Positions 1-64,000 of a DNA stretch of 64,000 nt are shown in pieces. How positions within the stretch are numbered: the first letter of the stretch is position 1; each line of letters begins with the position of its first letter. The stretch is from Pontivivens nitratireducens (GTDB lineage Bacteria; Pseudomonadota; Alphaproteobacteria; Rhodobacterales; Rhodobacteraceae), in the NCBI RefSeq assembly GCF_014235845.1, contig NZ_JACJUQ010000010.1:62001-126000 (forward strand), in the 5' to 3' direction. The notes under the pieces are model-generated. The model did not search any database, was not told where the DNA came from, and saw nothing but the letters and a program-made list of their open reading frames with translations. Both the position numbers and the translations under genes were made by a program.

Positions 1-2
1 CC

Positions 3-2169
<2,167 letters not shown>

Positions 2170-2203
2170 AGGCTTTGGGCAATGATCGGCGCTTGCCAGT
2201 GCC

Positions 2204-2228
2204 GAGTGGCTTTGTGATATAGCCACTC
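2204..2228. promoter_or_regulatory. Inverted repeat with embedded -10-like sequence upstream of the ROK kinase
   Basis: GAGTGGCT, nine bases (TTGTGATAT), AGCCACTC: perfect 8-base arms. A possible promoter overlaps it: TTGCCA at 2193-2198 and TGATAT at 2215-2220, 16 bases apart. There is no T tract after the second arm, so it is not an obvious intrinsic terminator for the XRE gene. An operator over the -10 region is the simplest reading. Confidence 0.4.
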
Positions 2229-2238
2229 AAAGCGCTTT
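2229..2238. promoter_or_regulatory. Palindrome AAAGCGCTTT (LacI-family-like operator)
   Basis: A 10-base perfect palindrome directly abutting the preceding inverted repeat and 19 bases before the kinase ATG. Its central CG flanked by A and T runs resembles operators of LacI/GalR-family sugar regulators. No LacI-family gene is in the window, so any regulator would act from elsewhere. This is an inference from resemblance only. Confidence 0.35.
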
Positions 2239-2257
2239 AACAGGATTGGGGACTCTC

Positions 2258-3178
2258 ATGCCCATCGGTGTGGATTACGGCGGAACGAAGATCGAGGCGA
2301 TCGCCATCGCGCCCGACGGGCAGGAACTGTCCCGCAGGCGTATCGCCACGCCGCGGCACGACTATGCCGGCTCCCTCACCGCCATCGCCCGGATCGTGGC
2401 TGAGGTGAAGGAGCTGTCGGGTCTGCACGCGGAGCCTGTGGGCATCGGCATTCCGGGTGCCGTCGGCGCGGATGGCAAGGTGTTCAACGGCAATTCCACA
2501 TGGCTGATCGGACGGGAGCTTGCGTCCGACTTGCAAGGGCTGATGGGTTGCGTCGTGCGGGTCGCGAACGATGCGAACTGTTTTGTTCTGTCCGAGGCGA
2601 TCGACGGGGCCGGGCGCGGAGCGAAGATCGTCTTCGGCGCGATTCTGGGAACCGGCGTCGGGGGCGGGCTGGTGATCGACGGAAACATGGTCGAAGGGGC
2701 ATCCGGCATGGCGGGCGAGTGGGGCCATTCGCCGCTGCCTATTGGCGATGTCGAGGAATTTCCCGGCCCTGAATGTTTCTGTGGTCGGCGCGGATGTGTG
2801 GAACAGTGGCTGTCTGGACCGGGGCTGGAGGCGGATTATGCGCACGATTGCGCAATCCCGGTCGGTACGGGCCCGCGCGTGCAGGAAATCCTCGCCCTTG
2901 CGCAGGAGGGGGAGGCACAGGCCGAGTCGGCTCTTTTGCGCCACCGTCGCAGACTTGCCCGCGCCCTGGCCGGCGTGGTCAATGTGCTGGACCCGGACGT
3001 GATCGTGCTGGGCGGCGGGGTCTCGAACCTTCCCGGACTGGCGGAGGAGCTGCCCGAGCTGATGCGCCCGCACGTCTATTCTACACATACGAACGTCGTC
3101 GTGCGCCGCGCGATCTTTGGCGACAGTTCCGGTGTGCGGGGCGCCGCACGCATCGCCAGAGGAGAGGCTTTTCTATGA
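2258..3178 (+). CDS. ROK-family sugar kinase (fructokinase/N-acetylglucosamine kinase type)
   Basis: A 306-residue ATP-dependent hexose kinase. The phosphate-1 motif is GVDYGGTKIEAIAI at the N-terminus. GTGVGGGLVIDG and GEWGHSPLP follow, and the ROK zinc motif CxCGxxGCxE is complete in ECFCGRRGCVEQWLSG. The substrate cannot be fixed from the motifs; the fructokinase/NagK branch looks closest. I use the ATG at 2258, 8 bases after a GGGGA, rather than the TTG at 2246 in the same frame. Its stop overlaps the ATG of sdhE by four bases. The upstream palindrome at 2229-2238 suggests sugar-responsive control. Confidence 0.9.
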   Translation: MPIGVDYGGTKIEAIAIAPDGQELSRRRIATPRHDYAGSLTAIARIVAEVKELSGLHAEPVGIGIPGAVGADGKVFNGNSTWLIGRELASDLQGLMGCVVRVANDANCFVLSEAIDGAGRGAKIVFGAILGTGVGGGLVIDGNMVEGASGMAGEWGHSPLPIGDVEEFPGPECFCGRRGCVEQWLSGPGLEADYAHDCAIPVGTGPRVQEILALAQEGEAQAESALLRHRRRLARALAGVVNVLDPDVIVLGGGVSNLPGLAEELPELMRPHVYSTHTNVVVRRAIFGDSSGVRGAARIARGEAFL

Positions 3179-3435
3179 CCGAAACACATGAAAACAGACT
3201 GAAGCGACTGCGGATCAGATCGTGGCGTCGCGGAACCAAGGAAATGGACCTGATCCTCGGCCCCTATGCCGACGCCGATCTGGCCACGCTGCCTGTTGCA
3301 CGCATCGACGATTACGAGGACCTGCTCGAGGAAAGCGATCACGACCTGTATTCGTGGTTTTCGGGGCGCGAGGACACACCCCCCCGGCATGTGGAGATGA
3401 TCTCCATCATAATGGAGGGACGCCAGTTCCGTTAA
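3175..3435 (+). CDS. sdhE: SdhE: FAD assembly factor for succinate dehydrogenase
   Basis: An 86-residue protein of the SdhE/Sdh5 (DUF339) family, which helps attach FAD covalently to the flavoprotein subunit SdhA. The defining RGxxE motif is present as WRRGTKEMDLILG (about residues 17-29), followed by the conserved DYEDLLEESDHDLYSWFSG. Length is normal for the family. It overlaps the upstream sugar kinase by four bases (ATGA), so its translation is probably coupled to the kinase. No sdh structural gene lies in the window, so it acts on a complex encoded elsewhere. Confidence 0.92.
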   Translation: MTETHENRLKRLRIRSWRRGTKEMDLILGPYADADLATLPVARIDDYEDLLEESDHDLYSWFSGREDTPPRHVEMISIIMEGRQFR

Positions 3436-3495
3436 AACCTTCGTAACGAATGGCGGGCTACTTTAGTGCGAGCAGTACGATAAGGTAGTCAAGAA

Positions 3496-4011
3496 ATGGT
3501 GATGAGCAATCTGGCGGAGTCTCTGCCCAACCCCGACGAACGGAAACTCGACGATTTTCTGGCGTCATATCTCGAAACCCTGTCGATGGTCGAGCGTCTG
3601 CACCGGCTGCTTCTGGATGTCATCAAGGATGAGTTCGAGCGTTTGCAGGTCATCGACATCAACTCGGTACAGGCGCTGCTGTTGTTCAATGTGGGGGCAA
3701 ACGTGCTGACCGCTGGTGAGTTGAAGAGCAGGGGCTACTATCAGGGCTCGAACGTCTCGTACAACCTCAAGAAGCTGGTGGATGCAGGCTACATGCATCA
3801 CGAACGTTGTATCGCGGATCGTCGCGCCGTCCGGGTACGCCTGACCGACCGGGGGATCGAAGTGCGCAACCTCGTCTCCAGCCTGTTTGAGCGTCATGCG
3901 GAGGGTATCGTGCGCCGGGGTGTACTGCCCGAGGGCCGGATCGACGATATCAATTCCGACTTGCGCGGGGTCGAGGCATATTGGACCGAGCAGATTCGCT
4001 ACATTTATTGA
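3496..4011 (+). CDS. MarR-family winged-helix regulator (LdtR-like)
   Basis: A 171-residue MarR-type regulator. The winged helix spans about residues 55-125: SVQALLLFNVG, TAGELKSRGYYQGSNVSYNL as recognition region, then HHERCIADRRAVRVRLTDRG as the wing. Dimerising helices flank it. The SNVSYNLKKLVDAGYMHHER region resembles alphaproteobacterial LdtR, which controls cell-wall and stress genes; I hold that link loosely. The start may be 3496 or the ATG at 3502. Upstream, TTCGTAACGAA (3440-3450) is a possible autoregulatory site. The gene stands alone, followed by 200 bases with a palindrome at 4062-4073. Confidence 0.88.
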   Translation: MVMSNLAESLPNPDERKLDDFLASYLETLSMVERLHRLLLDVIKDEFERLQVIDINSVQALLLFNVGANVLTAGELKSRGYYQGSNVSYNLKKLVDAGYMHHERCIADRRAVRVRLTDRGIEVRNLVSSLFERHAEGIVRRGVLPEGRIDDINSDLRGVEAYWTEQIRYIY

Positions 4012-4061
4012 GTCGCATTGACTGGCCTGGCGCCCGTCACGCCCCGCCAACCTCCTTTTAG

Positions 4062-4073
4062 GCGATATATCGC
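4062..4073. promoter_or_regulatory. Palindrome GCGATATATCGC between MarR and RodZ-like genes
   Basis: A 12-base perfect palindrome in the 201-base gap 4012-4212. It could be a regulator site for the downstream gene or part of the 3' region of the MarR gene. The same gap also carries TTGTACAA (4188-4195). I see no convincing intrinsic terminator here. Confidence 0.3.
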
Positions 4074-4212
4074 TCATATCAGACGGTCGCGCGGTGAAAT
4101 CCGAAGGTTTGGAGGCGTTTTATCCTTGTCATGCCTCAATTCCTGCATAAAAGCGGTTCTGCACAACGTGTCATTCTGCTAACGTAATTGTACAACCAAA
4201 GCGCGCAAAGCG

Positions 4213-5496
4213 TTGGGATATGGGACAGGTTTGCACACCAATGCGGGCCAGGGCAGATTGGGCATAGATGTGGCGTGGGACACGGACGGCACTCTTTCAG
4301 GTTTCGACTCCTATGAGGTAACTCTGGGCGATCAGTTGCGCGGTGAACGCGCGACGAAGGGAAAGTCGCTTCTGGATGTACAGCGAGATCTGAGGATAAA
4401 GGCTGCCTATATCGCGGCGATCGAGAATTGCGATCTGGAGGTATTCCCAAATCGCGGATTTGTCGCGGGGTATGTTCGCAGCTATGCCCGTTATCTGGGC
4501 CTGGCGCCTGAGGAAATCTATCAGCGGTTTTGTTTTCATTCCGGCTTCAACGGTGTGAATGCCGATATCCAGGGGCGCCATGTCCAGGGGCGGGCTGGCG
4601 CGACTGCACAATCTAGAGTTGTCTCGCACAAGATCGATCTGAAGAACGATCCGCTGTCGCGTGGCAAACTGTCCGGCCCCGTCGCTGAATCCGGCTTCGA
4701 CCTGCGCGCTCTGCTGGGCGGCATGCTGTCGCTGTTCGTGATGGCGGGGCTGCTGGGCGGGGTCGGCTATGGCGGTTGGCGGGTCCTGCAGGAGGTTCAG
4801 CGGGTCGAACTGGCCCCCGTCTCGCAAACCCCGGTCGTTGCGGATGAGGGGGTGACCCTAGCGACCGTAGCCCCAGATGAAAGCGACATCACAACACGTG
4901 CCGCGACCTCCACGGTGGAGCGGGATGCAGCGTTGGAGCGTTTGTACCGACCCGAACCGCTGGTTCCGGTAATGGCGCCACGCGACGGACCCATCGCCTC
5001 CATCGATCCGGAGCAGGTCGGAAGCTTCGCCAACCGCATCACCAACGACCTCGTTCCCGAGCAGGAAACCCTCGTGGCCGCGAATATGGACGCACTGCCG
5101 CCGAATGCTGCGGAACTGCTGGCCTCAGTCGAAATGCCCCCGGTGCCGCCGGTCGTTTCGGTGATCGCATCGCAGGCGGCGTGGATCCGCGTCAGTCAGG
5201 CGGACGGCGCGACCTTGTTCGAAACCATTCTGGCCGCGGGGGAGAGTTACGTCGTGCCCGAGGGTGTAGACTCGCCGGAGCTGCGTGCCGGCAACTCCGG
5301 TTCGGTTTTCCTCTCCGTCGGGGATCAGCTGTTCGGGCCTTTGGGGAATGGCCCGCGTGTCGCCAAGCAGGTTTCCCTGCTGGCCGAGGACATTCCGCAG
5401 GTGTGGTCTCTCGCGGAACCAACGGCAGAGCAAAGCGCCGCATTGCAAGGTGCGTTGATCAGCACGGCGGAGCGTACGGCCCGCGCCACCGACTAG
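4213..5496 (+). CDS. RodZ-like protein: HTH, one membrane segment, C-terminal DUF4115 domain
   Basis: A 427-residue bitopic protein. A cytoplasmic helix-turn-helix (HTH_25 type) covers about residues 36-105, with [20 protein letters not shown] and [16 protein letters not shown]. One hydrophobic segment follows (about 175-195, [20 protein letters not shown]), then a long low-complexity stretch and a C-terminal DUF4115-like domain (about 325-400). RodZ links MreB to the cell wall in other bacteria; that role is inferred. No ATG opens the frame: the start is TTG at 4213 or one of the in-frame TTG or GTG codons at 4231, 4258 and 4270. It precedes ispG, a common alphaproteobacterial order. Confidence 0.85.
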
Positions 5497-5572
5497 CGCC
5501 GCTGCTGCGGGTGACATGTGCACCCGACATACTTATGTTCAGATCGAACCAAAGCTGATCAGGGCCCATCAG

Positions 5573-6703
5573 ATGCAAAATCATATCCGCCCATGGCGCA
5601 ATATCGACCGGCGTGTCAGCCGCAAAATCCATGTTGGATCCGTGCCTGTCGGCGGCGATGCGCCGATCAGCGTCCAGACCATGACCAACACGCTGACCCA
5701 TGACGCCAAGGCGACCATCGCGCAGGTTCTGGCCTGTGCGGAGGCCGGTGCCGATATCGTGCGGGTCTCCTGCCCGGACGAGGCCAGCACGGCCGCCCTG
5801 CAAGAAATCGTGCGGGAAAGTCCGGTTCCCATCGTCGCGGACATTCATTTTCATTACAAACGCGCCATCGAAGCGGCAGAGGCCGGAGCGGCCTGTCTGC
5901 GGATCAATCCCGGTAATATCGGCTCTCCCGAACGGGTGCGCGAAGTGATCAAGGCCGCGAAGGACCACGGGTGCTCCATGCGCATCGGCGTCAACGCCGG
6001 CAGTCTGGAACGGCACTTGCTGGAAAAATACGGTGAGCCGTGCCCGGATGCCATGGTCGAGAGCGGGCTGGATCACATCAAGCTGTTGCAGGACAACGAT
6101 TTTCACGAATTCAAGATCAGTGTGAAGGCCTCCGACGTCTTCCTCGCCTCCGCCGCTTACATGGCCATTGCCGAAGCGACAGACGCGCCGTTGCATCTGG
6201 GCATTACCGAGGCAGGCTCGCATTACGCGGGCACCGTGAAATCCGCGATCGGCATGGGAAATCTGCTCTGGGCCGGGATCGGTGACACAATCCGTGTCAG
6301 CCTTTCGGCCGATCCGGTCGAGGAAATCAAGGCGGGCTTCGAGATCCTCAAATCCCTGGGGCTGCGGCATCGGGGTGTGAACATCATTTCTTGCCCCTCC
6401 TGCGCGCGGCAGGGCTTTGACGTGATCGCCACCGTCGCGGAATTGGAGCAACGGTTGGAGCATGTCAAAACGCCTATGAGCCTGAGCATCATCGGCTGTG
6501 TTGTGAACGGCCCGGGTGAGGCGCTGATGACCGATGTCGGATTTACCGGCGGTGGGAATGGTGCGGGTATGGTCTACATGGCTGGCAAGCAGGATCACAA
6601 GCAGGGGAACGCCGGGATGATCGACCATATCGTTGAGCTGGTGGAAAAGCGTGCAGTCCAGATCGAGGCTGAACGCGACGCCGCGCGCGAGGCCGCAGAG
6701 TGA
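5573..6703 (+). CDS. ispG: 4-hydroxy-3-methylbut-2-enyl diphosphate synthase
   Basis: A 376-residue iron-sulfur enzyme of the non-mevalonate isoprenoid pathway, converting methylerythritol cyclodiphosphate to HMBPP. The TIM-barrel half contains [19 protein letters not shown] and [18 protein letters not shown]. The C-terminal 4Fe-4S domain has the expected cysteines in [13 protein letters not shown] and [11 protein letters not shown] start at the ATG at 5573 because [19 protein letters not shown] matches the family's usual N-terminus; the frame is open to 5516. The stop overlaps the next GTG by four bases. ispDF, acting in the same pathway, is 20 kb away in the window. Confidence 0.95.
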
Positions 6704-7209
6704 TCGGCAAAGTGATATTCTGGATCGCAGTCGGCGTTGTCGTCATTGGGGTGGGTGGCGTCTACATGATTCGCAACGTGTCGCACGATCCGGCCGTGTG
6801 GCATGTTGATCCGCTGACCGCCCCCACGCCCGACACGCCGAATTCCTATCGCATGGTTCCTGTGATCGAAGGCTACGAACCGGTCACGCAGGAGCGTATC
6901 GACCGCGAATCCCCGATCTACGACGCCAATCCCGCCCTGATCTCGCAAGCGTTCGATGAGTTCGTTCTGCGCCAGCCCCGGACGGAACGGATCGCCGGTA
7001 CGCCTGAAACCGGCTGGATGACCTATGTTCAGCAATCGGAGGTCATGCGGTTCCCCGACTACATTTCGGTCTTGTTCCTCGACCTTGGAAACGGGCAATC
7101 GACAGCCGCCATCTTCTCCCGCTCACGCTACGGCCATTCCGATCTGGGCGTGAATGCGAACCGGGTGGAGCGTTGGCTGTCGTCATTGTCCTCATTCGAG
7201 GTGGAGTAG
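6700..7209 (+). CDS. DUF1499-family protein with N-terminal membrane anchor
   Basis: A 169-residue protein starting with GTG inside the ispG stop (GTGA overlap). Residues 2-24 form one hydrophobic segment ([20 protein letters not shown]), and the rest would be periplasmic. The body resembles the DUF1499 family ([57 protein letters not shown]). The family has no established activity. Coupling to ispG and position before prfA suggest a housekeeping operon. The prfA start lies 39 bases beyond its stop. Confidence 0.85.
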
Positions 7210-7247
7210 GGCTTGACCCCGGACCGTGGGCGGGGGCAGATCGCGGC

Positions 7248-8309
7248 ATGATACCTTCTGACAAGATCGACGACATTCTGGGCCGCTTCGACTATCTCGA
7301 AGCAAAGATGTCCAGCGGGTTGAGCGGCGCCGATATGGTGGCCACCGCGCAGGAATATGCCGAATTGCGCCCAGTGGTAGAGCAGGCGCGCAGCTATCGC
7401 GCATTGCTCGATGATATCGCCGCCGCGCAGGATATGCGCGACGATCCGGAAATGCGTGCCCTTGCTGAGGAGGAGCTCGGCACTTTGCAGGCAGCCTTGC
7501 CCGAGGTCGAGGCTCGTGTGCAGCGTGCATTGTTGCCGAAGGACGCCGCCGACGCTCGCCCTGCAATTCTGGAAATCCGTGCGGGTACAGGCGGTGACGA
7601 GGCCGCGCTGTTCGCCGCCGATCTGTTCCGAATGTACCAACGATATTGTGAGGATAACGGCTGGAAGGTCGATGTGGTCGAACAGGCCCCGACGGAGCTG
7701 GGCGGGTATAAGGAAATCGTCGCCAACATCACTGGCACCAATGTCTTTGCGCGCCTGAAGTTCGAGAGCGGCGTGCATCGGGTTCAACGGGTGCCAAGCA
7801 CCGAGAGCGGTGGCCGCATACATACCTCCGCAGCGACCGTTGCCGTTCTGCCGGAGGCGCAGGATGTGGATGTCGAGATTCGGGCGGAGGATATCCGGAT
7901 CGACACCATGCGGGCCAGCGGCTCCGGCGGGCAGCACGTCAACACGACGGACAGCGCCGTGCGTATCACGCATATCCCGTCGGGGATCGTCGTCACCTCG
8001 TCCGAGAAATCGCAGCATACCAACCGCGCCAAGGCGATGCAGGTGCTGCGCACACGCCTTTACGATCAGCAACGTGCGGCTGTGGATGCGGAGCGGGCGG
8101 CCGACCGCCGGGGGCAGGTCGGGTCCGGTGATCGGTCGGAGCGAATTCGCACCTACAACTTCCCGCAGGGGCGTTTGACGGATCACAGGATCAATCTGAC
8201 TCTCTACAAGCTGGATCAGGTCATGCAGGGTGACTTGACGGAGGTTATCGACGCCTTGACCGCAGCGGATGAGGCGGAACGCCTGGCGGCGATGAGCGAA
8301 CGTGCCTGA
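7248..8309 (+). CDS. prfA: Peptide chain release factor 1
   Basis: A 353-residue class I release factor that ends translation at UAA and UAG. The stop-codon reading PxT motif is PST at residues 183-185 ([15 protein letters not shown]), and the catalytic GGQ lies at residues 227-229 ([12 protein letters not shown]). Length and motif spacing match RF1 rather than RF2. The ATG at 7248 is preferred over a longer frame from 7173, which would overlap the previous gene. prmC, whose product methylates the GGQ glutamine, follows with an 8-base overlap, a standard and functionally sensible pairing. Confidence 0.97.
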
Positions 8310-9114
8310 CATCGCTACGCTCCTTCGCAGCGCGGTCGAGCGTTTGCGTCGTGCAGGGATCGACGATCCCGCAGGCGATGCGCGGCGATTGCTGTCACGG
8401 CATGTCGTCGGGGCGCTGGCCGGAATGATGCGCGACGAGGTTTCCACAACGGTAGCGGAGCAGTTCGACCGGGATATTTCGCGGCGCGAAGCACGTGAGC
8501 CGGTGTCGCATATTCTGGGCTACCGGGAATTCTGGGGCCGCAAATTCGTCGTTACACGCGATGTGCTCGACCCGCGCCCGGATACCGAAACGCTGATCGA
8601 GGTGGCATTGCAGGGCGCGCCTCCGCATCGCATCCTCGACCTTGGGACCGGCAGTGGTGCGATCCTCGCAACCTTGCTGGCCGAGTTTCCCGAGGCGACG
8701 GGCACCGCGACTGACATATCTGCTGCGGCGCTGGACGTCGCACGCCGGAACCTTACGGTCCATGCTCCGGGACGCTGGCAGGCCGTCCAATCCGACTGGT
8801 TCGCGCAGGTATCGGGGCTGTTCGATCTGATCGTGTGCAACCCGCCATACATCACCGCCGCCGCCATGGCCGATCTGGCGCCCGAAGTCGCGGGACATGA
8901 ACCGCACGTCGCGCTGACACCGGGCGGTGACGGGCTTGACGCTTATCGGGCTTTGGCCCGGACCTATCGCGATCATTTGGCTCAGGGTGGTGTGGTCCTT
9001 TTCGAGATCGGCTTCGATCAGGGGGAAAGCGCGGCTGAACTGTTCAGCCCAGCCAGGGTCGATCTGTTCCGTGACCTGAATGGAAAGGCCCGAGTCTTGC
9101 GCGTACGGCCCTGA
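8302..9114 (+). CDS. prmC: Release factor glutamine N5-methyltransferase
   Basis: A 270-residue S-adenosylmethionine-dependent enzyme that methylates the glutamine of the GGQ motif in release factors. The SAM-binding motif is [20 protein letters not shown] and the catalytic motif is NPPYI ([11 protein letters not shown]). A helical N-terminal domain (about residues 1-75) precedes the Rossmann fold. It starts with GTG at 8302 inside the end of prfA, so the enzyme and its substrate are co-produced. A 229-base gap follows. Confidence 0.96.
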
Positions 9115-9136
9115 TAACCGGAAATATGGTCAAAAT

Positions 9137-9144
9137 TTGTACAA
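9137..9144. promoter_or_regulatory. Palindrome TTGTACAA (second of two intergenic copies)
   Basis: This 8-base palindrome also occurs at 4188-4195. Both copies lie in gene-free sequence upstream of a plus-strand gene. The site is short, so shared control is only a possibility. Confidence 0.2.
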
Positions 9145-9160
9145 TAGGCAGCTTTGCCCC

Positions 9161-9189
9161 TTGAATTGCGGTGTGAAGGTTCGATAATA
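9161..9189 (+). promoter_or_regulatory. Candidate sigma-70 promoter for the DUF4167 gene
   Basis: TTGAAT at 9161-9166 and GATAAT/ATAATA at 9183-9189, 16-17 bases apart, lie in the 229-base gap after prmC. A transcript would have a leader of about 150 bases, which contains a small hairpin (CGGGC, AAGCC, GCCCG at 9270-9284). Confidence 0.45.
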
Positions 9190-9343
9190 AGAGGTGTTCC
9201 ATCGTGGTGAGTATTTTTCCTGCGAGATTGGGTACGTAGCTTCGATCAGCGTTAGCCGCTTATGCAAGACGGGCAAGCCGCCCGGACGGAAGCATCAGAA
9301 AGACCGCGACAGGCCAGACCTCAAGCGGCAGAAATCGGACAAG

Positions 9344-9898
9344 ATGAGACAACCGAACAAAAACCGCTCGCGCAAGAACAACCGTGGCAACAACAATAAC
9401 AACAAGAACGTGGGCAACATGACGAACCGTGTGTTCGACAGTTCCGGCCCCGAGGGTAAGGTGCGTGGCACCCCGGCCCAGATCGTCGAGAAATATCAGA
9501 CATTGGCGCGCGACGCGCAATTGTCTGGCGATCGGGTGAATGCGGAAAACTTCCTGCAACATTCCGAACACTACGCCCGATTGATGGCCGAAGCACAGCG
9601 CCAGATCGACGCCCAGAACGCCAAGCGGGAGGCCGAACAGGCCGAACGCCAGCAGCGTGAGGCGGAACAGGCGGAACGCGCGGCGGCCGAGCAAGCCGAG
9701 CGTCAGAAACGTGAGGCGGATCAGCCCGAGAGCGAACCCGAAGCCCCGACAAAGGGTGAGGATAGCAATCTGGTGAACACACCCGAGGAAGACGCCCCCA
9801 AACCGCGGCGCACGCGGTCGCGTCGCTCGAACCGATCCGGTGGCGGGGATGAGGCGCAGCCCGATAGCACGCCAGACACCACCGCAGCCGAGGCTTAA
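9344..9898 (+). CDS. DUF4167 domain protein, putative nucleic-acid-associated
   Basis: A 184-residue soluble protein. The basic, asparagine-rich N-terminus ([18 protein letters not shown]) leads into the DUF4167 core (about residues 28-90: [40 protein letters not shown]). A Glu/Gln/Arg-rich stretch of near-repeats follows ([30 protein letters not shown]) and should form a coiled coil, then an acidic tail and a basic cluster ([13 protein letters not shown]). RNA or ribosome association is suggested by composition only. I start at the ATG at 9344, just before the conserved part. Its stop overlaps the convergent rsmA stop. Confidence 0.85.
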
Positions 9899-10731
9899 CC
9901 TCTGACCGCTCGCGTCAGGGCGCAGAACTGTTCGAGACCGATCTCCTCCGCCCGCTGGGTGGGGGAGATTCCGACGGATGTCAGCACATCCTCCAGATCA
10001 GGCGTTAGCCCCCGCAGGCTGGCCCGCAACATCTTGCGCCGCTGATTGAACGCGCGGGCGACGATATCGCTGAGCACGCGCGCCTCGGCGGGATAGCGAG
10101 GCTGCTCCAGCCGTGTCAGATGCACAACAGCAGAAGAAACCTTGGGCGCGGGCGTGAAGGCCTGCGGTGGCAAGTGCATTGCGATCCGCGCGTCGCAGCG
10201 CCATTGCGCCAGAATGGCAAGCCGGCCATAGGCCTTGCTACCCGGTTTTGCGACGATCCGCTCCGCAACTTCCTTTTGAAACATCAACGTCAGGCTCTGC
10301 CAGAAGGGGGGCCAGTCCTGCGGTGTCAGCCACCGCACGAGCAATTCCGTGCCGACATTATAGGGCAGATTGGCAACGATCCGGATCGGTGCGGTCAGAT
10401 GTTGCGCGGGATTGATGGCCAGCGCGTCCCCCTGCAAGACGGTCAGACGACCGGGGGCAGCGGCGGAAATCTCGGCCAATGCGGGCAAACATCGTGGATC
10501 GCGTTCGATCGCAACGACCTTGCGCGCGCCTTCGGTCAGCAGCGCACGGGTCAGGCCACCGGGGCCGGGACCGATTTCCAGCACGTCGCATTGCGTCAGA
10601 TCGCCCGCCTGACGCGCGATTTTCCCGGTCAGATTCAAGTCCAGCAGGAAGTTCTGACCCAGCGCCTTTTTGGCCCTCAGATTGTGGGTGTCGATGACAT
10701 CGCGAAGGGGGGGCAGGTCGGCAAGGCTCAT
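9895..10731 (-). CDS. rsmA: 16S rRNA A1518/A1519 dimethyltransferase
   Basis: A 278-residue KsgA/RsmA enzyme that dimethylates two adjacent adenosines near the 3' end of 16S rRNA, a late 30S assembly step. Motifs are [11 protein letters not shown], the SAM site [14 protein letters not shown] and the catalytic NLPYNVGTE. It is the last gene of the lptF-lptG-lptD-SurA-pdxA-rsmA operon; its ATG overlaps the pdxA stop by four bases. At its 3' end it overlaps the convergent DUF4167 gene by four bases, with no room for a terminator between them. Confidence 0.96.
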
Positions 10732-11678
10732 TGACGCCGCTCCACCATATCGGTAGCCATCGCGATCGCGGCAAGCAGGCTGTCCGGCCGCGCGACACCC
10801 TTTCCCGCGATATCGAACGCCGTGCCATGGTCCGGTGACGTCCGCACGAAGGGCAGGCCCAGAGTGACGTTCACGCCGTCGTCGAAGCTCAACGTTTTCA
10901 ACGGGATCAGAGCTTGATCATGATACATGCAGATGGCCACGTCATAATGCGCGCGGGCGGCGGCATGAAACATGGTGTCGGCGGGCAGGGGATCGGTCAG
11001 GGTTAGGCCCTCCGCGCGCAAGTGGTTCAGAACCGGCATGATCACCTCGATCTCCTGCCGGCCCATCACGCCGCCTTCGCCCGCGTGGGGATTCAGGCCC
11101 GCGATGGCAATCCGGGGGGAGGGAATGGCAAAATCGCGGATCAAACCGGCATGGGTGACGCGAATGGTCTGCTCCAGCAAAGCAGGCGTCAGTGCTGCCG
11201 GAACGTCGGCCAGTGGGATATGGATCGTCACCGGCACCACGCGCAAATCGGGACCGGCCAGCATCATGACCGGGCGCGCCGTACCGGATAGATGCGCAAG
11301 GAATTCCGTATGTCCGGGATGGGCGAACCCGCCGCCATCCTTCAGGACCTTCTTGGATATGGGGGCCGTGACGAGGGCGGAAACCTGACCGTTCCGAGCC
11401 AGCTCCGCGCCCAATTCTATGGAACGGATCACCCCCGCAGCATTTCGCGGATCGGGGGTGCCGAAGATCACTTCGACGCTGGTCGGAATGTCCAACACGG
11501 GAATGGGGCCGGTGACCTCACGCGCTTGAGCGACTGTCTCCACCACCGCCACGTCGGCGAAGTTGCGCAGCACCGTCGCACTGCCGATCGCCACGAAAGG
11601 CGCGCCGCCGCGAGCATGTGCGGCGGCGGCAATCTCCGGCCCGATCCCGGCGGGATCGCCCAGCGTCAATGCCAGCAT
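10728..11678 (-). CDS. pdxA: 4-hydroxythreonine-4-phosphate dehydrogenase
   Basis: A 316-residue metal- and NAD-dependent enzyme of the DXP-dependent pyridoxal phosphate pathway. It opens with [15 protein letters not shown]. The metal-binding histidines lie in HPGHTEFLA and [11 protein letters not shown], and [13 protein letters not shown] is conserved. The neighbours SurA upstream (single-base overlap) and rsmA downstream (four-base overlap) match the surA-pdxA-rsmA order also known in gammaproteobacteria, so the grouping is ancient rather than metabolic. Confidence 0.96.
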
Positions 11679-12898
11679 CAGCGGATCTCGATCACGGCAT
11701 CGCGCAGCAGTTCCTGCATGTATCCGTCGGCATAGGCCCCGATGCGGTCGGAGAAGATGCTGTCCTCCACCTGCCGGCGCGTTTCCTCGTCGAGGTTCAC
11801 CTCACGCGAACACAGCACGATGATCGAGAGGCTGTCGCCGGTGCGCACGGGTTGGCTGACACTACCCGTCTGAGCCGTCGCGATGACCGAGAACAGCGCA
11901 GGCTCAACGCTGGACAGGGGAGCAGGACCAAAGACGCCGCTGCCCGCGCCGAAAGATCCGTCGCGGATATCTGCGCAGGTGTCGATATTTTCACGCGCGG
12001 CAAGCGCCGCGTTTCGGGCCGCGTCCTCGCCCTGCGAGAGGGGGAAGGTGGCGCGACCATAGGTCAGGGACACCGCGCCGTTGTCCTGCACCGCGGTCTG
12101 ACGCTCCCCTTTCACGGTCAGCAGGGAAACGCCACGCGTGATAGGAATAGGGCGGCTTACGTCACCGACGTCGATCAGATCGACCTCGGCCCGCATGGCG
12201 GGGGGCAGGTCGGTCACGGCGATCCAGCCGATCTCACCACCATTATTGCGGGTCGCGGCGCGGCTGTACTGGCGAGCGGCGGCTCCAAAATCACCACCGT
12301 CCTGAAGGTCGCGCGCCAGTTGCAGGATCAGCTCGCTGGTGCGGGCCTCGCCCCGTTCTGCGAAGGGGATTGCGATCTCGGCCAGCAGAACCTCCCGCGT
12401 TGTGCCGGTGGCGTTGAGCAGCACCGCTTCCTCCAGATCGTCCTGATCGGGGATCGCCCGGTTGCGGAACCGGGCCTGCATGGCGTTTTGCCACCCCAGT
12501 TGAGCCTCGATCTGGTTGATCACAGTGGACGGATCAATGCCGCTGCGCTGCAAGGCAGTGACGAAGGCATCGGGATTGGAATTGCGCGCGGCGGCGTAGC
12601 TGGCAAATGCGCTATCCACAGCCTCACGCGGGACCTGAATCCCGGCACGGCGGGCCTCCTGCCGCATCAGGGCCTCCTGGGTCAGATCCTCGACGACCCG
12701 ATCCTCAAGCGCGTCTCCACTCAACCCATAGGCCTGATACAGAGCGCGGCGCTGTGCCAGATCGTAGTAGGTGATCATGTCTTCATTCACGATGATCGCT
12801 GGCGCGAAGGGCGTGTTCTGTGCACTGAGGGGCATCGCGATCAGCACGACAGCGATAAGCAAGCTCAAAAATCGGGTCACATTGAATCTCCAACTCAT
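11678..12898 (-). CDS. SurA-like periplasmic peptidyl-prolyl isomerase/chaperone
   Basis: A 406-residue exported protein. The signal peptide (RFLSLLIAVVLIAMPLSAQN) ends near residue 27. A SurA N-terminal chaperone region follows (AIIVNEDMITYYDLAQRRAL) and then a parvulin-type domain (about residues 170-270: LAEIAIPFAERGEARTSELI, DGGDFGAAARQYSRAATRNN, GEIGWIAVTDLP). SurA escorts beta-barrel proteins, including LptD, to the outer membrane, which fits the LptD gene directly upstream (four-base overlap). The parvulin signature is loose, so chaperone activity is more certain than isomerase activity. Confidence 0.88.
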   Translation of the reverse strand: MSWRFNVTRFLSLLIAVVLIAMPLSAQNTPFAPAIIVNEDMITYYDLAQRRALYQAYGLSGDALEDRVVEDLTQEALMRQEARRAGIQVPREAVDSAFASYAAARNSNPDAFVTALQRSGIDPSTVINQIEAQLGWQNAMQARFRNRAIPDQDDLEEAVLLNATGTTREVLLAEIAIPFAERGEARTSELILQLARDLQDGGDFGAAARQYSRAATRNNGGEIGWIAVTDLPPAMRAEVDLIDVGDVSRPIPITRGVSLLTVKGERQTAVQDNGAVSLTYGRATFPLSQGEDAARNAALAARENIDTCADIRDGSFGAGSGVFGPAPLSSVEPALFSVIATAQTGSVSQPVRTGDSLSIIVLCSREVNLDEETRRQVEDSIFSDRIGAYADGYMQELLRDAVIEIR

Positions 12899-15021
12899 AT
12901 ACCGCAGGACCGCAAGCGGCGTTGTGCCGCGTCGCCCTGCGTGCCGAGGCCGGCCAACCGCAAGGTCAGGCCGAACTCGGTCGATGGGTCCACATTATTG
13001 GACGTCGTGAAACTGCGCGAGACGGAAAACTCGAATGTCGCGCATTCGTTCCCCCAACTCAGTGCAGCGTCGGCGGAAATGAAGTCGTCGTTCCTCAGGT
13101 CGCGGCGAAAGCCGATCTCTCCAAACCAGTTGTCGTCGATGCGATATCCGACATCGACCAGCAGTTCGGCCCGATCAACAGGGGTGGTGGTGTCCGCTTC
13201 GAGAAAGACATAAGTGGTCGCCAGACTCAGATCATCATCGGCATAATCGACCTCCAGCTCGGTCCGGGTCAGGCTAAAATCGTTGTCCGCCAGCGCGCTG
13301 GCGGAGATAGACAGCCGATCGGTCACGTCATAGCCCGCCGCAAGAACGTAGTCGGATTTCTTGCCCTCAAGCCCGCTGCCAGTGGGAAAACTGTCCAGCG
13401 GCTCCGAACGGAACACCCGCCCCGCGGTGGCAGTGATGTTGCGGCCCGAGGGTGTGATGCTTTCATATCGCAGGCCCAGATTTGCGTAGAAGTCGGTCTC
13501 GAAACGATCCTCACCCGGGAACCGGTTGGTGGAGAACAGGCTGGTCTCATCGAATTCCACCAGTACGCTGTCCTCGTTGGGGATATCGCCGATATTGCCG
13601 CTTTGGGCACCGTGGACCAGTTGCAGGATCGGCTCGATGATCTGGGTCAGTTCCGGCGTGCGGCGCACAAAAGGCATCCGAAACTCCAGCCCGGCGGTGG
13701 AGCGCGTGCGCACCTCGTCCACATCGCCCCTGATCGGATCGTTACGCACCGAATACAGATCGCCGGATATGTCCGCGAAGCCGCGCAGCACCAGGCCGGG
13801 GGACGTGACGATCGTACGGTCCAGACCCGCGCCAACGGTGACGCGAGACATGTCGCGGCCCACCTCACGCGTGAAGGACAGGACATCGGCGTTCACCTCC
13901 GCCCGCGTTCCGCCCAGATCGAATGAGCGGCGGTATTCGGCCGCGGGCAGGATGAACGGCACGGTGTCCTGGGTCTGATTGGTACGCAATGTTTCGAAAT
14001 AGATCGTCGAAAGGGTCCAGAACCCGCTTTTCTCGAATTTCTCCAATGACAATTCCGAGGTCACCAGATCCGTGTCGGAATAGTTGAATTCGTCGAGGAA
14101 GGCATCGTCCGACAGGGCCGTCGCATCGATCCGCGCGATGACGTCATTGCCCAGATCGTAATACCCAAGGGCGCTGAGATAGCCGCGCTGATCGCTGGAA
14201 AGGTCCGAGTCCAGAGTGGTGACACCGCTAAGCTCCAGCGCACCCCGCTCGAATCGCTGCCGATATTCAGCCTCGACCAGCAGACCGTTCTCGGATGTCA
14301 GGAAGGGCGTGATGGTCGCATCGCGGCTTTCGTCGATGACATAGAAATAGGGCAGTTTGAACGCGAACCCGAAATTGCCTGAACTGATGATTTCGGGGCT
14401 GAGAAACCCGCTGGCGCGATCAACGGAGGGTTCGGGATGCCGAAAATACGGCAGGTAGAGCACGGGAACCCCGAACAGCTCGAACACCGCGTTTTCATAG
14501 TGAAACTGAAGCGCGTCCGCATCGCGCACGACCCGCTCCGCCCGGATTGACCAGATCGGAACGGGGTTTTCCTCACATATCGTACAGCTGGACGCGACCA
14601 CACGGTTGAGCAGGGTCAGCCGCCCGTCGATCTGCTGCGCGGAGGTGGCGGCGATCTGCAACTGGTTGTCGATCAGCGCCCGCGCCCCCGCGATGATGCC
14701 GGACTGCAATCCACCATCCAGGTCCGCATAATCTGCATGAAGCACAGCGCCGTCGGCCTGCTGTATGGTAAGCGTGCCGGGAACGCTGACCGCACCATCA
14801 GTCTCATTATAGATCAGACGGTCCGTTTGCAGCACGGTGTCGCCGCGGATGATCGTCACGTCACCCTCTGCGATCAGGGCGCCGGTATTGGAATCGATGC
14901 TGATCCGATCGGCCACCAGTGCGACACGGTCGTTCTGCTGCGCGAGGGCTGGCGCGGCGGCGGGCAGGGCGATCGCCAGGGCGAGCGCAAGGGTTCGAAA
15001 AAGTAGGGGCAGGCTATCCAT
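12895..15021 (-). CDS. lptD: LPS-assembly protein LptD (outer-membrane beta-barrel)
   Basis: A 708-residue outer-membrane protein that inserts lipopolysaccharide into the outer leaflet. After a signal peptide (LALALAIALPAAAPALAQ) comes an OstA-like periplasmic domain (about residues 30-150, DRISIDSNTGALIAEGDVTI) and then a long beta-barrel with the conserved PVLYLPYFRHPEPSVDRASG. The ATG at 15021 is chosen over a TTG at 15027; either overlaps the lptG stop. Cysteines near CTICEENP and at the C-terminus (FEF, then RSCGI) may pair. It is encoded with lptF and lptG of the inner-membrane exporter. Confidence 0.93.
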   Translation of the reverse strand: MDSLPLLFRTLALALAIALPAAAPALAQQNDRVALVADRISIDSNTGALIAEGDVTIIRGDTVLQTDRLIYNETDGAVSVPGTLTIQQADGAVLHADYADLDGGLQSGIIAGARALIDNQLQIAATSAQQIDGRLTLLNRVVASSCTICEENPVPIWSIRAERVVRDADALQFHYENAVFELFGVPVLYLPYFRHPEPSVDRASGFLSPEIISSGNFGFAFKLPYFYVIDESRDATITPFLTSENGLLVEAEYRQRFERGALELSGVTTLDSDLSSDQRGYLSALGYYDLGNDVIARIDATALSDDAFLDEFNYSDTDLVTSELSLEKFEKSGFWTLSTIYFETLRTNQTQDTVPFILPAAEYRRSFDLGGTRAEVNADVLSFTREVGRDMSRVTVGAGLDRTIVTSPGLVLRGFADISGDLYSVRNDPIRGDVDEVRTRSTAGLEFRMPFVRRTPELTQIIEPILQLVHGAQSGNIGDIPNEDSVLVEFDETSLFSTNRFPGEDRFETDFYANLGLRYESITPSGRNITATAGRVFRSEPLDSFPTGSGLEGKKSDYVLAAGYDVTDRLSISASALADNDFSLTRTELEVDYADDDLSLATTYVFLEADTTTPVDRAELLVDVGYRIDDNWFGEIGFRRDLRNDDFISADAALSWGNECATFEFSVSRSFTTSNNVDPSTEFGLTLRLAGLGTQGDAAQRRLRSCGI

Positions 15022-16120
15022 CCTCAAGGTGTAGCAGAAGGCTCGTCGCGAGCAACAGTGCCGCGATGGGGGGAACCCACGCGGCGACGATGACGGGTAT
15101 GGTTCCGGCGGAGCCGAGAGCTTGCGTGAAATCCGACAGGAAGAAGATACCGAAACCGGCGATGACGCAGAGCAGAATCCGCACGCCGACGGAACCGAAC
15201 CGCACGTGACGCATCGAAAATCCGGCAGCGATCAACACCATCGCGACGAACATCAACGGTTGCGCCAGCTCTGTCTGCATATAAAGCCGATGGCGGGTGG
15301 AGGAGAAGCCGGACGATTCCAGCGTCCCGATGAACTCCTGCAAGTTCCAGAAGCTGAGCTCCTGCGGATCGGCAAAACTCTCCAGAATCCGGCTGGAGGT
15401 CAGGTCGGTGGGAACAATGACCGTCTCGCGATCGACACCATGCACCATCGCGAACGTCCCGGCGCTGTCCATCTGCCAGATACGGGCCTGTTCGACCTGC
15501 CACGCGCCCGGTGTCAGGACGGCCCGGCGGGCAGACATCCGACGGTCCAGCACGCCGTCCGTGTCGAATTCAAAAATCAGCACGCCGATCAGCTCATCCC
15601 CAAAGGGTGACGCACGGCTCGCATTGATGACCGTCTGCCCGTCCGCATCGGCTTGCCGCAGCCACAGCCCCTCGGCGGAGATCGAAAGCTGGCTTTCCTG
15701 TCCGTCGAAATGGCGGCTTTTAAGAACTTCGTAACGCGACAAGGTGGTCGCGGCGATGGGGTTCCAGACAGCGAAGGCCAGACAGCCCAGCACCAGCGCG
15801 CCCAGCACTGGCATCTGAAGGATTCGCCACACGGATAACCCGGCCGCGCGGATCACGACCAGTTCGGACGTGCGCGCCAGCCGCAGAAACGCGGCGAGCG
15901 ATCCCAGCAGGACGATGAAGGGCAATGTCTCCGACAGGATCGACGGTGCATGAAGCATGGCCATGACCAAGACCGGTGGCGCCGACTGCACCCCGTCAGC
16001 GATCCGCCCCGACAGATCCACCAGATCACTGACGAGCACCAGTATCAAGGCCGCGCTGAGTGCCATCAGCAGACCGGCAATGTGGCGTCGCAGGATATAG
16101 AAGTTCAGCACCCGGATCAT
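15014..16120 (-). CDS. lptG: LPS export ABC transporter permease LptG
   Basis: A 368-residue YjgP/YjgQ-family permease. With LptF and the ATPase LptB (not in this window), it extracts lipopolysaccharide from the inner membrane. It has an N-terminal pair of membrane helices (RRHIAGLLMALSAALILVLV, then LPFIVLLGSLAAFLRLARTS), a large periplasmic domain (about residues 120-260) and three C-terminal helices including VMIAAGFSMRHVRFG-like sequence. The first residues LNFYILRRHIAGL are typical of LptG. Its ATG overlaps the lptF stop by four bases. Confidence 0.94.
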   Translation of the reverse strand: MIRVLNFYILRRHIAGLLMALSAALILVLVSDLVDLSGRIADGVQSAPPVLVMAMLHAPSILSETLPFIVLLGSLAAFLRLARTSELVVIRAAGLSVWRILQMPVLGALVLGCLAFAVWNPIAATTLSRYEVLKSRHFDGQESQLSISAEGLWLRQADADGQTVINASRASPFGDELIGVLIFEFDTDGVLDRRMSARRAVLTPGAWQVEQARIWQMDSAGTFAMVHGVDRETVIVPTDLTSSRILESFADPQELSFWNLQEFIGTLESSGFSSTRHRLYMQTELAQPLMFVAMVLIAAGFSMRHVRFGSVGVRILLCVIAGFGIFFLSDFTQALGSAGTIPVIVAAWVPPIAALLLATSLLLHLEDG

Positions 16121-17232
16121 GCCGCCACCTGTCTGCGACGCAAGGGACGTGCGCCGCGCGTAACGTACAGATACGAACCGATCATCAGCAATACGGGGAG
16201 AAGATAGAGCACCGGCCAGAGCTGCACATTTCCCTCAACCGCGGATTTGGCCGCGATCCCGCCCGAACGCACCACAACGGCGAGACCGACCGCAACCGCG
16301 ATCCGCACACCGGCACCGCCACGCCTGAATGCGCCGCCAACGATGGCCGCCAAAGCGAGCATGGGGAATGCCAGCGCGTAAAGCGGCGATGACAGCTTGT
16401 CATGCCCCTCAGCCATCAGGCGCGCACGCAACGCCTCGTCTTCATTCCACAGGGCCGCGGGCGGGTTCAGCAACTCGCCAATGCCGTATTCCGCCGGTTT
16501 GCGATTGCGCTGCACATCCGCCGCCACCATCGGGCCCAGATCGTAGGCGAACCTGTCGAAATCCAGAATGCTCAACGAATTGCCCGCGTCCTCGAATTGC
16601 TGTGCGGCCCCGTCGAACAGAACCAGTTGCAACCTGTCCTCTGACTTGACCAGACGCGCCTGGGAGGCTGTATACGTGATCGACTGTCCACCGCTGCGCG
16701 CGTCGTGGATGAAGATATCCAGCATCTGACCTTCGGAATTGGCCTGCCGCAAATAGACGGTGACGCCGGGAAGGGGGTGGTTGAACTGGCCTTCGCGCAG
16801 CAGGGAGTTCGCAAACTCGGCCCGCATTTCGGAGGTGCGTGTGCTCAATTCTGTCGCGGCGCGCGGCACCAGATAGATCGTCAGCGCCGCCGTCAGCGCC
16901 GTCGCGAACAGGCCCAGATAGATTGCGGGGCGCAAGAGGGCAGCCGAGCTTTGCCCCGCGGCCATCAGTACGGTGAGTTCGGATTCGGTATAAAGCCGGT
17001 TGATCGTGAACAACGTCGCGGACAAGGCCGCGATCGGCAGCACCATCATCATCACACTGGGAAGCAGCAATGTGGACAGTTCCAGAAACACCGCCGCCGA
17101 CTGATTGTTGTTCACCACGGTATCGACGATACGCAAACTTTGCGTCAGCCAGATCACGCCGGTGAAGACCAGGGCGAAGAACCCCATCGGTGCGAGGAGC
17201 TGACCCAGAATATATCGGTCGATCTGACGCAT
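16117..17232 (-). CDS. lptF: LPS export ABC transporter permease LptF
   Basis: A 371-residue partner of LptG with the same layout: N-terminal helices (QLLAPMGFFALVFTGVIWLT), a second pair with LPSVMMMVLPIAALSATLFT, the coupling-helix region RLYTESELTVLMAAGQS, a periplasmic beta domain and C-terminal helices (YALAFPMLALAAIVGGAFRR). It opens the operon, with pepA transcribed divergently 177 bases away. I found no clear promoter motif in that gap. Confidence 0.94.
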   Translation of the reverse strand: MRQIDRYILGQLLAPMGFFALVFTGVIWLTQSLRIVDTVVNNNQSAAVFLELSTLLLPSVMMMVLPIAALSATLFTINRLYTESELTVLMAAGQSSAALLRPAIYLGLFATALTAALTIYLVPRAATELSTRTSEMRAEFANSLLREGQFNHPLPGVTVYLRQANSEGQMLDIFIHDARSGGQSITYTASQARLVKSEDRLQLVLFDGAAQQFEDAGNSLSILDFDRFAYDLGPMVAADVQRNRKPAEYGIGELLNPPAALWNEDEALRARLMAEGHDKLSSPLYALAFPMLALAAIVGGAFRRGGAGVRIAVAVGLAVVVRSGGIAAKSAVEGNVQLWPVLYLLPVLLMIGSYLYVTRGARPLRRRQVAA

Positions 17233-17409
17233 TCGGGGCGGACATCCTTCTCAGGCCACGCGGGCTTCTCGTATCCGCCTGACTAGGCAACGCCGGGTCG
17301 CGGGTCAAGCACGGCACACTGGCGCAAACGTGATCGGGTTCGCCGCCTTGCTCTTGACCGGCGGGGGCTGATACGTCTTGTCCCGACAGTTTTACGAAGG
17401 GATTGCCAC

Positions 17410-18918
17410 ATGACCGCTCCACTCGAAATCAGCTTTGCCGAACCCGATATCGACGCGATCGCCACGATGCAGGGGCGTGTCGTCGTTCTGGTCGGGACGG
17501 ATGGCAAGATGGACAAGCTGGCCCGCCGCGTAAACCGTCTGACGCGCGGTGTGTTGGAGCGTCTTTCCCAAAGCGAACGCTGGGAGAAGATGGAAACTGC
17601 AACCGCTCTCACGATCCCCATGCCGGGCGGCATGGCGGCGGAGGCGGTCGTGGTGCTGAAGCTGGATCGTCAGGCCACCCCGACCCTGGCGCGAAAGGCG
17701 GGCGCGGCCATCAACGGCCAGCGCGGCAGCGGCGATCTGCATGTGCTGCTGGCCTCCTACGCCAAGGCGGCGGAAATCGGATATGGCCTCGCGCTCAGCG
17801 CGTATGATTTCACCGCGCACAAGACTAAGGATGACACCACCCCCGCCAAGGTCGCTCTGATCGTCACGAAGCCTGAGAAGGTCTCCGCCGAAAGCCGCGA
17901 CATGGCCGCGTTGGTCGAGGGGGTGTTCTTCACCCGCGATCTGATCAACGAGCCCGCGAACGTGCTGACCACCGAGGATTTCGCCGCGCGCCTGGCCGCA
18001 ATGGGCGAATTGGGGCTGGAGGTCGAGATCCTGGAGGAGGACGAGCTGAAAAAGCTGGGCATGCGCACCTTGCTGGCGGTCGGCATGGGCTCAGACATGC
18101 CGTCGAAAGTGGTCGTGATGAACTGGCGCGGCGGCGGTGACGAACAGCCGCTGGCCCTGGTGGGCAAGGGCGTGACCTTCGACACCGGCGGCATCAGCCT
18201 CAAGCCTGCCGGCGGGATGGAGGACATGACGATGGACATGGGCGGTGCCGGCACCGTTGCGGGCGTCATGCGTGCGCTCGCCCTGCGCAATGCGAAGGCG
18301 AATGTCGTCGGACTGGTCGGTCTGGTCGAAAACATGCCCTCGGCGCGGGCGCAACGCCCCGGCGATGTGGTCAAATCCATGAAGGGCGATACGGTGGAGG
18401 TCATCAACACCGATGCCGAGGGCCGATTGGTTCTGGCCGATGTGCTGTGGTACGCGCAGGAACGCTTCGCGCCCTCGGCCGTGATCGACCTTGCCACCCT
18501 GACGGGGGCCATCATTGTGGCCCTGGGGCATGAGAACGCGGGCGTCTTCTCGAACGACGATGCGTTCGCAAGCCGGTTCCTGAAGGCCGCGCGGGATGAG
18601 GACGAGGGCGCATGGCAACTGCCCATGGGCGATGCCTACGACAAGAAGCTGAAGTCGCGCGTCGCGGATATCCGCAATGTCGGCGGCGGGCGTGAGGGCG
18701 GCTCCATCACGGCGGCGCAGTTCCTCAAGCGGTTCGTCAAGGACGACATGCCGTGGATTCATCTGGATATCGCGGGCACCGCCTCGACCAAATCGGCGAC
18801 CACCTTCGCGCCAGCCGGTGCAACGGGATGGGGGGTGCGCGCGCTCGACCGGCTGATCCGCAGTGAATACGAGCAGAAGCCCGAGCCGGTGGAGCCCGCA
18901 ACTCCTGACGCGGGATAG
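17410..18918 (+). CDS. pepA: Leucyl aminopeptidase (M17 family)
   Basis: A 502-residue cytosolic metallo-aminopeptidase using two metal ions. The C-terminal catalytic domain has the M17 signature NTDAEGRL (VINTDAEGRLVLADVLWYAQ), the metal and catalytic lysine region LVGKGVTFDTGGISLKPAGG, and MEDMTMDMGGAGTV. The N-terminal 170 residues form the less conserved macro-like domain. Some homologues also bind DNA; nothing here shows it. The next gene, holC, begins at the base after the stop, a conserved pairing. Confidence 0.96.
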   Translation: MTAPLEISFAEPDIDAIATMQGRVVVLVGTDGKMDKLARRVNRLTRGVLERLSQSERWEKMETATALTIPMPGGMAAEAVVVLKLDRQATPTLARKAGAAINGQRGSGDLHVLLASYAKAAEIGYGLALSAYDFTAHKTKDDTTPAKVALIVTKPEKVSAESRDMAALVEGVFFTRDLINEPANVLTTEDFAARLAAMGELGLEVEILEEDELKKLGMRTLLAVGMGSDMPSKVVVMNWRGGGDEQPLALVGKGVTFDTGGISLKPAGGMEDMTMDMGGAGTVAGVMRALALRNAKANVVGLVGLVENMPSARAQRPGDVVKSMKGDTVEVINTDAEGRLVLADVLWYAQERFAPSAVIDLATLTGAIIVALGHENAGVFSNDDAFASRFLKAARDEDEGAWQLPMGDAYDKKLKSRVADIRNVGGGREGGSITAAQFLKRFVKDDMPWIHLDIAGTASTKSATTFAPAGATGWGVRALDRLIRSEYEQKPEPVEPATPDAG

Positions 18919-19377
18919 ATGGATATCCTGTTCTACAGGCTGGACGGATCGACGCTGGAGGCGACCGTCACCACCTTCGCCGAGCGGACCTTGGCGAGGG
19001 GGGGCAGGGTTGTCGTGCGCGGCACCGGCGCCGCCCGTCTGGATATGCTGGACGCGCATCTGTGGACCTATCGTGACGATGCCTTCCTGCCCCATGCGCA
19101 GGCGGGCAGCGACCACGATGCCGATCAGCCGGTCCTGCTGACCACCTCCACCGAAACGCCCAACGCGGCGAAAACGCTGCTGTTGGTGGATGGCGCACGG
19201 TTCGATCCCTCGGAAATGCCTCGGTTCGAACGGGTGGCCCTGATCTTCGACGGCAGCGATGAGGAGGCGACGGCTCTGGCCCGGGACGATTGGCGACAGG
19301 TCATGCAGACGGACCATACCGCCGTTTTCTGGGCCGAGGAGGGCGGACGCTGGATCGAGAAGGCGCGCAGTTCCTAA
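18919..19377 (+). CDS. holC: DNA polymerase III subunit chi
   Basis: A 152-residue HolC-family protein that, with psi, links the clamp loader to single-strand binding protein. Its start MDILFYRLDGSTLEATVTTF and the interior LDAHLWTYRDDAFLPHAQAG match the family, as does VALIFDGSDEEATALARDDW. It begins immediately after the pepA stop. At its end it overlaps the convergent aspartic protease gene by four bases. Confidence 0.93.
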   Translation: MDILFYRLDGSTLEATVTTFAERTLARGGRVVVRGTGAARLDMLDAHLWTYRDDAFLPHAQAGSDHDADQPVLLTTSTETPNAAKTLLLVDGARFDPSEMPRFERVALIFDGSDEEATALARDDWRQVMQTDHTAVFWAEEGGRWIEKARSS

Positions 19378-19955
19378 CGCTCCAGAATCATCCGGTCTTC
19401 CTCGATCACGATGCGGCTGAATCGGTTCAGATAGGACAGCCCCAGCAGGGACGTGTCCAGAACGCCGGCGTTCACGCTGGCGACGACGCCCCGCTCCACC
19501 GCATCCCCGATGGCGAAACTGTCCAGCAGAACCTGCGCGAACCGAACCTCGCCGTTCGCAGTGCTGGCAACACCGTCATACCGAAGATCGTCCACCGCGA
19601 TGCCGGCGCGACGGGCATCGGCCTGGCTCAGAACGATCAGGCTGGCACCCGTGTCCACCAGGAAATCCATGGGCACGTCATTGACCATCGCACTGACCCG
19701 GAAATAACCGTTGGTATCGCGTAACAGGGTGACGTTGCCCGCAGGGTCCACGCTTTGTTGCGCTGGGATCAGCCAGCCCTCGAACATGTGTTTGTTCTCA
19801 TACCCGATGACCAGCGCCGCACAGATCGCGACCCAGGCCAGGAACTGCCGAACCATCCGCCCGAACTGACCGCGATACAGCGTGACCACGGACCCGCCTA
19901 TCGCCAGCAACAGGATCACGAAATAGAAAAGCTGGAAGATGTTGTCGCTGGTCAA
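19374..19955 (-). CDS. Membrane-anchored retropepsin-like aspartic protease (TIGR02281 type)
   Basis: A 193-residue protein. Two hydrophobic segments at the N-terminus (QLFYFVILLLAIGGSVVTLY and FLAWVAICAALVIGYEN) anchor a periplasmic clan AA protease domain (about residues 75-193). The catalytic motif is DTGAS in DFLVDTGASLIVLSQADARR, as in retroviral-type proteases that dimerise to form the active site, and the late LLGLSYLNRF is the second conserved element. The substrate is unknown. It is last in an operon behind an ABC-F ATPase and MarC, with two bases between it and marC. Confidence 0.88.
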   Translation of the reverse strand: MTSDNIFQLFYFVILLLAIGGSVVTLYRGQFGRMVRQFLAWVAICAALVIGYENKHMFEGWLIPAQQSVDPAGNVTLLRDTNGYFRVSAMVNDVPMDFLVDTGASLIVLSQADARRAGIAVDDLRYDGVASTANGEVRFAQVLLDSFAIGDAVERGVVASVNAGVLDTSLLGLSYLNRFSRIVIEEDRMILER

Positions 19956-19957
19956 GA

Positions 19958-20581
19958 TCAGACGCCGATCAGACCGCTCGCCCGCAAACCGTCCAGGATA
20001 AACTGGACCGACAACGCCGACAGCAGCACACCGAGGATCCGCGTGATGACGTTGACGCCTGTGCGCCCCATCAGACGCTCCATGAAGCCCGAAATCAGGA
20101 ACAGAACGAGCGCGATCAGCAGAACCCCCGCCATCACCCCGACCAGCATGAACTGGGCGGTCAGGCTGTCCTCGGCCTGTCCCATCAGCAGGACCATCGT
20201 CGCCATCGCACCCGGACCGGCCAGCAGCGGCAGGGCGAGGGGGAAGACCGAGGGGTCACGCTCCGGCTCAGGATCGTTGGCCTGGCTCGACCTGCGCGGG
20301 TTGCGCTTTTCAAACAGCATTTCGACCGCGATCAGGAACAGCAGCACGCCGCCGGAAATCCTGAAGGCCGGCATTCCGATACCGATGGCATCCAGCAGGG
20401 CTTCTCCGAAAAAGGCGAAGGAGCACAGGATCAGAAAGGCGATCACCACAGCCTGTACCGCGATCTTGCTGCGCTCGACCCTGCCCATGTTCGGGGTCAG
20501 TGCGACGAAGATCGGGGTCAGCCCGATCGGGTCGATGATCACGAAGAGGGTGACGAAGGCAGTGATCGCGATTTCGGTCAT
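19958..20581 (-). CDS. MarC-family integral membrane protein
   Basis: A 207-residue protein with about six membrane segments, opening with EIAITAFVTLFVIIDPIGLT and the family motif DPIGLTPIFVALTPNMGR. FPLALPLLAGPGAMATMVLL and the terminal FILDGLRASGLIGV are also typical. MarC proteins have no established substrate, and the old link to multiple antibiotic resistance is weak. A charged loop (EKRNPRRSSQANDPEPERDP) separates the two halves. It overlaps the upstream ABC-F gene by four bases. Confidence 0.9.
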   Translation of the reverse strand: MTEIAITAFVTLFVIIDPIGLTPIFVALTPNMGRVERSKIAVQAVVIAFLILCSFAFFGEALLDAIGIGMPAFRISGGVLLFLIAVEMLFEKRNPRRSSQANDPEPERDPSVFPLALPLLAGPGAMATMVLLMGQAEDSLTAQFMLVGVMAGVLLIALVLFLISGFMERLMGRTGVNVITRILGVLLSALSVQFILDGLRASGLIGV

Positions 20582-22428
20582 CCGGCGTTTTCCAGCTTGG
20601 AGGATATGTCGAGCCAGATGGATTCCGCCCGCTCCAGACCCTTCATAACTTCGGCACGCTTCTTTCGCAGCATATTTTGGCGCTCGGTATCGCCGCGCTC
20701 ATACAGGCGCGGATCGGCGAGGCCCTCGTCGATCTTGTCGCGCATCTCCTCCAGCTTGGCCACGCGCCCCTCGGCCTTGACCAGTTCGGCCCGCAAGGGG
20801 GAGGTGGCGGCGCGGGCGGCCGGTTTCGCCTTCGGCTTCTCGGCCTTCTCCTTCGCGGGTTTGCCGCCGCGTTCGCTTAGCAACATGCGCCGATATTCGT
20901 CCATGTCCCCGTCGAAGGCGTGAACCCCGCCATCCTTGACCAGCCACAGCCGATCGGCCACGGCCTCCACCAGATGCGGGTCGTGACTGACGAGGATCAC
21001 CGCGCCCTCATATTCCGTCAGGGCCATCACCAACGCCTCACGGCTTTCGATGTCGAGGTGGTTGGTCGGCTCATCCAGGATCAGCAGATGCGGTGCGTCG
21101 ATGGTACACAGCAGCATGGCCAGCCGCGCCTTTTGCCCACCGGACAGGCGCTTGACCTCCACATCCGCGATATCGGCACCGATGCCGCCTGCCGCCAGAC
21201 GCGCGCGTTGCTTGGCTGCGCCCTCATCCGGGCGCAGGCTGCGCACATGCTCCAGCGGGGTTTCGTTCGGGAACAATTCATCGAGCTGGTGTTGCGCGAA
21301 ATAGCCGATGCGCAGTTTGTTCGAGGTGACGACATCGCCATCCGTGGATTGCAAACGCCCGGCGATCAGCTTTGACAGCGTGGATTTGCCCTGACCGTTC
21401 GAGCCGAGCAACGCGATGCGGTCGTCCTGATCGATGCGCAGGTCCAGCTTGCGCAGGATCAACGGCCCGCCATAACCGACGGAGGCGTCACGCATATTGA
21501 CGATAGGCGGCGACAGTTCCTCGGGCGCGGGGAACGAAAACGCGGCAACGCTGGTTTCAACGACGCCCGCGATGGGTTGCATCTTCTCCAGCATCTTGAC
21601 GCGGCTCTGCGCCTGCTTGGCCTTGGACGCCTTGGCCTTGAACCGATCGACGAAGCTTTGCAGGTGGGCACGCTGCGCATCCTGCTTCTTTTTCGCGGAC
21701 ATCTGCTGTTCCAGATTCGCGCGACGCATCCGGTCGAACTGATCGTAATTGCCCTGATAAAAGGTCAGCTTCTGCGCATCCAGATGCAGGATGCCCCCGA
21801 CGGAGCGGTTGAGCAGCCCCCGGTCGTGCGAAATCACCAGCGCCGTATGGGGATAGCGGGCAAGGAACGTTTCCAGCCAGACCGTCCCCTCCAGATCCAG
21901 ATAGTTGGTAGGTTCATCGAGCAGCAGCACGTCAGGCTGGCTGAACAGAACGGCGGCCAGCGCCACGCGCATCCGCCATCCGCCCGAGAAATCCTTGCAG
22001 GGGCGCTGCTGCGCCTCCGCGTCGAAGCCCAGACCCGTCAGGATCGAGGCGGCGCGCGCCTCGGCAGAATGGGATTCGATATCGGCCAGACGGGTGTGGA
22101 TATCCGCGATGCGGGTGGCATCGGTTGCCGTCTCCGCCTCCGCCAGCAGGGCGGCGCGTTCGGTGTCGGCGGCCAGAACGGTATCGAGCAGCGTGGCGTC
22201 CGAGGCCGGTGCCTCCTGCGCGACGCCGCCGATGCGGGCCTGCCGGGGGATCTCGATCTCCCCTCCGTCCAGCGCCCATTCGCCCCGGATCAACCGGAAC
22301 AGGGTCGTCTTGCCGGTGCCGTTTCGCCCGACGACGCCCACCTTGTGACCGGCGGGAATCGTTGCGGTGGCCCCGTCGAACAGACGGCGGCCTTCCAGCG
22401 TGAAGGTTATATCTTTGATCGTCAGCAT
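20578..22428 (-). CDS. ABC-F family ATPase (YheS/ABCF3-like)
   Basis: A 616-residue soluble protein with two ABC ATPase domains and no membrane segments. Walker A motifs are GVVGRNGTGKTT and LLGSNGQGKST, signatures are FSGGWRMRVALA and LSGGQKARLAM, and Walker B motifs are LLLDEPTNYLDL and LILDEPTNHLDI. The linker RAHLQSFVDRFKAKASKAKQ is nearly that of E. coli YheS, and a charged coiled tail ends the protein. ABC-F proteins act on ribosomes to rescue stalled elongation; this is inferred from the family. I start at the ATG at 22428, before MLTIKDITFTLEGRRLF. Confidence 0.94.
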   Translation of the reverse strand: MLTIKDITFTLEGRRLFDGATATIPAGHKVGVVGRNGTGKTTLFRLIRGEWALDGGEIEIPRQARIGGVAQEAPASDATLLDTVLAADTERAALLAEAETATDATRIADIHTRLADIESHSAEARAASILTGLGFDAEAQQRPCKDFSGGWRMRVALAAVLFSQPDVLLLDEPTNYLDLEGTVWLETFLARYPHTALVISHDRGLLNRSVGGILHLDAQKLTFYQGNYDQFDRMRRANLEQQMSAKKKQDAQRAHLQSFVDRFKAKASKAKQAQSRVKMLEKMQPIAGVVETSVAAFSFPAPEELSPPIVNMRDASVGYGGPLILRKLDLRIDQDDRIALLGSNGQGKSTLSKLIAGRLQSTDGDVVTSNKLRIGYFAQHQLDELFPNETPLEHVRSLRPDEGAAKQRARLAAGGIGADIADVEVKRLSGGQKARLAMLLCTIDAPHLLILDEPTNHLDIESREALVMALTEYEGAVILVSHDPHLVEAVADRLWLVKDGGVHAFDGDMDEYRRMLLSERGGKPAKEKAEKPKAKPAARAATSPLRAELVKAEGRVAKLEEMRDKIDEGLADPRLYERGDTERQNMLRKKRAEVMKGLERAESIWLDISSKLENAG

Positions 22429-22608
22429 GGGCGGAGCGATGGACCAGTGCCCGCGCCATGTCAATGCAGGGCGTGTGAATTGCCCGTCGAACGGTGCGAC
22501 GCCCGCGAATTGTGATGCGATGCTACGTTACGAAGCGGTGTACGCCCCCTTTATCCGCCGCTATCGCCGTGCTAGAGGCCGCGCAATCATAACGCCCAGG
22601 AGGCTCCC

Positions 22609-23031
22609 ATGGCCGTGCAACGCACTTTCTCGATCATCAAACCCGACGCAACCAACCGCAACCTGACCGGCGCGATCAATGCCAAGCTGGAGGCCGCCGG
22701 CCTGCGCATCGTCGCGCAAAAGCGCATTCATCTGACCAAGGCGCAGGCTGGCGTCTTCTACGGTGTGCACGCCGAGCGTCCGTTCTATGATGAACTGTGT
22801 GAGTTCATGTCCTCCGCCCCGATCGTCGTTCAGGTTCTGGAGGGCGAGGATGCCGTTCTGAAGAACCGCGAAGTCATGGGCGCGACCAACCCCGCCGACG
22901 CTGACGAAGGCACGATCCGCAAGGAATTCGCCCTGTCCATCGGTGAGAACTCGGTCCACGGTTCCGACGCGCCGGAAACCGCCGCGCAGGAGATCGCGTA
23001 TTTCTTCTCCGGCCTCGAACTGGTCGGCTGA
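22609..23031 (+). CDS. ndk: Nucleoside diphosphate kinase
   Basis: A 140-residue enzyme transferring the gamma-phosphate between nucleoside triphosphates and diphosphates through a phosphohistidine. The catalytic residue is H117 in the signature [12 protein letters not shown], and [10 protein letters not shown] opens the protein. CAGGAGG lies 6-7 bases before the ATG, a strong ribosome binding site. The gene is followed by a clear intrinsic terminator (23057-23083), so it is probably a single transcription unit. Confidence 0.98.
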
Positions 23032-23056
23032 TCCTTTCGGGATATCGCCATCATGG

Positions 23057-23083
23057 AAAGGCCGGTGTTCGCCCCGGCCTTTT
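23057..23083 (+). terminator. Intrinsic terminator of ndk
   Basis: AAAGGCCGG, an 8-base loop, CCGGCCTTT and a further T: a perfect 9-base stem ending in a short T tract, 26 bases after the ndk stop. Confidence 0.85.
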
Positions 23084-23239
23084 CTCATCCAGCCCTACGC
23101 CATTTTCGCGGGTGCCAGTTCTCACGTGGAAACGTCCGACACGCGGTTCGGGGGGGCAGGGTTCACCGACAGCACTTCCCGGACAATCTGCCGCAAGTCC
23201 TGCCGGGAACGCACCGGATGTCCGGCGCGTCTATCCCAC

Positions 23240-24226
23240 ATGGAACTGCGATATGTATCTGATCGGGAACCGGGAATTACGCGCAAACGCGCGGGCAGGG
23301 GCTTTGCGTATTATGATGGTGGGCAGCTGATCCGCGACCGTGTCGAAAAGCAGCGGTTTGCCGCCCTGGCCATTCCGCCAGCATATGACGACGTGTGGAT
23401 CTGTCGGTGGGAAAACGGCCATCTTCAGGCCACCGGGCGCGATGCCCGTGCGCGCAAGCAATACCGGTACCATCCCGACTGGACCACGGCACGCGACGCG
23501 GACAAATTCGCGGATCTGACCGATTTCGCCAAGGACCTGCCGAATTTGCGCAGCCGGGTAGGCAGTGACATGCGCAAGCGGACCTTGGGCCGTGATCGCG
23601 TTCTGGCAACGGTTGTTCATCTGTTGGACAAGAGCCATATCCGCATCGGCAATCGCGCCTATACGGATGATAACGGCACTGTCGGATTAACCACCCTGCG
23701 CGATGAGCATGTCGAGATCAGCGGTGAGCGACTGCAATTCGACTTCATCGGCAAATCCTCCAAACGTCGCCGGTTGAGCCTGCGTGACAGATACGTGGCG
23801 ACCACGGTGAGAAAGCTGTCTGACCTGCCCGGTCAGATGCTGTTTCAGTGGCAGGACGAGGACGGCTTGCACGAGGTCCGTTCCGATCACGTCAACGATT
23901 GGTTGCGCCAGACGACCGGATCGGAATGGACAGCCAAGATATTCCGAACCTGGGCCGGCACGATGATCTGCGCCGACGCATTGGCGAGGAGCGATCTGGA
24001 GGGTGAGAAAGCCGTGATCGAGGCCGTGGACGCGACGGCGGCGGCCTTGGGCAACACCCGTGCCGTGGCGCGTCGTAGCTATATCCACCCCGAGATCATC
24101 ACCGCATACGAGGAAGGACGCTGGCCCGGTCGTCGCCACCTGTCGCGCGATCCGATCGGTCGGGCGCGATTGAGCAGGACGGAACGGGCCGTGGTCAAAT
24201 TGCTCAACGATGCGCAATCGCGCTAA
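23240..24226 (+). CDS. DNA topoisomerase IB (bacterial/poxvirus type)
   Basis: A 328-residue type IB topoisomerase that relaxes supercoils through a 3'-phosphotyrosine link. The N-terminal domain includes GITRKRAGRGFAYYDGG and IPPAYDDVWICRWENGHLQA. The catalytic domain has RVGSDMRKRTLGRDRVLATV, FIGKSSKRRRLSL, AKIFRTWAGT and the nucleophile Y281 in ARRSYIHPEI. The frame is open far upstream, but MELRYVSDREPGITRKRAGR matches the usual beginning. The ribosome binding site is weak. Its last 23 bases overlap the end of the convergent cinA-like gene. Confidence 0.92.
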   Translation: MELRYVSDREPGITRKRAGRGFAYYDGGQLIRDRVEKQRFAALAIPPAYDDVWICRWENGHLQATGRDARARKQYRYHPDWTTARDADKFADLTDFAKDLPNLRSRVGSDMRKRTLGRDRVLATVVHLLDKSHIRIGNRAYTDDNGTVGLTTLRDEHVEISGERLQFDFIGKSSKRRRLSLRDRYVATTVRKLSDLPGQMLFQWQDEDGLHEVRSDHVNDWLRQTTGSEWTAKIFRTWAGTMICADALARSDLEGEKAVIEAVDATAAALGNTRAVARRSYIHPEIITAYEEGRWPGRRHLSRDPIGRARLSRTERAVVKLLNDAQSR

Positions 24227-24680
24227 GCAACATTTCCAGCGCATGCTCCACACTCGCCGCGCGAACCTGCGCACGCCCGAGGGGGCCGAACTCGATATGA
24301 TGCGCCATTTCCGAACCGTGGGTCGCTACTGCGAAATGCACCAGTCCTTCGGGCTTCTCCTCTGATCCGCCGGGCCCAGCGACACCGGTGATGGCGACCG
24401 CAATATCGGCCCTGGACATGCGCAGCGCACCCCGAGCCATTTCCCGTGCCACGACATCCGAGACCGCGCCATGCGCGTCCAGACTGGCCTGCGAAACCCC
24501 CAGCATCGCCACCTTGGACGGATAGGAATACGTCACGAAGCCGCGATCGACCACGGCGGAGGACCCGGGAATGTCGGTCAGTGCAGCCGCGACCAGCCCG
24601 CCGGTACAGCTTTCCGCCGTCGCGATTTGCCATCCACATGCCTGCGCTGCGTCCAGCACCTGTTTTGCCAGATCGCTCAT
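24204..24680 (-). CDS. CinA C-terminal domain protein (nicotinamide-nucleotide amidase type)
   Basis: A 158-residue stand-alone CinA C-terminal domain (PncC type). The family hydrolyses nicotinamide mononucleotide to nicotinate mononucleotide in NAD recycling. Key sequence: TAESCTGGLVAAALTDIPGS, containing the catalytic serine and threonine region, then FVTYSYPSKVAMLGVS and AITGVAGPGGSEEKPEGLVH. It ends an operon ispDF-pgpA-cinA, with a four-base overlap after pgpA. Its 3' end is antisense to the last eight codons of the topoisomerase gene. Confidence 0.94.
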   Translation of the reverse strand: MSDLAKQVLDAAQACGWQIATAESCTGGLVAAALTDIPGSSAVVDRGFVTYSYPSKVAMLGVSQASLDAHGAVSDVVAREMARGALRMSRADIAVAITGVAGPGGSEEKPEGLVHFAVATHGSEMAHHIEFGPLGRAQVRAASVEHALEMLLSAIAHR

Positions 24681-25171
24681 ACGAACACCACATGGGCCAG
24701 TGCCCCCAGAAAGGCGACGGTCAGACCCGCCATGATGCCCGCAAACACGTCATCCAGCATGACCCCCAGCGGATCGCCCCGCCGGTCCGCCCAGCCCACC
24801 AGCCAGGGTTTCGTGATGTCGAAAAGCCGGAACAGAGCGAAGCCCAGCACGTAGCCCGGCCATGGAAAGCCCCAGCTGTCAAAGCCCATCCACCACAGAC
24901 CGAACGAGAGTGAGAACAGCGCGATCCACTGGCCCACGACTTCATCCACCACGATCCAGCCGGGATCGTGATCGGCCTGCGCCGCCGTGACCTCTCGTGT
25001 CGCCCACCAGCCCAGAAGGAAGACCGCGACGGTGGCGATCAGAACCAGCGGAAACTGGCCCACACCGTGCAGGACATAGAACGCGGGCAGGGCGATCAGA
25101 CTGCCCCATGTGCCCGGAGCCTTGGGCAGGAACCCGATACCGGCGACGGAGGCGATGTGACGCGCGATCAT
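24677..25171 (-). CDS. pgpA: Phosphatidylglycerophosphatase A
   Basis: A 164-residue integral membrane phosphatase that produces phosphatidylglycerol from its phosphate. Family motifs are LPKAPGTWGSLIALP, WIVVDEVVGQWIALFS and the acidic DDVFAGIMAGL; three to four membrane helices are evident. It sits in the middle of ispDF-pgpA-cinA, with four-base overlaps on both sides, an order shared by many Rhodobacterales. Confidence 0.94.
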   Translation of the reverse strand: MIARHIASVAGIGFLPKAPGTWGSLIALPAFYVLHGVGQFPLVLIATVAVFLLGWWATREVTAAQADHDPGWIVVDEVVGQWIALFSLSFGLWWMGFDSWGFPWPGYVLGFALFRLFDITKPWLVGWADRRGDPLGVMLDDVFAGIMAGLTVAFLGALAHVVFV

Positions 25172-26289
25172 GGCAGCATCACCGTGGCGGAGGCCATGGC
25201 GGCAATGCCCTCACCACGCCCCGGAAAGCCGAGCCGTTCCGATGTGGTCGCCTTGATGCTGACCCGACCGATGTCGAGGTCACAAATCTCCGCGATTCTG
25301 GCGCGCATTGCTTGCGCGTGCGGTCCGACCTTGGGCATCTCGCAAATGATCGTGCAGTCCAGATGGGTCATCCTGCCTCCTCGCGCGGCAACGCGCTCCA
25401 CTGCTTTTTCTAGGAATATGTGGCTCGCGGCACCCTTCCACCGGTCATCCGAGGGGGGGAACCACTGGCCGATATCGCCCTCGGCCAAGGCGCCGAAAAT
25501 CGCATCGGTCAATGCGTGCATCGCCACATCCGCATCGGAATGGCCGGACAAGCCTTTGTCATGCGGAATGTCGATTCCACAAAGGGTTACGTGATCCCCC
25601 TCAACCAATCTGTGAACGTCGAAGCCGGTTCCGTTGCGCGGGTCCATACCTGTTTTCCCTTCAGCACGCGCCAGATCGGCGGGTGTCGTGATCTTGAAGT
25701 TATCCTCATCGCCCTGCGTGGCAAGCACATCCAGCCCTGCGGCACGGGCCACGGCCACATCATCGGCCAGATCGGCGGTGTTTTTCCGGTGTGCCCTGAG
25801 GATGGCCGGGAACGAGAAGCCCTGGGGCGTCTGGGCGCGCAAAAGTCCCTCCCGAGGCACGGATCCTGAGAAACCGTCGCTCCAAAGCGCGTCCACAACC
25901 GGCAAACAGGGGCACGCGCCAGTCGATGTCTGCAACCCGGCGATTACACCGCCAATGATTTCCGGCGTGACGAACGGGCGGGCGGCGTCGTGGATCAACA
26001 CATGCGTGGGGGCAAGCGGCTCCACCGCCTCCAACCCGGCGCGCACGCTGGCGCTGCGGGTATCCCCCCCCATAATCGGATCGCCTAGGTCGAAAGCACA
26101 AGTCGCCGCGCGGTAGAGGGCCATGTCCTGCGGCCGGATCACGACGCGAACCGCATCGACATGAGGCAGAATCGCGCGCACGGTGTGAGTCAGAATAGCC
26201 TCGCCCTGCAATTTGAGATATTGCTTCGCGACCTCACCGCCCAGACGTGTCCCGCGACCGGCAGCGACGATAAGTGCGACGATTGTCAT
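25168..26289 (-). CDS. ispDF: Bifunctional IspD/IspF isoprenoid enzyme
   Basis: A 373-residue fusion. The N-terminal half (about 1-215) is the cytidylyltransferase IspD, with VALIVAAGRGTRLGGEVAKQ and VLIHDAARPFVT. The C-terminal half (about 220-373) is IspF, the MECDP synthase, with GTGFDVHRLVEGDH, the metal site and ring-closing loop CGIDIPHDKGLSGHSDADV and TTSERLGFPGRGEG. The fusion is characteristic of many alphaproteobacteria. The ATG at 26289 has GGAGA upstream; the longer frame to 26400 is not needed. It is divergent from dusB. Confidence 0.95.
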   Translation of the reverse strand: MTIVALIVAAGRGTRLGGEVAKQYLKLQGEAILTHTVRAILPHVDAVRVVIRPQDMALYRAATCAFDLGDPIMGGDTRSASVRAGLEAVEPLAPTHVLIHDAARPFVTPEIIGGVIAGLQTSTGACPCLPVVDALWSDGFSGSVPREGLLRAQTPQGFSFPAILRAHRKNTADLADDVAVARAAGLDVLATQGDEDNFKITTPADLARAEGKTGMDPRNGTGFDVHRLVEGDHVTLCGIDIPHDKGLSGHSDADVAMHALTDAIFGALAEGDIGQWFPPSDDRWKGAASHIFLEKAVERVAARGGRMTHLDCTIICEMPKVGPHAQAMRARIAEICDLDIGRVSIKATTSERLGFPGRGEGIAAMASATVMLP

Positions 26290-26412
26290 GGGGTTCTCCT
26301 GCATGATGCGGGCAGACCATGTGGCAAAAACCGGACAGGGGCAATGCAGCGGGTGCAGATTGATCCTGCCCGGTTTTTGCGCTATCGCCGGGGTTTGCAC
26401 AAGGATGCAGCA

Positions 26413-27396
26413 ATGACGCTACAGATCGGACCGCATATACTGGACAGCAACGTTCTGCTCGCACCGCTCGCGGGGATCACCGACCTGCCGTTTCGGCGGT
26501 TGGTGCGCAGCTTCGGTGCGGGTCTGGTCGTGTCCGAGATGGTCGCTTCGCAGGAAATGGTTCAGGCCCGCCCCTCGGCCCGCGCCCGGGCGGAGGTGCA
26601 CGGCGATCTGGGCATCGCCTCGGTTCAGATTGCGGGACGCGAGGGCCACTGGATGGCCGAATGCGCCCGCATGGTCGCGGATCGCGGGGCGCAGATCGTC
26701 GATATCAACATGGGCTGTCCGGCCAAGAAGGTGACGAACGGCTATTCCGGGTCGGCCCTGATGCGCCAGCCCGATCATGCGCTGTCGCTGATCGAGGCGG
26801 TCGTCGCGGCGGTTGACGTGCCTGTCACGCTGAAAATGCGGCTGGGCTGGGACGATGACAGTCACAACGCACCACAGATTGCCCGCGCGGCACAGGATGC
26901 CGGCGTTCAGATGATCACCATTCACGGGCGCACACGCTGCCAGTTCTACAAGGGCAGCGCCGACTGGCGGGCCATTCGCAAGGTTGTGGATGCGGTGGAT
27001 ATTCCGGTCATCGCGAACGGCGATATCGTGGACCCAGCGACGGCCCGCACCGCGTTGGATCGTTCGGGGGCTGCCGGAGTGATGATCGGGCGCGGCGCAC
27101 AGGGGCGCCCGTGGCAGTTGGCGCATGTTCACGCAGGCCTGACCGGCGGGTCGGGTCCGGCGATCCCCTTTGGCCCCGCACGGGCGGCGCTTATGATCCG
27201 GCATCACACCGAAATGCTCGATTTTTATGGGCAGGAGATGGGTCTGAAATGCGCGCGCAAGCATCTGGGCTGGTATCTGGATGATCTGAATGTCGGGGCG
27301 GACCTGCGTCGCGCCCTTCTGACCAGTCGCGATCCGGCGCAGATCCACGACCTGATCGAGGACGCGAACACCCCCCACAGAAGGGCCGCAGCATGA
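26413..27396 (+). CDS. dusB: tRNA-dihydrouridine synthase (DusB/NifR3)
   Basis: A 327-residue flavoenzyme reducing uridines in the tRNA D-loop. The FMN barrel opens with LAPLAGITDLPFRRLVRSFG. The catalytic cysteine lies in DINMGCPAKKVTNGYSGSAL, and TIHGRTRCQFYKGSADW and GVMIGRGAQGRPW follow. NifR3 was first described upstream of ntrBC in Rhodobacter, and here too it precedes ntrB with a four-base overlap, so it belongs to the nitrogen-regulation operon. Confidence 0.95.
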   Translation: MTLQIGPHILDSNVLLAPLAGITDLPFRRLVRSFGAGLVVSEMVASQEMVQARPSARARAEVHGDLGIASVQIAGREGHWMAECARMVADRGAQIVDINMGCPAKKVTNGYSGSALMRQPDHALSLIEAVVAAVDVPVTLKMRLGWDDDSHNAPQIARAAQDAGVQMITIHGRTRCQFYKGSADWRAIRKVVDAVDIPVIANGDIVDPATARTALDRSGAAGVMIGRGAQGRPWQLAHVHAGLTGGSGPAIPFGPARAALMIRHHTEMLDFYGQEMGLKCARKHLGWYLDDLNVGADLRRALLTSRDPAQIHDLIEDANTPHRRAAA

Positions 27397-28460
27397 GCGC
27401 CACAGCGATATACGAGTCCGCCTGGAACGCGCAGCCGCATCCCACTCTGATGATTGACGCGCAGGACAGGATTGCCCGCGCAAATTCCGCCGCCGAGGTT
27501 TATCTGGGCCTGTCGGAACGTCAGATGAGCGGTTGCGATCTGGCGCGCTTCACGGGCGAGGGGGCGCTGGTCGGCTCGATGGTTCAGCAGGTGCGGCAGC
27601 ACGGCGTCTCCTACGCACAACACGATATCGAGCTGTCTTGGGCGGATCAGAAGCCGAGAATGGCCAACATTCAGGTCGCGCCGGTCGATGGGCAACTGGT
27701 GCTGCTGCAATTGCAGCCCCGCAGCATAGCGGAGAAGATGGACCGTTCGCTGTCCTCCCGCTCCGCCGCGCGGTCGGTTACGGGAATGGCCGCAATGCTG
27801 GCGCACGAGATCAAGAACCCGCTCGCCGGGATTTCGGGTGCGGCGCAATTGCTGGCGATGAACCTGACGGATGAGGATCAGGAGCTGACCTCGCTGATCC
27901 GTGAGGAGGTGGAGCGGATCGGCAAGCTGTTGAGCCGTGTCGAACAGTTCGGCGATCTGCGCCCCGTCTCACGCGATCCGGTCAACATCCACGACATCCT
28001 GAACCGGGCGAAGCTGTCGGCCCAGTCCGGTTTCGCCCAGAAGGTCCGCTTCGTCGAAGATTACGACCCCTCGCTGCCGCCGACGCCCGGCGATGCCGAT
28101 CAACTGATGCAAGTGGCGCTGAATCTGATCAAGAATGCGGCCGAGGCCGTTCCCCGGATCGGCGGAATGATAACCCTGCGCACCGCCTATCGCGCGGGCG
28201 TCATGCTGTCGCTGCCCGGCGGCGGGCGGCAGAGCCTGCCACTGGAAATCAGCATCATCGACAATGGCAGCGGCGTTCCGATCGACATCAAGAACCACCT
28301 TTTCGAGCCCTTTGTCAGCACGAAGGCGGCTGGCTCCGGTCTCGGCCTTGCACTGGTGTCCAAGATCGTGGACCAGCATGGCGGTGTCGTGGAATGTGAG
28401 AGTGAACCCGGTTGGACGGCCTTCCGTCTGCTATTGCCGGTGTGGAAGGAGACGCGCTGA
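27393..28460 (+). CDS. ntrB: Nitrogen-regulation sensor kinase NtrB
   Basis: A 355-residue soluble histidine kinase/phosphatase for NtrC. A PAS domain covers about residues 8-110, the phospho-accepting H138 is in [20 protein letters not shown], and the ATP-binding domain has [11 protein letters not shown] (N box), [12 protein letters not shown] (G1) and [18 protein letters not shown] (G2). There is no membrane segment, as expected for a kinase controlled by PII proteins. It overlaps dusB upstream and ntrC downstream. Confidence 0.95.
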
Positions 28461-29908
28461 TGGACGGAACGATCCTGCTTGCAGATGATGACCGCGCAAT
28501 CCGTACGGTCCTCAGTCAGGCGCTGACCCGTGCGGGGTGTCGTGTGCGGGCCACCGGCTCCGTCAATACGCTGTGGCGCTGGATCGAGGAAGGCGAGGGC
28601 GACGTTGTCGTCACCGACGTGATGATGCCCGACGGCGACGGTCTGGACCTGCTGCCTGCCATCCGGCGCAAACGCCCCGATCTGCCCGTCATCGTGATGA
28701 GCGCGCAAAACACCGTCATGACCGCCATTCGCGCGGCGGAGGCGGGGGCCTATGAATATCTGCCCAAACCCTTCGACCTCAAGGAAGTGCTGGAACAGGT
28801 GCGCAAGGGATTGGGCCAGCGCGACCGCCCCGCGGAACGCCCCGCCGCAGGCGATCCCGTGCAGGACAACCTGCCGCTGATCGGGCGCAGTCCCGCGATG
28901 CAGGAGGTGTACCGCATCATGGCGCGGCTGATGAACACCAACCTCAGCGTCATGATCAACGGGGAAAGCGGCACCGGCAAGGAACTGGTGGCGCGCGCCC
29001 TGCACAATTTCGGGGCCAGGAAAAGCGGCCCGTTCGTGGCGCTGAACATGGCCGCAATCCCGCGTGAACTGATTGAGAGCGAGCTGTTCGGTCACGAAAA
29101 GGGGGCCTTTACCGGCGCGGCGGAGCGTCACACGGGGCGGTTTGAGGCGGCCGCGGGCGGAACGCTGTTTCTGGATGAGATCGGAGACATGCCATCCGAC
29201 GCGCAAACCCGCCTGCTGCGCGTGTTGCAGGAAGGAGAGTTTACCCGCATCGGCGGGCGTGAGATTATCCCCGCCAACGTCCGTATCATCGCTGCCACCC
29301 ATCAGGATCTGCGCGCGCTGATCAACGAGGGCCGTTTTCGCGAGGACCTGTTCTATCGCCTCAACGTGGTGCCGGTACGCCTGCCACCGCTGCGTGAGCG
29401 GCTGGAGGATATTCCCGACCTGGCACGCGCTTTCCTGAAACGGGCGGAGGCGGAGGGCCTGCCGCGCAAGTCCATCTCTTCCACCGCGCTGGATGCGCTC
29501 AAGCAGCAAAGCTGGACAGGCAATGTCCGCGAACTGGAAAACCTGATGCGGCGGCTGGCGGTTCTGTGCCCGGATGAGGTTATCTCCGAAGCGGCGGTGC
29601 ATGAGGAACTGACGGCCCGGCCCAGCTCCGCCCATTCCCACTCAGGTGGAGATGGGGAACGTCTGGGGCAGGCGGTCGAAAACCATCTGGAACGGTATTT
29701 CGCCCTGCATGGCGAAGATCTGCCCCCAGCCGGCCTCTACGACCGGATCCTGCGTGAAGTGGAGATGCCTCTGATCGCGCTGGCCCTGTCCGCGACGCGC
29801 GGAAATCAGGTCCGCACTGCGGAACTGCTGGGCATAAACCGCAACACCCTGCGCAAGAAGATACGTGAGCTTGACATCCCGGTCACACGGGGAAAGAAGT
29901 TGGTGTAG
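28460..29908 (+). CDS. ntrC: Nitrogen-regulation response regulator NtrC
   Basis: A 482-residue response regulator: receiver domain with phosphoacceptor D53 ([12 protein letters not shown]), AAA+ domain with Walker [15 protein letters not shown] and Walker [13 protein letters not shown], and a Fis-type helix-turn-helix at the C-terminus ([20 protein letters not shown]). It keeps an intact GAFTGA loop ([15 protein letters not shown]), so it should work with sigma-54, unlike the well-known Rhodobacter capsulatus NtrC, which lacks that loop. Its ATG lies within the ntrB stop. Confidence 0.95.
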
Positions 29909-29941
29909 TTTTGCAACAGGGGGCCACTTGGCACCGGGGTT

Positions 29942-32236
29942 TTGAATACAGGTAACCGTCGCTTATTGCTCAAGGGGATTGCGCGTCTCGACGCGATGAC
30001 ACGCAACCGGGCGTGGCGCGGTGGCGTGACCTTTGCAATCGTTCTGATCGGACCGATCCTGGCCTTTGCGACCTGGGCCGCGTTCGGTGGTATCGGTTCC
30101 AACACCTCCGATCTGCTGCGGTTCGTTCTGACGCTCGATCTGATTTACGTCATCGTGGTGGCCGGTCTGGTGGCGCAGCGCATCGCCCGGATGGTTGCCG
30201 CACGGCGGGCTAAATCGGCGGGCTCGCAGCTGCATTCACGCCTGACCACCGTGTTTTCCATCGTGGCCCTGGGCCCGACGATCCTGGTGGCGATCTTCGC
30301 CGCGATCACGGTGAATTTCGGGCTGGAGGGCTGGTTTTCCGAGCGGGTTCAGCGGGTCGTCGGCAACAGCTTTGCCGCCGCTCAAGCCTATGAGACAGAG
30401 CATCGCAGCAATCTTGCCGCCGATGCGGAATTGCTGGCGTCCTACCTCAACCGCAACAAGGCGCGCTATCCGCTGATAACGCCATCGGAATTGCGTGAAT
30501 TGCTGTCCGCGGGGCAGGCGCAGATGCAGCGGGAGCTGAGTGAAGCCTACGTGATCGACGGTGCGGCGAAGTTGCAGGCACGTGGAAACCTGTCCTACCT
30601 CTTCGGCTATGAACCCCCGTCGCCCGTCCTGATAGATCGGGCGCGGACAACCGGGGAGCCTGTCATCGTCGAGGATTGGGAAGCCTCCGAGTTTCGGGCG
30701 CTCGTACATCTTCCGGCCTTTGCGGATCGCTATCTCTACGTCACCCGCAGCGTGGACGGCCAGATTCTGGAACTGCTGGACGAGACGCAATCCACCGTGA
30801 TGCTCTATCGTCAGTTGGAGCAGGATCGGGGTGAATTGCTGTTTGAATTCGCGCTGATCTATGTGGGATTCGCCCTGATCGTGGTGCTGGCTGCTGTCTG
30901 GCTGGCCTTCTGGTTTGCGGATCGGCTGTCGCGCCCGGTGGCCCGACTGGCAGGGGCGGCGGCTCAGGTCGGGTCCGGTAATTTCGACATGCGTGTCAAG
31001 GAGGAGCCGGGCGAGGATGAGATTGCCATGCTCGGTCGCGCCTTCAACCGCATGACCGCACAGGTCAAACGCCAGCGCGACGCCCTGCTGGAAGCCGGAG
31101 CTGAGAGCGAGCAGGCGCGGCGCTTGTTCGAGACGGTGCTGTCGGGTGTCAGCGCCGGCGTCATGGGTCTGGACCCATCTGGCCGGATCGAGGTCGTCAA
31201 CACCGCCGCCAGCGAGATTCTGGGCATCGACGCCCAAACCATGCGGGGCAAGATGCTCTCCGATCTGGTGCCGGAATTCGCGCGCCCCCTCGACAAGCTG
31301 TTTCGTGAGGAGCGCGAAAGCGTGCAGACGCAACTGCATCTGCAAACACCCAAGCGTGAGGAGGAGCTGCTCGTCCGTATCGCGCGCCACAGGATCGAGG
31401 ACGATCAGGACGGTTTCGTCGTCACCTTCGACGCCATCACCGATCTGCTGAGTGCCCAGCGCATGGCCGCCTGGGGCGATGTTGCCCGCCGGATCGCGCA
31501 TGAGATCAAGAACCCCCTCACGCCGATCCAGTTGGCCGCTGAACGGATGAAGCGTAAATACAGCAAGAAGCTGGATGCGGAGGACGCGGACGGGTTGGCC
31601 CAGTATTCCGATGTCATTATCCGCCAGACCGGCGACCTGCGCCGGATCGTGGATGAATTCAGCCAATTCGCCAGAATGCCCGAGCCGCGCCGCGCGCCGT
31701 GTGATCTGAGCAAGCTGATGCACGATGCCGTGCTGCTGCGCCGCAGCGATGCCTCGCATGTCGAAATCGAGGTCATCGCCCCGCAGGAGCCGGTTGTCGT
31801 GTTCGCGGATGAAACCCTGATCGGGCAGGCGCTCAACAACCTTCTGAAGAACGCTGTCGAAGCTATTGATACCAGACGAGAAATCACCGGCTACACCGGC
31901 CCCGGTCTGCTGCGCGTCACCCTTGACAAGTCCCCCACGACAGCCACCCTGACGATCGAGGACAACGGCAACGGCTTGCCCGAGGGCAAGACGGACCGCC
32001 TTTTCGAGCCATATGTGACGCATCGGGACAAGGGCACGGGTCTGGGCCTGCCGATCGTCAAGAAGATCATCGAGGAGCATGGCGGCATGTTGACCCTGCA
32101 CCGCGCGAACGATACCGCGCCAGAACCCCAACAGGGCGCACGCGCTGTCATGACCCTTCCGCTGCGTGAGGTGGATGCAACCTCGCCCGATCAACCGACT
32201 GAGCCTGACCAATCCAATGAGAGTGAATATGTCTGA
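29942..32236 (+). CDS. ntrY: Membrane sensor kinase NtrY
   Basis: A 764-residue membrane histidine kinase. Membrane helices lie near residues 28-48, 60-75, 97-120 and 300-325. A periplasmic sensor region lies before the last helix, followed by HAMP (LSRPVARLAGAAAQVGSGNF), PAS (about 395-495), the H box [20 protein letters not shown] and the ATPase domain (NNLLKNAVEAI, GTGLGLPIVKKIIEEHGG). The start is uncertain: TTG at 29942 gives this length, and an in-frame ATG at 29996 gives a protein 18 residues shorter with the membrane segments intact. It partners NtrX, whose start it overlaps. Confidence 0.92.
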   Translation: MNTGNRRLLLKGIARLDAMTRNRAWRGGVTFAIVLIGPILAFATWAAFGGIGSNTSDLLRFVLTLDLIYVIVVAGLVAQRIARMVAARRAKSAGSQLHSRLTTVFSIVALGPTILVAIFAAITVNFGLEGWFSERVQRVVGNSFAAAQAYETEHRSNLAADAELLASYLNRNKARYPLITPSELRELLSAGQAQMQRELSEAYVIDGAAKLQARGNLSYLFGYEPPSPVLIDRARTTGEPVIVEDWEASEFRALVHLPAFADRYLYVTRSVDGQILELLDETQSTVMLYRQLEQDRGELLFEFALIYVGFALIVVLAAVWLAFWFADRLSRPVARLAGAAAQVGSGNFDMRVKEEPGEDEIAMLGRAFNRMTAQVKRQRDALLEAGAESEQARRLFETVLSGVSAGVMGLDPSGRIEVVNTAASEILGIDAQTMRGKMLSDLVPEFARPLDKLFREERESVQTQLHLQTPKREEELLVRIARHRIEDDQDGFVVTFDAITDLLSAQRMAAWGDVARRIAHEIKNPLTPIQLAAERMKRKYSKKLDAEDADGLAQYSDVIIRQTGDLRRIVDEFSQFARMPEPRRAPCDLSKLMHDAVLLRRSDASHVEIEVIAPQEPVVVFADETLIGQALNNLLKNAVEAIDTRREITGYTGPGLLRVTLDKSPTTATLTIEDNGNGLPEGKTDRLFEPYVTHRDKGTGLGLPIVKKIIEEHGGMLTLHRANDTAPEPQQGARAVMTLPLREVDATSPDQPTEPDQSNESEYV

Positions 32237-33650
32237 GAGTGCAAAATCCGATATTCTGATCGTAGATGACGAGGCGGATATTCGTGAGCTGATCGCCGAC
32301 ATTCTGGAGGATGAGGGGCACGGCACCCGCACCGGCCACGATGCCGACAGTGCAATGGAGCATATGAACACCAAAGCGCCCGATCTGATGATCCTGGATA
32401 TCTGGCTCAAGGACAGTCGGATGGACGGGATCGAGATCCTCAAGACGGTCAAGCGCGACAATCCCGGTGTGCCGGTCATCATCATCTCGGGCCATGGCAA
32501 CGTCGAAATCGCGGTCGCTGCCGTCAAGCAGGGCGCTTATGACTTCATCGAGAAGCCGTTCAATATCGACAAACTGCTGATGACCGTGAACCGGGCGTTG
32601 GAGACCTCTCGACTGCGCCGCGAAAATGCCAAGCTGCGCGGGCAGGGCGTTCAGGCGTCGGAACTGCTCGGCTGCGGGACTGCCATCCGCACGCTGAAAC
32701 AACAGCTCGACCGGGTGGCCCGTTCGAACGGACGCGTGCTGCTCTCCGGCCCTCCGGGATCGGGCAAGGACGTGGCCGCACGCTATCTGCACGCGCAATC
32801 CGAACGGGCGGACCGGCCCTTCGTGACCGTATCCTCCGCCACGATAGAACCGGATCGGATGGAGGAGGTTCTGTTCGGCGTGCAGCATGAGGGCAGGGCG
32901 CACGATCCGGGTCTGTTTGAGCGGGCGCATGGGGGCACGCTGTTCTTCGACGAGGTGGCCGACATGCCGCTGGGCACGCAATCCAAGATCCTGCGGGTGC
33001 TGGTCGAACAGGCGTTCACGCGGATCAACGGCTCCGAAACCGTGCGCGTGGATGTGCGCGTCCTGTCCGCCACCAACAAGAATCTTTCGGTGGAGATCGA
33101 GCATGGTCGGTTCCGGCAGGATCTGTTCCACCGCCTGAACGTCGTACCGCTGGAGGTCCCCGGACTCGACAGTCGGCGCGAGGACATTCCGGTGCTGGTG
33201 GAGCATTTCGTCTCGCAACTGAACATCGAACAGGGACTGCCGCTGCGAAAACTGTCCGACGACGCGGCGGCAATGCTGCAAACGCTGTCCTGGCCCGGCC
33301 ATGTCCGCCAGTTGCGCAATCTGATCGAACGCATCCTGATCCTCGGCCCCGACCACGGCGACATCACGTCCGCCGAATTGCCGCAGGACACCGATGGTGG
33401 GGAGGCGGAGGGACGCGACGCGCTCAGCGCCGCACTGGCCGGGTTGCCGCTGCGCGAGGCGCGGGAAGTCTTTGAGCGTGAATATCTGATCGCCCAGATC
33501 AACCGGTTCTCAGGCAATATCTCTCGCACCGCGAATTTCGTGGGGATGGAGCGTTCGGCGCTGCACCGCAAGCTCAAGTCGCTGAACATCGTCACCACGT
33601 CGCGCGGCGGTACGCGCATGGCCTCGATTGATGAGGTTGAGGATGACTGA
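32229..33650 (+). CDS. ntrX: Response regulator NtrX, AAA+ domain without GAFTGA
   Basis: A 473-residue regulator: receiver domain with D57 (DLMILDIWLKDS), AAA+ domain with Walker A LLSGPPGSGKDVAAR (about 172-185) and Walker B GGTLFFDEVADMP, and a Fis-type C-terminal helix-turn-helix (ISRTANFVGMERSALHRKLK). Where NtrC has GAFTGA, this protein reads FGVQHEGRAHDPGLFERAH, so it probably cannot activate sigma-54 polymerase and would act by binding DNA directly. I use the ATG at 32229; another ATG at 32217 is in frame. It overlaps ntrY by 8 bases. Confidence 0.93.
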   Translation: MSESAKSDILIVDDEADIRELIADILEDEGHGTRTGHDADSAMEHMNTKAPDLMILDIWLKDSRMDGIEILKTVKRDNPGVPVIIISGHGNVEIAVAAVKQGAYDFIEKPFNIDKLLMTVNRALETSRLRRENAKLRGQGVQASELLGCGTAIRTLKQQLDRVARSNGRVLLSGPPGSGKDVAARYLHAQSERADRPFVTVSSATIEPDRMEEVLFGVQHEGRAHDPGLFERAHGGTLFFDEVADMPLGTQSKILRVLVEQAFTRINGSETVRVDVRVLSATNKNLSVEIEHGRFRQDLFHRLNVVPLEVPGLDSRREDIPVLVEHFVSQLNIEQGLPLRKLSDDAAAMLQTLSWPGHVRQLRNLIERILILGPDHGDITSAELPQDTDGGEAEGRDALSAALAGLPLREAREVFEREYLIAQINRFSGNISRTANFVGMERSALHRKLKSLNIVTTSRGGTRMASIDEVEDD

Positions 33651-33728
33651 TCCGCATATCCCCTTCATGCGACATGGCGTTTCCCAAACGCGCCTTCGCA
33701 AACCGATCACGACGCGAGGATATCGCCC

Positions 33729-35108
33729 ATGAAGGTCATCGTATGCGGTGCCGGTCAGGTGGGGTGGCAGATTGCACGCCATCTGGCCTCGGAAAACAAT
33801 GACGTGACCGTCGTGGACAACAACGCCGCGCTGGTGCGGCGCATCACGGATTCGCTGGATGTCGGGGGGATCACGGGCTTTGCCTCCCATCCCGATGTGC
33901 TGGAACGTGCAGGCGCGCGGGACGCGGACATGATCATCGCCGCGACGTTTTCGGATGAGGTGAATATGATCGCCTGCCAGGTCGCGCATTCCGTCTTCAC
34001 CGTTCCGCGAAAGATCGCGCGGGTTCGGGCGCAAAGCTATCTCGACCCGGAATGGTCCGACATCTACCGGCAGGATCACATGCCGATCGACGTGATAATC
34101 TCGCCCGAGAAAGAGGTCGCGGAGGCAGCCTTGCGCCGCCTGTCCGCGCCCGCCGCATTCGAGATCAACGGCTTTCTGGATGACAGCGTGCAATTGCTGG
34201 GCCTGACGCTGGGCGCGGATTGCCCGGTTTTGAACACACCCCTGCGCCAGTTGACCGAACTGTTCTCGACCCTGCGCGCCTATGTCGTGGCCATTCGCAG
34301 CGAAAACCAGAAACTGCGCATCGCGGACAGCGACGATCAACTGTTTGCAGGCGATCAGATCTATCTGTTCGCGGCGAAGGAGGATGTGGACAGGACGCTG
34401 CAAATCTTTGGCAAGCAGGCCTCCGCTGGCAACCGGGCCTTGATCCTGGGGGCGGGCAATGTCGGGCTCGCCGTTGCCAAGGTTCTGGAATCCCAGGGCA
34501 AGCGGACGCGGCTCAAGGTGATCGAACGTGACCGCGCCCGCGCGGAATTTGCCGCCGACAGTCTGGAGCGGACGATCGTTCTGCACGGGGACGGTTTGAA
34601 CAAGGATATTCTGGAGGAAGCCGGCATCGACGCGGTCGGCAGCTTCCTCGCCGTGACAGATGATGACAAGACGAACCTGCTGTCCTGCGCCCGCGCGAAA
34701 TCGCTGGGCGCGAAGCTGACGGTTTGTCTTATCAACGATCCGTCGCTGGCGCCGCTGATGCGCCCGCTGGGCATTGACGCCTATATCAACCCACGTGGCA
34801 CCACGGTCAGTTCGATCCTGCGGCACGTACGCCATGGCCGGATTCGCGCCGTCTATTCCGTCGGCGATGCCGAGGCGGAGGTGATCGAGGCGCAGGTTCT
34901 GGGCACCTCCGCCATTGCGGGCAAGCGGGTCCGCGACACGCACCTGCCCGAGGGGGCGATCATCGGGGCAATCCAGAAGGGGCGGGAGCTTGTCATACCC
35001 CGCGCCGAGACCGTGATTTCCGAAGGGGACAGCGTCACGATATTCTCCATGGCGGAACAGGTGCCGCAGGTGGAGCGGCTGTTCCGCGTTTCGGTCGATT
35101 TCTTCTAG
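33729..35108 (+). CDS. trkA: Trk potassium uptake regulatory protein TrkA
   Basis: A 459-residue cytoplasmic, NAD-binding gating subunit of the Trk K+ system. It has two RCK modules, each a Rossmann fold (VIVCGAGQVGWQIARHLASE near residue 3 and LILGAGNVGLAVAKVLES near 238) followed by a TrkA-C ligand-binding domain. GCGAGGA upstream of the ATG is the likely ribosome binding site. It lies between ntrX and trkH; the ntrX-trkA link is widespread in alphaproteobacteria. Confidence 0.95.
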   Translation: MKVIVCGAGQVGWQIARHLASENNDVTVVDNNAALVRRITDSLDVGGITGFASHPDVLERAGARDADMIIAATFSDEVNMIACQVAHSVFTVPRKIARVRAQSYLDPEWSDIYRQDHMPIDVIISPEKEVAEAALRRLSAPAAFEINGFLDDSVQLLGLTLGADCPVLNTPLRQLTELFSTLRAYVVAIRSENQKLRIADSDDQLFAGDQIYLFAAKEDVDRTLQIFGKQASAGNRALILGAGNVGLAVAKVLESQGKRTRLKVIERDRARAEFAADSLERTIVLHGDGLNKDILEEAGIDAVGSFLAVTDDDKTNLLSCARAKSLGAKLTVCLINDPSLAPLMRPLGIDAYINPRGTTVSSILRHVRHGRIRAVYSVGDAEAEVIEAQVLGTSAIAGKRVRDTHLPEGAIIGAIQKGRELVIPRAETVISEGDSVTIFSMAEQVPQVERLFRVSVDFF

Positions 35109-35120
35109 GATGACTGGCCC

Positions 35121-36632
35121 ATGATGCCATGGCGGCGGCTGCCCCTGTTTGTCTACTTCCTCGGCGCGTCGGGAATCCTGATGCTGGCGTCCAGCCTGTT
35201 TGCCTATCTGCGCGACAACCATGATGTCGCACGTCCATTCTTCTACAGCTTCGTGATGACCATGCTGATGGCGACCCTGTTCGCATTGGCGCTGATGAAC
35301 CGCAGGCCCCGAATAACGGCCCGCTCGCACCTGCTGACGCTGATGGGCACCTATATCCTGTTGCCGGTCTGGCTGTCGGTGCCGCTGATCGCCGTCGTTC
35401 CGACACTGACGCCGGTGGTCGGCTATTTCGAGATGGTTTCGGCGCTTACAACGACCGGGGCGACGGTGTTCGATCTGCCTGAAAAGATCAGCCTGACCGT
35501 GCATTTCTATCGCGCGCTGGTCGCGTGGTCCGGCGGATTTCTGATCCTGCTAGCGGCCATGGGCATCATGGCACCGATGAATATCGGCGGGTTCGAGATC
35601 AGATCCGTCGTGCTGGGCACCCGTCACGGCAGCGGAACCCCAATCGCCGCGGCGGAGGCATCGTCCCGCCTGATCCGGTGTGCCGAGGTTATCTTGCCTG
35701 TCTACATTTCGTTGACCGCGGCGCTGGTCGCGCTGCTGTTGTTGACCGGGCAACCCTTGGTCACTGCCGTGATTACCGCGATGGCGACTGTCTCAACCTC
35801 TGGCATTCTGCCGACGACCAGCCTGTCGGCTGCGGGCGGTGGTCTGTTGTCCGAGGTGGTCGTTGCGGTTTTCCTCATTCTCAGTGCGACGGCGATGGTG
35901 TACGATCCGCAAAGAAGGCGCGACATGCGTCTGATCGGCAAGGATCCCGAATTGCGGCTCCTCGTCGTGATCTGTGTCGGCCTGCCCGGCGCATTGTTTT
36001 TGCGACACTGGATCGGCGCGCTGGAACTGGACGGAGGGCAGGGCGGCTTTACCCTCGCGCTGCATGCCCTGTGGGGGGCGTTCTTTACGGTTTTGTCCTT
36101 CGTGACGACCTTTGGCCTCGAAAGCGCCTATTGGGACGATGCGCAGGGCTGGTCGGGATTGCCGACCCCGGGCCTGTTGCTGATGGGTTTGGCGATGCTG
36201 GGCGGCGGCGTGGCGACCACGACCGGCGGCGTAAAGCTGCTGCGCATCTACGCGCTGTACAAGCATGGCACGCGTGAGCTTCGCCGCCTTTCCCTGCCGC
36301 ATTCCGTGGGTGGTTCCGGTCAGACCGCCCGCCGCATTCGGACACAAGGTGCGTTCATCGCCTGGATTTTCCTGATGCTGTTTTTGATGGCGCTGTCGGT
36401 GATCCTGCTGGTTCTGACCGGTCTGGGCCTGCCGTTCGAGGAAGCCCTGCGCGCCGGAATCGCGGCGCTGACCAATACCGGCCCGGGTTACCTCGTGCTG
36501 CATGAGACCCCGCGACGTTATGCCGATTTCGGGCCGGCCGTGCACATGACCCTGACCGCCGCGATGGTGATCGGGCGGCTGGAAACGCTGGCACTCGTTG
36601 CGTTGTTCAATCCGAATTTCTGGCGCAAATAA
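35121..36632 (+). CDS. trkH: Trk potassium transporter TrkH
   Basis: A 503-residue integral membrane K+ channel subunit with four pseudo-repeats of helix-pore loop-helix. Selectivity-filter segments can be seen as SALTTTGATVF, ATVSTSGILPTT, FVTTFGLESAYW and ALTNTGPGYLV, with the regulatory loop ALTNTG-proximal region intact and GGGVATTTGGVKLLRIYAL typical. Two adjacent ATG codons open the frame 12 bases after trkA. With TrkA it forms a complete K+ uptake unit. Confidence 0.94.
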   Translation: MMPWRRLPLFVYFLGASGILMLASSLFAYLRDNHDVARPFFYSFVMTMLMATLFALALMNRRPRITARSHLLTLMGTYILLPVWLSVPLIAVVPTLTPVVGYFEMVSALTTTGATVFDLPEKISLTVHFYRALVAWSGGFLILLAAMGIMAPMNIGGFEIRSVVLGTRHGSGTPIAAAEASSRLIRCAEVILPVYISLTAALVALLLLTGQPLVTAVITAMATVSTSGILPTTSLSAAGGGLLSEVVVAVFLILSATAMVYDPQRRRDMRLIGKDPELRLLVVICVGLPGALFLRHWIGALELDGGQGGFTLALHALWGAFFTVLSFVTTFGLESAYWDDAQGWSGLPTPGLLLMGLAMLGGGVATTTGGVKLLRIYALYKHGTRELRRLSLPHSVGGSGQTARRIRTQGAFIAWIFLMLFLMALSVILLVLTGLGLPFEEALRAGIAALTNTGPGYLVLHETPRRYADFGPAVHMTLTAAMVIGRLETLALVALFNPNFWRK

Positions 36633-36728
36633 GCCGCAGATAAGCAATGTCTGGTGATTATTTCGCTGCGGCACTGGAAAACGATCCCGAAGCGGACCAA
36701 TATCCACAGGTGAAACAAAAAACGAACT

Positions 36729-36752
36729 GCCGGGATATCGTAATTTCCCGGC
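36729..36752 (+). promoter_or_regulatory. Stem-loop in the hfq leader
   Basis: GCCGGGA, ten bases, TCCCGGC: a perfect 7-base stem 19 bases upstream of the hfq ATG, just before the GGAG ribosome binding site. There is no T tract, so it is not a standard terminator for trkH. It could affect hfq translation or mRNA stability. Confidence 0.45.
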
Positions 36753-36771
36753 CAACTTGGAGTGTGTGACC

Positions 36772-37008
36772 ATGGCCAATGACAAGCAGAACCTGCAAGA
36801 TGCCTTCCTCAACAATGTACGCAAGTCAAAAATCCCGGTGACGATCTTCCTCGTCAATGGTGTGAAGTTGCAGGGCGTCATCACCTGGTTCGACAATTTC
36901 TGCGTCTTGCTGCGCCGTGATGGGCAGAGCCAACTGGTCTATAAACATGCTATCTCGACCATCATGCCCTCGCAGCCGGTCAACCTTTATGAGCCGGAAA
37001 CCGACTGA
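36772..37008 (+). CDS. hfq: RNA chaperone Hfq
   Basis: A 78-residue Sm-like protein forming a hexamer that helps small RNAs pair with mRNAs. The Sm1 region is [30 protein letters not shown], and the Sm2 motif is [15 protein letters not shown] start at MANDKQNL with GGAG upstream. The family's conserved core ends near residue 70 and the acidic tail is very short, as in other alphaproteobacteria. hflX follows three bases later. Confidence 0.98.
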
Positions 37009-37011
37009 TCC

Positions 37012-38298
37012 ATGACACGTACCGCTGTACTGCACCCCGACCTGCGTAAGGGGGCCGAACGTCGTGCGCCGGAAAACGCGCTGGCCGAGGCCGTATCGCT
37101 TGCCAACGCACTTGCTGGCCTCGAAGTGGTCGAGGGCAAGGTCGTTCCGGTGCCCAAACCACGCGCCGGTTTCCTGTTCGGTTCGGGCAAGACGGAGGAG
37201 CTGGCCCAGTGGATCGCGGCGGAGGAGATCGAGTTGGTCGTGATCGACGGACCTGTGACGCCCGTGCAGCAGCGCAATCTTGAAAAGGCGTTCAAGTGCA
37301 AGCTGTTGGACCGCACTGGCCTGATCCTCGAAATCTTCGCGGATCGGGCGCAAACCCGTGAGGGTGTCTTGCAGGTCGATCTGGCCGCGCTCGGTTATCA
37401 ACGCACGCGGCTTGTGCGATCCTGGACCCACCTTGAGCGTCAGCGCGGTGGCCTGGGCTTTGTTGGCGGACCGGGTGAAACCCAGATCGAGGCGGATCGC
37501 CGGGCCCTGGACGAACGCATCAACCAGATCCGGCGCGCGCTGGAGAAGGTGGTCAAAACCCGAGGTCTGCACCGCAAGGCACGCGCCAAGGTTCCGTATC
37601 CCATCGTCGCTTTGGTCGGATATACCAATGCCGGAAAATCCACGCTCTTTAATACGTTGAGTGGCGCGGACGTGATGGCAAAGGACATGCTGTTCGCGAC
37701 GCTGGACCCGACCATGCGCTCCATCGAGTTGCCGTCGGGCCAGCAGATTATCCTGTCGGACACCGTGGGGTTCATCTCGGATTTGCCGCCGCAATTGGTC
37801 GCGGCGTTTCGCGCCACGCTGGAGGAAGTGCTGGATGCCGATCTGATCCTGCACGTTCGCGACATCTCTCATCCCGAGAGTGAGGCGCAGGCGCAGGACG
37901 TTCGCGACATTCTGGAGAGCCTCGGCGTTTCACAGGCACAACGCGACGATATGATCGAGCTGTGGAACAAGGTCGATCTGCTGGACGATGAGGCTGTTTC
38001 TGCGGCCGAGCGTGTGGCCGGGCGTCATGCCCGACATCTTGTGATCTCCGCAACCACGGGTCGGAATCTGGATAAGCTGTGTGAACTGATCGACGAAACC
38101 GTTCGCGATCCGATCCTGCATGAGACGCTCAACCTGCCGATAAGCGCGGGTGAGGCAACGGCGTGGCTGTATGCTCGAAAGCTCGTCATATCCAGCGATA
38201 TCAAGGATTTGCGAAATCATCTTAGTGTTGAGTGGACGCATAAGCAGAAAGAGCAGTTCTTCAAATTGCACAGGGCTGCACTTGAGCGAACGGGTTAA
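37012..38298 (+). CDS. hflX: GTPase HflX
   Basis: A 428-residue ribosome-associated GTPase that splits stalled or heat-damaged 70S ribosomes. It has an N-terminal HflX domain (PKPRAGFLFGSGKTEELAQW), a coiled linker with FVGGPGETQIEADRR, and the G domain with G1 VGYTNAGKSTLFN, G3 LSDTVGFISDLP and G4 WNKVDLLDD. It begins three bases after hfq. The last 35-40 codons are visibly richer in A and T than the rest of the gene, running into the AT-rich spacer at 38299-38335. Confidence 0.95.
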   Translation: MTRTAVLHPDLRKGAERRAPENALAEAVSLANALAGLEVVEGKVVPVPKPRAGFLFGSGKTEELAQWIAAEEIELVVIDGPVTPVQQRNLEKAFKCKLLDRTGLILEIFADRAQTREGVLQVDLAALGYQRTRLVRSWTHLERQRGGLGFVGGPGETQIEADRRALDERINQIRRALEKVVKTRGLHRKARAKVPYPIVALVGYTNAGKSTLFNTLSGADVMAKDMLFATLDPTMRSIELPSGQQIILSDTVGFISDLPPQLVAAFRATLEEVLDADLILHVRDISHPESEAQAQDVRDILESLGVSQAQRDDMIELWNKVDLLDDEAVSAAERVAGRHARHLVISATTGRNLDKLCELIDETVRDPILHETLNLPISAGEATAWLYARKLVISSDIKDLRNHLSVEWTHKQKEQFFKLHRAALERTG

Positions 38299-38303
38299 TT
38301 TAA

Positions 38304-38319
38304 CATAATTCAAATTATG
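38304..38319. repeat. AT-rich inverted repeat between convergent hflX and App1-like genes
   Basis: CATAATT, CA, AATTATG: perfect 7-base arms, with ATAATTCA repeated directly at 38305-38312 and 38323-38330. It stands out in a GC-rich chromosome. No T tract or GC-rich stem marks a terminator, and a promoter is not expected between convergent genes. Confidence 0.4.
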
Positions 38320-38385
38320 CGTATAATTCATGCGATTTGCACTTTCCCATACGCGCGCCTCATCTGACGCGATCAGGCACACCAT

Positions 38386-39393
38386 TCAGGCCTTCGACGC
38401 GCCTTGCATATTTGAGAGTTCGACGGTGGTGTAATCCTCACCTGTCCAGACGGGTATTCCCATCGCGCGCAAATCCTCCAGTGCCAGATCGACGGCGGCG
38501 TCGGGGCGCGGGTTCGCCTTGCGCAGAACAACCTGAGCGATGCGGCCCGGCCATCTGCTCGCCGCGTCGCGGTAGACTTCGGCATCGTGCTGACCGCTGT
38601 CTCCGATTAGAACGAAGCGCAGATGCGGGTGCGCCTCGAACAGGATGTCGATCTGCGCGCCCTTATGTTCGCCATGTGTGCTGCTGACGAATTGCGTGGG
38701 TGAGATACCCAGATCACGCAGAAAAAGCGGTCCGCGCACCAGCCCTGCCCGTGTGAACAGCACATTGTCCAGAAACGCGTGCAGGTTCCATGGGCTGGAC
38801 GAGACGTAGTAAACCGGATTGCGTCCATCGTGCAGACGGTCGATCAGATCGACCGCATCAGTAAAGACCTGCCTTGTCAGCGCCGATCCGGTCAGTGAGG
38901 TCCACAGATTGCGCAGCACGGAATAGGCTCCGGTTTGCATCAGGGTGTCGTCGATATCGGAGATCACTCCGTAACGGGCATCAGGATCGGTAAACATCGT
39001 GTCCGCCATCACCGCGCTGTCCGCTTGCCCCGGAATGTCGAGCGCGATGGTATGCCATCCCGGCTTCAACGCAGCGCGTGGCAGATCGAGGCGGAAGTAC
39101 CCCTCCTCATCCGTGCGGACGCTGCGATCCTCGGAAATGGCACGCACCCGGACGCCCGCGACCTCATCGGTCAGGAACAATCCGACCATCTGGCGAAAAT
39201 TGGTGAACCGTCCGTGCCGGGGATCAGGCGTCGTGCGCCGCAGCCCCGTCAGAACCCGTCCGCGCACCACGACCCCCGTCGAGGTGGCGAAGCCAAGGTA
39301 AGGCTCGATCACCGGCGGTTTTTGCGATGTGGACGTAAGGGGATGTGTGATCTTTTCCGCCCAGATGGCCAGACGGTGCAGCGCGCGTTTCAA
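38386..39393 (-). CDS. App1-like phosphatase domain protein (DUF2183)
   Basis: A 335-residue protein of the DUF2183 family, related to yeast phosphatidate phosphatase App1. The HAD-type catalytic motif DxDxT is present as GVISDIDDTLMQTGAY (about residues 138-153), with later elements PVYYVSSSPWNLH and LRFVLIGDSGQHDAEVY. The N-terminal third is a separate beta-rich region (EPYLGFATSTGVVVRGRVLT). There is no clear signal peptide. Phosphatidate phosphatase activity is inferred. It is divergent from the DUF502 gene, with the palindrome at 39426-39438 between them. Confidence 0.85.
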   Translation of the reverse strand: MKRALHRLAIWAEKITHPLTSTSQKPPVIEPYLGFATSTGVVVRGRVLTGLRRTTPDPRHGRFTNFRQMVGLFLTDEVAGVRVRAISEDRSVRTDEEGYFRLDLPRAALKPGWHTIALDIPGQADSAVMADTMFTDPDARYGVISDIDDTLMQTGAYSVLRNLWTSLTGSALTRQVFTDAVDLIDRLHDGRNPVYYVSSSPWNLHAFLDNVLFTRAGLVRGPLFLRDLGISPTQFVSSTHGEHKGAQIDILFEAHPHLRFVLIGDSGQHDAEVYRDAASRWPGRIAQVVLRKANPRPDAAVDLALEDLRAMGIPVWTGEDYTTVELSNMQGASKA

Positions 39394-39425
39394 ATTTCGC
39401 CTCCGTTCGTTTCGGATTATTTCGT

Positions 39426-39438
39426 CATCACAGTGATG
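39426..39438. promoter_or_regulatory. Palindrome CATCACaGTGATG between divergent genes
   Basis: A 13-base symmetric site (6-base arms around one A) 33 bases from the App1-like start and 77 from the DUF502 start. Its position between divergent genes fits a shared operator. Confidence 0.35.
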
Positions 39439-39514
39439 GTGTGTTTTCCAGCATTGCTCTTACTTTGGCGGCGATACTGTCCTAGATTGCAATGCAACAT
39501 TCCAGAACTGGTTC

Positions 39515-40243
39515 ATGAAGATGGCAAGAGCGCCCCGCCCCCGTCGCCGTACACGGCCCCGTCCCAGCTTCGCTCAACGCTGGCGCGGCAACTTCCTGAC
39601 CGGTCTGGTGGTCGTGGCGCCGATGGCCTTGACGATCTGGCTGATCTGGACGGTCATCACTTTCATCGACGCGAAGGTCGTGCCGCTGGTGCCGGGGATG
39701 TACAACCCCGCGACGTATCTGGGCAACGACGTGCCGGGTTTCGGTGTCATCATCTTTTTGCTGTTCACCGCAGTCATCGGCTATCTGACCAAGGGGCTGG
39801 TCGGGCGATCCGTGCTGCGTTGGGGGGAAAATCTGGTGGAGCGGATGCCCGTCGTCGGCGGCATCTACAATGGTATCAAGCAAATCGCGGAGACGATCCT
39901 GAGCCAGTCTGGCAACTCATTCAAGCAAGCCTGTCTGATCGAATATCCGCGCAAGGGGATCTGGGCCGTGGCCTTCGTCTCGACCGAGACCAAGGGCGAG
40001 GTCATGGAACGCCTGCCCGACGAAGCGTTGATCTCGGTCTTTCTGCCCACCACACCGAATCCGACCAGCGGTTTCCTGTTGTTCGTGCCCCGCAAGGAAA
40101 TGGTGGTGTTGGATATGGATGTCGAGGATGCGGCGAAGCTGATCATCTCCGCCGGGTTGGTCACGCCACCTACCGCAGCGGAAAAGGCAGCTGGCGTGCG
40201 GGTCGCCAATCGCAGGGGTGAACCGGCCAGGCGGATGGCCTGA
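39515..40243 (+). CDS. DUF502-family membrane protein
   Basis: A 242-residue protein with a basic N-terminus (RAPRPRRRTRPRPSFAQRWR) and two membrane helices: FLTGLVVVAPMALTIWLIWT at about 28-47 and GFGVIIFLLFTAVIGYLTKG at about 75-94. The soluble remainder has the family's VERMPVVGGIYNGIKQIAET and NPTSGFLLFVPRKEMVVLDM. DUF502 proteins have no established function. Start at 39515 or the ATG two codons later. It ends convergent with the solute-binding protein gene, 18 bases away. Confidence 0.86.
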   Translation: MKMARAPRPRRRTRPRPSFAQRWRGNFLTGLVVVAPMALTIWLIWTVITFIDAKVVPLVPGMYNPATYLGNDVPGFGVIIFLLFTAVIGYLTKGLVGRSVLRWGENLVERMPVVGGIYNGIKQIAETILSQSGNSFKQACLIEYPRKGIWAVAFVSTETKGEVMERLPDEALISVFLPTTPNPTSGFLLFVPRKEMVVLDMDVEDAAKLIISAGLVTPPTAAEKAAGVRVANRRGEPARRMA

Positions 40244-40261
40244 CCGGAATATCGTCGGGCG

Positions 40262-42049
40262 TCACTCCGCCTCGGACCACCAGACATCCGGCATGAAGCC
40301 GATCCAGTAGCCATAGATCGGCAGGTTGTCCGCAGGATAGTGCAGCTCCGCCTTGTGGGCGACGCGCACCAGCGGCGAATACCAGAACGGGATCGCGTAG
40401 CGCCCCGTTGTCAGCACCCGGTCGAGCGCCCGCACTGCGGATACGAAATCCTCACGCCCGTCGGATGCCAGGATCGCGTCGATCATCGCGTCCACGGCTG
40501 GGCTGTCGATTCCGGCATAGTTCCGCGTGCCCTCCTCGCGCAGTCCATCCGAGCCCCAGTAATTGAACTGCTCGGTTCCCGGCGACAGGGACAGACCCCA
40601 AGTATGCGCGATCATGTCATAGTCGTAGGTGTTCAGTCGCTCTGTATATTGTGCGGAATCCACCAGCGACAGTTCCATCGTGATGCCCAGACGCTGCAAA
40701 GCCTCGGCAAAGATGCCGGTAACAGCCTCGTTGGCGGAGGAGGATAGCAGCATCTCAAACACGAAGGGCTGACCCTCCGCATTGCGCAGAATGCCGTCCT
40801 GCAGCATCCAGCCGGCCTGCTCAAGCAAGTTTTGCGCGGTCCGCAGATTGCGCCGGTTGCGCAGATCGTCTGTCCCCACGGGCAGGCTGTAATCGCTCAG
40901 CACATCCGGGGGCAAGTCGTCGAGGAACGGCGTCAGAAGCGCGACTTCGCGCGGGCCGGCCTCCCCCTCGAACCCCAGAAGGGAATTGTCGAAATAGCTT
41001 TGGATACGCCCCGGCACACCCGCGTTCAGACGCTGGTTGATGAACTCGAAATTGAACGCGTGCAGCAAGGCATCGCGCACGCGGATGTCCGAAAAGAAAG
41101 GCGACCGGGTGTTGAAGACCAGACCGGACATGCCTGCGGGGCGTTCGTGGGTGACCTCGGATTGCACGATCTCGCCCCGCTCCACCGCCGGGAAATCGTA
41201 TTGTTCGACCCACTTCGCCTCATCATATTCGACATAATACGAGGTTTCGCCAGAGGTGAATGCCTGCCAGACGGCCTCCTCATCGCCGAAGAACTCATAG
41301 CGGATCGCGTCCAGATTATGGCGCCCCACGTTAAACCCCAGATCGGCGCCCCAATAATCGGGGTCCCGGTCAAACTGGATGAAGCGGCCGGTGTCGAATT
41401 CGCCGATCGTGTAGGGACCGGACCCGATGAACGGACGCAGGGAGCTTTCGGTGAAATCCAACCCATCCCAATCCGCCTTCTTCAGCACGGGACGCAGGCC
41501 CAGGATCAGGGGCAGCTCGCGGCTTTCCCCGGTCAGGTTGAACCGGACGGAGCGTTCGCCGGTTTGTTCGGAGCTAACCACGCCGTCCCAGGCCGCGCGG
41601 TAGCGGGCATGCCCCTGCTCGCCCATGACCTCGAACGACCACAGGACATCCTCGACCGTGACCGGCGTTCCGTCCGAGAATCGGGCTGCGGGATTGAGGT
41701 GGAATTCGACCCATGTGCGGTCCTCCGCTACCTCAACCGATTCGGCCAGCAACCCGTACAGGGTGAACGGTTCATCATAACTTCTACCCAAAAGCGATTC
41801 CGCCACGTGGGCGCGGGCCCCATAAGGCGCGCTGCCTTTCTGAATGAAGGGGTTGAGGCTGTCGAAGGATCCCCTGGCCCCCTCGACGATGATTCCGCCA
41901 TGCGGTGCTTCGGGGTTCACATAGGGCAAATGCGCAAAATCTGGTGGCAAAGCAGGCTCACCGTACATAGCGATGCCGTGTTGAGGCTCGGCCATGGCTG
42001 TGCTCGCGGTCAAAAGGACCCCTGCGACAACTGAACTTAAACGTGACAT
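40262..42049 (-). CDS. Periplasmic solute-binding protein of peptide ABC transporters (family 5, YejA-like)
   Basis: A 595-residue exported protein. The signal peptide (SSVVAGVLLTASTAMA) is cleaved near residue 21. The mature protein has the family 5 layout: GARGSFDSLNPFIQKGSAPY, WVEFHLNPAARFSDGTPVTV and RVRDALLHAFNFEFINQRLN. Its length and HGIAMYGEPALPPDFAHLPY resemble YejA-type proteins, which bind oligopeptides. No permease or ATPase genes are adjacent, so its transporter partners lie elsewhere or the gene is an orphan. A promoter (42091-42119, minus) is visible upstream. Confidence 0.9.
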   Translation of the reverse strand: MSRLSSVVAGVLLTASTAMAEPQHGIAMYGEPALPPDFAHLPYVNPEAPHGGIIVEGARGSFDSLNPFIQKGSAPYGARAHVAESLLGRSYDEPFTLYGLLAESVEVAEDRTWVEFHLNPAARFSDGTPVTVEDVLWSFEVMGEQGHARYRAAWDGVVSSEQTGERSVRFNLTGESRELPLILGLRPVLKKADWDGLDFTESSLRPFIGSGPYTIGEFDTGRFIQFDRDPDYWGADLGFNVGRHNLDAIRYEFFGDEEAVWQAFTSGETSYYVEYDEAKWVEQYDFPAVERGEIVQSEVTHERPAGMSGLVFNTRSPFFSDIRVRDALLHAFNFEFINQRLNAGVPGRIQSYFDNSLLGFEGEAGPREVALLTPFLDDLPPDVLSDYSLPVGTDDLRNRRNLRTAQNLLEQAGWMLQDGILRNAEGQPFVFEMLLSSSANEAVTGIFAEALQRLGITMELSLVDSAQYTERLNTYDYDMIAHTWGLSLSPGTEQFNYWGSDGLREEGTRNYAGIDSPAVDAMIDAILASDGREDFVSAVRALDRVLTTGRYAIPFWYSPLVRVAHKAELHYPADNLPIYGYWIGFMPDVWWSEAE

Positions 42050-42090
42050 ATCTGCACCATTTACCTGTTTCTTATGGGTTAATTCAGATC

Positions 42091-42119
42091 ATCCTACCCG
42101 GCCAGATACCACCCCACAA
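42091..42119 (-). promoter_or_regulatory. Candidate promoter of the solute-binding protein gene
   Basis: On the minus strand, TTGTGG (42114-42119) and TAGGAT (42091-42096) are 17 bases apart. Transcription would start near 42084, about 35 bases before the start codon. Confidence 0.4.
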
Positions 42120-42129
42120 AAAATTATCT

Positions 42130-42158
42130 TTGTCACGGGCGATCGGGATCCCTATATT
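42130..42158 (+). promoter_or_regulatory. Strong candidate sigma-70 promoter of the small RNA
   Basis: TTGTCA (42130-42135), exactly 17 bases, TATATT (42153-42158). Both boxes are close to consensus. The expected transcript start is near 42165. Confidence 0.65.
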
Positions 42159-42164
42159 AAGGGC

Positions 42165-42239
42165 ACTGCTCGATAGGTTTCTTGCCTGTATGAAACCTGC
42201 CTCAACACTTGCCCCCTCGCTTGCGAGGGGGTTTTTTTT
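42165..42239 (+). ncRNA. Candidate small RNA (about 75 nt, two stem-loops)
   Basis: Between a good promoter and a strong terminator lies a compact unit. Stem-loop 1 is AGGTTTC (42175-42181), a 10-base loop, GAAACCT (42192-42198). A short single-stranded linker follows (GCCTCAACACTTG), then stem-loop 2, which is the terminator (42212-42239). It lies in a divergent intergenic region where neither neighbour ends, so the terminator needs its own transcript. It may be a free small RNA or a terminated leader of the downstream dehydrogenase gene. A reading frame starting at ATG 42190 runs through the terminator and is not a convincing leader peptide. I do not recognise the RNA family. Confidence 0.6.
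42212..42239 (+). terminator. Orphan intrinsic terminator
   Basis: CCCCCTCG, loop CTTG, CGAGGGGG, then eight T: a perfect 8-base stem and an ideal T tract. It is oriented with 3-hydroxybutyrate dehydrogenase but lies 155 bases upstream of its start. Confidence 0.9.
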
Positions 42240-42394
42240 GGTCCGGCGGTCCGGGACAGCTTATTCCCACATTCGCGTTCGATTTGGCAGCGGGCGTGCC
42301 CGCAGTCCCAAGCGCAAAATTACCGTCGCAAGGTGGTCTTCGCGTTTGCAGCATATACATAAAGAACCAGCATTCATTTCAGAGGAACCAGCCC

Positions 42395-43180
42395 ATGTCC
42401 GTCAAAGACAAAGTCGCTATCGTCACCGGCTCCAATTCCGGCATTGGATTGGGCATAGCGGAGGAACTGGCCCGTCTGGGCGCGCGTGTTGTCCTCAACT
42501 CCTTTACCGACAGTGAAGAAGATCACGCCCTGGCCGAGAGGATCGGTGCGGAGCACGGCACCGACGTGATCTACATTTCCGCCGATATGTCGGATGGTGA
42601 AGCCTGCCGCAATCTGGTTGAGAAAGCCGCCGAGCATTTCGGTCATGTGGACATCCTGATCAACAATGCCGGCATTCAGCACGTCGCGGGCATCGACGAA
42701 TTTCCCGTGGCAAAATGGGATGCGATCATTGCCATCAACCTGTCCAGCTCGTTCCACACGACCGCGACTGCATTGCCATTGATGCGCAAGCAGGGATGGG
42801 GCCGCGTGGTCAATATCGCATCCGCGCACGGTCTGACCGCTTCGCCCTACAAGTCTGCATATGTGGCGGCAAAGCACGGTGTCGTCGGCTTGACCAAGGT
42901 GACGGCGCTGGAAACCGCGCAGGAGCCGATCACCGCGAATGCCATTTGTCCCGGCTATGTCATGACGCCGCTGGTCGAAAAGCAAATCCCCGAGACAATG
43001 GAGAAATACGGCATGGACCGCGATACCGCGATCAAGGAGGTCCTGCTGGACCGCCAGCCGTCCAAGGAGTTCGCCACCGTCGGCCAGATCGGCGGGACGG
43101 TCGCGTTCCTGTGCTCGGACGCGGCGGAGCAGATCACCGGCACCACGATCAGCGTCGATGGTGGCTGGACTGCGCTCTGA
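42395..43180 (+). CDS. bdhA: 3-hydroxybutyrate dehydrogenase (short-chain dehydrogenase)
   Basis: A 261-residue NAD-dependent SDR enzyme oxidising D-3-hydroxybutyrate to acetoacetate, a step in using polyhydroxybutyrate. Cofactor motif TGSNSGIGLGIA (12-23), NNAGIQH, catalytic serine in NIASAHG and YxxxK in SAYVAAKHG. The segment GYVMTPLVEKQIPETMEKYG and terminal DGGWTAL are typical of this enzyme rather than of general SDRs. AGAGGAA precedes the ATG. The upstream terminated unit (42165-42239) may modulate its transcription. It precedes a patatin gene, 69 bases on. Confidence 0.92.
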   Translation: MSVKDKVAIVTGSNSGIGLGIAEELARLGARVVLNSFTDSEEDHALAERIGAEHGTDVIYISADMSDGEACRNLVEKAAEHFGHVDILINNAGIQHVAGIDEFPVAKWDAIIAINLSSSFHTTATALPLMRKQGWGRVVNIASAHGLTASPYKSAYVAAKHGVVGLTKVTALETAQEPITANAICPGYVMTPLVEKQIPETMEKYGMDRDTAIKEVLLDRQPSKEFATVGQIGGTVAFLCSDAAEQITGTTISVDGGWTAL

Positions 43181-43192
43181 TCGCTGAGGCAT

Positions 43193-43240
43193 CGCCGGGG
43201 GCAGCGGCCTCCGGCGGGGATATTTGAAGACAGAAGAAAG
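43193..43240 (+). repeat. Gene-end repeat element, copy A
   Basis: A hairpin (CGCCGG at 43193-43198 with CCGGCG at 43211-43216) leads into CTCCGGCGGG + GATATTTGAA (core 43208-43228) and GACAGAAGAAAG. The 21-base core matches copy B (56683-56703, minus) at 20 positions. Both copies begin 10-30 bases after a stop codon in the same orientation. From memory, similar sequences recur at gene ends in Rhodobacterales genomes. Here it also reaches to 10 bases before the patatin ATG. Confidence 0.6.
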
Positions 43241-43249
43241 CGGGCCGCG

Positions 43250-44272
43250 ATGGTCAAGACAATCAACATGGCCTTGCAGGGTGGCGGGGCACACGGCGCG
43301 CTGACATGGGGCGTTCTGGACCGCCTGCTCGAAGAAGAGCGGTTGGAGATCGAGGGCATCACCGCCACCTCCGCCGGTGCGATGAACGCGGCCGCGCTGA
43401 AATGCGGCTGGGTCGAGGATGGACGCGATGGCGCGCGCAAGCATCTGTCGACGTTCTGGAATGCGGTTGCGAAGCGCAGCCCGTCCTCCCACCCCATAAA
43501 CAAGTGGTTGCAGGTCGTGAACCCGGCTCTGGGTATGGCGTTGACCGCATTCGAATCCGGGCCCGGATATTTCGCCGGTGAGACGATGACCCGGATCTTT
43601 TCCCCGTATGATTTCAACCCACTGAACTACCACCCCTTGCGCGATCTGATAGGGGATCTGGACTTCGCCACGATGGATGAACCGGTGGGGCCCAAGCTGT
43701 TCATCTGCGCCACGAATGTGCGCAGCGGCAAGATCAAGGTGTTTGAGAGGGAGGAGATCACGACCGATGCCATCCTCGCCTCCGCCTGTCTGCCAACGTT
43801 GTTTCAGGCGATCGAAATCGACGGTGAGGCCTATTGGGACGGCGGTTATACTGGCAATCCGGCGCTGTTCCCGCTGTTTTACGAGACGAATTCGCGCGAT
43901 ATCGTCATCGTTCATATCAACCCGATCGAGCGAGAGGAGGTGCCGGTGCGGGCCTCCGACATTCTGAACCGGATCAACGAGATCTCGTTCAATTCCTCGT
44001 TGCTGCGGGAACTGCGCAATATCGAGTTGATCAAGAGGTTGATCGAGGGCGGAACCCTGACAGGAACGCGGTACAAGGACCTTCTGATCCATTCGATCCG
44101 CGATGACGACACCATGTCCGACATGGGCATCGCGTCGAAGCTGCAACCCAGTATGCGTGTGCTGCAAAATCTGCACGACAAGGGTTATGCCGCTGCGGAT
44201 ACGTTCCTTCAGGAAAACTGGGGTAATCTGGGCGAACGGTCCAGTGTCGATCTGCGCGCCATGTTCGAATGA
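43250..44272 (+). CDS. Patatin-like phospholipase family protein
   Basis: A 340-residue patatin-fold acyl hydrolase. The oxyanion loop GGGAHG is at residues 11-16, the nucleophile S41 is in ITATSAGAMN (A replaces the first G of GxSxG), and the catalytic aspartate D197 is in YWDGGYTGNP, so the Ser-Asp dyad is complete. There is no signal peptide. It follows bdhA in the same direction, so an intracellular lipid or storage-polymer substrate is plausible; patatin relatives act as PHB depolymerases in some bacteria, but I cannot assign that here. Confidence 0.9.
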   Translation: MVKTINMALQGGGAHGALTWGVLDRLLEEERLEIEGITATSAGAMNAAALKCGWVEDGRDGARKHLSTFWNAVAKRSPSSHPINKWLQVVNPALGMALTAFESGPGYFAGETMTRIFSPYDFNPLNYHPLRDLIGDLDFATMDEPVGPKLFICATNVRSGKIKVFEREEITTDAILASACLPTLFQAIEIDGEAYWDGGYTGNPALFPLFYETNSRDIVIVHINPIEREEVPVRASDILNRINEISFNSSLLRELRNIELIKRLIEGGTLTGTRYKDLLIHSIRDDDTMSDMGIASKLQPSMRVLQNLHDKGYAAADTFLQENWGNLGERSSVDLRAMFE

Positions 44273-44293
44273 TCGGGTGAGCCGTAGGCGTGC

Positions 44294-44329
44294 CGTGCCA
44301 TCGCCGGGGCTTGGCACGAAAGGCGATGG
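44294..44329 (+). repeat. Two overlapping, mutually exclusive hairpins
   Basis: CGTGCCA (44294-44300) pairs with TGGCACG (44312-44318), and CCATCGCC (44298-44305) pairs with GGCGATGG (44322-44329). The first arms overlap, so only one stem can form at a time. They lie in the 88-base gap between the patatin gene and the acyl-CoA ligase gene. Confidence 0.4.
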
Positions 44330-44360
44330 ACGGGCCGGGCGTGACATGGGATGAGGTGAC

Positions 44361-45863
44361 ATGCTCTCGATCCACCAAGACACCCCGCCCCCCTGCCCCG
44401 ACCGGTTCAACATGGCTGAATACGTCATGCAGGCAGGTCGCTCCACCCCGCAGCGCACCGCACTGGAGGTGATCGGTTCCCCCGTTGAGGTGCTGGAACG
44501 GTGGAGCTTCGCGCAACTCGATGCGACCATCGCCGCCGTTGCGGGAGGGCTGGCCGCACAGGGGTTGCAACCGGGGCAGCGGGTCGGGCTGCGGCTGGGC
44601 AATACGATGGATTTCCCGCTGGTCTTCTTCGGGGCGCAGCGGTTGGGAGCGGTTCCGATCGCGATCTCCTCGCAGCTTGGCGTGAAGGAACTGGGGCCTC
44701 TGCTCGCCCTGACCCGCCCCGACATGATCGTTCGCGATCCCGCACTGGACCTGCCGCAGACGGATGCGGTGGTGGTGGAGGATCTGGCGGCATTGCGCGA
44801 TCACGCGCCCGCCCCCCTGTTCGATACGGCAGCGGACGATCCCGCCTATATCGTGTTTACCTCCGGCTCCTCCGGCACGGCGAAGGCTGTGGTTCATGCA
44901 CATCGTGCGGCACATGCCCGGCGGATGATGTGGCCCGGTTGGTATGAGTTGGAGGCCATGGACAGGGTGCTGCACGCCGGCGCATTCAACTGGACATTTA
45001 CCCTCGGCACCGGATTGACGGATCCGTGGGCAGCCGGTGCACAGGCCCTGATCCATGTCGGAGAGGCCGGTTCGGACACGCATCGCGCGCTGATCGCCGC
45101 ACACCGGCCCACACTCTTTGCCGCCGTTCCGGGCATCTTCCGTCGCATTCTGAAATCGGATGCCGATCTGAAGTCAGCCTTTCAGGGCCTGCGTCATGCC
45201 CTGTGCGCCGGTGAGACATTGCCCGCGTCCCTGCGAGCGGAGTGGCGGGACCGCACGGGGACGGAGCTTCACGAGGCGTTCGGAATGTCGGAGATCTCGA
45301 CCTTTATCTCGTCCTCTCCCTCTCACCCCGCGCCGGTGGGCACGATAGGTTGGGTGCAGGACGGCCGGCAGGTCGCGGTTTTGGGTGCGGATCAGCCCGT
45401 GCCGCGCGGCACGCCGGGGGAATTGTCGGTGCATCGCAGTGAACCCGGCCTGATGCTGGGCTATCTGAACGGGGAGCCTCTGCCAGAATGGTTTCGCACC
45501 GGCGATCAAGTGGTGATGGAGGAGTCCGGCGCTGTGCGGTATCTGGGTCGGCTCGACGATCTGATGACGGCGAACGGCTATCGTGTCTCACCGTTGGAGG
45601 TGGAGGCCGCAATGCTCACCTGCACCGGCGTGCGTGAGGTCGGCGTTTGCGAAGTCTCTCCCAAGCCGGGGGTGCGGATCATTGCGGCCTTCTATACCGG
45701 GGACGCCAACCCGGCAGAGGTGATGGCCGAATTGGCCGGATCACTTGCAACGTACAAGATGCCGAAACATATCCAGCCTATTCCCGACCTGCCGCGCGGC
45801 CCCACGGGCAAGGTCAAGAGATCCGCCCTGCCCGACCTCTACATCGCCGAGGAGCGTTCATGA
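44361..45863 (+). CDS. AMP-forming acyl-CoA ligase (benzoate-CoA ligase-like)
   Basis: A 500-residue adenylate-forming enzyme (ANL superfamily) that activates a carboxylate with ATP and joins it to CoA. The P-loop motif is YIVFTSGSSGTAKAVVHAH, the A5 motif is HEAFGMSEIS, A8 is YLGRLDDLMTANGYRVSP and the catalytic lysine is in RGPTGKVKRSAL. The N-terminal DRFNMAEYVM is typical of the benzoate/acyl-CoA ligase branch. The exact acid is unknown. It ends in a four-base overlap with the DsbA-like gene, so the two are translationally coupled. Confidence 0.88.
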   Translation: MLSIHQDTPPPCPDRFNMAEYVMQAGRSTPQRTALEVIGSPVEVLERWSFAQLDATIAAVAGGLAAQGLQPGQRVGLRLGNTMDFPLVFFGAQRLGAVPIAISSQLGVKELGPLLALTRPDMIVRDPALDLPQTDAVVVEDLAALRDHAPAPLFDTAADDPAYIVFTSGSSGTAKAVVHAHRAAHARRMMWPGWYELEAMDRVLHAGAFNWTFTLGTGLTDPWAAGAQALIHVGEAGSDTHRALIAAHRPTLFAAVPGIFRRILKSDADLKSAFQGLRHALCAGETLPASLRAEWRDRTGTELHEAFGMSEISTFISSSPSHPAPVGTIGWVQDGRQVAVLGADQPVPRGTPGELSVHRSEPGLMLGYLNGEPLPEWFRTGDQVVMEESGAVRYLGRLDDLMTANGYRVSPLEVEAAMLTCTGVREVGVCEVSPKPGVRIIAAFYTGDANPAEVMAELAGSLATYKMPKHIQPIPDLPRGPTGKVKRSALPDLYIAEERS

Positions 45864-46501
45864 CCCGTCTCGAAATCATCTCAGATCCGATCTGGCCCTG
45901 GTGCTATATCGGGAAATCCAAGCTGGAAAAGGCGCTGGCCAGCGCCGGAAACCCCTTCGACATCGCATGGCGACCATTCCAGTTGAACCCCGACATGCCG
46001 CCCGAAGGCATGGATCGCCGCACCTATCTGGAAAGCAAGTTCGGCAAGGATCGTGCGACGGATGTCTATGCACAGATCGAGAAGGCAGCCACGAATGCCG
46101 GGCTGGAGGTCGATTTCAGCCGGATGAAACGCACGCCTAGTACGGTGGACGCGCACCGGGTGATCCGTTGGGCCAAGACGTCGGACCATCAGGGCGATCT
46201 GGTTTCTGCTCTGTTTGAGCGGTACTTCAAATTGGGCGAGGACATTTCCGATCACGCCGTATTGGTGGACGCGGCGCGTCAGGTTGGCATGGATGGCGAC
46301 GTCGTGGGACGCTTGCTTGAGGGCGACGCGGACCGTGAGGAGGTCCTGCGTGAGGATCGTGAGGCGCGCGAAATGGGCGTCAGCGGTGTACCGACATTCC
46401 TGATCGGCGGCACATATGTGGTTCAGGGCGCGCAGGACACCGCCACGTGGGAGAAGATCATTGCGGATCTGACTGCCGCCGCCGCCCAGATGGGCGGATA
46501 A
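45860..46501 (+). CDS. DsbA/FrnE-family thioredoxin-fold protein, first active-site Cys replaced by Trp
   Basis: A 213-residue cytosolic thioredoxin-fold protein of the FrnE/DsbA family (also close to hydroxychromene-carboxylate isomerase). The active-site loop reads SDPIWPWCYIGKS. Relatives usually have CPWC, so only C15 remains here and W12 replaces the first cysteine (codon TGG). The helical insert contains FQLNPDMPPEGMDRR and KRTPSTVDAHRVI, and the cis-proline region is GVSGVPTFLIGG. Loss of the CxxC pair argues against classical disulfide exchange and leaves glutathione- or isomerase-type chemistry open. It is coupled to the acyl-CoA ligase. Confidence 0.87.
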   Translation: MTRLEIISDPIWPWCYIGKSKLEKALASAGNPFDIAWRPFQLNPDMPPEGMDRRTYLESKFGKDRATDVYAQIEKAATNAGLEVDFSRMKRTPSTVDAHRVIRWAKTSDHQGDLVSALFERYFKLGEDISDHAVLVDAARQVGMDGDVVGRLLEGDADREEVLREDREAREMGVSGVPTFLIGGTYVVQGAQDTATWEKIIADLTAAAAQMGG

Positions 46502-46504
46502 ACG

Positions 46505-46531
46505 AAAAAGGGCGCCCGCAAGGGACGCCCT
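46505..46531 (-). terminator. Intrinsic terminator after the small membrane protein gene
   Basis: On the minus strand: AGGGCGTCCC, loop TTGC, GGGCGCCCT, then TTTTC (one bulged base in the stem). It lies 22 bases after the stop of the minus-strand gene and just beyond the end of the convergent DsbA-like gene. Confidence 0.8.
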
Positions 46532-46552
46532 CCATCTATAGGATAAAACCTA

Positions 46553-46789
46553 TCACTGACCTTCGACGGCTTCTTCCTCAGGCGACTCGATGTCGACGGT
46601 AGGAACGGTGACAGTCCGCTCAGTCGTGCCAACATCGACATCGCCCGCCTCGACGTCGTATTCAGGCATTTCGCCGCCCGTTACTTCGACGTTGGGAAGC
46701 TCACCATCCTGAGTCTGATCCATATCAAAGAAGAAGAACAAGCCCAGTACAACAAGTACGGCGACGATAATTCCGATCGCGACTTTCAT
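46553..46789 (-). CDS. Small acidic membrane-anchored protein (78 aa)
   Basis: I do not recognise a family. The start MKVAIGIIVAVLVVLGLFFFF is a single membrane helix; the remaining 57 residues are strongly acidic (EVTGGEMPEYDVEAGDVDVG, PTVDIESPEEEAVEGQ) and have no cysteine or histidine. GGAGC lies upstream of the ATG at 46789, and a clear intrinsic terminator follows, so this is a real, independently terminated gene. The tail would face the periplasm if the helix acts as an uncleaved anchor. It lies between mfd upstream and the convergent DsbA-like gene. Confidence 0.78.
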   Translation of the reverse strand: MKVAIGIIVAVLVVLGLFFFFDMDQTQDGELPNVEVTGGEMPEYDVEAGDVDVGTTERTVTVPTVDIESPEEEAVEGQ

Positions 46790-46873
46790 GATATTGCTCC
46801 GTCCGTTAAATTCGTGTGTTGCGTGCCCGACCAACACCACGAGGCGGAATTGGTTCCCACGGATTTACCGGAA

Positions 46874-49800
46874 TTATTTTTTTGCCAGCCGTGCCAGATC
46901 GCGGGCAATCGCGAACGAGCCGTTGATGCGCGTTGCCTCGTCCGGCCAGTTGCGAGCGACGACGACCTTGTTGTCCTTGATCTTGGCCCGGCCGTTCTGA
47001 TCCTGAATGAACTGGATCAACCCCTCGGGTCTGGCGTAGCGGTTTTCATGGAACTGCACGGTCGCGCCCTTGGGGCCGCTGTCGAGCCGGCCGATATTGG
47101 CCTTGCGGCACATCGCCTTGATCCGCACGACCTTCAGCAAGGTGTCCACCTCGGGCGGCAGCGTGCCGAAACGGTCGATCAGTTCGGCGGCGAAACCTTC
47201 CAGTTCCACCTTGCGATCCAGCGACGACAGGCGGCGGTAAAGGCCGAGCCGTACATCGAGGTCGGGCACGTAAGCCTCGGGGATCAGCACGGGCACGCCC
47301 AGATTGATCTGAGGCGACCACTGGCCGTCGGGGGTCAGCCCCTCCCCCTTGCCGGAGCGCAGCTTGTTGATCGCCTCCTCCAGCATGTCCTGGTACAGAG
47401 CGTAGCCGACTTCCCTGATCTGCCCCGACTGTTCCTCACCCAGCAGGTTGCCCGCTCCGCGAATGTCCAGATCCTGTGAGGCCAGCGCGAAACCCGCCCC
47501 CAGACTGTCGAGTGACCCGAGCACACGCAGGCGCTTTTGCGCGGCGGGGGTCAGCTTCTTGCGCTTCTTGGTGGTCAGGTATGCGTAGGCACGGATTTTC
47601 GAGCGCCCGACGCGGCCCCGGATCTGGTAGAGTTGCGATAGGCCGAACATATCGGCCCGGTGCACGATCAACGTGTTCGCCGCCGGGATGTCGATGCCGG
47701 ATTCCACAATGGTCGTGGCCAGCAGCACGTCGTATTGCCCGTCGTAAAACGCATTCATCCGGTCATCCAGATCGCCCGCGGCAAGCTGCCCGTGCGCGGT
47801 GATGAAGGATACCTCCGGCACCTCCTCACGCAGGAAATCTTCGATCTCCTTCAGATCAGTGACGCGGGGCACCACGTAGAACGCCTGCCCGCCGCGATAT
47901 TTCTCACGCAGCAACGCCTCGCGCACGGTCAGCGCGTCGAAGTCGGAGATATAGGTGCGGATCGCCAGACGATCGACCGGCGGCGTGCCGATGATGCTCA
48001 GCTCACGCACCCCCGACAGGCTGAGCTGCAAGGTGCGCGGGATCGGCGTGGCGGTCATGGTCAGGACGTGAATGTCGGAGCGCAGTTCCTTGAGCCGTTC
48101 CTTGTGCTGCACGCCGAAATGCTGCTCCTCATCAATGATCAGCAGGCCCAGATTGGCGAACTTCATGTTCTTGGCCAGCACGGCATGTGTGCCGACGACA
48201 ATCTCGATCTCATTCCGGGCCAGACCGTCGCGCGTCGCGGCCATCTCCTTGGTTGAGACGAAGCGCGACATCTGGCGAACCTTGACCGGCAGGCCGCGAA
48301 ACCGCTCGGCAAATGCCTTGTAGTGCTGGCGGGCAAGCAGGGTCGTCGGCGCGATCACCGCGACCTGCGTGCCGGACATGGCGGCGACAAAAGCGGCGCG
48401 CAGCGCGACCTCCGTCTTGCCGAAGCCGACATCGCCGCAGATCAAACGGTCCATCGGCTTGCCCGAGGACATATCGTCCAGCACGTCGTCGATGGCGGAC
48501 AGCTGATCGTCGGTTTCCTGATAGGGGAAGCGGGCGCAAAACTCGTCCCACAACCCATCCGGCGGCGTAAGGACCGGCGCGGTGCGCAGCGCGCGTTCGG
48601 CGGCCACAGCGATCAGGCGTTCGGCGGCGAGCTTGATCCGCTCCTTCAACCGGGCCTTCTTGGCCTGCCATGCGCCGCCGCCCAGCTTGTCGAGCAGGCC
48701 TTCCTCATGGCCAAATCTGGTCAGCAGCTCGATATTTTCGACAGGTAGATACAGGCGCGCGTTGTCGGCATATTCCAGCGCCAAGCATTCGTGCGGCGCG
48801 CCGGTGACGGTGATCGTCTCCAACCCGTGATAGCGGCCCACGCCGTGTTCGACATGCACCACCAGATCGCCGGGGGTCAGGGATGTCGCCTCGGTCAGGA
48901 AATTCTCGGCCCGCCGCTTGCGCCTGCCCCGGCGGACCAAACGGTCGCCCAGCACGTCCTGCTCGGCTATGACGGTCAGGTCCGGTGCCTCGAACCCGGA
49001 ATCCAGCCCCCAGACGGCCAGGCTCAGGCTGCCCTTGCCGCCCGCATCGGTCAGCCGGTCGATAAAGGTGGCGTCCCCGATCCCGGAATCGGCCAGCAGC
49101 GTGCCCATCCGCTCACGCGCGCCGACGGAATAGGACGCGATGACCACGCCCGAGGATTTGCGCCGCTCGGCCACATGCTTGGCCAAGGCGCCGAACAGGC
49201 TGAGGTTTTCGGCCTGACGCTCCGGCGCGAAGCTGCGCCCGGTGCGCGCGCCCGCGTCGATGACGCCGGGGCCGGAGGGGGTGGGATTGGGGGAGAATTT
49301 GCGCACCGCGCGCGCATGCATCGCCGCGTCCCAGTCGGCATCGTCCAGGTACAGCGCCTTGGGCGGCAGGGGCTTGTAGGCGGCATCACGCCGGCCCTTC
49401 TTCTCCCCCAACACCTCGCGTCGGGCGCGGTAATGATCCTCGATGGTGTCCCAGCGCGCGCTGCGGGCGGCATCGACCTGATCGTCCAGCGTGACGGGTG
49501 CATCGGGCAGATAGTCGAACAGGGTCTGCATCGTCTCATGAAACAGCGGCGCCCAATGTTCATAGCCCTGATGCTTTCGCCCGGCGCTGACGCTTTCATA
49601 GAGCGCATCCTCCGGCCCAGGCTGGCCGAATGTCTCACGATAGCTCTTGCGGAACCGCTCAATTGCAGGCGTGTCGAGGACAACCTCGGACACCGGCGCA
49701 AGCTCGATCCGGTCGATCGTTTCCGTCGTGCGCTGGGTGTCAGCGCGGAACCGGCGCACGGAATCGAGCACGTCCCCGAACAGATCCAGCCGCACCGGCC

Positions 49801-50326
49801 CCATCGGACCCGGCGGATAGATGTCGATCAGGCCGCCGCGAATGGCGTAGTCTCCCGGCTCCGTCACCGTAGAGGCTTGCGAAAAGCCCATGCGCACCAG
49901 CCAGGCGCGCAGCTTCGCCTCATCCAGTCGCGATCCGGTCGTCGCGGTGAACGAGGCATCCGCGACCAGCGAACGTGCGGGCACCCGCTGCGTTGCGGCA
50001 TTCAGCGTGGTTACGATAATGGCAGGTCGGGTGAACCCGTCCGCCAGCGTGGCCAGCGTCGCCATACGCCTGGCCGAGATCTCGGCAGCCGGTGAGATCC
50101 GGTCGTAAGGCAGGCAATCCCATGCCGGAAAGCCAAGCACCGGCACATTGGGTGCGACGAATTTCAGTGAGGCCTGCACCGCCGCCATACGCACATCGTC
50201 GCGCGCGACATGGATGAGGGGGCCACCCTCGCGTCGCACGTAATCCGCGATCAGCCGCGCGTCGTGGCCCTCGGGGGCGCCACCGACCAGCACGGCCCCG
50301 CTCTTGAGGGGTCCGCCATCCTTCAT
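46874..50326 (-). CDS. mfd: Transcription-repair coupling factor Mfd
   Basis: An 1150-residue DNA translocase that removes RNA polymerase stalled at lesions and recruits UvrA. It has an N-terminal UvrB-like module (about 1-350), an RNA-polymerase-interacting CarD-like domain ([20 protein letters not shown]) and a RecG-like translocase with Walker [21 protein letters not shown] and [20 protein letters not shown], followed by the TRCF domain. I start at [16 protein letters not shown] (50326); the frame runs 12 codons further. Length is normal. It is followed by the small membrane gene 84 bases on. Confidence 0.96.
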
Positions 50327-50371
50327 CACAGGCGAACTAGCCTGCGAACCGCAGTACTGCAAGAGGGCGGA

Positions 50372-50896
50372 TCACCACGGCACCAACTGCTGCGTCTGCA
50401 CCAGCGTGATCACCGCCAGCGTGGCGGCGAGGATCAGCGAGAACAGACCCGTCACCTGATTGAGAAACCGCCGCCAGACCAGGGCGCGGCGCAGATCGTA
50501 GCCGCGCAGCCCCGTCCGCTCGATCCGAAGTGCCAGCCGTATGTCCCCGAACTCCGCGATCATCATTGGTACGGCGAATGCGGTGATTCCGCGCACCATC
50601 TCGTTCTGCGTGACGACGCTGGCTGTGACCAGACCTGCCAGCAGGAACATCGCGATGCCCACGACCCACGGCCCACCATGCTGCATGAACATGGCAAAAC
50701 GGGCCGCCATGGCGTGCACGATTGCATCCAGGTCGTCCTCCCACCTGCCCCCGCGTTTTTCCGCCCGGACGACAGCATCGAACGGCGCGCCCAGCGTCCA
50801 GTGGGTCCGTGACGACCACGCAAGCGCAAGGAAGACCCAGTACCAGATCGAAAAGAACGTCGAGAAATCCAGAAATTCGCTGATGAGCGAGAGCAA
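50372..50896 (-). CDS. Integral membrane protein (174 aa) of unknown function
   Basis: A membrane protein with four hydrophobic segments: FFSIWYWVFLALAWSSRTHW (N-terminal), GPWVVGIAMFLLAGLVTASV, ITAFAVPMMIAEFGDIRLAL and FSLILAATLAVITLVQTQQL. A basic region (RAEKRGGRWEDDLDAIVHAM) connects the first two. The best start is TTG at 50896, 9 bases after AGGAAAG; the open frame continues upstream through the hemB leader on the other strand, which I discount. From memory, relatives are sometimes labelled component of the SufBCD complex; nothing in the sequence supports that. It is divergent from hemB and 45 bases from mfd. Confidence 0.72.
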   Translation of the reverse strand: MLSLISEFLDFSTFFSIWYWVFLALAWSSRTHWTLGAPFDAVVRAEKRGGRWEDDLDAIVHAMAARFAMFMQHGGPWVVGIAMFLLAGLVTASVVTQNEMVRGITAFAVPMMIAEFGDIRLALRIERTGLRGYDLRRALVWRRFLNQVTGLFSLILAATLAVITLVQTQQLVPW

Positions 50897-50996
50897 GAGG
50901 CAGTCTTTCCTGTCGGGGCCGGTGAAGCGTGGCCTTCGTGTGGGGAAACCGGAGCATAGCCCGCGCGCAGGTGACGACAAGCGGCTTTTCGCTTGA

Positions 50997-52052
<1,056 letters not shown>

Positions 52053-52059
52053 CTCCAGC

Positions 52060-52076
52060 GTAGGCTTTCCGCCTAC
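52060..52076. terminator. Short hairpin between convergent hemB and DUF2237 genes
   Basis: GTAGGC, TTTCC, GCCTAC: a 6-base stem 7 bases after hemB and overlapping the stop of the convergent gene. It has no T tract, so it is a weak candidate. Confidence 0.3.
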
Positions 52077-52447
52077 AGATCGACGGCGTGACGTTTGAGC
52101 GTCTCGAAATCGCAGACCGCTAGGGCCTTTTGATGCGTGGCTTGCAGCACGACCTTCGGGGCGCAGCCCTCATCCGCAGCCTGCGCCCAGCGTGAGGCGC
52201 ACAGGCACCACGCATCGCCCGCCTTCAATCCGGCGAAGCCGTATTCCGGGCGGTCCGTGCTGAGATCGTTGCCGACATATTTCGAAAAGGCCAGAAACTC
52301 ATCATCCATGATCGCGCAAACCGTGTGGGAGCCGGTATCCTCTGCGCAGGTGTCACAGGCCCCGTTGCGAAACCAGCCCGTGACGTGGTCACCCCCGCCA
52401 CACGCCAACAGCCGTTGGCCGAAGACGTTCAGGCTCTCATCCATCAA
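52073..52447 (-). CDS. DUF2237-family cysteine-containing protein
   Basis: A 124-residue protein of the DUF2237 family. The conserved core is [40 protein letters not shown] and [18 protein letters not shown], with seven to eight cysteines that suggest metal or cluster binding. The function is not known. Its start overlaps the stop of rpe by four bases, so it is co-translated with ribulose-phosphate epimerase. It opens MMDESLNV; either methionine could be first. Confidence 0.88.
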
Positions 52448-53145
52448 ACGAGAACTCCGGTCGCTTTTTCAGCGGCGTCGCGGATGGCGCGAATATTTTC
52501 GCCATAGGGGGCGGGGTTCGTGACCGAGCCGCCCTTGAACACGGCGGAGCCCGCGACGAGCACATCTGCCCCGGCCGCCGCCATCAACGGCGCGGTGTCG
52601 GGCGTCATGCCGCCGTCGATTTCGATATGAATGGGCCGGTCGCCGATCATGGCGCGCAATTGGCGGACCTTCTCGATCTGACTGTCGATGAAGCTCTGCC
52701 CACCGAAGCCGGGGTTCACGGTCATGACGCAAATCAGGTCGATCCGGTCGAGCACGTATTCCACGGCGCTGGCAGGCGTGGCGGGGTTCAGGGCCACACC
52801 GGCGCGGCACCCCAGATTGCGCACCATCTGCAGCGAGCGGTGCAAGTGGGGACCAGCCTCGGCATGAACGGTCAGAATGTCGGCTCCGGCCTTGGCAAAC
52901 CCCTCCAGATACGGATCGGCGGGGGCGATCATCAGATGCACATCCATAACGCCCGCGATATGCGGTCTGATCGCGGCGCAGGTGGCGGGGCCGAAAGTGA
53001 TGTTCGGCACGAAATGCCCGTCCATCACATCCACATGGACCCAGTCGGCCCCCTGCTTTTCCACCGCGGCGCACTCCGCCCCGAAATTGGCGAAGTCGGC
53101 GGCGAGGATCGACGGTGCAATCTTGATGGAACGGTCGAAAGTCAT
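52444..53145 (-). CDS. rpe: Ribulose-phosphate 3-epimerase
   Basis: A 233-residue TIM-barrel enzyme interconverting ribulose 5-phosphate and xylulose 5-phosphate in the pentose phosphate pathway (and the Calvin cycle where present). Motifs: [60 protein letters not shown] and [21 protein letters not shown] lies just upstream of the start. It is followed by the DUF2237 gene with a four-base overlap. Confidence 0.96.
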
Positions 53146-53218
53146 GAATATCCTCCTGCTGCCCCGTACCTAGCGAGCCGCCCGCCCCGGTTCAACGGTG
53201 CTTTTCGAACGCCCCGCG

Positions 53219-54097
53219 CTATTCGCCATCCATCCGGCGCAACCGGGTGATGAGGCTGGAGGTATCCCAGCGCCCGCCGCCCATGTTCTGAACGTCCTGA
53301 TAGAACTGATCGACCGTGGCCGTGACGGGAACGGAGGCACCGATATTGCGGGCCTCGTCCAGAACGATGCCCAGATCCTTTCGCATCCAGTCCACGGCGA
53401 AACCGAAATCGAAGGTGCCGTCCAGCATGGTGCCGCCCCGGTTTTCCATCTGCCAGCTGCCCGCCGCGCCCTTGGAGATCACATCGACGACCGCGTGACC
53501 GTTGAGGCCCGCCTTCTGTGCGAAGTTGATCCCCTCGCTCAATGCCTGCACCAACCCCGCGATGCAGATCTGGTTGACCATCTTGGTGATCTGACCCGCG
53601 CCGGCATCCCCCATCAGGCGGCACGATTTGGCGAAGGCCGCGATGATCGGTTCGGCGCGCTGATATGCAGCCTCCTCACCGCCGCACATCACCGTCAGCA
53701 CGCCGTTTTCGGCCCCGGCCTGACCGCCACTGACCGGCGCGTCGATAAAGTGAAACCCGGCCTCCCCAGCAGCCGCCGCGAGTTCGCGCGCCACATCGGC
53801 GGAGGCGGTCGTATGATCGACAAAGACCGCATCGGGCGACATCGTGCCAAAGGCGCCCTGCGGCCCCGTCGTGACGGATCGCAGATCGGCATCGTTGCCG
53901 ACACAGCAAAACACGAACTCCGCATCCTGCGCGGCCTGCGCCGGGGTTGGGGCGGATTGCCCGCCATGCTGCTGCACCCAAGCCTGCGCCTTTGTCGCTG
54001 TGCGGTTGTAGACGGTAACGTCATGCCCCGCCGCGCGCAGATGCCCCGCCATGGGATAGCCCATGACCCCCAATCCGATAAATGCGCAACGTGCCAT
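53219..54097 (-). CDS. 3-hydroxyisobutyrate dehydrogenase-family oxidoreductase
   Basis: A 292-residue beta-hydroxyacid dehydrogenase. The Rossmann motif CAFIGLGVMGYPMAGHLRAA is followed by YNRTATKAQAW. FIDAPVSGGQAGAENGVLTV is the substrate-binding signature, and the catalytic lysine is in GAGQITKMVNQICIAG. NRTATK after the second strand suggests preference for NADP. The substrate could be 3-hydroxyisobutyrate, tartronate semialdehyde or glyoxylate; context does not decide. It is divergent from a penicillin-acylase-family gene, with a 12-base palindrome (54116-54127) between them. Confidence 0.9.
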   Translation of the reverse strand: MARCAFIGLGVMGYPMAGHLRAAGHDVTVYNRTATKAQAWVQQHGGQSAPTPAQAAQDAEFVFCCVGNDADLRSVTTGPQGAFGTMSPDAVFVDHTTASADVARELAAAAGEAGFHFIDAPVSGGQAGAENGVLTVMCGGEEAAYQRAEPIIAAFAKSCRLMGDAGAGQITKMVNQICIAGLVQALSEGINFAQKAGLNGHAVVDVISKGAAGSWQMENRGGTMLDGTFDFGFAVDWMRKDLGIVLDEARNIGASVPVTATVDQFYQDVQNMGGGRWDTSSLITRLRRMDGE

Positions 54098-54115
54098 GGC
54101 TTATCCTCCCGATGA

Positions 54116-54127
54116 TGTGCGCGCACA
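54116..54127. promoter_or_regulatory. Palindrome TGTGCGCGCACA
   Basis: A 12-base perfect palindrome 19 bases upstream of the dehydrogenase start, in the gap between two divergent genes. A regulator site is possible; alternating GC palindromes also arise by chance in GC-rich DNA. Confidence 0.25.
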
Positions 54128-54211
54128 GGTTTCCGGCCCGCATTGAACCAAGTCAAGGCCGCTGCTACTGCTTTGGCCTGCAACTGCCCCCAACCGGAAC
54201 GGAGCATCCAC

Positions 54212-56674
54212 GTGGCGACACTCTTCAAATGGCTGGTCCGTGCCTTCGTCGGGCTGATCGTGCTGGGATTGCTGGTTCTGGCGCTGGTCTGGTATCTGGC
54301 CTCCGGATCGCTGCCGCAATACGACAACCGGGTCGAGGTGACGGGTCTGGGCAGCACAGTCGAGATCGTGCGCGATCACAACGCGGTTCCGCATATTTTC
54401 GCCGAAACGGATGAGGACGTGTATTTCGGTCTGGGCTATACCCACGCACAGGACCGCCTGTGGCAGATGACCGTCTTGCGACGCACCGCGCAAGGTCGGC
54501 TGAGCGAAATTTTCGGTGAGGCGACCTTCGACACCGACGTTCTGTTGCGCACATTGGACATATATGGCGTCGCCCGGCAGATGGTGGAGCATCAAAGCCC
54601 CGACACCCAGGCCGCGTTGCGTGCCTATTCCGCCGGAGTGAACGCGCGTCTGACGCAAGTGCGGGAGGAGGCTCTGGGCCGCGGCTCACCGGAATTCTTC
54701 CTGTTTTCGCGTGAAATCTCGCCCTGGACCCCGGCGGATTCGGTCGCGGTGAACCGCCTCATGGCGTTGCAGCTGTCCGGCCATGCGGTGTCGGAGGTGC
54801 GGCGCGCCGAATTGTCCCTGCTGTTGCCGCCGGACCGACTGCTGGACATCATGCCCGAGGCCCCGCGCCTGTCATCCCTCGCACAACCTGAATTCGCCGA
54901 TCTGTTTGACATGCAGCCCGCGAACACCCCCCTGCCCCTGCGACAAGCGTTGGACCCGGTGGCGGAGTTCGGCATGGCGGGTGCGTCGAACGCGTGGGCG
55001 GTGGATGCGAGCCGGTCGGCCTCTGACAGCAGCTTGCTGGCGAACGATCCGCATCTGGGGCTGAGCGCGCCCTCCATCTGGATGCTGGCCCGGCTGGAAT
55101 TCCCCGGCGGCGGGGCCATCGGCGGCACGATCCCCGGAATGCCGGGCATCATCGCCGGGCGCAATGAGAGCTTCGCCTGGGGACTGACCACGGCCTATAC
55201 CGACGATCAGGACCTGTATATCGAGAAGCTGAACCCCGACAATCCGGGCGAATACCTGACGCCCGACGGCTACGCTGCGCTGACCTCTCGCGAGGTTCTG
55301 ATCGGTGTGGGTGACGCGCCCGCGCGGACCGTCACCCTGCGCCGAACCCGTCATGGGCCGGTGCTGCCGGGGGATGCCTTCGGTGCGAACAGGATCACCC
55401 CGCCCGGCCATGTCGCGGCGCTGGCCTGGACAGCGCTGGACCCGACAGACCGCTCGATGGACACGCTGATCGAGATGCAACATGCGCGGAATATCGACGA
55501 GGGGCGTCGCGCCCTGCGCGGCATGATCGCGCCCAGCCAGAATTTCACCATGGCCGACGCAAACACCGTCGCGATGGTGGTCGGCGGACTTGCGCCGTTG
55601 CGACAGGACTCGCATCAGGGCATGGGGCGCATTCCGGTGCCCGGCTGGGTCGCGCAAAACGATTGGCAGGGCTACGTTACACGCGATCAGATGCCGGCCG
55701 ATATCGACCCGCGCTCAGGCCTCGTCCTCAACACCAACAACCGGACCACCAACCGGGCGTTTCCCTATCACCTCAGCCATGTGTGGGGCGACACCCAGCG
55801 CATACAGCGCGCGCGCAGGCTATTGGCGGAGCGGGAGTTTCATACCGTGGACAGCTTCGTCGAGGCGCAAACGGATATCGTCAGCCAGACCGCCCGCATC
55901 CTGCTGCCCCTGATCGGCCGCGATCTGTGGTGGACCGGCTCGCCGGTGGAGGATGACGCCCTCGCACCGCTGCGGCAGGTGGCGCTGGAACGTCTGGCAG
56001 AATGGAACGGTGAGATGAGCGAGCACGGCCCCGAGCCGCTGATCTACGCCGCCTGGGTGCGCAATCTGCAACGGCATCTGGTGCGAGACGAGCTTGGCGG
56101 CGCGATGGCCGACCGCATGACCCGGCTGCAACCGCTGTTTATCGAGCGGGTGTTCCGCGATGTGGACGGCGCGTCCGAGTGGTGCAACATCTCCACCTCC
56201 CAGGTGGAGGAGACCTGCGGCGACATGGCGGTCCGGGCATTGAACGATGCGCTGGCCGAATTGCGCGACACCTATGGCAACCGGGTTGAGGCCTGGCGCT
56301 GGGGCGACGCGCACCTGGCAATGCAGGAGCATGAAGTGCTGGGCCGCATTCCGGGCATCGCGCTGATCGCCTCCATCGTGCAACCGACGGGTGGCGGCGA
56401 CGATACGCTGATGCGGGGGCAGCTGTCAGGCGCGCAACCCAACCCATATGCGAACGTGCACGCATCCGGCCTGCGGTTCGTCGTGGATTTCGGAGACCCG
56501 GAAAACTCGCGCTACATCATCTCGACCGGTCAATCCGGTCATGTCCTGTCACGCCACTACGACGATCTGGCCGTACTGTGGCGACGCGGGGAATACATTC
56601 CGATGAGCCTGAGCGAGGATCGCGCCCGTGCCGATGCGATCGGAGTGACGAGGCTGGTGCCGCGCGGGCAGTAG
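54212..56674 (+). CDS. Penicillin acylase-family Ntn hydrolase
   Basis: An 820-residue precursor. It opens with one membrane segment (FVGLIVLGLLVLALVWYLAS), so it is anchored or exported. The alpha part (about 30-250) has HNAVPHIFAETDEDVYFGLG and YTHAQDRLWQM. The beta chain would begin at the catalytic serine S259 in GASNAWAVDASRS after self-cleavage, and continues with LANDPHLGLSAPSIWMLARL. Relatives cleave acyl-homoserine lactones, beta-lactams or other amides; the substrate is not clear. The start is GTG at 54212 with GGAG upstream. Confidence 0.9.
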   Translation: MATLFKWLVRAFVGLIVLGLLVLALVWYLASGSLPQYDNRVEVTGLGSTVEIVRDHNAVPHIFAETDEDVYFGLGYTHAQDRLWQMTVLRRTAQGRLSEIFGEATFDTDVLLRTLDIYGVARQMVEHQSPDTQAALRAYSAGVNARLTQVREEALGRGSPEFFLFSREISPWTPADSVAVNRLMALQLSGHAVSEVRRAELSLLLPPDRLLDIMPEAPRLSSLAQPEFADLFDMQPANTPLPLRQALDPVAEFGMAGASNAWAVDASRSASDSSLLANDPHLGLSAPSIWMLARLEFPGGGAIGGTIPGMPGIIAGRNESFAWGLTTAYTDDQDLYIEKLNPDNPGEYLTPDGYAALTSREVLIGVGDAPARTVTLRRTRHGPVLPGDAFGANRITPPGHVAALAWTALDPTDRSMDTLIEMQHARNIDEGRRALRGMIAPSQNFTMADANTVAMVVGGLAPLRQDSHQGMGRIPVPGWVAQNDWQGYVTRDQMPADIDPRSGLVLNTNNRTTNRAFPYHLSHVWGDTQRIQRARRLLAEREFHTVDSFVEAQTDIVSQTARILLPLIGRDLWWTGSPVEDDALAPLRQVALERLAEWNGEMSEHGPEPLIYAAWVRNLQRHLVRDELGGAMADRMTRLQPLFIERVFRDVDGASEWCNISTSQVEETCGDMAVRALNDALAELRDTYGNRVEAWRWGDAHLAMQEHEVLGRIPGIALIASIVQPTGGGDDTLMRGQLSGAQPNPYANVHASGLRFVVDFGDPENSRYIISTGQSGHVLSRHYDDLAVLWRRGEYIPMSLSEDRARADAIGVTRLVPRGQ

Positions 56675-56682
56675 CTTGGTCG

Positions 56683-56721
56683 TTCAAATATTCCCGCCGG
56701 AGGCATCGCCACCGGCGGGAA
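56683..56721 (-). repeat. Gene-end repeat element, copy B
   Basis: On the minus strand a perfect 10-base hairpin (TTCCCGCCGG, 11-base loop, CCGGCGGGAA) contains CTCCGGCGGG and continues as AATATTTGAA. The 21-base core at 56683-56703 matches copy A (43208-43228) at 20 positions. It begins 10 bases after the clpP-like stop in that gene's orientation and also lies just after the convergent acylase gene. Confidence 0.6.
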
Positions 56722-56731
56722 CGAGTTACCG

Positions 56732-57307
56732 TCAGTCCAGTTCGGATTGGGAGGAGATGACGGTGCCCAGAATACCGTATTCCGCCGCCTCGGACGTGGT
56801 CATCCAACGGTCACGGTCGATATCCTTCATCACCTGTTCGAAGCTCTGCCCCGTCGCGTCCGCGATCATGTGGGCCAGACGCTCGCGCATCCGCTCGATC
56901 TGCGCGGCCTGAATGGTGATGTCCGTCACCTGTCCGCCGACCCCGCCCGAGGGTTGGTGGATCAGGAAACGCGTATTGGGCAGGCAGAAGCGATCCTCCT
57001 TGTCCGCGGCCAGGAAAATCGTCGTGCCCGCGCTGGCCACCCAGCCGGTTCCGACGATCCGCACCTTCGGCTTCACGAAGCGGATCATGTCGTGGATGGT
57101 ATCGCCCGCCTCGACATGGCCGCCCTGGCTGTTGATGAACAGGGTGATCGGCTCGTCATTCTCCGCCGCCATGGCCAGCAATTGCGCGCTGACACGCATC
57201 GCCAGTTTCTGGTCGATCCCTTCGCAGATAATGATCTGACGGGATTTGAGGAGGCGTTCGTTCATTGGGTCAACGGTCGGTTTTTCGTCTTTGTTCTCTT
57301 CGCTCAT
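56732..57307 (-). CDS. ClpP-family serine protease subunit (divergent paralogue)
   Basis: A 191-residue ClpP-fold protein. The triad is intact: S92 in GTGWVASAGTTIFLA, H117 in FLIHQPSGG and D166 in DRDRWMTT. It departs from housekeeping ClpP in the strand-turn motif (INSQGG instead of INSPGG), in the serine loop (GWVASAG rather than GQAASMG) and at the N-terminus, which is charged (MSEENKDEKPTVDPMNERLL) and lacks the usual axial-loop sequence. No ClpX or ClpA gene is adjacent. It may be a second ClpP with its own partners. An AGGAGG-type site precedes the start. Confidence 0.86.
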   Translation of the reverse strand: MSEENKDEKPTVDPMNERLLKSRQIIICEGIDQKLAMRVSAQLLAMAAENDEPITLFINSQGGHVEAGDTIHDMIRFVKPKVRIVGTGWVASAGTTIFLAADKEDRFCLPNTRFLIHQPSGGVGGQVTDITIQAAQIERMRERLAHMIADATGQSFEQVMKDIDRDRWMTTSEAAEYGILGTVISSQSELD

Positions 57308-57379
57308 CGCGGCCTCCTGAAATGATGTGGCTCATAGGTGCGCAGCCCGGCCGGAATGGCAAGGGGCCGGGGGTGGATT

Positions 57380-58600
57380 TCAGCCCAGCAACCGGTGGCA
57401 GGTTTCCAGCGCGTCAATCAACGTGTCCACTTCGTCGCGGGTGTTGTACATGCCGAAGCTGGCGCGGCAAGTGGCATTGACGCCCATGTGCTGCATCAGT
57501 GGCTGGCAGCAATGATGCCCCGCGCGAACGGCCACGCCCTTCTGATCGACAATGGTGGAGATATCATGCGGATGCGCACCGCCATCCATGGTGAACGAGA
57601 AGATCGCCCCCTTGCCCGCCGCAGTCCCCTGCAAATGTAGCCAGTTGAGCGACCGGAACCGATCCTGAGCGTAGTCGCGCAGGTCCGCCTCATGCGCGGC
57701 GATGTTCTCGATCCCGGCGGCGGTCATGTAGTCCAGCGCCGCGCCCAGCCCGATTGTCTGCACGATACCCGGCGTGCCGGCCTCGAACTTATGCGGAGGG
57801 TCGTTATAGGTGATGTCGTCGCGCGTCACGGTGCGGATCATGTCACCGCCGCCCATGAAGGGCCGCATCTGGGCCATCCGCTCCGTCTTGATCCAGACGG
57901 CACCCGATGCGGAGGGACCATAGAGCTTGTGCCCCGTGATGCAGTAGAAATCGGCACCCAGCGCCGTCAGATCGACCGGCATGTGCACCGCCGCCTGCGA
58001 ACCATCGACCGCCAGCGGAATACCGCGCGGGCGCAGGATATCCGCCACAGCCGCGATATCCACCACGGTGCCCAGCACGTTGGACATATGCGTCAGCGTC
58101 ACCAGTTTTGTGCGGTCCGTCAGAACCTCCGCCACGCGGGCGGGATCGAAGGAGCCGTCGGCCTCAGGTTCGACCCAGACCAGTTTCACCCCCATGCGTT
58201 CGCGCAGAAAATGCCACGGTACGATATTGGCGTGATGCTCCATGACGCTCAGCACGATCTCATCCCCGGCGGTCAGGTTCTGCATTGCCCAGCCATAGGC
58301 GATCAGGTTGAACCCCTCGGTCGCGCCCGTGGTGAAGATGATCTCCTCCTCCGGCACGTCGCCCAGGAAACGGGCAACCTTGCCGCGCACGGCCTCGTAG
58401 TTTTCCGTGGCGATGGTGGACAGCGTGTGCAGGCCCCGGTGGACATTGGCATATTCCTGACCGTAGGCGCGGCTGATCGCGTCGATCACAACCTGCGGTT
58501 TCTGCGCGCTGGCCCCGTTATCGAGATAGACCAGAGGCTTACCGTTCACCTTACGCGAAAGGATCGGAAAATCGGACCGGATCTTGGAAACATCATACAT
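57380..58600 (-). CDS. sufS: Cysteine desulfurase SufS
   Basis: A 406-residue class II cysteine desulfurase delivering sulfur to the SUF scaffold. PLP lysine K225 is in ITGHKLYGPSASG, and the catalytic C378 is in NATCRASFGMYNTRDEV, with the RASFGMYN context of SufS rather than IscS. MYDVSKIRSDFPILSRKVNG opens the protein. It is the last gene of the SUF cluster seen here, separated from sufD by two membrane protein genes. A different desulfurase starts the cluster at the window edge. Confidence 0.95.
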   Translation of the reverse strand: MYDVSKIRSDFPILSRKVNGKPLVYLDNGASAQKPQVVIDAISRAYGQEYANVHRGLHTLSTIATENYEAVRGKVARFLGDVPEEEIIFTTGATEGFNLIAYGWAMQNLTAGDEIVLSVMEHHANIVPWHFLRERMGVKLVWVEPEADGSFDPARVAEVLTDRTKLVTLTHMSNVLGTVVDIAAVADILRPRGIPLAVDGSQAAVHMPVDLTALGADFYCITGHKLYGPSASGAVWIKTERMAQMRPFMGGGDMIRTVTRDDITYNDPPHKFEAGTPGIVQTIGLGAALDYMTAAGIENIAAHEADLRDYAQDRFRSLNWLHLQGTAAGKGAIFSFTMDGGAHPHDISTIVDQKGVAVRAGHHCCQPLMQHMGVNATCRASFGMYNTRDEVDTLIDALETCHRLLG

Positions 58601-58672
58601 TGGAATCCCTCTCGACGCGCGACTTCATGTGCACGTCACGTCGACCTTGGAAGGCCGGTAAATCTATCAGGT

Positions 58673-59311
58673 TCAGATAATGCCGCGGGCGCTGGCGACC
58701 AATGCGGCGAATAGCGCGCAAACGGTCAGGACCGACAAGCCCAGAAAGATCGGCGCGAACCGCATCCGCTGTGCCTCCGCCAATCCACCGGCAATGTACC
58801 AGATGAACGGAATCAGGCTGACCCAGTAAAGCGGGATGACATACCAGCTGCCCGTACCCGAACCCGGCCCATACGAAGCTGCCAGAGCAACCGTCACCAG
58901 CGCCGCGAACAGGCTGAACGGCGCTGCGACGAACCCGCCCCAGAACACGCCCGCGCGGGTGTCGCGCCAGCTGCCGCGCCCGCCGAGCAATTTCAGCACC
59001 GCCCCCGCAACTGCCGCGAACCCGTACATGATCGCAGTGCGCCCCATCAGCATCAGCACCAGCCACAGGCTGACCCGCAATGGAATGGGCGCATCGGGGT
59101 GCGGCACCACGACCGTTTTCAGTGTCCAGGACAGGAACACCACGATATCGGCCATCAGAACGTAGAACAGCAAACGCCCCTCGGACGGATGCTCGCGGAT
59201 CAATCGCCGGGTCGAGGCCCCCATGTGAAGCCATGCATCCGCGATACGCCATGCCATACCGGCGTGACGTTCCTCGAAATGACCGTGCGTGATGTCGAAT
59301 TCCTGGGCCAA
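58673..59311 (-). CDS. YIP1-family membrane protein (first)
   Basis: A 212-residue integral membrane protein with about five helices: VLMADIVVFLSWTLKTVVV, VSLWLVLMLMGRTAIMYGFA, VFWGGFVAAPFSLFAALVTV, PLYWVSLIPFIWYIAGGLAE and FLGLSVLTVCALFAALVASA. The layout and the amphipathic N-terminus (FDITHGHFEERHAGMAWRIA) fit the YIP1 family. Function in bacteria is unknown. It lies between sufS and a second protein of the same type, inside the SUF cluster and in the same direction. Confidence 0.78.
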   Translation of the reverse strand: MAQEFDITHGHFEERHAGMAWRIADAWLHMGASTRRLIREHPSEGRLLFYVLMADIVVFLSWTLKTVVVPHPDAPIPLRVSLWLVLMLMGRTAIMYGFAAVAGAVLKLLGGRGSWRDTRAGVFWGGFVAAPFSLFAALVTVALAASYGPGSGTGSWYVIPLYWVSLIPFIWYIAGGLAEAQRMRFAPIFLGLSVLTVCALFAALVASARGII

Positions 59312-59380
59312 TTGCGCTGCTCCTGATCGTCTTGCCGCACGCTAAACCCGAAATGGGGTGAAAATCAGGCAACGCGACTG

Positions 59381-59980
59381 TCACGCCAATATCCGCAACG
59401 TAAGAATCCCGTAAAGCGCGATGAAGATCGCCGCCATGATGAGCATCGTGGGCCATGTTCTGGAAAATCCTTCCGCCTCGGCCAGCGATCCGGACCAGAC
59501 GTAGAGCAGGACCAACTGCCCCGCCAGACCGGCCAGAAAGCTCGCCTCAACCAGCCAGGTGGTATCGCTGGCGACGCCGACCGCCAGCAGAACGCCCGAG
59601 AGCAATGCCAGCGGCACCAGCGTCATCAGCGACCAGGAAAGCGCCAGCCGCGTGGTTGCCCAACTGCCCACACCGCCAAAGGCGCGGGCGACAAGATGAC
59701 TAAGCGGCGCCACCAGCAGCCCGACAAGGGCAAGCGCCAACGCACCGATCGCGACCTGAAAGAAGCGCGCCGCGATCAGGGCGGCCGCAGGTTCGCTGGC
59801 AGCATCATCCGTCAGCCCCCCCTGCAACATCGCATTGGGAAGGTTTGCGATGGACAGCAGGATACCCGCGATCAGGATGAAGGTCAGCGCGCGACCGTCG
59901 ATGTCGCCCGCATTCATCTGATCGCGCATTACGCCGCGCGGATTGCCCCACGCGGCGAAAATCTTGCCGGTCGTGCTCAT
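59381..59980 (-). CDS. YIP1-family membrane protein (second)
   Basis: A 199-residue integral membrane protein with about five helices, including LTFILIAGILLSIANLPNAM, FFQVAIGALALALVGLLVAP, SLMTLVPLALLSGVLLAVG and FLAGLAGQLVLLYVWSGSLA. AFGGVGSWATTRLALSWSLM parallels LLGGRGSWRDTRAGVFWGGF of its neighbour, so the two are probably ancient duplicates. It starts 6 bases after the sufD stop, so it is surely part of the SUF transcript. Confidence 0.78.
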   Translation of the reverse strand: MSTTGKIFAAWGNPRGVMRDQMNAGDIDGRALTFILIAGILLSIANLPNAMLQGGLTDDAASEPAAALIAARFFQVAIGALALALVGLLVAPLSHLVARAFGGVGSWATTRLALSWSLMTLVPLALLSGVLLAVGVASDTTWLVEASFLAGLAGQLVLLYVWSGSLAEAEGFSRTWPTMLIMAAIFIALYGILTLRILA

Positions 59981-59986
59981 CCGCCC

Positions 59987-61282
59987 TCAGCCCGCGCTGT
60001 GCCGGTCGAGCCAGCCCGCGATATGCGTGCGCATCTCATCCGCCAGCTTCTCATCCGCGATTTCCTGAACGGCCTCATCCATGAAGGCAATGACCAGCAT
60101 GTTGGTCGCCGCTTCACGCGGAACGCCCCGGCTGAGCAGATAGAACAGGCCCGTCGCGTCCAGACCGCCGCTGGTCGAGCCATGCGAGCAGATCACGTCA
60201 TCGGCATAGATCTCCAACTCAGGCTTCGCGAGGAAGTTGACCTCATCGTCCAGCAGCAGACCTTGCGAAATCTGATAGCCGTCGGTTTTCTGCGCGCCCT
60301 TCTTGACGAGAATCTTGCCCTGAAACACACCGGTCGCGCCGGATTTCAGGACCTTCTTGAACACCTGACGGCTCTCACAATTCACCGCGTCATGGGTCAC
60401 GAAAACCGTGTCGTCGTGGTGAAAATCGCCCTGCCCCACGCAAGTTCCGGCCACATGCGCGGTCGCGTCGTCGCCGGTGAATTCCACCACCTGCTCGTTG
60501 CGCGACAGCACGCCGTTCATCGCCAGCGTGAAGGATTTATAGACGCTTTCCCGGCCCAGCCGCGCGAACATGGCGGTAAAGACCTGACGATCATGGGCGC
60601 GGCCCTGCACGCGGACGTGATGCAGCTCACCCCCATCGGCAATGTCGACCTCCATCACCGTGTTGCACCGGGCGGCGACCGTGCCGCTTTCCAGCAGGGT
60701 CAGCGTGGCACCGGCATCGACCTTGACCAGCGAGCGGATCACCGCGTCGGAGGTATCGGAGGTCTGGATATAATCGAAGCGGACCGGGCGGGTGACAGGC
60801 TGCGTCGCGCGCACCACGAATCCCTGCGTGGCCGTGGCAGTGTTGAGCATCGCCAGTTCGCGCGGAACAGGGGTCTGGCCCTTTTCCTCCAGCACGCCGA
60901 ACAGGTCCTTCGCCCAGTGGATATCGGTGCCGAGCGCGTCGGAGAGAGTTTGAATTTCCAGCCCCTCCCCCGCCAGATCGTCCGATTGCGCCGGGTCGAA
61001 AACACCGTCGACAAAAGTCAGGACCAGCGCATCGGTTTCCCCGAAGACAGGTGTATCCTGCGCCGCCAGTGGCTTCGCCGCCATCGGCTGATCGCTGACC
61101 AGACGCGCGGGATTGGTGAACGACCAGTATTCGTCGCGCCGCTGCGGCGCACCGACCGCCGCCAGCCGGTCACGCGCCGAGGCACGGGCTGCGTCGGCCC
61201 AGCCGGACGCCGCGGGTGCCGCCGGATGACGCGACAGCATTCCGTCGGTCGGGGCGAGCTTCTTTGCCTTGACCGAAACCAT
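59987..61282 (-). CDS. sufD: Fe-S cluster assembly protein SufD
   Basis: A 431-residue SufB/SufD-family protein that, with SufB and the ATPase SufC, forms the SufBC2D scaffold. Conserved parts are LPREWPA-type N-terminal helices (here RRDEYWSFTNPARL), the beta-helix core with VDAGATLTLLESGTVAARCN, and the C-terminal CSHGSTSGGLDATGLFYLLS, which holds the conserved Cys-Ser-His, then RGVPREAATNMLVIAFMDEA. Its ATG overlaps the last base of the sufC stop region by one base. Confidence 0.95.
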   Translation of the reverse strand: MVSVKAKKLAPTDGMLSRHPAAPAASGWADAARASARDRLAAVGAPQRRDEYWSFTNPARLVSDQPMAAKPLAAQDTPVFGETDALVLTFVDGVFDPAQSDDLAGEGLEIQTLSDALGTDIHWAKDLFGVLEEKGQTPVPRELAMLNTATATQGFVVRATQPVTRPVRFDYIQTSDTSDAVIRSLVKVDAGATLTLLESGTVAARCNTVMEVDIADGGELHHVRVQGRAHDRQVFTAMFARLGRESVYKSFTLAMNGVLSRNEQVVEFTGDDATAHVAGTCVGQGDFHHDDTVFVTHDAVNCESRQVFKKVLKSGATGVFQGKILVKKGAQKTDGYQISQGLLLDDEVNFLAKPELEIYADDVICSHGSTSGGLDATGLFYLLSRGVPREAATNMLVIAFMDEAVQEIADEKLADEMRTHIAGWLDRHSAG

Positions 61283-62037
61283 TACGCCACCTCGGCCAGG
61301 ATATCCGCGTAGCCGTTCTGCTCGACTTCCATCGCCAGTTCCGGGCCGCCGGTCTTTACGATGCGACCATCGGCCATGATGTGCACCACGTCGGGTTTGA
61401 TGTGATCGAGCAGACGCTGGTAGTGCGTGATGACGAGGAAGGCCCGCCCCTCGTCGCGCAGGGCGTTCACGCCGTCGGAAACCAGTTTCATCGCGTCCAC
61501 GTCGAGACCGGAATCCGTCTCATCCAGGATGCACATTTTCGGTTCCAGCATCGCCATTTGCAGGATCTCGTTGCGTTTCTTCTCACCACCCGAGAAGCCG
61601 ACATTGACAGGACGCTTGAGCATTTCGGCGTCGATCTTGAGGGATTTCGCCTTCTCGCGCACGACCTTGAGGAACTCACCGGCGGTCAGCTCCGCCTCGC
61701 CCCGCGCCTTGCGCTGTGCGTTTACGGCGGTGCGCAGGAAGGTCATGTTGCCCACACCGGGGATTTCGACCGGGTATTGAAACGCGAGGAACAGCCCCTC
61801 GGCCGCGCGCTCCTCCGGCTCCATGTCGAGGATATCCGCCCCCAGCAGGCTGGCCGATCCGTCCGTGACTTCATAGCCGTCGCGGCCTGCCAGAACGTAG
61901 CTGAGCGTCGATTTGCCTGAGCCATTGGGGCCCATGATCGCATGCACCTTGCCCGCCTCAACGGTCAGGTCCACGCCCTTGAGGATTACCTTGTCCTCTT
62001 CTTCAAGTTTGACGTGCAGGTTCTTGATCTCAAGCAT
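61282..62037 (-). CDS. sufC: Fe-S cluster assembly ATPase SufC
   Basis: A 251-residue ABC-type ATPase of the SufBC2D complex. Walker A is GPNGSGKSTLSYVL, the signature is SGGEKKRNEILQMA and Walker B is CILDETDSGLDVDAMKLV. Length and the distinctive GFSGGEKKRNEILQ mark SufC rather than a transporter ATPase. Its start overlaps the end of the small membrane protein gene by 8 bases, and its end overlaps sufD by one base. Confidence 0.97.
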   Translation of the reverse strand: MLEIKNLHVKLEEEDKVILKGVDLTVEAGKVHAIMGPNGSGKSTLSYVLAGRDGYEVTDGSASLLGADILDMEPEERAAEGLFLAFQYPVEIPGVGNMTFLRTAVNAQRKARGEAELTAGEFLKVVREKAKSLKIDAEMLKRPVNVGFSGGEKKRNEILQMAMLEPKMCILDETDSGLDVDAMKLVSDGVNALRDEGRAFLVITHYQRLLDHIKPDVVHIMADGRIVKTGGPELAMEVEQNGYADILAEVA

Positions 62038-62287
62038 TATTCTTATCCTCAGAAGTCGTATTGCGTGGGGCGTCCAGCTCCGGATCGTAATCGTAGAACC
62101 CGAACAGCTTGCCCAGAAAGCCGTGAATGACGTGGAAAAGGCCCGCGAAGATCGCCGTCTTGAGCAGCGACCAGAGGACCAGCGCCAGCGTCGTGCGCAT
62201 CGTCTCCTCGAACCACAGGTCCGAGAAGAAGCTCATGCAGAAATAAACGAGCGCCGCGATGATGGTGGCGGGGATGTAATGTTTCAT
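62030..62287 (-). CDS. Small membrane protein inside the SUF operon (85 aa)
   Basis: I do not recognise a family. The protein has two hydrophobic segments, YIPATIIAALVYFCMSFFSD at the N-terminus and TTLALVLWSLLKTAIFAGLF, then a short aromatic region (HGFLGKLFGFYDYDPELD) and a polar tail. It lies between sufB (21 bases upstream) and sufC, whose start it overlaps by 8 bases, so its translation is tied to that of sufC. It could anchor the scaffold to the membrane or simply share the transcript. Confidence 0.75.
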   Translation of the reverse strand: MKHYIPATIIAALVYFCMSFFSDLWFEETMRTTLALVLWSLLKTAIFAGLFHVIHGFLGKLFGFYDYDPELDAPRNTTSEDKNNA

Positions 62288-62308
62288 GTTCGAACCCTTT
62301 CGGAGGTG

Positions 62309-63835
<1,527 letters not shown>

Positions 63836-63899
63836 GTCGGTCTTCCTCATTCTCGGTACTATCGGCCAGCACTCTCGATGCCGGGCCGGTGGTTTCGGG

Positions 63900-64000
63900 T
63901 CACGCCGCGCGGGCGCGAAATTTCTCATATTGGCGGGACCATGCAGCGGCGAAGCCCATGATCTCAGCTTCGGTGGTGGCGGCCCCAAGCGAGACGCGGA
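63900..64000 (-). CDS. Cysteine desulfurase (NifS/IscS type), C-terminal fragment at window edge
   Basis: Only the last 32 codons are present, the rest lying beyond the window. They read [20 protein letters not shown], then [12 protein letters not shown] and a stop. RVSLG followed by T-T-E-E/A-type residues is the usual C-terminus of NifS/IscS-class desulfurases, and a desulfurase directly upstream of sufB is normal in Rhodobacterales. It ends 64 bases before the sufB start on the same strand. Confidence 0.75.

Follow-up and report, generated by a model that had tools for sequence, protein, structure and literature searches.

The window analyzed here (the whole stretch of 64,000 nt) contains two divergent genes that start at 42049 (minus strand) and at 42395 (plus strand). 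A sequence-only reading had placed between them a pair of promoter boxes followed by a 7-bp hairpin, a linker and, with eight T behind it, an 8-bp terminator stem, at a site where neither neighbouring gene ends. All of these elements are present at 42130–42239, and both neighbouring genes indeed start, divergently, on either side of them (Table 1). The −35 and −10 boxes are separated by a 17-nt spacer. The arms of hairpin 1 are AGGTTTC (42175–42181) and GAAACCT (42192–42198), enclosing a loop at 42182–42191, and the terminator is made up of the arms CCCCCTCG (42212–42219) and CGAGGGGG (42224–42231), a CTTG loop and eight T (42232–42239). The RNA is encoded in a single copy in its own genome.

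Table 1. Features of the small RNA locus and of its pairing with the mraZ leader of the same genome (L177).
Feature	Position in window	Strand	Partner position	Evidence or remark
AT-rich stretch 5′ of the −35 box		42120–42129	+		corresponds to the conserved AACTTTTAGC of relatives; column counts (145 loci) and alignments
−35 box, TTGTCA	42130–42135	+		mostly TTGGA/TTGGC in relatives
−10 box, TATATT	42153–42158	+		mostly TATAAA in relatives
Predicted small RNA, 75 nt, probable StsR orthologue	42165–42239	+		abrupt start of invariance at 42165; covariance model, 91.5 bits
Invariant 40-nt block, nt 1–40	42165–42204	+		column counts, 145 loci
Hairpin 1, 7-bp stem with 10-nt loop TTGCCTGTAT	42175–42198	+		fold, covariation
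nt 17–29, 13-bp Watson-Crick pairing with own mraZ leader	42181–42193	+	L177:1051–1063	
nt 33–37, further 5 bp with own mraZ leader	42197–42201	+	L177:1043–1047	
Intrinsic terminator, 8-bp stem and eight T	42212–42239	+		fold, scans, paired changes
GCGTTTGCAGCAT, motif of the bdhA side, not of the RNA	42342–42354	+		recurrence in gaps before bdhA

A DNA search recovered the small RNA stretch from 36 of 37 sampled genomes of the family and from none of the 24 genomes of other families, and on the strength of this comparison we regard the small RNA gene as certain. Of 394 family genomes, 384 contain it (345 of the 347 of good quality), and so do 120 of 121 genomes sampled from the Paracoccus aminovorans genus. 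At least 118 stretches lie in named genomes, including Ruegeria, Leisingera, Sulfitobacter, Paracoccus, Cereibacter flavus and Neomegalonema. In a covariance-model search of 240 genomes of the class, scores of 91.5 to 104 bits were reached by three family members, and outside the family only four weak matches (28–31 bits) were obtained, which we treat as chance. Two matches each were seen in G157, G200, G208, G278, G295, G355 and G377, reflecting either true duplicates or assembly effects.

The first 40 nt of the RNA are nearly invariant. Where both flanks were complete (145 loci), 39 of the 40 positions are identical in every locus, and nt 19 is identical in 144. For 118 loci, nt 11–40 except nt 19 were part of the pattern by which the loci were selected; nt 1–10 lay outside that pattern and were unchanged in 145 of 145 loci. 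The same block was observed in the loci found by similarity (best 30 of 36), and Cereibacter flavus (L120), the named genome nearest to Rhodobacter sphaeroides, carries it in full. Invariance starts sharply at 42165 and stops past 42204, with conservation dropping on both flanks; it applies to the loci fetched rather than to every copy, and some family copies score weakly (e.g. G032 with 78% identity, G416 with E 1.6e-4). The predicted RNA length is 71–81 nt (147 loci with a readable T-run).

Promoter and stems are likewise conserved in relatives, as the sequence-only reading had required. The core columns of the −35 box are T in 145, T in 132 and G in 140 of 145 loci, and the first four columns of the −10 box are T, A, T and A in 142, 143, 138 and 134 loci, respectively. 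That reading had called for compensatory changes in both stems. They are seen in the terminator, where 7 of 8 predicted pairs have changes on both sides, whereas the pairs of hairpin 1 never vary among the loci compared and so can show none. A predicted small RNA gene with its own promoter and terminator is thus borne out by fold, conservation and promoter columns.

Three other readings of the locus were weighed. Scans for promoter-like words (2 vs. 1.7 expected) and terminator-like words (5 vs. 3.9 expected) in positions 40000–45000 give chance level when taken alone, as would be the case if such words had fallen together by accident. That reading is refuted by conservation and is scarcely credible: the segment 42165–42240 folds at −26.7 kcal/mol (z −4.05; none of 200 shuffles was equally stable), and the presence of the RNA throughout the family and the paired changes of its terminator are left without an account. 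A search of the whole window against Rfam yielded no match at the gathering threshold. The top match, RF00519 (27.4 bits, E 0.001 in a 421-base search; gathering score 41 bits), would make the RNA a member of the mmgR/suhB family of polyhydroxybutyrate granule regulators, in keeping with its bdhA neighbour. The locus has the general layout of these small alphaproteobacterial RNAs, with a 5′ hairpin, a linker and a strong terminator, but the core sequence differs, the CCUCCCU motif of the model consensus was not seen, and U-tract terminators inflate such scores. Membership in this family is very unlikely. Because no Rfam family covers the small RNA, annotation pipelines based on Rfam miss it.

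The sequence-only reading had also offered a terminated leader of bdhA (3-hydroxybutyrate dehydrogenase; TIGR01963, 369 bits over a cut-off of 307), in which the hairpins would gate transcription into that gene. In line with such an attenuator, bdhA follows the RNA in the same orientation at 106 of 132 loci, with a median gap of 124 nt, and a gap of only 38 nt in L008 and L071 leaves little room for a separate promoter. However, 26 of the 132 loci keep the RNA, with its 40-nt block unchanged, where bdhA is absent within 1.5 kb, and the RNA is therefore not confined to bdhA leaders. In addition, the gap has a motif of its own. A GCA-N-GCAGCAT-like motif, picked after viewing the gaps and controlled with single-base shuffles, occurs before bdhA in a strict form in 46 of 111 gaps (0.1 in shuffles) and in a loose form in 85 of 111 (13.8 in shuffles), but in loci without bdhA the strict form is found in 0 of 28 and the loose form in 8 of 28. 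In the window it is represented by GCGTTTGCAGCAT, and we take it to resemble the GCA-rich operators of PhaR, the regulator of polyhydroxybutyrate genes. The presence of this motif in front of bdhA suggests that the gene most likely has its own control region. Read-through into bdhA may occur, above all in the two loci with the 38-nt gap. An attenuator would also leave the complementarity to the mraZ leader (see below) unexplained, and we consider it quite unlikely as the function of this RNA.

The gene on the other side encodes a solute-binding protein; at 133 of 140 loci it is present and points away from the RNA. It is absent in seven, including two of three Neomegalonema loci, and the 40-nt block is unchanged there. 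Past bdhA, a patatin-like protein is encoded at 43250–44272 of the window, with weak NCBIfam matches far under their cut-offs, and a patatin-like gene follows the RNA in 35 of the 73 loci with enough sequence. A small protein starting from the ATG at 42190 was discarded upon inspection by eye: the frame stops after MKPAS or MKPASIT in many relatives, it runs through the terminator in the window, and no ribosome site is evident. About 5 kb from the small RNA, directly upstream of hflX, an 83-aa frame (36757–37008) presumably encodes an Hfq-like protein.

Published work on the small RNAs of this family pointed to StsR (formerly RSs0827) and UpsM, as described in passages of PMC8307010, PMC8625941 and PMC5089854. 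There, StsR is a 72-nt RNA of Rhodobacter sphaeroides, controlled by RpoHI/HII and bound by Hfq; its binding partners are UpsM and the dcw 5′ UTR, and it promotes cleavage by RNase E (PMC8307010). It is termed an orphan small RNA and also alters read-through into the dcw genes (PMC8625941). UpsM is presented as the mraZ leader in its terminated form, a feature particular to Rhodobacteraceae (PMC5089854). A literature search with the letters of the RNA itself returned no 14-nt string among the matches listed, and one on the neighbours of RSP_0827 returned nothing relevant.

The 40-nt block was compared with the mraZ leader, taken as the 700 nt before the MraZ match; mraZ is the first gene of the division and cell-wall (dcw) cluster. 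The longest contiguous Watson-Crick match was 11–19 nt in 23 of 26 family leaders, which are not independent (five of the 26 or more come from the same genera), and at most 9 nt in 11 of 11 leaders from other families. With G-U pairs allowed, the same 23 leaders gave 12–19 nt, and those of other families at most 12. The three family leaders without a long match are L170, L174 and L172, and the contig of the latter starts just before mraZ. The typical site is CAGGTTTCATACAGGCA, and in 21 of 24 leaders a strong hairpin with a T-rich tail follows 99–111 nt (about 105) past it. This order of site and hairpin is the layout given for UpsM in PMC5089854. The complementarity and the leader architecture, like the gene, its structure and its conservation, are direct results of computation.

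Nine further carriers of the RNA, several with unusual neighbourhoods, have 12–19 contiguous pairs with their mraZ leaders when G-U pairs are allowed, and only three of these exceed all 100 shuffles. The same 40-nt block is present in Neomegalonema (L045, L107 and L115); two mraZ leaders of this group have 18–19-nt matches with one G-U pair, located at another part of the block. The 12-mer TTTCATACAGGC of the site has, apart from the RNA gene and the mraZ leader, no place common to most genomes, and extra, unannotated matches occur in G006, G010, G011, G012 and G016.

In the genome from which the window comes, the mraZ leader (L177, on contig G000:C22) pairs with the RNA in two segments (Table 1). 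The duplex of nt 17–37 with L177:1043–1063 has −30.9 kcal/mol, and among 397 window stretches of 240 nt drawn at random none was as good. Match length alone is unexceptional in this leader (13 nt vs. a maximum of 14 in 60 shuffles), and the duplex energy of the whole RNA with it was reached by 5 of 200 shuffles; the position of the site, which is the same as in relatives, is the stronger argument. Within the leader the site is predicted to be partly paired, with six bases exposed. Past the leader hairpin (−26.9 kcal/mol, z −4.0) comes TTTCTATT, and the hairpin ends about 48 nt short of the GTG start codon of mraZ. Segment L177:1043–1240 thus has the appearance of an UpsM-like leader, with the pairing site, a strong hairpin with a T-rich tail, and mraZ with a GTG start. 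Since the leader of this genus pairs with part of the block and the block itself is complete, further partners of the small RNA are likely.

The 5′ end of the RNA finds matches farther down the leader. At least 7 bases complementary to it lie within 60 nt downstream of the site in 17 of 25 leaders. In 12 of 26 leaders, 7 of these 12 from one genus, the rising arm of the leader hairpin contains a 10-nt complement of nt 1–10 with G-U pairs allowed, and in 4 of the 12 the complement is fully Watson-Crick. The mean longest match of nt 1–10 in the arm was 8.0 vs. 5.55 in shuffled sequences, and none of 300 shuffles reached this value; nine of 35 leaders were left out of the arm analysis (L170, L172, L173, L174, L229, L232, L233, L235 and L237). 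The rising arms of L184, L187, L189 and L231 contain ATCGAGCAGT, which complements nt 1–10 of the RNA exactly. In the genome of the window the match of nt 1–10 is 9 nt long and falls in the hairpin loop. The CGAGCAG site and the matches in the terminator arm therefore provide two candidate places for the 5′ end of the RNA. A tentative extension, which we hold to be possible but on balance doubtful, is that StsR acts as a core regulator throughout the family and contacts the dcw leader at two or three sites, with nt 1–10 invading the rising arm of the leader's own terminator, and that this single RNA could switch both cleavage and termination of the division-gene transcript in trans. Terminator invasion of this kind may already be described in the main StsR publication.

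The sequence-only reading had called the RNA uncharacterised. Its pairing with the mraZ/dcw leader, its size, its orphan status and its distribution point instead to StsR. We conclude with good confidence that the small RNA is an StsR orthologue that pairs with the dcw leader, because pairing with the mraZ leader is the published relationship between StsR and UpsM of Rhodobacter sphaeroides; the computed complementarity to the dcw 5′ UTR appears to be of this kind, and StsR was compared by description rather than letter by letter. The RNA could instead be an independent one that only resembles StsR, or one that pairs with the mraZ leader while chiefly serving other mRNAs. The leader of its own genome pairs with only nt 17–29 and 33–37, yet all 40 nt are kept, and the likeness to StsR is one of description; both points speak for such an RNA. 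Its size, its lack of a host gene as an orphan, its occurrence as one copy per genome here and a target in the dcw leader, however, all agree with StsR, and the 12-mer TTTCATACAGGC, extra matches in five genomes aside, has no further site common to most genomes. Either possibility is hence unlikely. StsR is a stress-induced RNA, and rpoE is its second known target. A search for ChrR, used as a proxy for the rpoE target, gave no match over the cut-off in the seven genomes searched from the Cereibacter flavus genus.

As an StsR orthologue, the RNA would be a free-standing, trans-acting molecule of ∼75 nt. Its nt 17–39 would pair with the leader site ∼105 nt ahead of the terminator-like hairpin, and its 5′ end would pair farther downstream. 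By analogy with R. sphaeroides, pairing would remodel the dcw leader and expose it to RNase E, and the expression of division genes would be lowered under stress and in stationary phase. Expression of the RNA in this organism, its control by RpoHI/HII, its binding to Hfq, cleavage by RNase E and the direction of the effect would all follow the same analogy. The Hfq dependence that had been thought plausible for the RNA is indeed plausible, given the reported binding of StsR to Hfq (PMC8307010). The conserved TTG and TATA columns fit the RpoH logos in PMC3441632 but also sigma-70.

StsR is already published, and what is added here is (i) its near-universality in the family; (ii) its extreme conservation; and (iii) the frequent match between its 5′ end and the rising arm of the leader hairpin. 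The StsR passages cited mention neither its extent across the family nor how strongly it is conserved, and no priority is claimed. An unexplained block of promoter, hairpin and terminator can now be read as a probable named regulator whose target can be tested. It is unusual for a small RNA that is not of the housekeeping set to keep a 40-nt block nearly unchanged over nearly 400 genera. In the genus of the window the leader has drifted and the RNA has not, a natural experiment that points to further partners. The RNA would link stress signals with cell division across a large and ecologically important family that includes the marine roseobacters.

Among known systems, Intergenic 60 of Paracoccus denitrificans is an intergenic RNA of 80 nt that heads Table 1 of PMC5107571 in number of reads; it is described there as conserved in many Rhodobacteraceae and is also reported from Sphingomonadales. 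It is likened to the small RNA by description, a comparison by position did not link the two, and it serves as a lead only. UpsM, the dcw 5′ UTR, differs from the feature at 42130–42240 in being the target and in being encoded elsewhere (G000:C22); the presumed partner, a long mraZ leader with a terminator-like hairpin, is present in the genome of the window (L177). The pairing differs from that of StsR in relatives in that the leader site is shorter in this genus than in most of them. Like StsR, the small RNA is an orphan of similar size (72 nt reported vs. 75 nt predicted here) with its own terminator, its putative target lies in the mraZ/dcw leader (UpsM), its −35 box is of the TTG type seen in RpoH but also in sigma-70 promoters, and Hfq is probably present in the organism.
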